A DNA stretch of 35,995 nucleotides from Acidobacteriota bacterium. Its GTDB lineage: Bacteria > Acidobacteriota > Terriglobia > Terriglobales > Acidobacteriaceae. Below are positions 1 through 35,995 of the stretch, one piece after another. The notes under the pieces were generated by a model that saw nothing but the letters and a program-made list of their open reading frames with translations, did no database searches and was not told the origin of the DNA. Numbering within the stretch: the stretch's first letter is position 1; every line of letters starts with the position of its first letter. Where the stretch lies: positions 1-35,995 of the forward strand of contig JAKAFB010000031.1 in the NCBI GenBank assembly GCA_021818105.1. The letters are read 5' to 3'. A program made the position numbers and the translations under genes.

Positions 1-2
1 GA

Positions 3-79
3 TGGTCGGGGCGGAGGGATTCGAACCCCCGACCCTCTGCTCCCAAAGCAGATGCGCTACCAGACTGCGCTACGCCCCG
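3..79 (-). tRNA. tRNA-Pro (anticodon TGG), CCA encoded
   Basis: The minus strand folds as a full cloverleaf. The acceptor stem CGGGGCG (79-73) pairs with CGCCCCG (13-7), followed by discriminator A and an encoded CCA (complement of 3-5). The anticodon loop TTTGGGA gives TGG, which reads proline codons, and the T-loop carries the usual TTCGAAT. A TACAAT hexamer on the same strand at 98-93 lies 13 nt upstream of the first base and is the likely -10 element. Confidence 0.97.
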
Positions 80-92
80 ATGACCTGTCTTG

Positions 93-98
93 ATTGTA
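93..98 (-). promoter_or_regulatory. -10 element of tRNA-Pro
   Basis: TACAAT on the minus strand, 13 nt before the mature tRNA 5' end. The same hexamer sits 13 nt before tRNA-His and 10 nt before tRNA-Arg in this window, which supports it as the housekeeping -10. No convincing -35 is visible. Confidence 0.6.
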
Positions 99-130
99 GC
101 GCGGATTGGCCTTCCGGCAACCGCGGCGTC

Positions 131-664
131 CTACACATGCGCGTTCAGCCACACCAGCAGCCACACCACCAGCGCCAGCGGAATGGCAAAGACCATTGCC
201 ACTGCTGCGGCCAGCGCGCACAGGAAGAGCCAGTCGCGCCACGTGTGCCGTCGCGGCTCGGCCAGGTGCCGCTGCAGCAGCGCATAGTTGCGCCGGTTGG
301 GCTTCCATGCAATGTCGAACGCGTCGCCGAAGACCGGTACCGTGCCGATGAGTACATCGATGCCCAGATTCACCAACATGCGCACCAGCGTGATGTAGGG
401 AACTCCGCGCACCCATGCGGCCAGCGGGATGACCAGCGACAGCAGACCTCCGATCACATCTCCAAGGCCGGGGACGAGCCCGATGATGCCGTCAATGCCG
501 AAGCGAATCCGCGTGCCCGGTATGCGAAAGGCCTCGTCGAGCAGGATTTCGAGCTTGCGCAAAGTCTCGTCGCGAAAGAGCCATGCGATGCGACGCGAGC
601 GCTCGAACGGCAGTCTGTTCAACTGCGGTCTGTCGGGCTGCGGATTGATGGATGCCTGGGTCAT
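131..664 (-). CDS. DUF4112 family membrane protein
   Basis: The 177-residue product has the typical DUF4112 core: a soluble stretch of about 50 residues, then IDGIIGLVPGLGDVIGG, a hydrophobic segment, VNLGIDVLIGTVPVFGDAFD, and a C-terminal transmembrane helix (roughly residues 151-173). The paired 'P-G-L-G-D / P-V-F-G-D' repeats are the family hallmark; the function is unknown. I chose ATG 664 (MTQASINP) because the longer reading frame would start at 736, at the edge of tRNA-His. No strong ribosome binding site precedes it. It is divergent from tRNA-His, so the two share the short region 665-736. The call as DUF4112 is fairly sure; any role is not. Confidence 0.85.
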   Translation of the reverse strand: MTQASINPQPDRPQLNRLPFERSRRIAWLFRDETLRKLEILLDEAFRIPGTRIRFGIDGIIGLVPGLGDVIGGLLSLVIPLAAWVRGVPYITLVRMLVNLGIDVLIGTVPVFGDAFDIAWKPNRRNYALLQRHLAEPRRHTWRDWLFLCALAAAVAMVFAIPLALVVWLLVWLNAHV

Positions 665-717
665 GGTCGAGCCTGCGCCGGTCTCACGGGCCGGTCCCGG
701 AGCGCTGCCTTCGATGC

Positions 718-723
718 TACAAT
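718..723 (+). promoter_or_regulatory. -10 element of tRNA-His
   Basis: TACAAT 13 nt upstream of the tRNA-His G-1 position. The spacing matches that of tRNA-Pro. No clear -35 box is visible. Confidence 0.6.
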
Positions 724-736
724 CAAGGGGATACAT

Positions 737-812
737 GGCGGCTATAGTTCAGCGGCAGAACGCCTGACTGTGGCTCAGGATGTCGTGGGTTCGATCCCCA
801 CTAGCCGCCCCA
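737..812 (+). tRNA. tRNA-His (anticodon GTG), CCA encoded
   Basis: Acceptor GCGGCTA (738-744) pairs with TAGCCGC (802-808). The extra G at 737 opposite discriminator C809 is the G-1:C73 identity pair specific to histidine tRNA. CCA is encoded at 810-812. The anticodon loop CTGTGGC reads GTG. Confidence 0.97.
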
Positions 813-857
813 GTTTCCACGGACCGCAAATCCCAGTCCCCACATTGCAGGGCTTCC

Positions 858-1910
858 GTGATTACAGAACCCCAAGAAAACACAACGATTGAGAACCCCG
901 TGGCGCCTGCGCCCTCGTGGATGAGCACATTTGTGCCGAGGCGCGGGCTGGGCAATGGCCACGTGCAGACGATTGTGGGCAACTTTCTGCCGCGGCCGCC
1001 GTTCCTGGTTCCCTCCGCAGCCGAAATGGTGGTGGTGGACCCGGCGGACAACAGCCGCGTGCTATGCCACTGCAGTTGGCAGCCACAGCCTGTGCGTGCC
1101 AGCCGCCTGACGGTGGTGCTGGTGCATGGGCTGGAGGGCTCGTCCGACTCGCGCTACATTCGTGGCATCGCGGCGCGCGCCTGGGCCGCGGGCTGCAACG
1201 TGGTCCGCATGAACATGCGCAACTGCGGCGGCACGGATCACCTTACGCCAACGCTCTACAACTCCTCGCTTTCCGGCGATGTGCATGCAGTGGTTACCCA
1301 CTTTGCGGCGCAGCATGGGCTGGAACGCGTAGCGCTCGTGGGCTACTCCATGGGCGGCAATCTGGTGATCAAGCTGGCAGGCGAGTGGGGAAGCGATGCG
1401 CCGCTGGCCGCGGTGGCGGCGGTATGCCCGGCCATCGACCTGGCCGCCGGTTCTGATGCCTTGCACCTGCCGGCGAATCGCGTCTATGAATGGCACTTTC
1501 TGCGTGGCCTCATGCGCCGCTTCCGTCGCAAGGCACAACTGTTCCCGCACATCTATGACGCGCGTGTGGGCCCGGTGCGCTCTTTGCGCGAGTTTGACGA
1601 CAAGATTGTTGCGCCGTACTGCGGCTTTCGTGATTCCGACGATTATTACTTCCGCGCCGCGGGCGCCCGTGTGGTGCACCGCATCGCCGTGCCCACGTTC
1701 ATCCTGCGCGCGTTGGACGACCCCTTCGTTCGCCTCGTGCCGGAGACGCGGGATGCGCTCATCGCCAACCCGCATATCGCGCTGCTTGAGACGGATCACG
1801 GCGGCCATTGCGCGTATCTCGCAAATGATCCGGGAGACGACATCCATTGGGCCGAGGCGACGGTGATGCGTTATCTGTTGCACACGGCGGGACCAAACCA
1901 TGGAAGCTGA
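858..1910 (+). CDS. YheT-type alpha/beta-fold hydrolase
   Basis: The 350-residue protein has the layout of the YheT/ABHD1-3 family of alpha/beta hydrolases. Near its N-terminus is the family opening GLGNGHVQTI. A 'HGLEGSSDSRYI' oxyanion loop follows, then the nucleophile elbow GYSMGGN (Ser164), an acid in RALDDPF (Asp287 or Asp288) and the catalytic His in ETDHGGH (His314). The substrate is unknown; relatives act as esterases on lipid or acyl substrates. GTG 858 is preferred: an AGGG lies 7 nt upstream, whereas the upstream ATG at 780 lies inside tRNA-His. ATG 920 (MSTFVPRRG) is a possible alternative. Its last 11 bases overlap the next gene, implying co-translation. Confidence 0.87.
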   Translation: MITEPQENTTIENPVAPAPSWMSTFVPRRGLGNGHVQTIVGNFLPRPPFLVPSAAEMVVVDPADNSRVLCHCSWQPQPVRASRLTVVLVHGLEGSSDSRYIRGIAARAWAAGCNVVRMNMRNCGGTDHLTPTLYNSSLSGDVHAVVTHFAAQHGLERVALVGYSMGGNLVIKLAGEWGSDAPLAAVAAVCPAIDLAAGSDALHLPANRVYEWHFLRGLMRRFRRKAQLFPHIYDARVGPVRSLREFDDKIVAPYCGFRDSDDYYFRAAGARVVHRIAVPTFILRALDDPFVRLVPETRDALIANPHIALLETDHGGHCAYLANDPGDDIHWAEATVMRYLLHTAGPNHGS

Positions 1911-2472
1911 CTGGGAGGTTGAGCTCGGCGGCGGGGCGCTGGTGATCGACCCACACTGGCCGGGCTTCGTGGACCTGCGCATGCAGCCGGAGCGCGCGCG
2001 CGAACTGTCCGAGGCGGCAGACATGCCCGCGCTGAGCGACGCGCTGATCTCGCTCAATGCCGCCGCATCGCCTGTGTGGACATCCAAGTGTGATGTTTGG
2101 CCCGTGGCCGAGCTTGACGCCGACGAACTGGACGCACCGCGCGACCAGGGCCATGAGGCCGTCGGTTGTTATATTGACCTGTTGCCTCGGCACGGCGGGC
2201 AATGGGCCAACCCGCCTGAACTCACGGACTGGTGCAAGCGCGTGTGTGAGCGCCTGCGTGTGGTGCCGCTGTATAGCTGCCGTATAGACCTCGTCGTGCG
2301 CCACGCCAACCTTGCTGAGGAAGGGCTGGACCTGGGCGTGACCGCCTATCTGACCGCTGCGGGTGCTGACCGCCCCGCTGCTGTAAGAACGATGGCATCG
2401 GTGCTTGCTGCGTTGACAAATGCCGTGTGCTTTGTCGGTGACTCCGCAAGAGCCGATTCAAAGTTACAATGA
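1900..2472 (+). CDS. conserved hypothetical protein
   Basis: A 190-residue soluble protein that I do not recognise. It has no signal peptide and no membrane segment. It is acidic at the start (MEADWEVELGGGALVIDP), has four scattered Cys residues and an ordinary mixed alpha/beta composition. ATG 1900 sits inside the end of the upstream hydrolase gene (11-base overlap), so the two are probably one transcript and may act together. The stop at 2470-2472 overlaps the probable -10 element of tRNA-Arg. Codon use looks like that of its neighbours, which argues for a real gene. Confidence 0.75.
   Translation: MEADWEVELGGGALVIDPHWPGFVDLRMQPERARELSEAADMPALSDALISLNAAASPVWTSKCDVWPVAELDADELDAPRDQGHEAVGCYIDLLPRHGGQWANPPELTDWCKRVCERLRVVPLYSCRIDLVVRHANLAEEGLDLGVTAYLTAAGADRPAAVRTMASVLAALTNAVCFVGDSARADSKLQ
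2465..2470 (+). promoter_or_regulatory. -10 element of tRNA-Arg
   Basis: TACAAT 10 nt upstream of tRNA-Arg, inside the last codons of the preceding hypothetical gene. It matches the hexamers in front of tRNA-Pro and tRNA-His. Confidence 0.55.
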
Positions 2473-2480
2473 AAATGCGC

Positions 2481-2557
2481 GGGCGAGTAGCTCAACTGGA
2501 CAGAGCACCGGCCTTCTAAGCCGGGGGTTGCAGGTTCAAGCCCTGCCTCGCCTACCA
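2481..2557 (+). tRNA. tRNA-Arg (anticodon TCT), CCA encoded
   Basis: Acceptor GGGCGAG (2481-2487) pairs with CTCGCCT (2547-2553), with a G-U first pair. Discriminator A and CCA (2555-2557) follow. The anticodon stem CCGGC/GCCGG encloses loop CTTCTAA, giving TCT (arginine AGA/AGG). The T-arm GCAGG/CCTGC encloses TTCAAGC. Confidence 0.96.
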
Positions 2558-2658
2558 CCTTACAATCCATGGGCTTATCGGCCGACACGACCTCCGAACC
2601 ACACCAGCGTAGTCGGCAGCATGGATCCTATGCGGATGGTTTCATTCTTCTCTGTGGA

Positions 2659-4449
2659 TCATAGCTTGCAGGCTCCGGGGTCGCAGCGCGTGAAGTATTC
2701 GTGCTCATACGGCTCTTCTGCAACTCCCAGCCTCATCACCTGCTCATCCCTCGATCCATGCCGGAAGACCGTGATTCCCTTGCATCCCAGCTGATGCGCC
2801 AGCTGGTACACGCGCGAGACAACCTCCACCGAAGCATCCGACGGCAAATTCACCGTCTTCGAAACGGCGTTGTCCACATGCTTTTGAAAGGCTGCCTGGA
2901 TGCGGACATGCTGTTCAGGCATCACCTGCAGTGCGGTCACGAACAGCCGCTTCACCTGCGGTGAGCAGCCTGGAGCATCGGCCACCGATCCGGTTCGCAT
3001 CACATGCTCCATCACCTTTCGCGCAGCCGCGCTCGGTCCAAGACTGTGCGCAAAGATAGGATTCAACTCCACCAGACTTTGTCCCTCCAGCACTCCCACC
3101 CGCCGGTATGCAAGCCCGAACAGCGGTTCAATGCCGGGGCTGGTCCCCGCAATCAGACTAATGGTTCCTGTGGGCGCGATGGACGTCATCGTGGCATTGC
3201 GGAGCTTCACGCCCGACGAGGCATATTTGCTCCTCTCCCATGCCGGAAATGCTCCGCGCTCTGCTGCGAGCGCAGCCGAGGCGCGCCGTGCCTCGCCGGA
3301 GATAAACCTCATCAGCTTGTCTGCAAAGCGCAGGGCTGCCTTGCTGTCATACGGAATGCCGCTCAGAATACAGGCCTCTGCAAAGCCCATCACGCCCAGC
3401 CCGATCTTGCGGCGTTGCTCGGTGGCGTGCTGCACCTCCGGCAGCGGATAGCGGTTGACGCTGATTACGTCATCCAGGAAGCGCACTGCATCGTGAACAG
3501 TCTGGCGCAAGCGATCCCAATCCAACTCCTTCTGCGTCGCGCGGGTCTTTATAAACCTGGTCAGATTGACGGACCCGAGATTACAGGATTCCCATGGCAG
3601 CAGTGGAACTTCTCCGCACGGATTCGTGCTTTCTATCACGCCGTCTCCCGGCGTCGGATTGCCACGATGGATCGTATCGGCAAAAACCAGTCCCGGATCG
3701 CCGCTTTCCCATGCTGCTTCGCAGATGCGTTCGAAGATTCTGCGTGCAGGAAGCCGGCCCACGACGCCTCCCACCGGATCGCACAACTGCGTGCTGCCTC
3801 CCGAAGCTACCGCAGACATGAAAGCGTCCGTCACGGCCACAGAAAGATTGAAGTTCGACAGCACATTTTTGGAGCGCTTGCAGTCAATGAACTCCAAAAT
3901 GTCTGGGTGATCGACGCGCAGCACCGCCATGTTTGCGCCACGCCTTCTTCCGCCAAGCCGGATATGCTCCGTCGCGGAGTCGAAGATCTTCATAAAGGAA
4001 ACAGGACCGGACGAGACACCGCCCGTGGACCGCAACACTTGTCCCCGGGAGCGAAGACGGGAAAATGAGAAGCCCGTTCCTCCTCCCGAGCTCTGCACGG
4101 TGGCCATGTGGCTCAGTGCCGCAAAGATAGACTCCAGCGTATCCTCGATCGGCAGCACGAAGCAGGCTGAGAGCTGTCCAGGGTGCATGCCTGCGTTCAT
4201 CAGGGTTGGCGAATTGGGAAGAAAGTCCAGCGACTGCAACATCGCATGAAAACGCCGTTCCCAGAACTGGGCGCTGCTGGCCGGGCCATACAGAAGTTCC
4301 GCGGCAGAGACCGCCCGTGCCACGCGCTCAAACATCTGCTTGGGAGTCTCCGTGACCATACCCCTGGCATCGCGTCGCAGGTAGCGGGCGCGCAGCACCT
4401 GTATCGCGTTGCTGCTCCACTCTCTTGTCGCCTTGGATTGCTGGGCCAT
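2659..4449 (-). CDS. nrdJ: Class II (adenosylcobalamin-dependent) ribonucleotide reductase
   Basis: This cytoplasmic enzyme reduces ribonucleotides to deoxyribonucleotides using a B12-derived radical. The 596-residue chain carries the RNR large-chain core: LPNSPTLMNAG, then SACFVLPIEDTL (first redox Cys), SSGGGTGFSFSRLR, ESTNPCGEVPLL with the Asn-Cys-Glu active site, ESCNLGSVNL, and the late SIAPTGTISLIAGTSPGIEP motif. The C-terminus ends in C-D-P-G-A-C-K-L, a CX4C pair suitable for re-reducing the active site. No R2/NrdB partner is next to it, which fits class II. ATG 4449 is preferred to the GTG directly before it: GGAG lies 7 nt upstream of the ATG. The length is at the short end for the class. 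Confidence 0.94.
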   Translation of the reverse strand: MAQQSKATREWSSNAIQVLRARYLRRDARGMVTETPKQMFERVARAVSAAELLYGPASSAQFWERRFHAMLQSLDFLPNSPTLMNAGMHPGQLSACFVLPIEDTLESIFAALSHMATVQSSGGGTGFSFSRLRSRGQVLRSTGGVSSGPVSFMKIFDSATEHIRLGGRRRGANMAVLRVDHPDILEFIDCKRSKNVLSNFNLSVAVTDAFMSAVASGGSTQLCDPVGGVVGRLPARRIFERICEAAWESGDPGLVFADTIHRGNPTPGDGVIESTNPCGEVPLLPWESCNLGSVNLTRFIKTRATQKELDWDRLRQTVHDAVRFLDDVISVNRYPLPEVQHATEQRRKIGLGVMGFAEACILSGIPYDSKAALRFADKLMRFISGEARRASAALAAERGAFPAWERSKYASSGVKLRNATMTSIAPTGTISLIAGTSPGIEPLFGLAYRRVGVLEGQSLVELNPIFAHSLGPSAAARKVMEHVMRTGSVADAPGCSPQVKRLFVTALQVMPEQHVRIQAAFQKHVDNAVSKTVNLPSDASVEVVSRVYQLAHQLGCKGITVFRHGSRDEQVMRLGVAEEPYEHEYFTRCDPGACKL

Positions 4450-4539
4450 CACTTTGCTCCAGGCAGCCTTCTGCCAGGCCGGCCAGGGAGCACGGCCTTT
4501 GCAGACATCTCGCTCCAGCCGCGTCCCTTATGGTTGTGC

Positions 4540-4545
4540 ATTATG
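4540..4545 (-). promoter_or_regulatory. possible -10 element of nrdJ
   Basis: CATAAT on the minus strand about 90 nt upstream of the nrdJ start. The hexamer 17 nt further up is T-rich but not close to TTGACA. Weak call. Confidence 0.3.
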
Positions 4546-4614
4546 ACACTGAAAGAGTTGAAAAGCTTGGCGCGAGTGGGAAGAATCTCCGTGAAGCAGC
4601 GGTCGGTCGACGCC

Positions 4615-4627
4615 TTGCATCATGCAA
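4615..4627. repeat. perfect 13-bp palindrome between the bd-like operon and nrdJ
   Basis: TTGCAT-C-ATGCAA is a perfect inverted repeat with a one-base centre. It lies about 70 bp upstream of the possible nrdJ -10 and 34 bp beyond the end of the bd-like operon. The size and symmetry fit a dimeric repressor or activator site; it is too short to be a terminator. Confidence 0.4.
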
Positions 4628-4660
4628 CTCTTCTGAGCGCGCGTTGCAAGTCCTCTCAGC

Positions 4661-5815
4661 TTAGGACTGCTTTGCTCCGGTTGAATCTGGAGACGTTGCC
4701 CGGGCACCTGCTCTTTTGCCGCCCAGCAGGCCAAAGCGCGCCAGCATCACAAACCACAGAATCACGCCTGCCACAAAGACGACAAGGAAGAGCGGAAATA
4801 CCGACCATTGCGTCTGCACGGTGAATTGCTCCGGGCGGAACCAAGGCTTGAGATAGGCGTCCCTTAGAATGTCGCGCATGATGGACATGCTCAGGATGAC
4901 CACGCCCAAAATGCCCGGAACCAGATAGCCGGCGACGCGCAGGTTCTCTTTGCGCAAGGCATCGGCCATCAGGAAAATCGCCGCTATACCACCGACAACG
5001 CCTACAAGCAGCAGCGCAGTCGCAAGAGCATTGTCGCCCATGAAGAGCATCCGCATGTCGCGGGGAAGAGTCACGAGGAAGATGAGTCCAACTACCATCT
5101 GCGCCATCGTCGCGTACATGAAGGTCTTGCCGCCGAGATTCAAGAGCAGGCGTGCATAAGCGCGATCACGCTTCCAGTTCGCCATCGCCATGAAGACCAA
5201 GAGGATGCCGCCCACAGCCACCGCAGCCACAAAAAAGTGGAGGTAGCGCGGAATTAATGTTGGCTCAGCGAGGTTGAGGTTCCACCCGGAAGGGTCAGAG
5301 AAATATTTGTCACTCCAGCGCGAAGGTGTCTGGCTGAGCGTGAAGTTATTGCTGAACATGAATCCAACAATGAAAAGGAGAATGGCGCTGAACCACATGA
5401 CACGGCCGGACTTGCCCGGCTGTTGTCCGCTGCGAAACGACACATAGTAGAAGCCGTAATAGGCAAGCGTGATGAGCACCAGAATCAGAAACCACGGCCA
5501 GGCCATGATGATGGATGACGTGTAGAAATACTGCCCGTAGAGCACCTGAACAAAGAGCAGGGGGGCAACGCCCAGCGTAATGGTTGCGGGGAGAAGAGAT
5601 GGAAGCTTTCTGGCAATATCAAAAAACGCCTGCGTGCCGTAGGATGTATCCTTTGCTCGCCATTTCGCCGCGATAGCCATCACGGCCCCGCCCAGCATTA
5701 AATTCATGGCCACAATGTGCAGGAAGAAAGTCACCACCAGCAATACCTTGAAGACCCAGAAAGGCGCAGGCAAAGGATTGGGGTCCAGGTTCGGAATCAT
5801 GTTGGGTTCTATCAT
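4661..5815 (-). CDS. CydA-like membrane protein without heme c (second subunit of bd-superfamily complex)
   Basis: A 384-residue integral membrane protein with about nine hydrophobic helices. Its start resembles cytochrome bd subunit I: FFLHIVAMNLMLGG places His33 where CydA has the heme b595 ligand. RYLHFFVAAVAVGG (His193) resembles the helix that carries the low-spin heme ligand His186 of E. coli CydA. The segment MRDILRDAYLKP echoes the REAIRKPYVI motif of its partner. The acidic pair found in CydA helix 3 is absent. Its ATG overlaps the partner's stop (ATGA, 4 bp), so the two are translationally coupled and probably form one complex. Membership of the superfamily is inferred from these short matches; the reaction is not established. 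Confidence 0.7.
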   Translation of the reverse strand: MIEPNMIPNLDPNPLPAPFWVFKVLLVVTFFLHIVAMNLMLGGAVMAIAAKWRAKDTSYGTQAFFDIARKLPSLLPATITLGVAPLLFVQVLYGQYFYTSSIIMAWPWFLILVLITLAYYGFYYVSFRSGQQPGKSGRVMWFSAILLFIVGFMFSNNFTLSQTPSRWSDKYFSDPSGWNLNLAEPTLIPRYLHFFVAAVAVGGILLVFMAMANWKRDRAYARLLLNLGGKTFMYATMAQMVVGLIFLVTLPRDMRMLFMGDNALATALLLVGVVGGIAAIFLMADALRKENLRVAGYLVPGILGVVILSMSIMRDILRDAYLKPWFRPEQFTVQTQWSVFPLFLVVFVAGVILWFVMLARFGLLGGKRAGARATSPDSTGAKQS

Positions 5816-7392
5816 GGTTCATTTCCTCCGGGCTCTGCGACGGCAATGCCCTTCGCAGTGCGCTGTGCGTTCACCCACTGCGCCAAAGCCATGCGCTGCT
5901 GGTCAGTAAGTTGCAGATGAGGCATCAGCGGGAACAGGCTCGTCAGGTCCTTCATGGCATCGCTGGCAGTGCCTGGGTCCTTGGGAAGGTTCCGGAACAG
6001 TTTGTCCTTGGCGTTGATCTGGTGACACATGGAGCAGTTCTGTGCGAACACTGTAGCGCCATCCGTGACAACCGGAGCCGAGGCAGGGATGGGATGCAGC
6101 GAACTCAGGTAAGCCGCAAGCGCGGCGCGCTCCGCATCCGTTCCCGCAAAGGGCGGCATCACATTGTTGTGCATGAATTCAAGGCCGGTCAGCATGGCAT
6201 CAATTTCGTTTCGGTCCCATGCGCGCAGCGTAATGTAGTGCTTCAGGCCACGATACGCATTCGGCGTGTGGCAGCTTGCGCACTCCACGCGAAAAATCTC
6301 TCGTCCGGCGGCAATTTCATTCGCCGGGGTCAGTTCGCGCGTCTTTATCCACTTTGCGGTTGGCAGAATCCCTGCGCTGCTTACCGCATCCGCGTTGAAG
6401 CCTCCATCGCCCGGAGTCTCTGCGGCATACAGCGAGTTGGCATAGAGATAGTTCGCAATCACATACGGCTTGCGAATGGCCTCGCGCACAAACTCAAACG
6501 ATCCCATGGTGCCAAGAGCAACCAGTGCTACCAGCAGGCTGAATGCAAGATGTATCCGCCGTGGGCGCGCGAGCGCAAGCAGCGCCAGCACAAAGGTCAC
6601 ACTCAACAGAATGACCGCAAGCATGGCGTAGTGTGTGCCCGTCGGCATCGGCCCGCGCGCGCTTGCCCACACCTCCGCAGGAATGCGGTGGATGTACCAC
6701 CATCCCAGGAATGGCAACACCGCGAGGCAGGGAACAATCCATCGTGAGCTCCACCGCACAATGCGCGCTTTCAGCTCCGGATCCTTCTGCACGCTGGCAG
6801 TAATGAGCGCATAAATGCCCGCTAGTGCCAGTGCAATGGCAAAGCGGAACGCCAGTGAAGGAAAATACGTCGGATTAAAGAAGCCCTTCCAGAACTCATG
6901 ATTTTTGACCCAGCTTCCTGAGGTCAGCATGAATGTGATGATCCCATTGATGATTACCAGGCTCATGAATGCGGCAAAGAAATAGATCCACCCATACCAC
7001 TCATGCAGCCGCGGTTCGAGACGATTCCATCCATACAGATAAAGCAACGCAGCGGTGATCTCCACAAAGAAGAACACCCACTCTATCGCCCATCCCCACA
7101 CATACGCATGAATCAGGTTGCTGGTCGCCGTTGGACTGATGAGCGCAATTGTGAACCAGATGCCCACCCCGCTCACGGCTCCAAACACCACCGTGACCAG
7201 CACGAAGAACTTCGTATGCGCTTTCAGCCAGTCCAGCAGCGCCTCATCGTTGTTGCGTCGGGCTCTGCGCTCCGTCAGCACCAGAAAGAGCCCGCCACCT
7301 ACAGCAAAGTGCGAGACAAAGACGTGCAGTATGGCCACCACTGCCATCAACAGACCGGCGCCGAACGCCACATCCCATACTGGATAGTTCAT
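5812..7392 (-). CDS. CydA-like membrane protein fused to a diheme cytochrome c domain
   Basis: A 526-residue protein. Residues 1-320 form an eight- to nine-helix membrane part resembling cytochrome bd subunit I: LHVFVSHFAVGGG (His23 at the b595 ligand position), AIEWVFFFVEITAAL (Glu104 and Glu111, as in the CydA acidic pair), YGWNRL, and FVREAIRKPYVIANYLYANS. There is no long loop where CydA binds quinol. The His186-like ligand is missing: the helix reads LAFRFAIALALAG. Residues 360-510 hold two c-type heme sites, CASCH (371-375) and CSMCH (453-457), with NNVMPPF as likely axial Met for the first. This domain should face the periplasm. ATG 7392 is chosen because GAGGAGG lies 5 nt upstream. 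It is likely a terminal oxidase or related electron-transfer subunit. Confidence 0.75.
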   Translation of the reverse strand: MNYPVWDVAFGAGLLMAVVAILHVFVSHFAVGGGLFLVLTERRARRNNDEALLDWLKAHTKFFVLVTVVFGAVSGVGIWFTIALISPTATSNLIHAYVWGWAIEWVFFFVEITAALLYLYGWNRLEPRLHEWYGWIYFFAAFMSLVIINGIITFMLTSGSWVKNHEFWKGFFNPTYFPSLAFRFAIALALAGIYALITASVQKDPELKARIVRWSSRWIVPCLAVLPFLGWWYIHRIPAEVWASARGPMPTGTHYAMLAVILLSVTFVLALLALARPRRIHLAFSLLVALVALGTMGSFEFVREAIRKPYVIANYLYANSLYAAETPGDGGFNADAVSSAGILPTAKWIKTRELTPANEIAAGREIFRVECASCHTPNAYRGLKHYITLRAWDRNEIDAMLTGLEFMHNNVMPPFAGTDAERAALAAYLSSLHPIPASAPVVTDGATVFAQNCSMCHQINAKDKLFRNLPKDPGTASDAMKDLTSLFPLMPHLQLTDQQRMALAQWVNAQRTAKGIAVAEPGGNEP

Positions 7393-7504
7393 CGGGTCCT
7401 CCTCGGCGGGCACCCTTCACGGCAGCGGCTGGGCCGTTGCTCGCATCGCCTGGCTCCGAGTAATGCCATACACTCCATTGCTCACCTGTTTCCATGCGCC
7501 ATGC

Positions 7505-7520
7505 TGTGATTCCAATCACA
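7505..7520. promoter_or_regulatory. CRP/FNR-family operator upstream of the bd-like operon
   Basis: TGTGATTCCAATCACA matches the CRP half-sites TGTGA and TCACA exactly, with the standard N6 spacer. It is centred about 120 bp upstream of the start of the CydA-like/cytochrome c gene. Any control of that operon is inferred from position. Confidence 0.65.
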
Positions 7521-7663
7521 TCCGAGAGTGAAGCGAGCCGGCGATTTCACCCCTTAGCGTGAGCCGCGTCCATTATCACCGGCACTGCGCGCCATCAGCC
7601 ACTGCAATACTACAATGAGTCCTTGATTTCGCAAGATGGATGGGCCAGATGAAGGGGGATGCA

Positions 7664-7698
7664 AGAGATGGCCGCAGGCGTGCGCAGCGGCCATCTCT
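7664..7698 (-). terminator. hairpin downstream of gltA
   Basis: AGAGATGGCCGC (7664-7675) and GCGGCCATCTCT (7687-7698) form a perfect 12-bp stem with an 11-nt loop, beginning 10 nt after the gltA stop. On the minus strand it is followed by TGCATC, so there is no U-tract. Confidence 0.6.
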
Positions 7699-7707
7699 CT
7701 TTGAGGG

Positions 7708-9015
7708 TTACTTCACCATGCTCGCGCCGTGGCGCTCTTCCATGGGCACAAAGCTGCGTGTGCGCTGCCCCGTGTAGATTTGCCGCGGGCGAACAATCTT
7801 CTGCTCAGCATCCGTAATCATCTCCTGCCACTGCGCCAGCCAGCCCACAGTGCGCGGAATGGCAAAAAGCGCGGTGAAGATCTCCGGCTTGAAGCCCATC
7901 GCCTGGTAGATGATGCCCGAGTAGAAGTCCACATTGGGGTAAAGCTTACGTGTGACAAAATACTCGTCCTGCAGCGCAATACGTTCCAGCTCAAGAGCTA
8001 TGTCCAGCTTGGGATTACGTCCGGTCACCTCGAACACCTGCTCCGCGGTCCACTTGATAATCTTGGCGCGCGGATCGTAGTTCTTATACACGCGATGGCC
8101 AAAGCCCATCAGCTTGCCGTGGCCATCCTTCACACGCTTGATGTAGGCAGGCACATTGTCCTTGGTGCCAATCTCATCGAGCATCCTCAGTACTTCTTCG
8201 TTGGCCCCGCCGTGCAGCGCTCCGGAGAGGGCTGCAGCAGCCGAGGCGATTGAAAGGTACGGATCTGCCAGAGAACTACCCACGGCGCGCATCGTGCTCG
8301 TGCTGCAGTTCTGCTCGTGGTCAGCATGCAGGATGAAGAGAATGTCCAGCGCGCGGGCCAGCACCGGGTGAGCCGCATACTTCGGCTCCACCATCCGCCA
8401 CAGCATGTTCATGAAATTCTCGGTATAGTTCAGATCATTGTCCGGATACACATACGGGAAGCCTACGCTGTGCCGGTAGGACATGGCGGCGATGGTTGGC
8501 ATCTTCCCGATAAGCCGCTTGATCTGACGCAGACGATTTGCCGCGTCGTGCACATTGCGCGCTTCGGGATACACCGAAGAAAGCGCTGCCACAGTGCTCA
8601 CCAGCATCGACATCGGGTGCGCATCGTAGCGGAAGTTCTCCATGAATTGCTTGGTGTTTTCATGGAGCATGGTGTGATGCGTAATCTCATTCACCCAGTT
8701 CTTCAGCTCAGCCTCATTGGGCAGCTCGCCGAAGAGCAGCAGATAAGCCACTTCAAGAAACGTGCAGTGTTCGGCCAGCACCTCAATTGGGTAGCCGCGA
8801 TATTCCAGAATCCCGCGGTCGCCATCAATGTATGTGATGGAACTGCGGCAGGAAGCCGTATTCATGAATGCAGGGTCGTAGAGCATCAGCCCGAAGTCGT
8901 CGTCGCTGGTGCGCATCTGGCGAAATTCCATCGCCCGGACGGTCCCGTTCTCAATGGGAAGAGTAAATGTACGATTTGTTCGATTGTCAGTGATCGTGAG
9001 GCTGTTGGATGACAT
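7708..9015 (-). CDS. gltA: citrate synthase
   Basis: It condenses acetyl-CoA and oxaloacetate to citrate in the first TCA-cycle step. The 435-residue chain is the length of the NADH-sensitive, hexameric type. Visible motifs: YIDGDRGILEYRGYPIE near residue 75, ILHADHEQNCS (first catalytic His region), GALHGGANEEVL (substrate-binding His), GFGHRVYKNYDPRA, and NVDFYSGI with the catalytic Asp. ATG 9015 (MSSNSLTITD) is preferred because AGGGGA lies just upstream; the frame stays open for 33 more codons without a site. It is divergent from the thiolase gene and shares with it a 327-bp region that holds a CRP-like palindrome. Confidence 0.96.
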   Translation of the reverse strand: MSSNSLTITDNRTNRTFTLPIENGTVRAMEFRQMRTSDDDFGLMLYDPAFMNTASCRSSITYIDGDRGILEYRGYPIEVLAEHCTFLEVAYLLLFGELPNEAELKNWVNEITHHTMLHENTKQFMENFRYDAHPMSMLVSTVAALSSVYPEARNVHDAANRLRQIKRLIGKMPTIAAMSYRHSVGFPYVYPDNDLNYTENFMNMLWRMVEPKYAAHPVLARALDILFILHADHEQNCSTSTMRAVGSSLADPYLSIASAAAALSGALHGGANEEVLRMLDEIGTKDNVPAYIKRVKDGHGKLMGFGHRVYKNYDPRAKIIKWTAEQVFEVTGRNPKLDIALELERIALQDEYFVTRKLYPNVDFYSGIIYQAMGFKPEIFTALFAIPRTVGWLAQWQEMITDAEQKIVRPRQIYTGQRTRSFVPMEERHGASMVK

Positions 9016-9342
9016 GGAAAATCCCCTTGATCTTGCTCCCAGTTGAATAATGGCGTTGGTCTCCGAAGCAGGCCGGAGGCATACTGCACTTCCGGGTGCA
9101 GAGAACACACACACTGGCCGGAAGCATAACCTTGCGGATTATGATTAATCTCCCTGCACATAACGACTGTCTGTGATTTCAGTCACGGCCATTTCGTTCT
9201 AAATCACAAACAAGTCGCAACTTGCCGTCCCATTGCGGAATTACCGCATCCTCACCGCCCATATGCACTGCATGAAAGTGATCCGCCACACAGTTCATAC
9301 AAAGCGCATATACTTCCCAGTGGAAATCCGGGAGCACTTGTC
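9016..9342. other. divergent promoter region gltA / thiolase
   Basis: A 327-bp, AT-richer non-coding stretch. It contains the CRP-like palindrome 9172-9187 and an extra TCACA half-site at 9204-9208. I see no convincing sigma-70 promoter with both boxes and no small ORF. Confidence 0.6.
9172..9187. promoter_or_regulatory. CRP-like site between gltA and thiolase
   Basis: TGTGATTTCAGTCACG has a perfect TGTGA half-site, an N6 spacer and TCACG (one mismatch to TCACA). It is roughly midway between the two divergent starts (about 165 bp from each), so it could serve either gene. Confidence 0.5.
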
Positions 9343-10530
9343 ATGAGAGAAGTTGTCATCGTTTCAGCCGTACGCACGCCGGTGGGCAGGTTCCAGGGCT
9401 CACTGCAATCTTTTTCTGCGCCGCATCTGGGAGCGCTCGTGGTCCGCGAGGCCGTGCGGCGCGCCGGCATCGATCCCGCGCGCGTGGATGAATGCATCAT
9501 GGGCTGTGTCGTTCCCGCGGGGCTCGGGCAGAACCCGGCACGCCAGGCCGCGATTCACGGCGGAATTCCGCCGCAAGCTGGCGCGCTTACCATCAACAAG
9601 GTCTGCGGCTCCGGCCTCAAGGCTGTGTCCCTCGCCGCACAGGGCATCCAAACCGAAGACTCTGAGATCGTTGTCGCCGGCGGCATGGAGTCCATGACCA
9701 ACGCGCCTTACTTACTGCCGCAGGCCCGCGCCGGCTATCGCATGGGTAACGGCACACTCGTGGATGCGATGGTGCATGACGGTCTGTGGGATGTCTACAA
9801 CGGCTTCCACATGGGCGTGGCCGGAGAGCTGGTCGCGGAGAAATACGGCATCACCCGTCAGGAGCAGGATGCCTTTGCTGTGGAGTCGCATCGTCGCGCC
9901 GCCGCTGCAACTGCCGAAGGCCGCTTCCGCGCTGAGATTCTGCCCATTGAGTTGCCGCCCGCGAAGAAAGGCGATCCGCCGCGCCGCATGGAAGCCGACG
10001 AAGCCATCCGCCCCGAAACGACCGTTGAGATTCTTGCGCGCCTTAAGCCCGCCTTCAAAGAGGGGGGCACGGTCACCGCGGGCAACGCGCCCGGCGTCAA
10101 CGACGGCGCCGCTGCCGTGGTGGTCACCAGCGCGGACCGCGCAAGGGAACTCGGCCTTCAGCCCTTGGCCGTCATCCGCGCACAAGCCACCAGCGGCCAC
10201 GAGCCGGAGTGGATGAGTCTCGCTCCCATCGACGCCGTGCGCAAAGTTGTCGCGAAGGCCGGCTGGTCACTCGATGCGGTCGATCTTATCGAGCTGAATG
10301 AGGCATTCAGCGTGCAGGCTCTGGCCGTCATCCGCGATCTGGGTCTCGACCCCGCGCGCGTCAACGTCAACGGCGGCGCTGTCGCCATTGGGCATCCCAT
10401 CGGGGCCAGTGGAGCGCGCATTCTGGTGACGCTGCTGCACGCCATGGCGCAGCGCGGCGCGAAAAAAGGCATTGCCTCACTTTGTCTGGGTGGTGGAAAC
10501 GCCGTAGCGCTTGCCGTAGAGCGAGTCTAG
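9343..10530 (+). CDS. acetyl-CoA C-acetyltransferase (thiolase)
   Basis: A thiolase II-type enzyme that joins or splits acetyl-CoA and acetoacetyl-CoA (beta-oxidation, ketone-body or polyhydroxyalkanoate metabolism). The 395 residues match the family length. The nucleophile Cys88 is in [10 protein letters not shown]. The signature [17 protein letters not shown] holds His351, and [10 protein letters not shown] holds the second catalytic Cys381. The chain has no targeting signal, so it is cytoplasmic. ATG 9343 has GGGAG 9-10 nt upstream. It runs divergently from gltA, placing two acetyl-CoA-consuming enzymes around one regulatory region. Its stop overlaps the stop of dusB, which comes from the other strand. 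atoB/phaA-type naming cannot be decided without pathway partners. Confidence 0.93.
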
Positions 10531-11756
10531 TCGCACACCAGCGCATCCTCGGGAAAGGCCGGCTCTTCGGCCTCTTCCACGCTGGCCATGTCCGCTGCCC
10601 CGCTTGCCAGTTGTGCTTCAAAAAAGGCATGTACCTGCGCCAGCACCTCCGCGCCTGTGCGGCACTGGTAGATGGCTGCGCGCAGCTTGGCTCCGCCCGG
10701 CACGCCGTGCGTGAACCACGTGGCAAACTGCTTCATCTTGCCCGCTGTCTCGCCATGGCGCGCATCGCGCGGCAGCGCCTGGCTGGCTTCCGCTTCATGC
10801 AGCAGCATCTCAAAGTACGCGCGGATCATCTGGTAGCGGTCTTCCACCGTCGGCTTGTCATAGCTGCCGTTTGCCGTATATTGCGCAATTTGGCGGAAGA
10901 TCCACGGGTTTGCCGGCGCCGCGCGGCCAATCATCACCGCATCGCATCCGGTCTGCGCAATCATCGCCGCCGCATCCTCCGGCGTGCGTATATCGCCATT
11001 GCCGATAACCGGAATTGCGACAGCCTGCTTCACCGCGGCAATCCACTCCCAGCGCGCCTGCCCGCTGTAGCCCTGCTCGCGCGTGCGCGCATGCAGCGCC
11101 AAGGCATTCAATCCTTCGCTCTCCGCCATGCGTGCCAGCTCCACGCACACTATCTGCGCGTCGTTCCAGCCCAGCCGGAACTTTACGGTGAAGGGAATCG
11201 TCACCGCCTTGCGCACTGCGCGAAATATCTCGCCAATCTTCGGCAGGTCGCGCAGCAGCCCGGAGCCGCCGTTGCAGCCCACCACGCGCTTGGCCGGGCA
11301 GCCCAGGTTCAGGTCCACCAGGTCAAAGCCCGTGTCTTCCACAATGCGCGCCGCCTCAGCCAGCGTCTCTGCATTGGAGCCGAAAAGCTGCGCCCCAATC
11401 GGATGCTCATCCTCGTAGAAGGTCAGGTAGCGCTTCCGCTTGGCCTCGCGCATGCGTGAGAGGCCGTCGGCCGAAGTAAACTCCGTCATCAGCAACCCGC
11501 ACCCGGACTGCGCATTGGTCACGGTTGCATCAATGTCAGATTCGTTGGGGCTGGCCGCAGACATAAACAGGCTGGCATGGCGAATAAAGCGCCGAAACAC
11601 GGTGTCGGTAACTCCAGCCATCGGAGCTAGCACCGTCGCGGGCGCCACCGTGACCGGGCCAATGCAGAACTCTGCCGGCACCCGCGTATTCTCGGGCATC
11701 TCGTACGTACGCGGATTGTCCCAGCTCTTCCTCACGGTGAAACCTCGGCCCGTCAT
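10527..11756 (-). CDS. dusB: tRNA-dihydrouridine synthase, DusB type
   Basis: This FMN enzyme reduces specific uridines in tRNA D-loops. The TIM-barrel half shows [23 protein letters not shown] with the catalytic Cys, [35 protein letters not shown] and VMIGRAA (phosphate binding). The helical Dus C-terminus follows, to give 409 residues, longer than the usual 320-350. The extra length comes from an insertion of about 24 residues after FRRFIRHA (near residues 60-84), an N-terminal extension and an acidic C-terminal tail. ATG 11756 is kept, although the internal ATG 11699 ([10 protein letters not shown]) is possible; neither has a strong ribosome site. It lies downstream of rpmE on the same strand. 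Confidence 0.93.
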
Positions 11757-11779
11757 GGCGCCTGCCCCTCAACAAACGT

Positions 11780-11803
11780 GGGCCCCCGCCGTGGCGGAGG
11801 CCC
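11780..11803 (-). terminator. hairpin between rpmE and dusB
   Basis: GGGCCCCCGCC and GGCGGAGGCCC pair around a two-base loop (10 of 11 positions), 25 bp after the rpmE stop. On the minus strand the stem is followed by ACGTTTGTTG, which is T-rich but not a clean U-tract. It may attenuate read-through into dusB. Confidence 0.5.
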
Positions 11804-11828
11804 CATCGTATCCACTGCCTGCTTGCCG

Positions 11829-12053
11829 CTACTTGGCTGCTGTCTCTCCGGCCTTCGCATACTTGCGGCGGAAGCGCTCCACGCGGCCTGCCGTATCCAC
11901 CAGGCGCTGCTTGCCGGTGAAGAACGGGTGGCACGCTGAGCAGATTTCCACGTGAAGGTCGCCCTTGTGGGTCGAACGGGTCTCAAAATGGTTTCCGCAG
12001 GCGCACAGCACGCGCACTGCCTCATAATCGGGATGAATCTTTTCCTTGGGCAT
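11829..12053 (-). CDS. rpmE: 50S ribosomal protein L31
   Basis: A 74-residue ribosomal protein of the zinc-binding (C+) form: Cys17-x-Cys19 in VLCACGNHF and Cys38-x2-Cys41 in EICSACHPF, then the conserved [18 protein letters not shown] segment. ATG 12053 ([10 protein letters not shown]) gives the normal family start. A good promoter lies upstream, TTGCGC-N17-TACAAT, with a leader of about 30 nt. Confidence 0.97.
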
Positions 12054-12087
12054 CTCTTGAAGACAAACCTTTCCTGCGATCTCTTCT

Positions 12088-12116
12088 ATTGTAGGGGGAT
12101 TTGCCCGCTTGCGCAA
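12088..12116 (-). promoter_or_regulatory. sigma-70-type promoter of rpmE
   Basis: On the minus strand TTGCGC (12116-12111), a 17-bp spacer and TACAAT (12093-12088) give the best two-box promoter in the window. It sits about 35 nt before the L31 start codon. Confidence 0.7.
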
Positions 12117-12135
12117 TCTGGCGGGGCGCCGGCCC

Positions 12136-12948
12136 CTACTGCGCCAGCGCCTTCTCAATGCCCGCCTCCGCCAGCGGAGCCATCACGGCATACCCCGCCG
12201 GCAGAGGGTGCACGCCGTCCTTGCTCAGATTGGCAGGCAGGCCATCCTCGGCATCCTTCATGGCAGAGTGGAAATCCACATACACGTAGCCCTTCTCAGC
12301 CGCATATTGCTTTATCCATCTGTTCAGCGCATCTATCTTCGGCGCCGGTTGCAGCCCGCGCTGCCACGGGAAGTCCGCCGCCGGCGTCACCGAGCATAGC
12401 ACCACACGGATGTGATTCGCCGTGGCCAGGTCCGCCATCGAAGCCAGGTTGTTTTTCGAGTCTTCCAGCGTCATCGGGCCGGTGTTGCCGGCGATGTCAT
12501 TTGTCCCCGCAAGAATCACCACCACCTTCGGCTGAAGATTCACCACGTCCTGCCGGAAGCGCACCAGCATCTGCGGCGACGTCTGCCCGCTGATACCACG
12601 ATTGATATACGGCTTCCCCGGAAACGACACGTCCAGGTGCCAGCCCGCGGTGATCGAGTCGCCCATAAACACCACGCGGTTTTCCCCCGCGGCGGGCGGT
12701 CCCAGCTTTTCGTTCGCATTCTTGAAGTGCGCCAGCCAGCCAAAATCCGTCAGCAGTTGCTGGTCATGCTGGCGCCAGTAGTCGTTGTCGGGATGCCCAA
12801 TCTGCGCCGGGGAGGAAGCAGCCTGCGTGGTCGCTGGACTCTTCGCTGTTGCCGCGTCTTCCGGTTTCTGGGCCATCAGCATGGCCGGGGCAAGCAGTCC
12901 TGCAAACGTCAGTACAGCCAGAGCGGTGCGTATGCCGATGATTTGCAC
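12136..12948 (-). CDS. secreted SGNH/GDSL-family esterase or lipase
   Basis: The 270-residue protein has a signal peptide ([20 protein letters not shown], then MLMAQ), so it acts in the periplasm or outside the cell. SGNH blocks follow in order: [11 protein letters not shown] (Ser98), NRGISGQTS (oxyanion Gly), [10 protein letters not shown] (Asn150), and [10 protein letters not shown] with the Asp244/His247 pair. All four catalytic positions are present. It resembles platelet-activating-factor acetylhydrolase-like or carbohydrate-esterase-type members of the family; the substrate cannot be told. GTG 12948 is chosen because GGAGG lies 7 nt upstream and the signal peptide starts there. The longer open frame to 13173 overlaps the divergent ATPase gene. 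Confidence 0.9.
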
Positions 12949-13102
12949 GAGGTAGCCTCCAGTCGGTTCTTCAGAAAATCGATTTTGTGTGCGCCTTCGA
13001 TTGTAGGCAATCGCAGCCCCGCCCGGCGACCGCTTTTCCACACTTGCCCCCGATTCCCCACTGCCTTCCGCGTGCGCTTCATGCGCTACGCTTTTAAGAG
13101 CG

Positions 13103-13870
13103 ATGAGTGATTGTCCCATCTGTGGCGGCGTCGGCCTGCTGCGCGTGCAGTCTGCTGCGGGCGTGTGGTCCACTCGCCCCTGCGAGTGCCAGCAGATGCA
13201 GCGCTACCACCGCCGTCTCGCCGCCGCCCGCATCCCCGAGCGCTACCGCCACTGCTCGCTCGACACCTACGAGACGGCATTCAAAGGAGCCAACCCCTCG
13301 CTGGCCCATGCCCTCATGAGCGCCCGCAAGTTTGCTGAAGCCTACCCGGTGGACACCGTTGGCAACGGTCTTCTCTTCGTCGGCACCTCCGGCCTGGGCA
13401 AAACCCACCTCGCCGTCGGCGTGCTCCAGCGCCTCGTGCAGGAGCGCGGCGTCAAGGGCCTCTTCTGCGACTACCGCGAGCTGCTCAAGAACATCCAGAA
13501 CAGCTACAACCCCCAGGTAAACACCACTGAGCTGGAGCTGCTCAAGCCCGTCTTCGCCGCCGAGGTGCTCGTTCTGGACGACCTCGGCGCGCAAAAACCC
13601 AACGAGTGGGTATGGGATACCGTCGCCCTCATCCTCAACACCCGCTACAACGACAAGCTCACCACCATCATCACCACCAACTACGCGGATGCCCCCGCCG
13701 GTGCCGGCCTTCGAGCCGACCAGCAGGGCGTGCGGCCCGCCAAGTACGAGGACACCCTTGGCGACCGCATTGGTGACCGCATGCGCTCCCGCCTCTCCGA
13801 GATGTGCGTGCGCGTCGAAATGTTTGGCGAGGACTTCCGCCAGACCGTCAAAAAGGCCCGTTTCGGCTGA
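13103..13870 (+). CDS. DnaC/DnaI-like AAA+ ATPase (helicase-loader type)
   Basis: A 255-residue cytoplasmic ATPase. The N-terminus carries a small zinc-finger-like set of cysteines (Cys4, Cys7, Cys27, Cys29), as in DnaI/DnaC-type loaders. A AAA+ core follows: Walker A GTSGLGKTH (residues 94-102), Walker B VLVLDDLGA (about 155-163), sensor-1 TIITTNY, and GDRIGDRMRSRL, an arginine-finger-like region. It probably loads the replicative helicase. The IstB transposition ATPases share this fold, but no transposase is near, so helicase loading is preferred. A -10-like TACGCT ends 10 nt before ATG 13103 and no ribosome site is visible, so the message may be leaderless. Confidence 0.85.
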   Translation: MSDCPICGGVGLLRVQSAAGVWSTRPCECQQMQRYHRRLAAARIPERYRHCSLDTYETAFKGANPSLAHALMSARKFAEAYPVDTVGNGLLFVGTSGLGKTHLAVGVLQRLVQERGVKGLFCDYRELLKNIQNSYNPQVNTTELELLKPVFAAEVLVLDDLGAQKPNEWVWDTVALILNTRYNDKLTTIITTNYADAPAGAGLRADQQGVRPAKYEDTLGDRIGDRMRSRLSEMCVRVEMFGEDFRQTVKKARFG

Positions 13871-13975
13871 AGACTTTTCCTCCTCCCTGTCTGCAATACA
13901 AACCCAACCGCCCTGTCTCGCCTGGCGGTATCCTTGGTACAGATTTCTTCAGGCTGTAAGGCAGAAAGGCCCTCC

Positions 13976-14497
13976 ATGCGCAAGTCTTTGGAAGTGGTTG
14001 CTCTCTTCGCGCTGTTTCTGCTTTTTTGGATCACCTATGCGGCGCTCGAAGGCCCCAACCGTCTGCCGGACCGCATTGCCACACACTTCGATGCTGCGGG
14101 CAATGCCAATGGCTGGGGACCGCCCACCGTGCTCTGGGTGCTGCCGGTTGCGGCCCTTGGGCTGTATCTGCTGATGTCTGTCGTCGCTCGCTTTCCCAGC
14201 GCATGGAATTATCCCGTGCGCGTCACAAGGGAAAACCTCGACCGGTTGCAGAGCGTGGCCCTCAATATGGTCGCCCTGCTCAAGACGGAGCTCGTTTGCT
14301 TCTTCGCTCTTCTCCAGTGGGCCATCGTGCATTCCGCGCGCAGCGGGCATGGGCGCGCCTTTGCCCTGCTGGTTCCGGTCCTGCTTGTGGTGGTGTTCGG
14401 CACCATCGGCCTGAGCTTTATGGCCATGCTGCGCGCGGCCCGACCGCAGACAGGCAGCGAGGGCTCCGGTTCAGGGAGCCCGGGAAAACTAAGGTGA
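13976..14497 (+). CDS. DUF1648-domain membrane protein
   Basis: The 173-residue protein starts with a transmembrane helix, followed by the DUF1648 signature LPDRIATHFDAAGNANGWG (residues 26-44). Three further hydrophobic helices lie near residues 50-70, 98-118 and 124-145. The tail is Gly/Ser-rich. Related proteins include SdpI-type immunity proteins of Bacillus, but the part that would define SdpI is not evident, so no immunity role is claimed. ATG 13976 (MRKSLEVV) has AAAGG about 7 nt upstream; a longer frame from 13934 lacks one. It follows the DnaC-like gene on the same strand after a 105-bp gap. Confidence 0.83.
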   Translation: MRKSLEVVALFALFLLFWITYAALEGPNRLPDRIATHFDAAGNANGWGPPTVLWVLPVAALGLYLLMSVVARFPSAWNYPVRVTRENLDRLQSVALNMVALLKTELVCFFALLQWAIVHSARSGHGRAFALLVPVLLVVVFGTIGLSFMAMLRAARPQTGSEGSGSGSPGKLR

Positions 14498-14580
14498 ATG
14501 AATCGAGGATGCCGCTCTGCGTGAGCGCAATGGTCAGCGAAGGCTATCCGCAACGGATGCCAGCGCCATGGCCGTGGGCG

Positions 14581-14727
14581 TTAAAACACCCAGACGCTGA
14601 TCAGCACCAGCAGGATCGCCACGATCGTCACCGCCTGATAAGCAGTGTTCGAGCAACTCCTGCACTGTGCCAGTGCGCTCTCAGGCGATGGCAGCGTGGA
14701 GGCAGCGGATTGGATGGTTGATTCCAT
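14581..14727 (-). CDS. small tail-anchored protein (48 residues), unknown
   Basis: A short minus-strand frame from ATG 14727 to TAA 14583-14581. The first 20 residues are Ser/Ala/Pro-rich and polar. Then comes a Cys-x2-Cys pair (residues 22 and 25, QCRSC), and residues 31-48 form one hydrophobic helix that runs to the very C-terminus (AVTIVAILLVLISVWVF). The helix ending at the stop codon, and an AGGA about 10 nt upstream of the ATG, suggest a real tail-anchored micropeptide. It sits alone, opposite in direction to both neighbours. I do not recognise a family. Confidence 0.5.
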   Translation of the reverse strand: MESTIQSAASTLPSPESALAQCRSCSNTAYQAVTIVAILLVLISVWVF

Positions 14728-14972
14728 CGATGAATGTCCTGGCCTTGAATGTCCATCAATACAAGCGGTACGAGCCGGCTACCTCTCCGGTTCCCAAACC
14801 CTATGCCTATTTAGAGACGATTCACCTGCCAAAGGAATCAAACAAAAGATGTAGACCCTTGGCGAATGAGGTTCTCTTTTCCCATATCGGCAAAGTGGAA
14901 GAGAAGTTTGTTCAATATGGAGAAACGTATTGCGCCTCGGGATTCCTTTCTTAACAGGTGTAAAATCCCAAC
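14728..14972. other. low-GC intergenic stretch
   Basis: About 245 bp of clearly lower GC than the surroundings. A plus-strand frame through 14740-14954 gives a protein-like but unsupported sequence (it includes YKRYEPATSPVPKPYAYLET) and may be a decayed gene. TAAAAT at 14961-14966 ends 6 nt before the next start codon. Confidence 0.4.
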
Positions 14973-15500
14973 GTGAGCACCGAACCCAATCTCAACCTTG
15001 TGCCTGCGCCGGAAGTCCGCGAGCGCAACTGGCTGCCCGTTGCCATTGCCGCCGCTGTCGTTCTCGTCGTGGTTGCCGTCATGGTTCTCGTGCTCCAGCA
15101 CGGCCAAAAGGCGCCCACCGTCACGCCCATCTCGGCTCCGCTCGATCCCTACGCGGCAAACCTGCCCATCTCCGGTCTCGTCATGAGCGAGTCCAGCAAT
15201 CTCGCGGGCGGCAAAGTCACCTATGTAGACGGCCACATCGTCAACAACGGCGACAAGACCGTCACCGGCATCACCGCCCAGGTGCTCTTCCGGACCTTTG
15301 CCAATGAAGTTACCCAGAATGAGACACAGTCGCTCAAGCTCATACGCATGCGTGAGCCCTATATTGATGTCGCGCCGGTCTCGTCTGCGCCGCTCAAACC
15401 CGGCGACGCGCGCGACTTCCGGCTAATCTTCGACGGTGTATCTCCTGACTGGAACGGCGCTTACCCTGAGATTCGCATCCTGCACGTCGACGCGAATTAG
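14973..15500 (+). CDS. membrane-anchored protein with an extracytoplasmic beta domain (DUF2393-like)
   Basis: The 175-residue protein has a short cytoplasmic N-terminus, one transmembrane helix (about residues 20-41) and an extracytoplasmic domain of about 130 residues. That domain resembles DUF2393/FxLYD folds: ISGLVMSESSNLAGGKVTYV, then DGHIVNNGDKTVTGITAQVL, and a closing LKPGDARDFRLIFDGVSPDW. This pattern is a beta-sandwich that compares bound and unbound forms of a small extracytoplasmic domain; its role is unknown. The start is GTG 14973, without a ribosome binding site, but with TAAAAT ending 6 nt upstream, so the transcript may begin at the start codon. Confidence 0.72.
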   Translation: MSTEPNLNLVPAPEVRERNWLPVAIAAAVVLVVVAVMVLVLQHGQKAPTVTPISAPLDPYAANLPISGLVMSESSNLAGGKVTYVDGHIVNNGDKTVTGITAQVLFRTFANEVTQNETQSLKLIRMREPYIDVAPVSSAPLKPGDARDFRLIFDGVSPDWNGAYPEIRILHVDAN

Positions 15501-15760
15501 ACCATCCTGCTCCTCTTTACCCGGTAGAACTTACTTTGCACGGTAAAAATTACCGCCCACAGCCTCTGCGGCCCTTGAATGCCTGCGTCTCAGCATAGTT
15601 CTAGCGTTCCCATAACTCTTTTCTTATCAGCGCATTATTTTGGTGCCGCGCGCCGCCGTCACTTTGGCACAGGCCTTGCTATCTCTCAGGGCAGAAAGAC
15701 ATGGTTTGGCAAGACCGCGGCGATCCGACGGTCCTACACAAAAAGGGGGTAATTACTCTA
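15501..15760. other. intergenic region upstream of the OmpA-like gene
   Basis: It contains a small hairpin, CGGTAA-AAA-TTACCG, at 15541-15555, too short to call a terminator. AT-rich patches around 15610-15640 could hold the promoter of the next gene. No ORF is supported. Confidence 0.4.
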
Positions 15761-16639
15761 ATGATGAACTCCAAAGCGACTTCCCAAATTTTTCTACCAG
15801 GCGCATTTGCAGCCTTCGTGCTGGCGACTGCGATGACGGTTCCGGCGGTGGCGCAGTCCGCCAGCGATCCCCAGAGCGCCCCTCCTGCGGTGGCACAGCA
15901 GCCCTCCCCCTCAGCCTCGACGGCGAACACCGACAAGGAGGGGTTCTGGGGGCATCTCAATCCCTTTGCCCGCAAGGTTTGGGTGAAGAAGAGGATTGAC
16001 CCGATTAACGACCGCCTCACTGAGCTGGACCAGGTCAACGGCCAGAATGCCCGCGACATCAAGGACGTCGATGCCCGTGCGCAGGCCGGCATCAAAAAGG
16101 CGCAGTCCACAGCTGACGCCGCCAACCAGACAGCCACTGCCGCAGGTGCCCGCGCCAAGAACGCCAACGACATCGCGCAGGGTGCTGCCGGTCATGTCGA
16201 TCAGTTGAATTCCACCGTCAACGGCCTTGACCAGTACCATCAGGTAACCGAGGCAGACATCAAGTTTCGCGGTGGCAGCCCCGCTCTCTCGGCAGACGCC
16301 CGCCAGCAGCTCGATCAGCTTGCGGCCAGCCTCGCCGGCCACCAGGGTTACATCCTTGAGATGGACGCGCACTCACCCGCGCATGGCGCAGCCGGCATCC
16401 AGAGCTCGCAGCGGCTGGCCGAGTCCGTGGAGCGCTATCTCGTCACCGAACACCAGATTCCCGTCTACCGCATGCACTTCGTTGCGCTGGGCAATGCCCA
16501 GGTCGCGACTGGCGATGAAGATGCCGCGCCCGTCCGCGCCAGCAGCGTGCACATTCGGTTGATGGAAAACAGTTTGGCGGCCCAGGATTCCACATCGCCC
16601 CATGGTGTGGCATCTGCAGCGGGAGCGGAGCGGCCGTAA
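15761..16639 (+). CDS. OmpA-like outer-membrane/periplasmic protein with coiled-coil region
   Basis: The 292-residue protein has a signal peptide ending near AVAQS, a Pro/Ser/Ala-rich spacer, then about 80 residues of Ala-rich helix with heptad character (DPINDRLTELDQVNGQNARD through AGHVDQLNSTVNGLDQ). It ends in an OmpA-like domain (FRGGSPALSADARQQLDQLA, RLAESVERYLVTEHQIP, ALGNAQ). The normal peptidoglycan-contact motif TDxxG...NxxLSxxRA is degraded here to MDAHSPAHGAAGIQSSQRLA, lacking the usual Arg, so wall binding may be lost. ATG 15761 is followed at once by a second ATG (15764); a GGGGG tract lies 11 nt upstream. A strong terminator follows at 16741-16770. Confidence 0.8.
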   Translation: MMNSKATSQIFLPGAFAAFVLATAMTVPAVAQSASDPQSAPPAVAQQPSPSASTANTDKEGFWGHLNPFARKVWVKKRIDPINDRLTELDQVNGQNARDIKDVDARAQAGIKKAQSTADAANQTATAAGARAKNANDIAQGAAGHVDQLNSTVNGLDQYHQVTEADIKFRGGSPALSADARQQLDQLAASLAGHQGYILEMDAHSPAHGAAGIQSSQRLAESVERYLVTEHQIPVYRMHFVALGNAQVATGDEDAAPVRASSVHIRLMENSLAAQDSTSPHGVASAAGAERP

Positions 16640-16740
16640 GGTCGCGCAGCCACCCCCCTGAGGCTCTTTCCGCCCCGACGGCACCCCGGCCGTTCGGCCG
16701 CCAACCAAGCTCTCGCAACACGAGAGAACCAAGGCAACTT

Positions 16741-16770
16741 GGCCCCCGTCGAAAACGGGGGCCGTTTTTT
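16741..16770 (+). terminator. Rho-independent terminator of the OmpA-like gene
   Basis: GGCCCCCGT (16741-16749), a CGAAA loop, and ACGGGGGCC (16755-16763) are followed by GTTTTTTG. A nine-bp GC-rich stem with a T6 tract is the clearest intrinsic terminator in the window. Confidence 0.95.
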
Positions 16771-16866
16771 GTCTGCTCACAGAGATATTGCCACTGATCC
16801 TTCATTTGCCCGGTGCACCTTCGATCGGTGTCTAAGCCTGTATCACGGATTATGACGGAGGGTGCG

Positions 16867-17529
16867 ATGACTCACATGCAATGCGGCAAGCAATGGAATC
16901 AAGGATTGGCAATCGGCGTGTTTGTGGGGCTCTTCACGCTGTCGTCCTTTGCCTTCTGCCAGCAACAGAATGCACACCCAACCATCAGCGATAAGCCGCT
17001 TTCGGCTGAGCAGTTGGAGATCTATGCCGCAGTCCTTCGCGGATGGATGAATGACGGCAAACATACTCTGCACCTTGCGGACCTGACAATCCCATTGGAC
17101 AAAGAGGATACAAAGGACTGTGGGAAATTCCCACCCGCAGATATCAATTCGGTTACGGTGCACCGCTTCCGCCAGCAGGATATCGCTTCACTTGGAAGCA
17201 GCATGATCAGACTCGTGGATCCAGAAGTGCAATCTCGTGAGATTCAAAGGAATGATCCGGGCAAAGCCATTCAAAACGGCACATCTGTCGACGAGGCAGT
17301 GGAGAACGGATATGCACATGGACTGGTCACGCTCAGTGAGATCCGTTTTGACCAGAGTCACACGCACGCAATCGTCTGGTACGGATTTCGCTGTGGTGGG
17401 CTCTGCGGCAATGGCGGCACTGTATTGATGGAGAAGAAGGACGGAAAATGGCGCGAAGAAAAGTCCTGTAGCATCTGGATGTCAAAACGACAGATGACTC
17501 CTGGGCTGCCATTCGCCGAAGGAAGCTAA
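16867..17529 (+). CDS. exported protein of unknown function
   Basis: The 220-residue product begins with a signal peptide (LAIGVFVGLFTLSSFAFCQQ), so it is secreted or periplasmic. The mature part is mixed alpha/beta, with Cys residues in DCGKFPP, RCGGLCGNGG and KSCSIW that could form disulfides, and a C-terminal strand pattern (AIVWYGFRCGG, GTVLMEKKDGKWREEKS) of the kind seen in small lipocalin- or NTF2-like domains. I do not recognise the family. ATG 16867 is chosen over upstream in-frame starts because GGAGG ends 5 nt before it. GC content is visibly lower than that of flanking genes, which could mean recent acquisition. Confidence 0.72.
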   Translation: MTHMQCGKQWNQGLAIGVFVGLFTLSSFAFCQQQNAHPTISDKPLSAEQLEIYAAVLRGWMNDGKHTLHLADLTIPLDKEDTKDCGKFPPADINSVTVHRFRQQDIASLGSSMIRLVDPEVQSREIQRNDPGKAIQNGTSVDEAVENGYAHGLVTLSEIRFDQSHTHAIVWYGFRCGGLCGNGGTVLMEKKDGKWREEKSCSIWMSKRQMTPGLPFAEGS

Positions 17530-17657
17530 GATCGAGGACTGCTCAAACTAACCTTCAATTTTTTCCCGCCGGTTTGCAGATAATTTCCCCACTTTCCTGC
17601 ACACTGGAATTGGAACTGGAGAAATCCATCAGCCGCGGGGCTGGGGGAGCAGGGGTA

Positions 17658-17686
17658 CCCCCCACCCCCCTCCCCCCACCCCCCCC
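17658..17686 (-). repeat. four-run G-tract (potential G-quadruplex) on the minus strand
   Basis: The plus strand reads C6-A-C6-T-C6-A-C8. The minus strand is therefore G8-T-G6-A-G6-T-G6, with single-base loops, a textbook intramolecular G-quadruplex pattern. It lies 160 bp upstream of hemE, on its template strand. A sequencing or assembly slip in tract lengths is possible. Confidence 0.85.
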
Positions 17687-17804
17687 TTGAATATTTTTGT
17701 TTTCCACAAAAAGTTTGCAGAGAATTTCGTGATTCTGTGAAACGGCCTCATCTTCCGCAGCCGCGTAGGCGAGCCTGTTCCCACGCCCTGCCGCGCGCGC
17801 CCGG

Positions 17805-17810
17805 TAAAAT
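17805..17810 (+). promoter_or_regulatory. -10 element of hemE
   Basis: TAAAAT ends 8 nt before the hemE ATG. With normal -10 to start-site spacing, transcription would begin at or within a base or two of the start codon (leaderless mRNA). Confidence 0.5.
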
Positions 17811-17818
17811 CTTCATAT

Positions 17819-18910
17819 ATGGAAATCGCTGATTCCAACGCCGCCTCTGCAAGCGGCCCTGACACGATTCTTGAAGGCACCCGGTTTGTGCGCGCCTGCC
17901 TGCGCAAGCCCGTCGATCGCACGCCCGTCTGGTTCCTGCGCCAGGCCGGCCGCTACATGCAGGAGTACCGCGACGTCCGCAAGCACCACACGCTTGTCGA
18001 AATCTGCAAGCAGCCCGAGCTCGCCGCGGAAGTCACCATCACCGCCGCGGAAAAGCTCGGCGTCGATGCCGCCATCATCTTTGCGGACCTACTGCTGCCG
18101 CTCGAACCCATGGGCCTGCCCTTTGAATTCCAGGCCGGCGAAGGGCCCACAGTGTTCCACCCCATCCGCACCGCAGAGGACGTGCATGCACTGCGCACAG
18201 ACCGCGCCGCCGATCTCGCGTATGTAGCCCGTGCCATTGAGAAAGTCGCCGCGCACTTCCGCGACCACCTCGGCATCATCGGCTTCTGCGGCGCGCCCTA
18301 CACGCTGGCCAGTTACATGATTGAGGGCGGCGGCTCTCGCAATTACATCCACACCAAACAGATGATGTATGGGGATACGCCCACTTGGCGCCTGCTCCTG
18401 GACAAACTTGTGACCGTACTCACGGAGTATTGCCAGTTGCAGGTGCAGGCCGGCGCCGATGTCATTCAGATTTTCGACAGTTGGGTCGGCTCGCTCAGCC
18501 TCTCTGACTATCGCGACTATGCTCTGGAAGCCTCCAAGCGGCTGGTGCGCGCCGTGCAGCAGATGGGCGTGCCCGTCATTTACTTCGGCGTGGAGACTGC
18601 GGGCCTGCTGGGTGAGATGGCCTCTACCGGCGCGGACGTGATTGGCCTTGACTGGCGGCAGCCACTCGACGAAGGCTGGCGCGCCGTGGGCCACGGCCAC
18701 GCGGTGCAGGGCAATCTGGACCCCATTACGCTCTTCGCTCCGCTCGACGTGCTGGAGCTCCGCGTGCACGAGATTCTGCGCGCAGCCAACGGCCGTCCCG
18801 GCCACATCTTCAACCTCGGCCACGGCATCGTGCCCGGCACGCCCGTGGAAAATGTGCAGGCCGTCGTACGCATGGTCCGCGAGTTTCGCCTGGAGGCAAA
18901 GCATGCCTAA
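17819..18910 (+). CDS. hemE: uroporphyrinogen decarboxylase
   Basis: This cytoplasmic enzyme decarboxylates uroporphyrinogen III to coproporphyrinogen III in heme synthesis. The 363 residues include the family signature RTPVWFLRQAGRYMQEYR (conserved Arg pair), IIFADLLLPLEPMGLPFEF (catalytic Asp in the loop), GFCGAPYTLASYMIEGGGS, IFDSWVGSLSLSDY, and FNLGHGIVPGTPVENVQ with the conserved His. ATG 17819 has no ribosome site, but the -10 element TAAAAT is 8 nt upstream. Its last 8 bases overlap hemH, so the two are co-translated. Confidence 0.97.
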   Translation: MEIADSNAASASGPDTILEGTRFVRACLRKPVDRTPVWFLRQAGRYMQEYRDVRKHHTLVEICKQPELAAEVTITAAEKLGVDAAIIFADLLLPLEPMGLPFEFQAGEGPTVFHPIRTAEDVHALRTDRAADLAYVARAIEKVAAHFRDHLGIIGFCGAPYTLASYMIEGGGSRNYIHTKQMMYGDTPTWRLLLDKLVTVLTEYCQLQVQAGADVIQIFDSWVGSLSLSDYRDYALEASKRLVRAVQQMGVPVIYFGVETAGLLGEMASTGADVIGLDWRQPLDEGWRAVGHGHAVQGNLDPITLFAPLDVLELRVHEILRAANGRPGHIFNLGHGIVPGTPVENVQAVVRMVREFRLEAKHA

Positions 18911-19865
18911 GCAGGCCGTGCTCCTGCTCGCCCACGGCACGCCGGAGACGGTCGAGCAGATCCCCGAATACCTGCGCAACGTGGTCAGCGGCCGTCCGAT
19001 TCCGCAGCACGTGATTGAGGAGATTCAGCACCGCTACGCACTCATCGGCAGAAGCCCCTTGACCGAACTCACAATGGAGCAGGCCCGGCTGGTCGAGGCG
19101 GAGCTGGCCGACCATGGCCATGCCGTGCCTGTCTACGTGGGCATGCGCAACTGGAAGCCGTATATTCCCGACGTAGTGCGCCAGATGCGCGCCGACGGCG
19201 TAGAAGAGGCCGCAGTGATTTGCCTCGCGCCGCAGAACTCGCGCACCAGCGTGGGCCTCTATCGTCGCGCAGTGCAGGCTGAGGCTGGCCCCCTGCGTAT
19301 CGACTTCACCGAAGGCTGGGCGCAGCACCCGTTGCTCGCTGAGGCCTTCGCCGAGCGGCTCCGCGCGGCCATGCACAAGCTGATAAACGAAACAGGCGCT
19401 CCTGTGCCCGTGCTCTTTACGGCGCACAGCGTCCCCTGCCGCACCATTCAAACGCCCGCTGCCACTGAGGGACAGCCACGCTTCTGGCCCGGCGAAGGCG
19501 CGGACCCCTACGCACAGGAGGCCAAGCACACAGCGGAACTCGTCGCTGAGCGCGTGCCGGAGATTCCGCACTGGTGGTTCGCCTTTCAAAGCCAGGGCGT
19601 CAGTGGCGGCCCGTGGATCGGCCCCACCGTGGAAGAGACGCTGGATGCGATTGCGCAAGCCGGCGTGAAGACGCTCCTGCTGCATCCCATCGGCTTCCTC
19701 TGCGATCACGTCGAAATCCTCTACGACGTGGACATCGTCTTCCGCGACTACGCAAAGGGCAAGGGTATTCGTCTGGAGCGTCCCGAGTCCCTCAACGCTT
19801 CGCCCACGTTGGCGAAGTGCGTCGCTGACCTCGCGCTCCGCGGACTCGATCGCCTGAGCAGTTAG
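18903..19865 (+). CDS. hemH: ferrochelatase
   Basis: It inserts ferrous iron into a porphyrin in the last steps of heme synthesis. The 320-residue chain begins AVLLLAHGTPETVEQIPEYL, carries LFTAHSVPCRTIQT (metal-site His region), HWWFAFQSQGVSGGPWIGPT, and the C-terminal block HPIGFLCDHVEILYDVDI with the conserved Asp-His and Glu. ATG 18903 lies inside the end of hemE (8-bp overlap). Sequence alone does not decide whether it uses protoporphyrin or coproporphyrin. No hemG/hemY/hemQ follows directly, so oxidation must be encoded elsewhere. Confidence 0.95.
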   Translation: MPKQAVLLLAHGTPETVEQIPEYLRNVVSGRPIPQHVIEEIQHRYALIGRSPLTELTMEQARLVEAELADHGHAVPVYVGMRNWKPYIPDVVRQMRADGVEEAAVICLAPQNSRTSVGLYRRAVQAEAGPLRIDFTEGWAQHPLLAEAFAERLRAAMHKLINETGAPVPVLFTAHSVPCRTIQTPAATEGQPRFWPGEGADPYAQEAKHTAELVAERVPEIPHWWFAFQSQGVSGGPWIGPTVEETLDAIAQAGVKTLLLHPIGFLCDHVEILYDVDIVFRDYAKGKGIRLERPESLNASPTLAKCVADLALRGLDRLSS

Positions 19866-20215
19866 AGCCGCACGCAATCCACACAATTGCGCAGCTTCAG
19901 GCGATCTGCATCTTTGGTGCAGCGTACGTGTTACCGACGGCCCGGCGGATGCCGGAAGAGTGCTATTTCAGCCGCATCGCGCTTCCACTACCATTGTTGT
20001 TGCCACCCGCGTGTAACCGTACCTGTGGCCATGCGGGCTTGCACGATTGTTTGTTTTGAAATGCCAATTGCCTTGGCACACGTTGCGCGTTCGTCAAAAG
20101 CGGCCTGCAGGACCTGCATTGGATGAGACAGGCTCGAAAATCAAGAAACTACGCAGGCGCAAGCGGTCGCATTTGAACTCGCTCCAGTGACACATGGCGA
20201 CGATAAGGATTGCCT
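19866..20215. other. intergenic region hemH / zinc-ribbon gene
   Basis: Of 350 bp, the only structure I see is the inverted repeat TGCCAA-TTGCC-TTGGCA at 20062-20078, an operator-sized dyad with no assigned target. No ORF here has a credible start and composition. Confidence 0.5.
20062..20078. repeat. TGCCAA-N5-TTGGCA inverted repeat
   Basis: A perfect 6-bp dyad with a 5-bp spacer in non-coding DNA, about 140 bp upstream of the zinc-ribbon gene. The form suits a dimeric regulator; its function is not known. Confidence 0.35.
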
Positions 20216-20431
20216 GTGCATCACACGACGATTTTCGATTCTTCGACTGATATCCCTGAGATTCCGTGTTCCCATTGCGGCAACCCGCATCTGCGCCGCG
20301 TTCCACGCAAAGGCTTCCTGCAAGACAAGGTGTTTCCCCTGTTCGGCTATTATCCGTGGGAGTGTCCTCTGTGCCGCCAGAAGCGGCTCTTGCGCAGGCG
20401 CAGCCTGCACGATGGCGCGGGTGAGCGCTAA
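20216..20431 (+). CDS. small double-CxxC zinc-ribbon protein (71 residues)
   Basis: A short protein with two Cys-x2-Cys knuckles, PCSHCGN near residue 20 and WECPLCRQ near residue 51, separated by about 25 residues. This is the geometry of a single zinc ribbon. The linker KGFLQDKVFPLFGYYPW is hydrophobic with aromatic residues, and the C-terminus is strongly basic (KRLLRRRSL). GTG 20216 is chosen because AGGA lies 6 nt upstream. It is convergent with pyrD, nine bp from its end. The basic tail suggests nucleic acid or membrane contact, but there is no direct evidence. I cannot name a family. Confidence 0.7.
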   Translation: MHHTTIFDSSTDIPEIPCSHCGNPHLRRVPRKGFLQDKVFPLFGYYPWECPLCRQKRLLRRRSLHDGAGER

Positions 20432-20440
20432 GCAGCCTGC

Positions 20441-21373
20441 CTAGCCATGTGTCGGTGGCACCTCAACGGCGCCACGCAGGGTTGTCACCTTTTCCACGTG
20501 GTGGCTGCGGCACCAGGCCTCAAGCCCATGTGCAAGCCGCTCCACGGCGCGCGGATCAGCATAGCTCGCCGTGCCCACCTGCACCGCCGTTGCTCCGGCC
20601 AGCAGAAACTCTACGGCGTCCTCCGGCTTCACAATTCCGCCCATGCCAAGAATGGGTATCTGCACAGCGCGCGCTGCCTCGTACACCATGCGCACCGCGA
20701 TCGGCTTGATCGCCGGGCCGGACAAACCGCCCGTCACGTTGCTCAGCCGCGGCTTGCGCGTCTCCACGTCGATGGACATGGCAAGGAAAGTATTCACCAG
20801 GCTCAACGCGTCCGCGCCCGCATTGGCCGCCACGCGCGCCATGTGTGCGATGGACGTGACATTCGGCGAAAGCTTCACAATCAGCGGCCGTGTGGCAACG
20901 GCCTTTGCCTGGCCGACGAGATATTCGAGTGAGCCCGCGTCCGCGCCAAAGGCCATGCCTCCAGCATGCACGTTGGGGCAGGAGACATTCAGTTCATACG
21001 CGGCAATCCCCGGCGCATCGTTCAGCCGCTGAATCACCGCCACGTACTCGTTCACCGTGTAGCCGAAGACGTTCACGATGACCTTGCAACGGGGATACTT
21101 CGCCATAGGCGGCAGCTTGCGAGCGATGAAGTCCTCCACGCCCACATTCTGCAGACCAATGGCATTCAGCATGCCCGCGGCCGTCTGGATCATGCGCGGC
21201 GGCGGATGCCCGGCCATCGGCTGCAGTGAGATGCCCTTGGTGCAAAAGCCGCCGATGCTTTCCAGCGAGACGATTTCTTCAAACTCGATGCCGTAGCCAA
21301 AGGTGCCGCTGGCTGCGATGACCGGGTTGGTCAGCTCCAGCCCGGCCAGCTGCACTTTCATGTTGGGTTTCAC
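20441..21373 (-). CDS. pyrD: dihydroorotate dehydrogenase, class 1B catalytic subunit type
   Basis: It oxidises dihydroorotate to orotate in pyrimidine synthesis. The 310-residue TIM barrel shows NPVIAASGTFGYG, GGFCTKGIS, ELNVSCPNVHAGGMAFG with catalytic Cys132 (class 1 enzymes use Cys, class 2 use Ser), VKLSPNV, GGLSGPAIKP and LGMGGI (FMN binding). The pyrK electron-transfer subunit expected for class 1B is not adjacent, so it must be elsewhere or the electron acceptor differs. GTG 21373 is used, with GGAAG about 10 nt upstream; ATG 21361 is the alternative. It is downstream of the phosphatase gene on the same strand (29-bp gap), possibly co-transcribed. Confidence 0.93.
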   Translation of the reverse strand: MKPNMKVQLAGLELTNPVIAASGTFGYGIEFEEIVSLESIGGFCTKGISLQPMAGHPPPRMIQTAAGMLNAIGLQNVGVEDFIARKLPPMAKYPRCKVIVNVFGYTVNEYVAVIQRLNDAPGIAAYELNVSCPNVHAGGMAFGADAGSLEYLVGQAKAVATRPLIVKLSPNVTSIAHMARVAANAGADALSLVNTFLAMSIDVETRKPRLSNVTGGLSGPAIKPIAVRMVYEAARAVQIPILGMGGIVKPEDAVEFLLAGATAVQVGTASYADPRAVERLAHGLEAWCRSHHVEKVTTLRGAVEVPPTHG

Positions 21374-21402
21374 GCGCGGCAGTCTTCCTTCAGGTTGGTT
21401 TC

Positions 21403-23112
21403 CTACTCGCTCGCCGGGTGGCTGGGCTTCAGCGCTTCAGTCAGCACGCGGCCCACTGCGGCAGAGGGCTGATTGACTCCGGCCAGCGAGGCGAGCGTGG
21501 CCACCAGATCCACCGTGGCCACACGTCCATGATATGCGCCCGGCACAAATGGCGTCCCATAGAAGGCCAGCGGCACATGCCGGTCATAGGACCACGGACT
21601 GAAGTGAGTGGTTCCACCCATATTGGCTGAGCCCTGCATCTGATACGCGCCAAGTACCAGCATCACATACCAGTTGCCATGATCATAGTAGCTGTGCGCC
21701 AGTTCGCGTCCCCATTCGCTTGGCGGCAGCTGACCCTTCGCCAGTGCCAGCCGCGTATACACACCTGCCACTTGCGGCACAGGTGGCAGGCGATGCTGTG
21801 CGGGCGTCGCTTCTGCGGGCTTTGGCGCCAGACTGGCTACCGCATCCGGAAGCAGCGCGGCCACCTCGGCTTCTGCGTCTTTCTCACTTACATGGATCTT
21901 TTCAAATGCGCGCTTGTCCAGAGTGATGTAGGGCAGCTCCGGCCCAGGCAGCAGGTAGCTTGTCTGCGCGCCGGGCGAATAGCGCGCGTTCAGGTCGGCG
22001 TTCAGCCTGGCATATACCGCCTTCATGTCCACGGTGGCCGCGTGGATGCCAAGCTTTTCCGCCACTGAGGCAACCGGTGCAATGCCGTGATCCGCCGTCA
22101 TCGCCATCCACACATTGGTGAGTCCAATGGTGTGGTCAAGCCAGGTAAAGAAGCCATCCAGGTCGCGGTCCAGGCTCAGGATCATTGCCAGCTCCTGCGG
22201 GGAGTCCGGCCCGTAGCGGTGCCCCTCAAGGTCATTGGCCGAGAGCGAAATGGTCACCATGTCCGTCACGCCGTTTTGGCCCAGCTTTTCATGCGTGATG
22301 AGCGCCTTGGCAAAGTCCAGCTCGTAGCGGTTGGCAGCGGGCGTGCTGCCCACCACTTCAAAAAAGTCCCGTGTCCCTACGGCATTGGCTTCGCGCTCCG
22401 CTTCAGCGGCACGACCACTGGCGTTGAAAGCGCTCACCCAATCCGGCAGGCGGTCCATGTAGTAGGTCGAAGTGATGAATTGTCCACTCGCCTGATCAAT
22501 CCAAAAGGCCCCGTTGGCCGCCTGGCCTGAAGTCAATATGGCCGCGCGGTCTTTGAGCGATACGCCAAACACGCGTGCGCGCCCCTGCGTGGCCAGCCGC
22601 AACTCATCGCCGAGCGTGGTGGCGCGCAGATTCAGCGGTGAAGCGCCAATCACATAGCGCGGCGCGTCGGCAGGCGCTCCAGGCCGGTTTGCCGGAATCG
22701 ACGATGCGGGCAAGCCCACAAGCTGATAGCGCTCATCCTCCACTGAGGTGACCTTGTGCGTAAACGAACGCGAGGCGTCCCACCACTCGTTCGACTCAAT
22801 GCCATGCCCGTCCGTGTACGCGCCCGTGGCAATGGTCGAGTGTCCCGGCGCAGTCTTCGTGTTGGCATAGTCGTAGTAGCAGTCCGTGAACCACGCTCCG
22901 TGGTCCATGAACAGCTTGAAGCCGTTGCCCTTGAACTGTGTGTACTCGCGGTTCAGATAGTCGCCCCGGAACTGGTCAATGACCAGCAGGACGATGAGCT
23001 TGGGCTTGCCCACATAAGCCTGGGCCTGCGCCAGCATCGGCAGCAGCAGGACCGTCAGGAAGACCAAGGCACGAAGTGAAAAGGAGCGAGATAATTCTGG
23101 ATGGGTTCGCAT
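21403..23112 (-). CDS. secreted alkaline phosphatase, PafA/nucleotide-pyrophosphatase type
   Basis: The 569-residue enzyme has a signal peptide (RALVFLTVLLLPMLAQAQA) and the alkaline-phosphatase-superfamily metal core: VIDQFRGDY (Asp ligand), the nucleophile Thr87 in NTKTAPGHSTIATGAYTDG, SANDLEGHRYGP (Asp and His ligands), TADHGIAP (Asp-His ligands) and THFSPWSYDRHVP (late His). The layout matches PafA-like calcium/zinc alkaline phosphatases of soil bacteria, so it probably releases phosphate from organic phosphoesters in the periplasm. ATG 23112 is supported by the signal peptide. TATAAT lies 7 nt before it, so the transcript may be leaderless; GGGGAG fills the gap. Confidence 0.88.
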   Translation of the reverse strand: MRTHPELSRSFSLRALVFLTVLLLPMLAQAQAYVGKPKLIVLLVIDQFRGDYLNREYTQFKGNGFKLFMDHGAWFTDCYYDYANTKTAPGHSTIATGAYTDGHGIESNEWWDASRSFTHKVTSVEDERYQLVGLPASSIPANRPGAPADAPRYVIGASPLNLRATTLGDELRLATQGRARVFGVSLKDRAAILTSGQAANGAFWIDQASGQFITSTYYMDRLPDWVSAFNASGRAAEAEREANAVGTRDFFEVVGSTPAANRYELDFAKALITHEKLGQNGVTDMVTISLSANDLEGHRYGPDSPQELAMILSLDRDLDGFFTWLDHTIGLTNVWMAMTADHGIAPVASVAEKLGIHAATVDMKAVYARLNADLNARYSPGAQTSYLLPGPELPYITLDKRAFEKIHVSEKDAEAEVAALLPDAVASLAPKPAEATPAQHRLPPVPQVAGVYTRLALAKGQLPPSEWGRELAHSYYDHGNWYVMLVLGAYQMQGSANMGGTTHFSPWSYDRHVPLAFYGTPFVPGAYHGRVATVDLVATLASLAGVNQPSAAVGRVLTEALKPSHPASE

Positions 23113-23119
23113 CTCCCCG

Positions 23120-23125
23120 ATTATA
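23120..23125 (-). promoter_or_regulatory. consensus -10 of the PafA-like gene
   Basis: A perfect TATAAT on the minus strand, ending 7 nt before the start codon. This places the predicted transcript start at about the ATG. No good -35 box was found. Confidence 0.5.
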
Positions 23126-23285
23126 GAAAATCGTTCTCATCTGCCGGCGTGACAGAGGGCATTGTTCGCGCGCTGGTCCCATCTTATAACGGAGCGTTCT
23201 CACTGCACCCACCGGGAGATGCCAGGGAACATGCGCCGACCCGGCACTCAGAATCCAGGGTGCTTGCATGCGCGTCCAAAGCAAT

Positions 23286-23312
23286 TGGGCATCCCTGCTG
23301 GAGGGATGCCCA
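23286..23312 (-). terminator. terminator hairpin downstream of ilvE
   Basis: TGGGCATCCC (23286-23295) pairs with GGGATGCCCA (23303-23312) around a 7-nt loop, 21 bp after the ilvE stop. On the minus strand the tail is ATTGCTTTGG, T-rich but interrupted. Confidence 0.65.
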
Positions 23313-23333
23313 GGAAATTGGTCCGCTCTCGCG

Positions 23334-24275
23334 TTAGGCGCTTACTGTCTCTGTCGCGTTCACCTTCACCGGCGTGAGCCAGCCAAAGCGGTCGGGTTTC
23401 AGGCCATTGGCAATGGCGAAAAACTCGTCGGAGATCTTCTGCGTAATCTCGCCTTGCTTGCCGTCGCCAATGACGACGCGGTCAATGGAGCGGACGGGCG
23501 AAACCTCGGCTGCGGTGCCGGTAAAGAAGACCTCGTCGGCGATGTAGAGCATCTCGCGGGGAATCGGCTGCTCGGTCACGGGCAGGCCCAAGTGCCGGGC
23601 AAGGGTCAGCACGCTGTCGCGCGTGATGCCCGAAAGCGCCGAGTTGGCCAGCGGCGGCGTGAAGAGCACGCCATTGCGCACCACAAAAATGTTCTCCCCG
23701 GAGCCCTCGCTCACCAGCCCATTCACATCCAGCCCGATGCCTTCGGCGTAGCCATTGGTGTCTGCTTCCATCCGGATGAGCTGGGAGTTCATGTAGTTCG
23801 CGCCCGCCTTGGCCAGCGTCGGCATGGTGTTGGGAGCCAGCCGGTTCCAGCTAGAGACGCACACATCCGCGCCGCCGTGCCCGGCTACGTACTTGCCCCA
23901 CGGGAAGTTCGCCATGTACACCTCGATGGGCGAGCCCTTGGGGTTCACGCCGATTTCGCCATACCCGCGCAGCACAATCGGGCGGATATAGCACGGTGCA
24001 ACCCCATTGGCCTCAATCAGTTCCACCACCGCAGCGCACAGTTCGTCCAGCGTGTACGGCAGCTCCATCCGGTAGATCTTGGCTGAGTCTATAAGGCGCT
24101 GCATGTGCTCTGGCAGGCGAAAAACCGCCGAGCCCTGCGGCTGCGCGTAGCAGCGAATGCCCTCAAATACACTGGAGCCGTAGTGGACCACGTGGCTCAT
24201 CACATGGATGGTGGCCTGCTCCCAGGGAATTAGATTGCCGTTGTGCCAGATTTTCGACGTGGTTTGGATAGGCAT
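23334..24275 (-). CDS. ilvE: branched-chain amino acid aminotransferase
   Basis: A PLP enzyme of fold type IV that transaminates the keto acids of leucine, isoleucine and valine. The 313 residues show IWHNGNLIPWEQATIHVMSH, HYGSSVFEGIRCY, YIRPIVLRGYGEIGVNP, the PLP lysine Lys156 in MPTLAKAGANYMNSQ, GLVSEGSGENIFVV, and VFFTGTAAEVSPV (cofactor phosphate binding). A GGAG occurs upstream of ATG 24275 but at a long spacing of 13 nt. A hairpin follows at 23286-23312, so it is probably monocistronic. Confidence 0.96.
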   Translation of the reverse strand: MPIQTTSKIWHNGNLIPWEQATIHVMSHVVHYGSSVFEGIRCYAQPQGSAVFRLPEHMQRLIDSAKIYRMELPYTLDELCAAVVELIEANGVAPCYIRPIVLRGYGEIGVNPKGSPIEVYMANFPWGKYVAGHGGADVCVSSWNRLAPNTMPTLAKAGANYMNSQLIRMEADTNGYAEGIGLDVNGLVSEGSGENIFVVRNGVLFTPPLANSALSGITRDSVLTLARHLGLPVTEQPIPREMLYIADEVFFTGTAAEVSPVRSIDRVVIGDGKQGEITQKISDEFFAIANGLKPDRFGWLTPVKVNATETVSA

Positions 24276-24577
24276 ATCCGTGAAAGAACTCCTTCATCGC
24301 GCACAGTCCGCGTAGTCTCAAGCCTAGCGCGATTCGGTGGCGTCTGTCACTTGAACTGCCCTGCCACCCGGACGGTGGCGCCAACGTTGACAATGGGTAT
24401 AAGACGGGCTGGCTCGATGCCGCCTTTGGACTACCGGCATCCGCGCCCCGATGCCCCAAAATATGTGACGCGCGTCACATTCCGCCATGCTTGGCGGGTG
24501 AAAGCATATCTGCGTACTGCATCAGCGGACCAACAACTATGAGCAATTCTCTTATTTCATCTGTTTGGAGAACCGAA
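24276..24577. other. divergent region ilvE / cNMP-binding gene
   Basis: A 302-bp region with a perfect CRP-type palindrome at 24463-24480, 98 bp before the cNMP-binding protein. A TTGACA at 24385 has no partner -10 at proper spacing. An in-frame ATG at 24539 is possible but lacks a ribosome site. Confidence 0.55.
24463..24480. promoter_or_regulatory. perfect CRP-type operator
   Basis: ATGTGACGCGCGTCACAT is an exact 18-bp palindrome containing TGTGA-N6-TCACA, the full CRP consensus. It lies 98 bp upstream of the GTG of a cyclic-nucleotide-binding protein, so this gene is likely part of the same signalling circuit. Confidence 0.75.
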
Positions 24578-24991
24578 GTGAAAATAGATTCGTCCGCGTT
24601 CGTTGCCGATCAGGAGCTGCTCCAGGCTCTTGAGAAACGATCCACGCCCATCCCCTGCGAGGAGGACCGCATTCTCTTCCGGCAGGGGGAATTACCCGAG
24701 GGCCTGTTCGTGCTCATCGAGGGCACAGCCACGCTCACCATGGAATCGCCTTTGGGCGAGGCCGTGATGCAGGGCATTGCCGCCGCCGGCTCCTTGCTCG
24801 GACTGCCCGGCCTCATCGGTAATGAAGCCTATTCGCTCACGGCCAAGGCGCTTAAAGGGGCGCGGATCAGCTTTATTCAGCGCGAAGACTTCTCCAATCT
24901 CATGCTGACTGAGCCGGCCATGTCGCTGCGTGTGCTGCGCATGCTGGCCGCGCAAGTACGTTCCGCTCGCTTCGCCCTCTCTGATCTCTAG
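24578..24991 (+). CDS. stand-alone cyclic-nucleotide-binding domain protein
   Basis: The 137-residue protein consists almost entirely of one cNMP-binding beta-roll of the CRP/FNR type: ILFRQGELPEGLFVLIEGTA near residue 31, the phosphate-binding-cassette area GIAAAGSLLGLPGLIGNEAY, and an amphipathic C-terminal helix like the CRP dimer helix. It ends there, without the helix-turn-helix domain of CRP/FNR, so it is not a DNA-binding regulator on its own. The ligand-contact Arg of true cAMP receptors (RxA/RxS) is not evident, so it may be a ligand-free or redox adaptor. GTG 24578 is chosen because GGAG lies 7 nt before it. recG follows on the same strand 54 bp on. Confidence 0.82.
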   Translation: MKIDSSAFVADQELLQALEKRSTPIPCEEDRILFRQGELPEGLFVLIEGTATLTMESPLGEAVMQGIAAAGSLLGLPGLIGNEAYSLTAKALKGARISFIQREDFSNLMLTEPAMSLRVLRMLAAQVRSARFALSDL

Positions 24992-25045
24992 CGGATTCTC
25001 CCCCGCCGCTTACGCCAGTCCTGCAAATGCGTTAGCATCCGGAGT

Positions 25046-27331
25046 GTGCCCAGGCTCGATGATCCAGTCAAGTTTGTGCGCGGTGTAGGGCCGCGCGTGG
25101 CGGAACTGATTGCCGCCAAAGGCATCCAGACCGCCGAAGACCTGCTCTACCATCTCCCCTTCCGCTACGAAGACCGCCAGAACCCGCGCAGCCTCGACGA
25201 ACTGAAACCCGGCGAAATGGCCAGTGTCATTGCCGAGGTGCGCGGAGCCATGCTGCTGCGTACGCGCCGCATGCCAATTTTCGAGCTCACCGTGGGCCAG
25301 GGCCGCCACGCGCTCAAGTGCCTCTGGTTCAACGGCAGCTACCTGCAAGGCAAATTCCAGGCCGGGCAAACCGTAGCCCTCTTCGGCAAAGTGGAGCCCT
25401 CGCGCTCCACCAGCAACTTCAAAATGATCCAGCCGCAGTTTGAGCTGCTGCCCGATGCCAGCGACGACGCCGAAACCCGCCTGCTGGAAGTGGGCCGCAT
25501 TACGCCGGTCTATGAATCGCTGGGCGGCAGTCGCCTGGCCTCGCGCTGGCAGCGCAAAGTCATCTTCAACCTGCTTGAGAACATGCGCGGCGCTGTGCCG
25601 GAATGCCTGCCGCAGGCCATGATGCAGCGACTTGGCCTGCCAGACCGGGAAACATCCCTCCGCGAAGTACACTTTCCGCCCGAAGGCACGCCGATGGCGC
25701 AACTTCAGGCTGCTGCCACTCCCGCGCATCGCCGCCTCATATTCGAGGAGCTGTTTTTCCTCGAACTGGGACTGGAACTCAAGCGCCGCCGCATGCGCGA
25801 GCGCGTGGGCATCAGCTTTGCCACTACGGACAAGCTGCGTGAAGCCATTCGAGAGGTCCTGCCGTTTCATCCCACTGCCGCGCAAAAGCGCACGCTGGCC
25901 GAAATCGTCGCCGACATGCGCCAGCCCAGCCCTATGCGCCGCCTGCTGCAGGGCGACGTCGGCTCCGGCAAGACCATCGTCGCTTTGCAGGCCATGATTG
26001 TCGCCATGGAGAACGGCTACCAGGCTGCTCTCATGGCACCCACTGAGATTCTTGCCACGCAGCATTACCTCGCCGCGCGCAAGCTGCTGGAGCGCTCCTC
26101 TCGACGCTATCGTATTGTGCTCCTCACCGGCTCGCTCGATGAGGACCGCAAGCGCGCTAATCGCGGCCTCATCAATCGCGGCGAAGCGCAGCTCGTCATC
26201 GGCACCCATGCGCTCATTGAAGAGAAAGTGGAATTCGACCGCCTCGGCCTCATCGTCGTGGATGAGCAGCATCGCTTCGGTGTCCTCCAGCGCTTCAAAC
26301 TCATGAAGAAGCCCAACCATGCCGAGCCGGACATGCTCGTCATGACAGCCACGCCGATACCGCGCACCTTGGCTCTCTCGCTTTATGGCGATCTTGAAAT
26401 CAGCGTTCTTGACGAATTGCCGCCCGGCCGCACGCCTATCGTCACGCGCCGCGTGCCCGGCGAGCGCGCTGAAGAAGTCTGGGAATTTGTTCGCAAACAG
26501 GTTGCGCAGGGCCGCCAGGCATACATCGTGTATCCCGTCATCGAGGGCAATCGCGACGATGCGCCGGAGCTCGACTTTGCGCAGGACACTGACGCCCCCG
26601 CGCCTGCGCCCGCCGCGCCTCTACGCAAAACCGTCCGCAAAGGCAAAACCGCTGATCTGTTCCCGGACGCGCAGCAGGAAACCAGTTCACCGGCAAAGTC
26701 CGGCCTCAGGTCCGCCGTAGAAATGCATGAAAAGCTGCGCACCGGCCCACTGGCCGGCCTGCGCGTGGGCCTCATCCACGGCCGCCTCGATGCCGACGAC
26801 AAGGAAGTCATCATGCGCCGCTTCCAGCGCGGCGAAATCGATGTGCTCGTGGCCACCACGGTCATCGAGGTCGGCGTCGACGTGCCCAACGCCACCGTCA
26901 TGGTCGTAGAGCACGCAGAGCGCTTTGGCCTTGCGCAGTTGCACCAGCTTCGTGGCCGCGTGGGCCGCGGAGCCGCGCGCAGCTACTGCATCCTGATCAC
27001 CGGCCCGCGCATATCGCCGGTAGGGGAGGAACGCCTCAACGCTTTGGTCCGCACGCAGGACGGCTTTGAACTGGCTGAGCTGGATCTCGCCATCCGCGGC
27101 CCCGGCGAGTTCTTCGGCACGCGGCAGGCGGGTCTGCCGGACTTCCGCGTTGCCAATCTTGTTCGCGATCGCCAGCTGCTTGAACTGGCCAAGCTGGAGG
27201 CAGCCCGCTTTGCTCATCCCGCGGATGGCGAGGAAAGGGAAGCCGCAGGCACTGAGGCGGAACGCGCGCGCGTCTGGGCAAGGCTCAAGGAAGCCTGGCA
27301 GCGCCGCTATGGTCTGGTTGAAGCCGGTTGA
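25046..27331 (+). CDS. recG: ATP-dependent DNA helicase RecG
   Basis: It remodels stalled replication forks and branched DNA. The 761-residue protein has the N-terminal wedge/OB domain (FVRGVGPRVAELIAAKGIQT, LYHLPFRYEDR), helicase Walker A LLQGDVGSGKT (about residue 302), VVDEQHRFGV (DExH variant, about 404), MTATPIPRTLALSLYGDLE, then ATTVIEVGVDVPNATVMVVE, QLRGRVGRG and a C-terminal domain with FFGTRQAGLPDFRVANLV. An insert of about 50 residues (roughly 500-551), rich in Ala/Pro and charged residues, breaks the second helicase lobe. GTG 25046 is best: GGAG sits only one base before it, so a TAGCAT 7 nt upstream and a leaderless transcript are an alternative reading. Confidence 0.96.
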   Translation: MPRLDDPVKFVRGVGPRVAELIAAKGIQTAEDLLYHLPFRYEDRQNPRSLDELKPGEMASVIAEVRGAMLLRTRRMPIFELTVGQGRHALKCLWFNGSYLQGKFQAGQTVALFGKVEPSRSTSNFKMIQPQFELLPDASDDAETRLLEVGRITPVYESLGGSRLASRWQRKVIFNLLENMRGAVPECLPQAMMQRLGLPDRETSLREVHFPPEGTPMAQLQAAATPAHRRLIFEELFFLELGLELKRRRMRERVGISFATTDKLREAIREVLPFHPTAAQKRTLAEIVADMRQPSPMRRLLQGDVGSGKTIVALQAMIVAMENGYQAALMAPTEILATQHYLAARKLLERSSRRYRIVLLTGSLDEDRKRANRGLINRGEAQLVIGTHALIEEKVEFDRLGLIVVDEQHRFGVLQRFKLMKKPNHAEPDMLVMTATPIPRTLALSLYGDLEISVLDELPPGRTPIVTRRVPGERAEEVWEFVRKQVAQGRQAYIVYPVIEGNRDDAPELDFAQDTDAPAPAPAAPLRKTVRKGKTADLFPDAQQETSSPAKSGLRSAVEMHEKLRTGPLAGLRVGLIHGRLDADDKEVIMRRFQRGEIDVLVATTVIEVGVDVPNATVMVVEHAERFGLAQLHQLRGRVGRGAARSYCILITGPRISPVGEERLNALVRTQDGFELAELDLAIRGPGEFFGTRQAGLPDFRVANLVRDRQLLELAKLEAARFAHPADGEEREAAGTEAERARVWARLKEAWQRRYGLVEAG

Positions 27332-27356
27332 GCGCATCAGACGCAAATACGATTTT

Positions 27357-27400
27357 GCGCAACCCTGAGAGGATCCGGGCATCTCAGGGTTGCGCTTCTT
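27357..27400 (+). terminator. terminator downstream of recG
   Basis: GCGCAACCCTGAGA (27357-27370) pairs perfectly over 14 bp with TCTCAGGGTTGCGC (27382-27395), followed by TTCTT. It lies 25 bp after the recG stop and could also stop transcription from the convergent DUF2062 gene. Confidence 0.85.
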
Positions 27401-27437
27401 CACTGCGTCAGGGCCGATTGTATCTATCAGAATTTAT

Positions 27438-27932
27438 CTATTTGTTTCTAAGGAATAATTCTGCTGAGTCCGCGCGTTCTGCTGTCAGAGCTGGCACCCG
27501 CCGCAACACCAGAGTCAAGGCCATCGTCATCAGCAACACTGCCGGTCCCGCAATCACAATCCAAGCTCCCAGGGCTTGACCTGCAACGCTTCCTGATGCC
27601 CACAGCAGCTTCACCGGAGACTGGTGGAACAGCGCGTTCGCCGTCAGCACCTGTGGGTGACTCCCGGCAAACAACCACCCGCCCAGCCGAATGAAGGGCA
27701 AAATCAATAACACTTGCAGCGGCATCGCCATGTAGTTCGCAGCTTGAATTGCGGGTACATTCAGCCTGAATGTAAAGGCCACCGCAAAGCACAGCGCCGT
27801 GGGAACGCCCACAATCGGAATACATCCGATTGCAAAGCCCAGCGCCAGTGTCAGCGCCAACTTGCGCGGTGAGGTGCCCTGCCGGAGCCATCCCTCAATC
27901 TGTTGCCACTGTTGTGCACGCCATCTGCGCAT
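27438..27932 (-). CDS. DUF2062 membrane protein
   Basis: The 164-residue protein begins with a short basic segment (RRWRAQQWQQIEGWLRQG), followed by the DUF2062 core: TSPRKLALTLALGFAIGCIP, then IVGVPTALCFAVAFTFRLNV and QAANYMAMPLQVLLILPFIR. A C-terminal transmembrane helix follows. Members are small inner-membrane proteins of unknown function. Two consecutive ATGs (27935, 27932) are possible; GAGG lies at the better distance from the second. The frame stays open further up to 28067 without a start signal. Confidence 0.85.
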   Translation of the reverse strand: MRRWRAQQWQQIEGWLRQGTSPRKLALTLALGFAIGCIPIVGVPTALCFAVAFTFRLNVPAIQAANYMAMPLQVLLILPFIRLGGWLFAGSHPQVLTANALFHQSPVKLLWASGSVAGQALGAWIVIAGPAVLLMTMALTLVLRRVPALTAERADSAELFLRNK

Positions 27933-28138
27933 CATGTTCCTCACATTAATCGTACGAGACCGCACTGCAGATGGATTTCTCGTGAATCCTGAGCAGAGGA
28001 ACTTTCTCTGCAAATACGAGGACAGCTTAGCTGCAGTTTCAGACTCTGGCTCTCCCACATTGGGCACATCCGGGTGTAACCAAAGGTGGGATCCGTCTTG
28101 TTGATTCCTTTGGCAACAATTTCCGGCGGTTCTTTCAC

Positions 28139-28804
28139 TCAGGCTTGCATATGCAAGAGGCCGCGCCCGCGCAGGTTTGCCAGTACCTGCTCTACTTTCC
28201 AGTCCAGTGCCGCCGTCCCGTCCACGGTCAGGTCGGCATGCACGGCTGAAGGGCGCACATAGTGCAGGCTCGCCGACCGCACCGTGGCTGCATATTGCCT
28301 CTCAACGGACTCCGCCGTGCGACCGCGCTCCTGCATGTCCCGCCGTAGTCGTCGCTCAAAGCACACATCATCGGGTGCGTCCACGTACACGCGAAAATGG
28401 TAGAGCGGCAGCAACTCTGCATAGTGCAGGGCAAACAGTCCCTCCACCAGCAGAAAGGCGCCGGCACGCACCGACTCTGTGCGGTCAGGCACACGCGTGT
28501 GTGTGGAGAAGTCGTAGAGCGGCCTTTCAATCGTCTCGCCCCGCGCCAGTGCGGCAACGTGCTCCGCCAGCAGAGAGATTTCGATCAACGCAGGGTCGTC
28601 AAAGTTCTTCAAGGCCCGCTCAGCGGGATGCAGATGGCTCAAGTCCCGGTAGTAGTTGTCCAGCGGAAAGTTGAAGCCCCCCAACTCGCGCGCCAGTTCC
28701 GTGGCCAGGGTCGTCTTGCCTGACCCGGAGGCTCCGGCTATCCCCAGAACCACAGGCGGAAAAGGCAGCCGTTGCTCCAGCCGCTCGTCGCCGTCTGCGC
28801 TCAC
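28139..28804 (-). CDS. udk: uridine kinase-family protein
   Basis: It phosphorylates uridine/cytidine to the monophosphate for salvage (family assignment). The 221 residues contain Walker A GASGSGKTT (24-32), FPLDNYYRDLSHLHP (substrate loop of uridine kinases), FDDPALIEISLLAEHV, RPLYDFSTHTR, LLVEGLFALHY (Walker B-like) and RRLRRDMQERGRT (lid). It starts at GTG 28804, whose GTGA overlaps the pnp stop by 4 bp, a clear translational coupling; an upstream frame inside pnp is open but not needed. It closes the nucleoside cluster. Confidence 0.9.
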   Translation of the reverse strand: MSADGDERLEQRLPFPPVVLGIAGASGSGKTTLATELARELGGFNFPLDNYYRDLSHLHPAERALKNFDDPALIEISLLAEHVAALARGETIERPLYDFSTHTRVPDRTESVRAGAFLLVEGLFALHYAELLPLYHFRVYVDAPDDVCFERRLRRDMQERGRTAESVERQYAATVRSASLHYVRPSAVHADLTVDGTAALDWKVEQVLANLRGRGLLHMQA

Positions 28805-29664
28805 GGCTCCGCTTCCAGCAGCGTGGAGATGCCCGGTGCCAGTTGCTCCAGCAGCCTCGCCAGCCGCCATCGCACCTGCTTGCCCGTCTCGAACACTTCC
28901 GCATGGCTCAGCGGAGTGGTGCTCAGCCCCGCGGCCATGTTCGTGATGCAGGAAATGCCCAGCACCTGGATGCCCATGTGGCGTGCCACAATCGTCTCCG
29001 GCACGGTGGACATACCCACCAGAGTTGCTCCCAGAGCGCGAAAGGCGCGGATTTCAGCGGGCGTTTCAAAACTGGGCCCGCTGACCGCCAGGTAAACCCC
29101 CTCGGTCAAATCAAAGCCCTCGGCAAAAGCCGTGTCGCGCGCCAGTTGCTGCAACCAGCCGGCGTAGGCCTCAGACATATCAAAGAACCGCTGGCCTGCA
29201 CCCTGCTTGCGCGCAAACCGCGGCTCATTGGGCCCCACCATCGGATTCCAGCCCATCATATTGATGTGGTCAGTGATGATCGCCAATTGCCCGATCTTGT
29301 AATTCTCGTCGATGCCGCCGGCGGCATTCGTCAGCACCACGGCTTCAATGCCCAGCAATCCCAGCACCCGCATGGGAAAGGTGACCTGCAGTGGCGTGTA
29401 GCCCTCATAGAAGTGCACGCGGCCCTGCAGCATGACCACTGGAGCGCCGCCCAGTCGCCCCGCGACCAGCCGTCCCTGGTGGCCCTCCACCGTGGACTCC
29501 GGAAAGTGCGGAATTGCTCCGTAAGGCACTACCACCGGATTCGCCACCGACTCGGCCACATCGCCTAAGCCGGAACCCAACACCATGCCGACGCGCGGCT
29601 TCAGATTGCCCAGCCGTGCCTTCACATACGACGCTGCTTCCGTTACCTGGTCAAAGTAGCTCAT
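28801..29664 (-). CDS. purine nucleoside phosphorylase
   Basis: It cleaves purine nucleosides with phosphate to free base and (deoxy)ribose 1-phosphate. The 287-residue protein is of the trimeric PNP/MTAP class: GMVLGSGLGDVAE (phosphate loop), HFPESTVEGHQGRLVAG, MLQGRVHFYEGY, VVLTNAAGGID, GVYLAVSGPSFETPAE (with the substrate Glu-Thr-Pro), and GMSTVPETIVARHMG. ATG 29664 (MSYFDQV) is preferred. The next gene starts inside its stop codon. It sits downstream of the MFS gene in the minus-strand nucleoside cluster. Confidence 0.95.
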   Translation of the reverse strand: MSYFDQVTEAASYVKARLGNLKPRVGMVLGSGLGDVAESVANPVVVPYGAIPHFPESTVEGHQGRLVAGRLGGAPVVMLQGRVHFYEGYTPLQVTFPMRVLGLLGIEAVVLTNAAGGIDENYKIGQLAIITDHINMMGWNPMVGPNEPRFARKQGAGQRFFDMSEAYAGWLQQLARDTAFAEGFDLTEGVYLAVSGPSFETPAEIRAFRALGATLVGMSTVPETIVARHMGIQVLGISCITNMAAGLSTTPLSHAEVFETGKQVRWRLARLLEQLAPGISTLLEAEP

Positions 29665-29764
29665 GGTTCTCAATTCCGCTGCCAGATTGTCGCAATTCTA
29701 CAGGCTTGCAATCAGGTTGCGGAATCACCCATTGGGTTCGCGCGTCGCCATCAAGGCAGCTGTA

Positions 29765-31090
29765 CTATTCTTTGCGGCCTGGCGCATTGCTCGTTGCGCA
29801 TTGCTCTGCCTGCCGCCCCGCATCAGCAAAATCCAGCGCCAGCATGATTCCTGCTGACAGCGCCAGTAGCGCACCCACCGCGAAGAGCCCGCCTTCGTAA
29901 CTGCTCCATCTGTCCTTGAGCCATCCAATCAGGAAGGGCCCAATAAATCCGCCGAGATTGCCGACTGAGTTGATCATGGCGATTCCGGCTGCGGCGCTGG
30001 CCCCGGTGAGAAACATGCTCGGCATGGACCACAACGGCGCCTTTGCTGCGCTGATGCCAGCATTCACCGCAGTCAGCGCCAACAGCAGGCTCAGCGCTGT
30101 ATGCGTTGTTCCCGCCCTCACAAAGCCAAGGCACGCGGCAATACAGGGAATCACCACATGCCACGTGCGCTCCAGCGTGCGGTCGGAGTGATGCGCCCAT
30201 CCAACCATGACCACGATGGCGACGACGCTGGGCACGGCATTCAGCCAGCCCGTCTGCAATGCAGTAAACCCGTACTGCCTGAGCAGCAACGGCGACCACA
30301 GCCCCAGCGCATACAGTCCAGCCGAGGTACCCAGATAAATCAGCGCCAGGGCCAGCACACGCGGATTTGCCAGCGTGGCCAGCGCGTCGCGCATGTTTTC
30401 TTTGTGTGGACTTCGGCCCTCATGCTCGCTGGCAAGCGTGGCCACCAGCCAAGCGCGCTCTTCTTGGGCAAGCCAGTTGGCATCTTCCGGGCGATCGGTC
30501 AGAACCTTCAGAACGAGAAGTCCAAGGGCAATGGCCGGTAGCCCTTCAAGGATGTAAAGCCACTGCCAGTTGCTCAGTCCAGCCATCACCGGCAGCTCCA
30601 TGATTGCCCCCGAGATAGGCGAACCGATCGCTGTGGACAGCGGCGCTGCGGCCATGAAGGCAGCGGCCGCCGCCGCCCGATGGCGGGCAGGGAACCAGAG
30701 GCTCAAGTAGAGAATGATGCCGGGAAAGAATCCAGCCTCCGCCGCGCCAAGCAGAAAGCGCAGCACGTAGAAGCTGTGCGGCCCCGTCACAAACGCGGAC
30801 GCGGCTGAGACCAGGCCCCAGCTCACCATCAGCCGCGCAATCCACAGCCGCGCGCCTACTCGATACAGGATCAGATTCGACGGCACCTCAAACAGAAAAT
30901 AGCTCACGAAAAAGACGCCGCCGCCCAGTCCGAACATGGCTGATGTGAGGCCGATTGCCTTGTTCATGCCGAAGGCGGCAAAACCCACGTTCACGCGGTC
31001 AAGAAAGCTCACGAAGTAGAGCAGCATCACAAACGGCAAAATGCGCCGCCGCAGCTTCGCAACCACGCGAGATTCCATGTCTGGTGTCAT
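29765..31090 (-). CDS. MFS transporter, anion:cation symporter (tartrate-transporter-like)
   Basis: The 441-residue protein has 12 predicted membrane helices. The N-terminal pattern KLRRRILPFVMLLYFVSFLD-RVNVGFAAFGMNKAIGLT and ARLWIARLMVSWGLVSAASA are typical of the ACS family (tartrate, phthalate, glucarate and related anions). It follows the tartrate/D-malate dehydrogenase gene by 31 bp, which suggests the substrate is the same dicarboxylate. Position within a nucleoside cluster leaves open a sugar-acid or nucleoside-breakdown product. ATG 31090 is used; no strong ribosome site was seen. Confidence 0.87.
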   Translation of the reverse strand: MTPDMESRVVAKLRRRILPFVMLLYFVSFLDRVNVGFAAFGMNKAIGLTSAMFGLGGGVFFVSYFLFEVPSNLILYRVGARLWIARLMVSWGLVSAASAFVTGPHSFYVLRFLLGAAEAGFFPGIILYLSLWFPARHRAAAAAAFMAAAPLSTAIGSPISGAIMELPVMAGLSNWQWLYILEGLPAIALGLLVLKVLTDRPEDANWLAQEERAWLVATLASEHEGRSPHKENMRDALATLANPRVLALALIYLGTSAGLYALGLWSPLLLRQYGFTALQTGWLNAVPSVVAIVVMVGWAHHSDRTLERTWHVVIPCIAACLGFVRAGTTHTALSLLLALTAVNAGISAAKAPLWSMPSMFLTGASAAAGIAMINSVGNLGGFIGPFLIGWLKDRWSSYEGGLFAVGALLALSAGIMLALDFADAGRQAEQCATSNAPGRKE

Positions 31091-31121
31091 GCTGGATCGT
31101 ACTTCTTCGTCTGCTGTATCT

Positions 31122-32216
31122 TCACGCCTGCGCCAGACTGTTCCTGGTCGTTGCCGCAATCTCTGCGCACACGGCCTCGGTCACCTCGTTCGTGGTGGCG
31201 TTGCCGCCCAGGTCGCGCGTGTGCAGCCGCGGGTTTGCGGCCACATGCTCAATGGCCTGCATCACACGCCGTGCCGCAGCCATCTCGCCCAGATGCTCCA
31301 GCAGCAACACGACTGACCAGAATGTGCCAATTGGATTGGCCAGCCCCTTGCCCATGATGTCAAAAGCAGATCCGTGAATCGGCTCGAACATTGATGGATA
31401 TACGCGCTCGGGGTTGATATTGGCCGTTGGCGCGATGCCCAGGCTTCCAGCCAGCGCAGCCGCGAGGTCGCTCAGAATGTCCGCGTGCAGATTCGTCGCC
31501 ACAATCGTGTCCAGCGATGCCGGCCGGTTCACCATGCGCGCCGTTGCCGCATCCACCAACTCCTTGTCCCACGTCACGTCCGGGAACCCCGCTGCAATCT
31601 GTGCCGCGATCTCGTCCCACATCACCATCGCATGCCGTTGCGCGTTGCTCTTAGTAATCACCGTCAGCAGCTTGCGTGGACGTGATTGAGCAAGCCGAAA
31701 CGCGTAGCGCAGAATGCGCTCCACGCCCGCCCGCGTCATCAACGAGAGATCCGTGGCCACCTCAATCGAGTGTCCCTGGTGCATGCGTCCGCCCACGCCG
31801 GAGTACTCGCCCTCGGTGTTTTCGCGCACAATCACCCAGTTCAGGTCTTCCGGCCTGCAGCGCTTCAGCGGGCCGTCAATGCCGGGCAGAATGCGCGTGG
31901 GCCGCACATTCGCGTACTGGTCCAGCCCCTGGCAGATCTTGAGCCGCAGGCCCCAAAGCGTGATGTGATCGGGAATATCGGGGTCGCCTGCCGAACCAAA
32001 GAGAATTGCGTCCTTGCCGCGCAGTGCATCGAGCCCGTTGGCCGGCATCATCAGGCCATGCTTGCGATAGTAGTCGCCGCCCCAGTCGAAAGCCTCAAAC
32101 TCAAACTGAAAAGAATCGGTTGTGTGCGCCAGCGTCTCCAGCACTTTCCGGCCCGCGGGCACAACTTCCTTGCCGATTCCATCGCCCGGCACCAGCGCAA
32201 TTTGATAGGTCTTCAT
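31122..32216 (-). CDS. tartrate/D-malate dehydrogenase (decarboxylating) family
   Basis: An NAD-dependent beta-decarboxylating dehydrogenase of the isocitrate/isopropylmalate family. The 364 residues begin MKTYQIALVPGDGIGKEVV and contain DHITLWGLRLKICQGLDQY, the substrate-contact motif ANVRPTR, VIVRENTEGEYSG, ATNLHADILSDLAAALAG (Mg-binding Asp pair) and FEPIHGSAFDIMGKGLANPI. The 'DHITLWGLRLKICQGLDQYANVRP' type of core is that of tartrate dehydrogenase/D-malate dehydrogenase rather than LeuB. ATG 32216 has GAGGAG 7 nt upstream. It lies between nupC and the MFS gene with short gaps, so all three are probably in one transcript. Confidence 0.87.
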   Translation of the reverse strand: MKTYQIALVPGDGIGKEVVPAGRKVLETLAHTTDSFQFEFEAFDWGGDYYRKHGLMMPANGLDALRGKDAILFGSAGDPDIPDHITLWGLRLKICQGLDQYANVRPTRILPGIDGPLKRCRPEDLNWVIVRENTEGEYSGVGGRMHQGHSIEVATDLSLMTRAGVERILRYAFRLAQSRPRKLLTVITKSNAQRHAMVMWDEIAAQIAAGFPDVTWDKELVDAATARMVNRPASLDTIVATNLHADILSDLAAALAGSLGIAPTANINPERVYPSMFEPIHGSAFDIMGKGLANPIGTFWSVVLLLEHLGEMAAARRVMQAIEHVAANPRLHTRDLGGNATTNEVTEAVCAEIAATTRNSLAQA

Positions 32217-32253
32217 CGTGCAACTCCTCGCGCGGCCGCATGGCTTGCCGCTT

Positions 32254-33486
32254 CTATCCCAGGAACATGCCCGCAATCGAGGCAGAAATCAGGTTGGCCA
32301 TGGTGCCCGCGAGCATGGCGCGCACGCCCAGCTTGGCCAGATCATTGCGCCGCTCCGGCACCAGCGCGCCAATGCCGCCAATCTGCATACCGATGGAGCC
32401 AAGGTTCGCAAATCCGCACAGCGCAAACGTGGCAATGGTGAACGAACGTGGCGCCAGCGTTGCCTTCTGCGCGCCCAGCGCGATGTAGGCAATCACCTCG
32501 TTCAGTGCCATGCGTGTGCCCAGTAGGTTGCCAATCGTGCCGCAGTCATGCCACGGCACGCCAATCAGCCACGCCACCGGTGCAAACAGAAAGCCCAGAA
32601 TCTGTCCCAGGCTCCCCGGAACCCAGTGCATGCCCGCATGCATGTGTACCCAGCCCAGCAGGCTATCCAGCAGCGCCACCAGCGCGAGAAAACTGATGAG
32701 CATGATAGCCACGTTCATCGCAAGCTTGCCGCCGTCGATGGTGCCCCGTGCAATCGCTCCAATCAGGTTTTCTTCCTTGTGTTCCTCCTGCTCAGGCATG
32801 ATGACGCGCCCCTCGGTCGCGGGAACATCCGTCTCCGGCACCAGCATCTTCGACACCAGAATCGTGCCCGGCGAGGTCATAATCACCGCGGCCAGCAGGT
32901 GCTTGGCCGCTACGCCCTGCGCAATGTACATCGCCATGATGCCGCCGGAAACGTGCGCCATGCCGCTGGTCATAATCGTCATCAGCTCGCTGCGTGTGGC
33001 CTTTGACAAGAATGGCCGGATGGTCAGCGGCGCCTCCGTCTGCCCCATGAAAATGGATGCCGCCACGTTCATGCTCTCCGCGCCGGAGATGCGCATCGTC
33101 TTCAGCATCACCCACGCCAGCCCGCGAATAATGATCTGCATCAGACCGATGTGGTATAGCACCGCGAAAAATGCGGAGATGAAGATAATCGTCGGCAACA
33201 CCTGAAACGCGAAGATCGAGCCCAGCGACGTATTCGGCGTACCCAGCGCGCCGAACAGAACACGGGTGCCCGCGGCCGTCGAGGCCAGCATGCTATTCAC
33301 TACGTCGCCTGCCCAGGCCATTGCGCGCTGGCCGTAATCAAAGCGCAGAACAAAAAAGGCAAACACACCCTGCAGGCCCAGTCCCCAGGCCACTGTGCGC
33401 CAGCGGATGCGTCTGCGATCCGTTGAGCCCAGCCACGCCGCAATCAGCACGGCAAGTATCCCCAGCATCCCCGTGAAACGATCCAA
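32254..33486 (-). CDS. concentrative nucleoside transporter (NupC/CNT family)
   Basis: A 410-residue inner-membrane symporter for nucleosides. CNT motifs seen: FAFQVLPTIIFISAFFAVLY, ESMNVAASIFMGQTEAPLTI, MTIMTSGMAHVSGGIMAMYI, VPWHDCGTIGNLLGTRMALNE, and CGFANLGSIGMQIGGIGALV near the C-terminus. The TTG start at 33486 is supported by AAGGAG 7 nt upstream, and the N-terminal helix starts right there. It follows deoA after 133 bp. Uptake by this protein feeds cdd, deoA, pnp and udk around it. Confidence 0.92.
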   Translation of the reverse strand: MDRFTGMLGILAVLIAAWLGSTDRRRIRWRTVAWGLGLQGVFAFFVLRFDYGQRAMAWAGDVVNSMLASTAAGTRVLFGALGTPNTSLGSIFAFQVLPTIIFISAFFAVLYHIGLMQIIIRGLAWVMLKTMRISGAESMNVAASIFMGQTEAPLTIRPFLSKATRSELMTIMTSGMAHVSGGIMAMYIAQGVAAKHLLAAVIMTSPGTILVSKMLVPETDVPATEGRVIMPEQEEHKEENLIGAIARGTIDGGKLAMNVAIMLISFLALVALLDSLLGWVHMHAGMHWVPGSLGQILGFLFAPVAWLIGVPWHDCGTIGNLLGTRMALNEVIAYIALGAQKATLAPRSFTIATFALCGFANLGSIGMQIGGIGALVPERRNDLAKLGVRAMLAGTMANLISASIAGMFLG

Positions 33487-33619
33487 GCGGTCACTCCTTG
33501 AACGCCCGTTGACAGCCCGCTGCCCTCAGCACTGGACCCTCAGCGCACGCAGCCCCTCTCCGTCTGTCGAACCATGAAAGCGAAAAGCCGGGAGCCGAAG
33601 ACAGGAAGCTGCTTCCCCA

Positions 33620-35014
33620 CTACCTTACAGCATCGCGCAGATATGCTTCCGCATCGGCCCGCTGGAAGATGCGGCTCACCAGCGGCACTGTGTCCGGCGC
33701 AGCCTCTGCAATGTGAATTGCGTGCCGCGTCAGCTCCAACGGCTCGGCCAGCTTTGCCGCAGTTGTCGCATACAGTGTCGCCAGCGGCTGCCCGCGCTCC
33801 ACACGCGCCCCGCGCCGCGCGTGGAAGGCAATGCCCGCATGCGCATCCACGGGCTCACCGGCCCGCTCGCGCCCCGCTCCCAGCCGCTGCACAGCCCAGC
33901 CCAATGCGGTTGTGTCCATCTCCGTGATGTAGCCGCTCTCCCACGCTTCCACCACCAGAGTGGCCCCCGGGCTGTGGAATCCCTCAAAATCATCGAAGAC
34001 GGATATGTCTCCGCCCTGTGCCGCAACCATTTCCAGAAACACGCGCAGCGCCGATCCATCCGCCAGCTTCGCCGCGGCCATCTCGTAGCCCTCATGCGGC
34101 ACCGCCGCCTTGCCCCCCAGATGGATCATCCAGCCGGCGAGGCGAAGCGAGAGCTCGCGCAGGTCCTCGCTTCCCGCCGGATGCGCGCCCCGCAACAATT
34201 CCACACACTCCATCAGCTCGAGCCAGTTGCCCGCCATGTGCCCCAGTGGCTGGCCCATGTCGGTCAGCAGCGCCACCGTGCGTGTGCCTGCCCCCTCTGC
34301 CGTTGCCACCATCAGCGCAGCCAGGTACGCGACATCCTCGCGCTTGCGCAGAAACGCGCCCGAACCTGTCTTCACATCCAGCACCAGCGCATCCAGCCCT
34401 GCCGCGAGCTTCTTGCTTAGGATCGATGCGCAAATGAGCCCTGGGCTTTCCACGGTTGCCGTGCGGTCCCGCAAGGCATACAGCACACGGTCTGCCGGAA
34501 CCAGCGTCGGCGTCTGGCTCACAATCGATGCGCCGCACCGCGCCAGCACGGCCTCAAATTCCTTCAGCGAGAGCGCCGTCCGAAAGCCGGGAATCGCCTC
34601 CAGCTTGTCCAGCGTGCCGCCTGTGTGCCCCAGCGCGCGACCGCTGATCATCGGCACCACCAGCCCGCATGCCGCTGCCAGCGGAGCCACCAGGAAACTC
34701 GTCTTGTCGCCCACGCCGCCCGTCGAGTGCTTGTCCACCGCCGTCCTGCCCAGCGCTCTTGCATCAAACCGCTCGCCAGAGTCGCGCATGGCCACCGTCA
34801 ACGCCCGTGTCTCCTCCAGCGTCAGTCCGCGCAGCCACGCTGCCATCAGCCACGCTGCCAACTGCTCCGCAGGAATGGAGCCACTCGCTGCGCCTTGCAC
34901 CAGAAACTCAAGCGCGCGCGCATTCAGCGCCTCGCCGTCGCGTTTGGCTCGGATCAGGTCCACCATGTGCAGGGGAGCAGCGTCTTCGGAGGTGCGCTGT
35001 GTGGGGTCTGTCAT
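33620..35014 (-). CDS. deoA: thymidine (pyrimidine-nucleoside) phosphorylase
   Basis: It splits thymidine or deoxyuridine with phosphate into base and deoxyribose 1-phosphate. The 464-residue protein carries the family signature KHSTGGVGDKTS (residues 95-106), SGRALGHTGGTLDKLEAIPG, ADRVLYALRDRTATVESPGL, SILSKKLAAGLDALVLDVKTG and a C-terminal PYNP domain (AGIAFHARRGARVERGQPLA). It starts 9 bp after cdd and AGAGG lies in front of its ATG at 35014. The pair handles deaminated pyrimidine nucleosides in sequence. Confidence 0.95.
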   Translation of the reverse strand: MTDPTQRTSEDAAPLHMVDLIRAKRDGEALNARALEFLVQGAASGSIPAEQLAAWLMAAWLRGLTLEETRALTVAMRDSGERFDARALGRTAVDKHSTGGVGDKTSFLVAPLAAACGLVVPMISGRALGHTGGTLDKLEAIPGFRTALSLKEFEAVLARCGASIVSQTPTLVPADRVLYALRDRTATVESPGLICASILSKKLAAGLDALVLDVKTGSGAFLRKREDVAYLAALMVATAEGAGTRTVALLTDMGQPLGHMAGNWLELMECVELLRGAHPAGSEDLRELSLRLAGWMIHLGGKAAVPHEGYEMAAAKLADGSALRVFLEMVAAQGGDISVFDDFEGFHSPGATLVVEAWESGYITEMDTTALGWAVQRLGAGRERAGEPVDAHAGIAFHARRGARVERGQPLATLYATTAAKLAEPLELTRHAIHIAEAAPDTVPLVSRIFQRADAEAYLRDAVR

Positions 35015-35023
35015 GCTCTGCCT

Positions 35024-35443
35024 CTACCCGCGCCGCTTCTCAAACATCTCGGGCAGCAACTCGCGGAAGGGCATCACGCGCACGCCGTCCGCCGTGGCAA
35101 AGGCCACCGGCGCATCCGGCTCAATAAACTCGGCCAGCACCTGCCGGCACGCGCCGCACGGCGGACTGGCGGCATGGTTCAGGTTGGTCACTGCCACCTC
35201 GGCAATGCGAATCTCCGGACCGAACTTCACCACGGCCTGCGCTACTGCCGTGCGTTCCGCGCACACGGTCAGCCCATAGCTCGCATTCTCCACATTGGTC
35301 CCGGTTACGATCGCACCGCTGGTCAGCCGCAGCGCCGCGCCCACCCTGAAGTTCGAATACGGCGCATAGGCGTGCCGCGCTGCTTCCCGCGCGCGTTGCA
35401 ACAGCTCATCCAGCGCCGCCTGATCTCCGGCCTTTCCTTCCAT
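35024..35443 (-). CDS. cdd: cytidine deaminase
   Basis: It converts cytidine and deoxycytidine to (deoxy)uridine. The 139-residue protein is of the small tetrameric type: YAPYSNFRVGAAL, TGTNVENASYGLTVCAERTA (Cys61 zinc ligand, Glu63 general acid/base) and PPCGACRQVLAEF (zinc ligands Cys96 and Cys99). ATG 35443 has GGAG 8 nt upstream; the frame is open to GTG 35461. It is the first gene of the nucleoside cluster, so the operon promoter should lie in 35444-35621. Confidence 0.95.
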   Translation of the reverse strand: MEGKAGDQAALDELLQRAREAARHAYAPYSNFRVGAALRLTSGAIVTGTNVENASYGLTVCAERTAVAQAVVKFGPEIRIAEVAVTNLNHAASPPCGACRQVLAEFIEPDAPVAFATADGVRVMPFRELLPEMFEKRRG

Positions 35444-35621
35444 GGAGTGCTCTCCGCGCACACTGCTCGCACTCTGAGGCTATACCATTCCGGCTGCCCA
35501 TCGCAGTTTATGGCATGTGCGCTTCCGGATTACCGCAGGCCTGCTTCGAGCGTCGCAATTCGGGCTCGCCCCCGCCACTCCATTTCGCTACGATGGAAAG
35601 ACCCGTTGCAGGACGAACGCA

Positions 35622-35868
35622 ATGCGATTCAGCTTCTGCACACTTTCCGCGCTTCTGTGCCTACCCCTTGTTGCGCTGGGTCAATCTCGTGCGCACGCCC
35701 CCTATCAGATCTTCGGCGGCTTAAGTATGCTCTCGAATTCCTTCAACGGGCTGCCCGGCGCACGATCTCCACTGGCCGGCTGGGATGCAGCCGTGGCCTT
35801 TCCCGCATGACATGGCATGCACCTGAATTTGCTTGGAGATTTGGGGGGAAGAACATGTCTTGAAAATC
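35622..35868 (+). pseudogene. truncated outer-membrane beta-barrel protein gene
   Basis: The frame starts at ATG 35622 with AGGA about 8 nt upstream and encodes a signal peptide (FCTLSALLCLPLVALGQSRA), then the start of an outer-membrane barrel (YQIFGGLSMLSNSFNGLPGA ... WDAAVAFPA). A TGA at 35808-35810 stops it after 62 residues; in the same frame the text continues protein-like (HGMHLNLLGDLGG), as if a TGG codon had become TGA. The continuation then runs straight into the 3' end of tRNA-Leu at 35869, so the rest of the gene is missing. An intact gene of this family would be expected to be more than 150 residues long. Confidence 0.6.
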
Positions 35869-35956
35869 TGGTGCCGGGAGGGGGGGTCGAACCCCCATGA
35901 CCGCAAGGGTCGGCGGATTTTGAGTCCGCTGCGTCTGCCAGTTCCGCCATCCCGGC
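35869..35956 (-). tRNA. tRNA-Leu (anticodon CAA), CCA encoded
   Basis: Acceptor GCCGGGA (35956-35950) pairs with TCCCGGC (35879-35873), then A and CCA (35871-35869). The stem GCGGA/TCCGC encloses loop CTCAAAA, giving anticodon CAA for leucine TTG codons. A long variable arm (GACCCTTGCGGTC) and 88-nt length confirm class II. Its 3' end abuts the broken gene at 35622-35868. Confidence 0.97.
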
Positions 35957-35995
35957 ACTTGGGTGGGGCAAATTCAGTGTACTCGATTCAGCGGA

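Follow-up and report, generated by a model that had tools for sequence, protein, structure and literature searches.

The two overlapping genes described here, A and B, are fairly likely to encode an O2-reducing membrane complex that belongs to the cytochrome bd superfamily and draws its electrons from a c-type carrier in the periplasm or from a bc-type complex. The best reading of the pair is a cytochrome-c-linked O2 reductase, for which we infer the O2 activity, the donor and the hemes from sequence. Both genes lie on the minus strand of the window, the whole stretch of 35,995 nucleotides that was analysed. Gene A (5812-7392, ATG at 7392; 526 amino acids) encodes a CydA-like core of eight transmembrane (TM) helices (residues 1-310) followed by a C-terminal diheme cytochrome c domain, and gene B (4661-5815; 384 amino acids) a paralog of nine TM helices with the CydA fold. 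The stop of A and the start of B share an ATGA at 5812-5815, read as tcat on the plus strand, in agreement with the two ORFs and the overlap reported in a first-pass annotation of this DNA. A citrate synthase gene lies upstream on the same strand and a ribonucleotide reductase gene downstream, so that in the window A and B look like a unit on their own, and no bc genes lie beside them. An Rfam scan of the window found tRNA-Pro, -His, -Arg and -Leu genes (3-79, 738-812, 2481-2557 and 35869-35956, respectively) and no other family at threshold. The source genome, with an estimated completeness of 97.9%, also has four heme-copper oxidase subunit I matches and, on contig C18, a canonical CydA (480 bits), followed in the same orientation by an ORF judged by eye to be CydB (L001:374-2880). 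The organism reads as a carrier of both kinds of bd enzyme, canonical and A-B, and the earlier statement that no canonical CydB is present holds for the window but not for the genome.

Protein A matches the Pfam family Cyt_bd_oxida_I at 37.5 bits (cut-off 26.2), along with cytochrome c domains, and its structural model aligns with E. coli bd-I over residues 6-321 of A and 2-462 of the reference, placing it in the bd superfamily by fold; the CydA fold proposed at the outset for both proteins was borne out by models and structure comparison. This Pfam score, and the recurrence of the residues discussed below in more than 100 relatives, show that the residue pattern of A and B is not a product of chance. 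Conservation was counted over rows covering profile positions 15-415 for A (134 rows, 128 distinct) and 25-330 for B (143 rows, 118 distinct), sets to which some genomes contribute two loci, one shorter than the other. The canonical CydA reference comprised 31 rows (E. coli and loci from genomes), in all of which H19, E99, E107, H186, M393, E445 and R448 are invariant.

By hhalign, H23 of A (7324-7326; this and all codons below on the minus strand) corresponds to E. coli H19, which we take to be an active-site heme ligand, and is kept in 133 of 134 rows, while E104 (7081-7083; 133 rows) and E111 (7060-7062; 132 rows), both in TM3, correspond to E99 and E107. To the TM1 His, acidic pair and two CxxCH motifs that the first-pass annotation had listed for A, and that profile alignments recovered, can be added equivalents of E445 and R448, namely E304 (6481-6483; 133/134) and R307 (6472-6474; 134/134). 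Their register was counted from the RKPY/RQPW motif and fits the point at which the structural alignment with bd-I ends, the A-CydA profile alignment being unusable in this region because of the Q-loop. E300 and R303, without E. coli counterparts in the same register, are likewise present in 134/134 rows. The set associated with a two-heme active site (H19, E99, E107, E445 and R448) is represented in full in A, with deviations confined to three loci (L160, L168 and L141); B alone lacks it. Position H186 of E. coli CydA is presumably that of the low-spin heme ligand, with M393 on TM7 as its Met partner. Here A was said to lack a His, and does so in either alignment: the A-B profile alignment places F182 there (6847-6849; His in a single row, that of L218), and the A-CydA profile alignment instead places R183, an Arg in 134/134 rows. 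In TM7 of A, no Met is kept in half the rows. The linkers between TM6 and TM7 in the models span only 13-14 residues (14 in A), which leaves no long Q-loop in either protein, again as had been claimed.

The first heme c motif of A, CASCH (residues 371-375; 6268-6282), is paired with a distal Met, M412, and C371, C374, H375 and M412 are each found in 134/134 rows. The second, CSMCH (residues 453-457; 6022-6036; distal Met M490), is less constant; among 68 diverse rows H457 was counted in 47 and M490 in 46, with 21 gaps. The number of CxxCH motifs in A is variable, at one, two or three, and eight in a single Bacteroidales locus (L048:7049-9727), where an A protein of 892 amino acids joins the bd core to a multiheme cytochrome. 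In a Bacteroidota locus (L046:3401-6004), two A genes stand in tandem ahead of a single B. The eight TM helices of A, taken with the orientation of CydA, place the cytochrome c domain outside the membrane.

Neither Pfam nor NCBIfam has a family that scores above cut-off with protein B, and a search against PDB sequences returned only seven weak matches (E 1.7-2.0), all to unrelated plant proteins, so that comparison had to proceed by fold; with the B model, Foldseek lists CydB chains among its matches too. The initial description of B survives: a His in TM1 (H33), no Glu pair in TM3, and a segment, RYLHFFVAAVAVGG, whose H193 occupies the H186 position. In hhalign alignments H33 (5717-5719; 143/143 rows) corresponds to CydA H19 and to H23 of A, and H193 (5237-5239; 123/143) to H186. 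The residue at the E445 position is variable, that at the R448 position is Leu in 136/143 rows, and the M393 position falls near A267, counted back from the end of TM8, where the commonest residue is Leu (36/143). Other well conserved residues are Y123 (142 rows), R190 and R314 (140 each), Q90 (139) and R318 (138). The two paralogs have thus lost sites in a complementary way, as was first suggested, with A keeping the active-site residues and B, in most rows, the H186-type His. Reading frames of B at six loci (L213, L217, L219, L223, L216 and L141) contain CxxCH motifs within them; some lineages may have gained a heme c in B.

A residue absent from the first account, M310 in TM8 of B (4886-4888), is proposed here as the second axial ligand with H193, whose fate it shares in 141/143 rows. 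Both residues were invariant in a first set of 83 rows; in the wider set of 143, both are kept in 123 and both lost in 18, H193 alone is lost in two, and M310 alone in none. After dereplication to 99 rows the corresponding figures are 83, 14, two and none. On a tree, these patterns resolve into five changes of H193, at least four of them on well-supported branches, and six of M310; an independent-pairs sign test gave a mean of 3.7 pairs changing in the same sense and 0.0 in the opposite (p 0.125, from too few pairs). That residues in TM5 and TM8 come and go together suggests that they are the two axial ligands of one heme, and B may carry a His/Met heme b at H193/M310.

The two genes are inherited together. 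Among 59 named loci with B, A adjoins it in 58, and the remaining locus (L039) ends at a contig edge. One of the loci with the pair, L026, comes from Granulicella sp. L46. In 247 Acidobacteriota genomes, with thresholds of E<=0.001 for B and E<1e-70 for a strong A match, and with at most six candidates per genome scored in the A search, B was found in 56 and strong A in 54; 54 genomes have both, two have B only (G052 and G071), and none has strong A only. By coordinates read by eye, the genes are contiguous in 44 of these 54 genomes, split by other genes in eight, and on different contigs in two. A further 12 Acidobacteriota genomes gave weak A matches, ten of them in one genus (f47/g70). The one such match that was read, in G184, proved to be a different CydA-like protein: its 639 amino acids (L138:1109-3028, minus strand) include an N-terminal extension and score 90.8 bits with Cyt_bd_oxida_I, the gene is adjoined by a 155-residue CxxCH ORF, and it looks more like the published description of the OR-N type considered below. 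By record titles, loci with B fall into about 13 phylum-level groups: Acidobacteria, KSB1, Calditrichaeota, Kryptonia, Zixiibacteriota, Poribacteria, Bacteroidota, Krumholzibacteriia, Omnitrophota, Armatimonadetes, Proteobacteria, desulfo-groups and Phycisphaerae. G369 is the genome that contains locus L063; in its phylum, A was detected at E<=1e-60 in 17 of 246 genomes, and B was present in all but one of 17 refetched A stretches from the 16 other genomes with A; the exception, L218 (2933-4156), encodes an A-type protein with no B in its 5.7-kb stretch, and is the sole A row with His at position 182. Across 27 pair-bearing genomes (L036 and L040-L065, completeness not stated), 17 have no CydB match and 23 have a heme-copper oxidase, so that the pair does not rely on CydB and does not as a rule stand in for a heme-copper oxidase. 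No recurrent partner family emerged near the pair: of 122 flanking ORFs of 100-900 amino acids, chosen from 38 of the 59 named loci by a simple non-overlap rule that surely admits some wrong frames, 100 were scanned against Pfam, and no family, over 37 loci, exceeded four in 100. Open frames of 704-927 amino acids were considered as A-B fusions and rejected as merely overlapping frames, as was a 903-residue frame at L210 spanning A and cytochrome b.

At ten loci, the pair encloses or follows genes for a Rieske protein and a cytochrome b. The order B-Rieske-cytochrome b-A occurs in the eight split Acidobacteriota genomes, one of them (G171) in the genus of the window itself, and at L210 in the phylum of G369, and L063 has the order Rieske-cytochrome b-A-B. 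Pfam confirmed every cassette protein that was scanned, two Rieske proteins and four cytochromes b, and by motif all ten Rieske proteins contain the cluster motifs and all ten cytochromes b a PEWY. In each cassette A has exactly one CxxCH, and no other same-strand CxxCH ORF was found inside any of the ten, which makes the heme c of A the likely acceptor from the Rieske protein and supports a role for heme c as the electron entry point in bc-linked loci; at L139, a 274-residue CxxCH ORF lies on the same strand beyond A. H193 is lost in nine of the ten loci. It is lost together with M310 in eight of the nine with the order B-Rieske-cytochrome b-A, L142 retaining both; at L063, where B, checked separately, is cut by the locus end, M310 is unreadable. 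Losses also occur without bc genes, of both residues in seven A-B rows and three B-only rows, and of H193 alone in two. The link between bc cassettes and loss of H193/M310 is a tendency, and it depends mostly on a single clade: in the larger of the A trees, rows with the order B-Rieske-cytochrome b-A group in a clade (SH-aLRT 98) that includes one B-A row, while L063 lies outside it, unresolved, on a long branch, having grouped with those rows at 92 in an earlier tree, both being quick trees without bootstrap.

In the mechanism that we propose, A and B would associate as a heterodimer, with B taking the place of CydB and supporting A. Heme c would receive the electrons and hand them on to the two-heme site of A (H23, E104 and E304), protons would be drawn from the cytoplasm by way of the E111 region, and B, in the window and most relatives, would contribute the His/Met heme b (H193/M310) and a conserved His site (H33). 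In nature the complex could serve aerobic respiration or scavenge O2 alongside the other oxidases of the cell. Against a respiratory need for such an enzyme stand the 23 genomes that also have a heme-copper oxidase, and the two genomes with A and B on different contigs, the two with B and no detected A, the lack of bc genes beside the pair of the window and the lack of a recurrent neighbour family likewise count against the proposal; moreover, a purely c-linked path leaves the heme sites of B with no explained role. The His/Met site is mostly gone beside a bc complex, which points to a part in electron entry. In a more specific version, which is possible but which we would not rate as probable, the low-spin heme was relocated to B with a new His/Met ligation (H193 in TM5, M310 in TM8) and electron entry became swappable; stand-alone pairs would use heme c and the B heme, and loci that enclose a Rieske/cytochrome b complex would encode a bc-bd quinol oxidase supercomplex, with the heme c of A as its cytochrome c1 and the B heme mostly dropped.

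A site tied to electron entry leaves room for a stand-alone form that oxidizes quinol, and B of the window type may offer a second way in for electrons, perhaps from quinol. We regard it as unlikely that the stand-alone pair has remained a quinol oxidase, oxidizing quinol at a new site close to the b558-like His/Met heme in B, with heme c as a relay or second input. The b558-type His is mostly kept in B, and its loss in nine of ten Rieske/cytochrome b loci would fit a takeover of quinol oxidation by the bc complex, but the bc-linked L142 keeps both ligands, losses recur where bc genes are lacking, neither conserved quinol-site residues nor a Q-loop is found, and heme c is retained in every A row. 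It is quite improbable that the substrate is another one, such as nitric oxide, or that the enzyme runs in reverse as a cytochrome c:quinone enzyme. Residue conservation cannot separate O2 from NO as substrate, and some hosts belong, by record titles, to Desulfuromonadales and Desulfobulbaceae, mostly anaerobic groups. A role like that of alternative complex III has also been raised for bd-like proteins of nitrite oxidisers (PMC3578206). However, A keeps every active-site residue conserved in the 31 canonical CydA rows, including the E107 type, and no NO-related family is among the 25 neighbour families listed of 135. Equally doubtful is a heme-free B, a purely structural CydB-like partner whose His residues are remnants; CydB does share the general fold, and CydB chains are among the Foldseek matches of B, yet an invariant H33 and a pair of residues that is kept or lost as a unit in all but two rows are not the behaviour of remnants. 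A dehydrogenase membrane anchor of the NrfD/PsrC type carrying a cytochrome c is hardly credible, as Pfam lists no NrfD family for A or B at E values up to 10.

In the parts of the literature covered, experiments on the bd superfamily concern its quinol-oxidising branch. Of the 247 Acidobacteriota genomes sampled, 54 have the pair, which is also scattered over other phyla, and B scores above cut-off with no Pfam or NCBIfam family. How the sites are divided between the two proteins, the joint loss of H193 and M310, and the cassettes together yield precise predictions as to the donor and the hemes of bd enzymes without a quinol site. They also carry a warning, in that scoring each cydA match as a quinol oxidase misreads genomes with A-B.

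Compared with the canonical CydAB of E. coli and Geobacillus, A has in common the fold and the equivalents of H19, E99, E107, E445 and R448, but differs in lacking the Q-loop and the ligands H186 and M393, two residues that all 31 canonical rows have, and in having a cytochrome c domain in place of TM9; its neighbour is B rather than CydB, for which 17 of the 27 pair genomes have no match. A classification of the superfamily into three branches, qOR, OR-C and OR-N, appears in three papers (PMC13189123, PMC10839748 and PMC11707229), and a fourth describes the same branches without the names (PMC8951039). The OR-N family, called uncharacterised in PMC10839748, includes the CydAA' of Nitrospinota, two CydA paralogs proposed there to associate. 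CydAA' and the Nitrospina bd-like protein resemble A-B in their paired paralogs, putative cytochrome c donor and absence of quinol residues (PMC10839748 and PMC3578206). The Nitrospina protein is described as having 14 TM helices, with additional ones where the Q-loop would lie (PMC3578206), whereas A and B have eight and nine in the models and a fused diheme cytochrome c. Bd-like genes are reported to accompany complex III-like components in the TO_3 and TO_4 clusters of Candidatus Manganitrophus, a member of the Nitrospirota (PMC9040806). The oxidase types named in the excerpted text of a study of Acidobacteria are caa3, cbb3 and canonical bd, and the A-B pair is absent from that text (PMC8407424). 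A literature search, mainly of titles, found no paper titled on a bd/Rieske operon, which is weak evidence that the cassette is novel. The OR-C branch, reportedly defined by Murali, Gennis and Hemp in 2021, comprises the bd members that carry heme c. In A, too, a CydA core without a quinol site is joined to a heme c, whose CxxCH and distal Met occur in all 134 rows, and the A-B pair probably belongs to this published branch.
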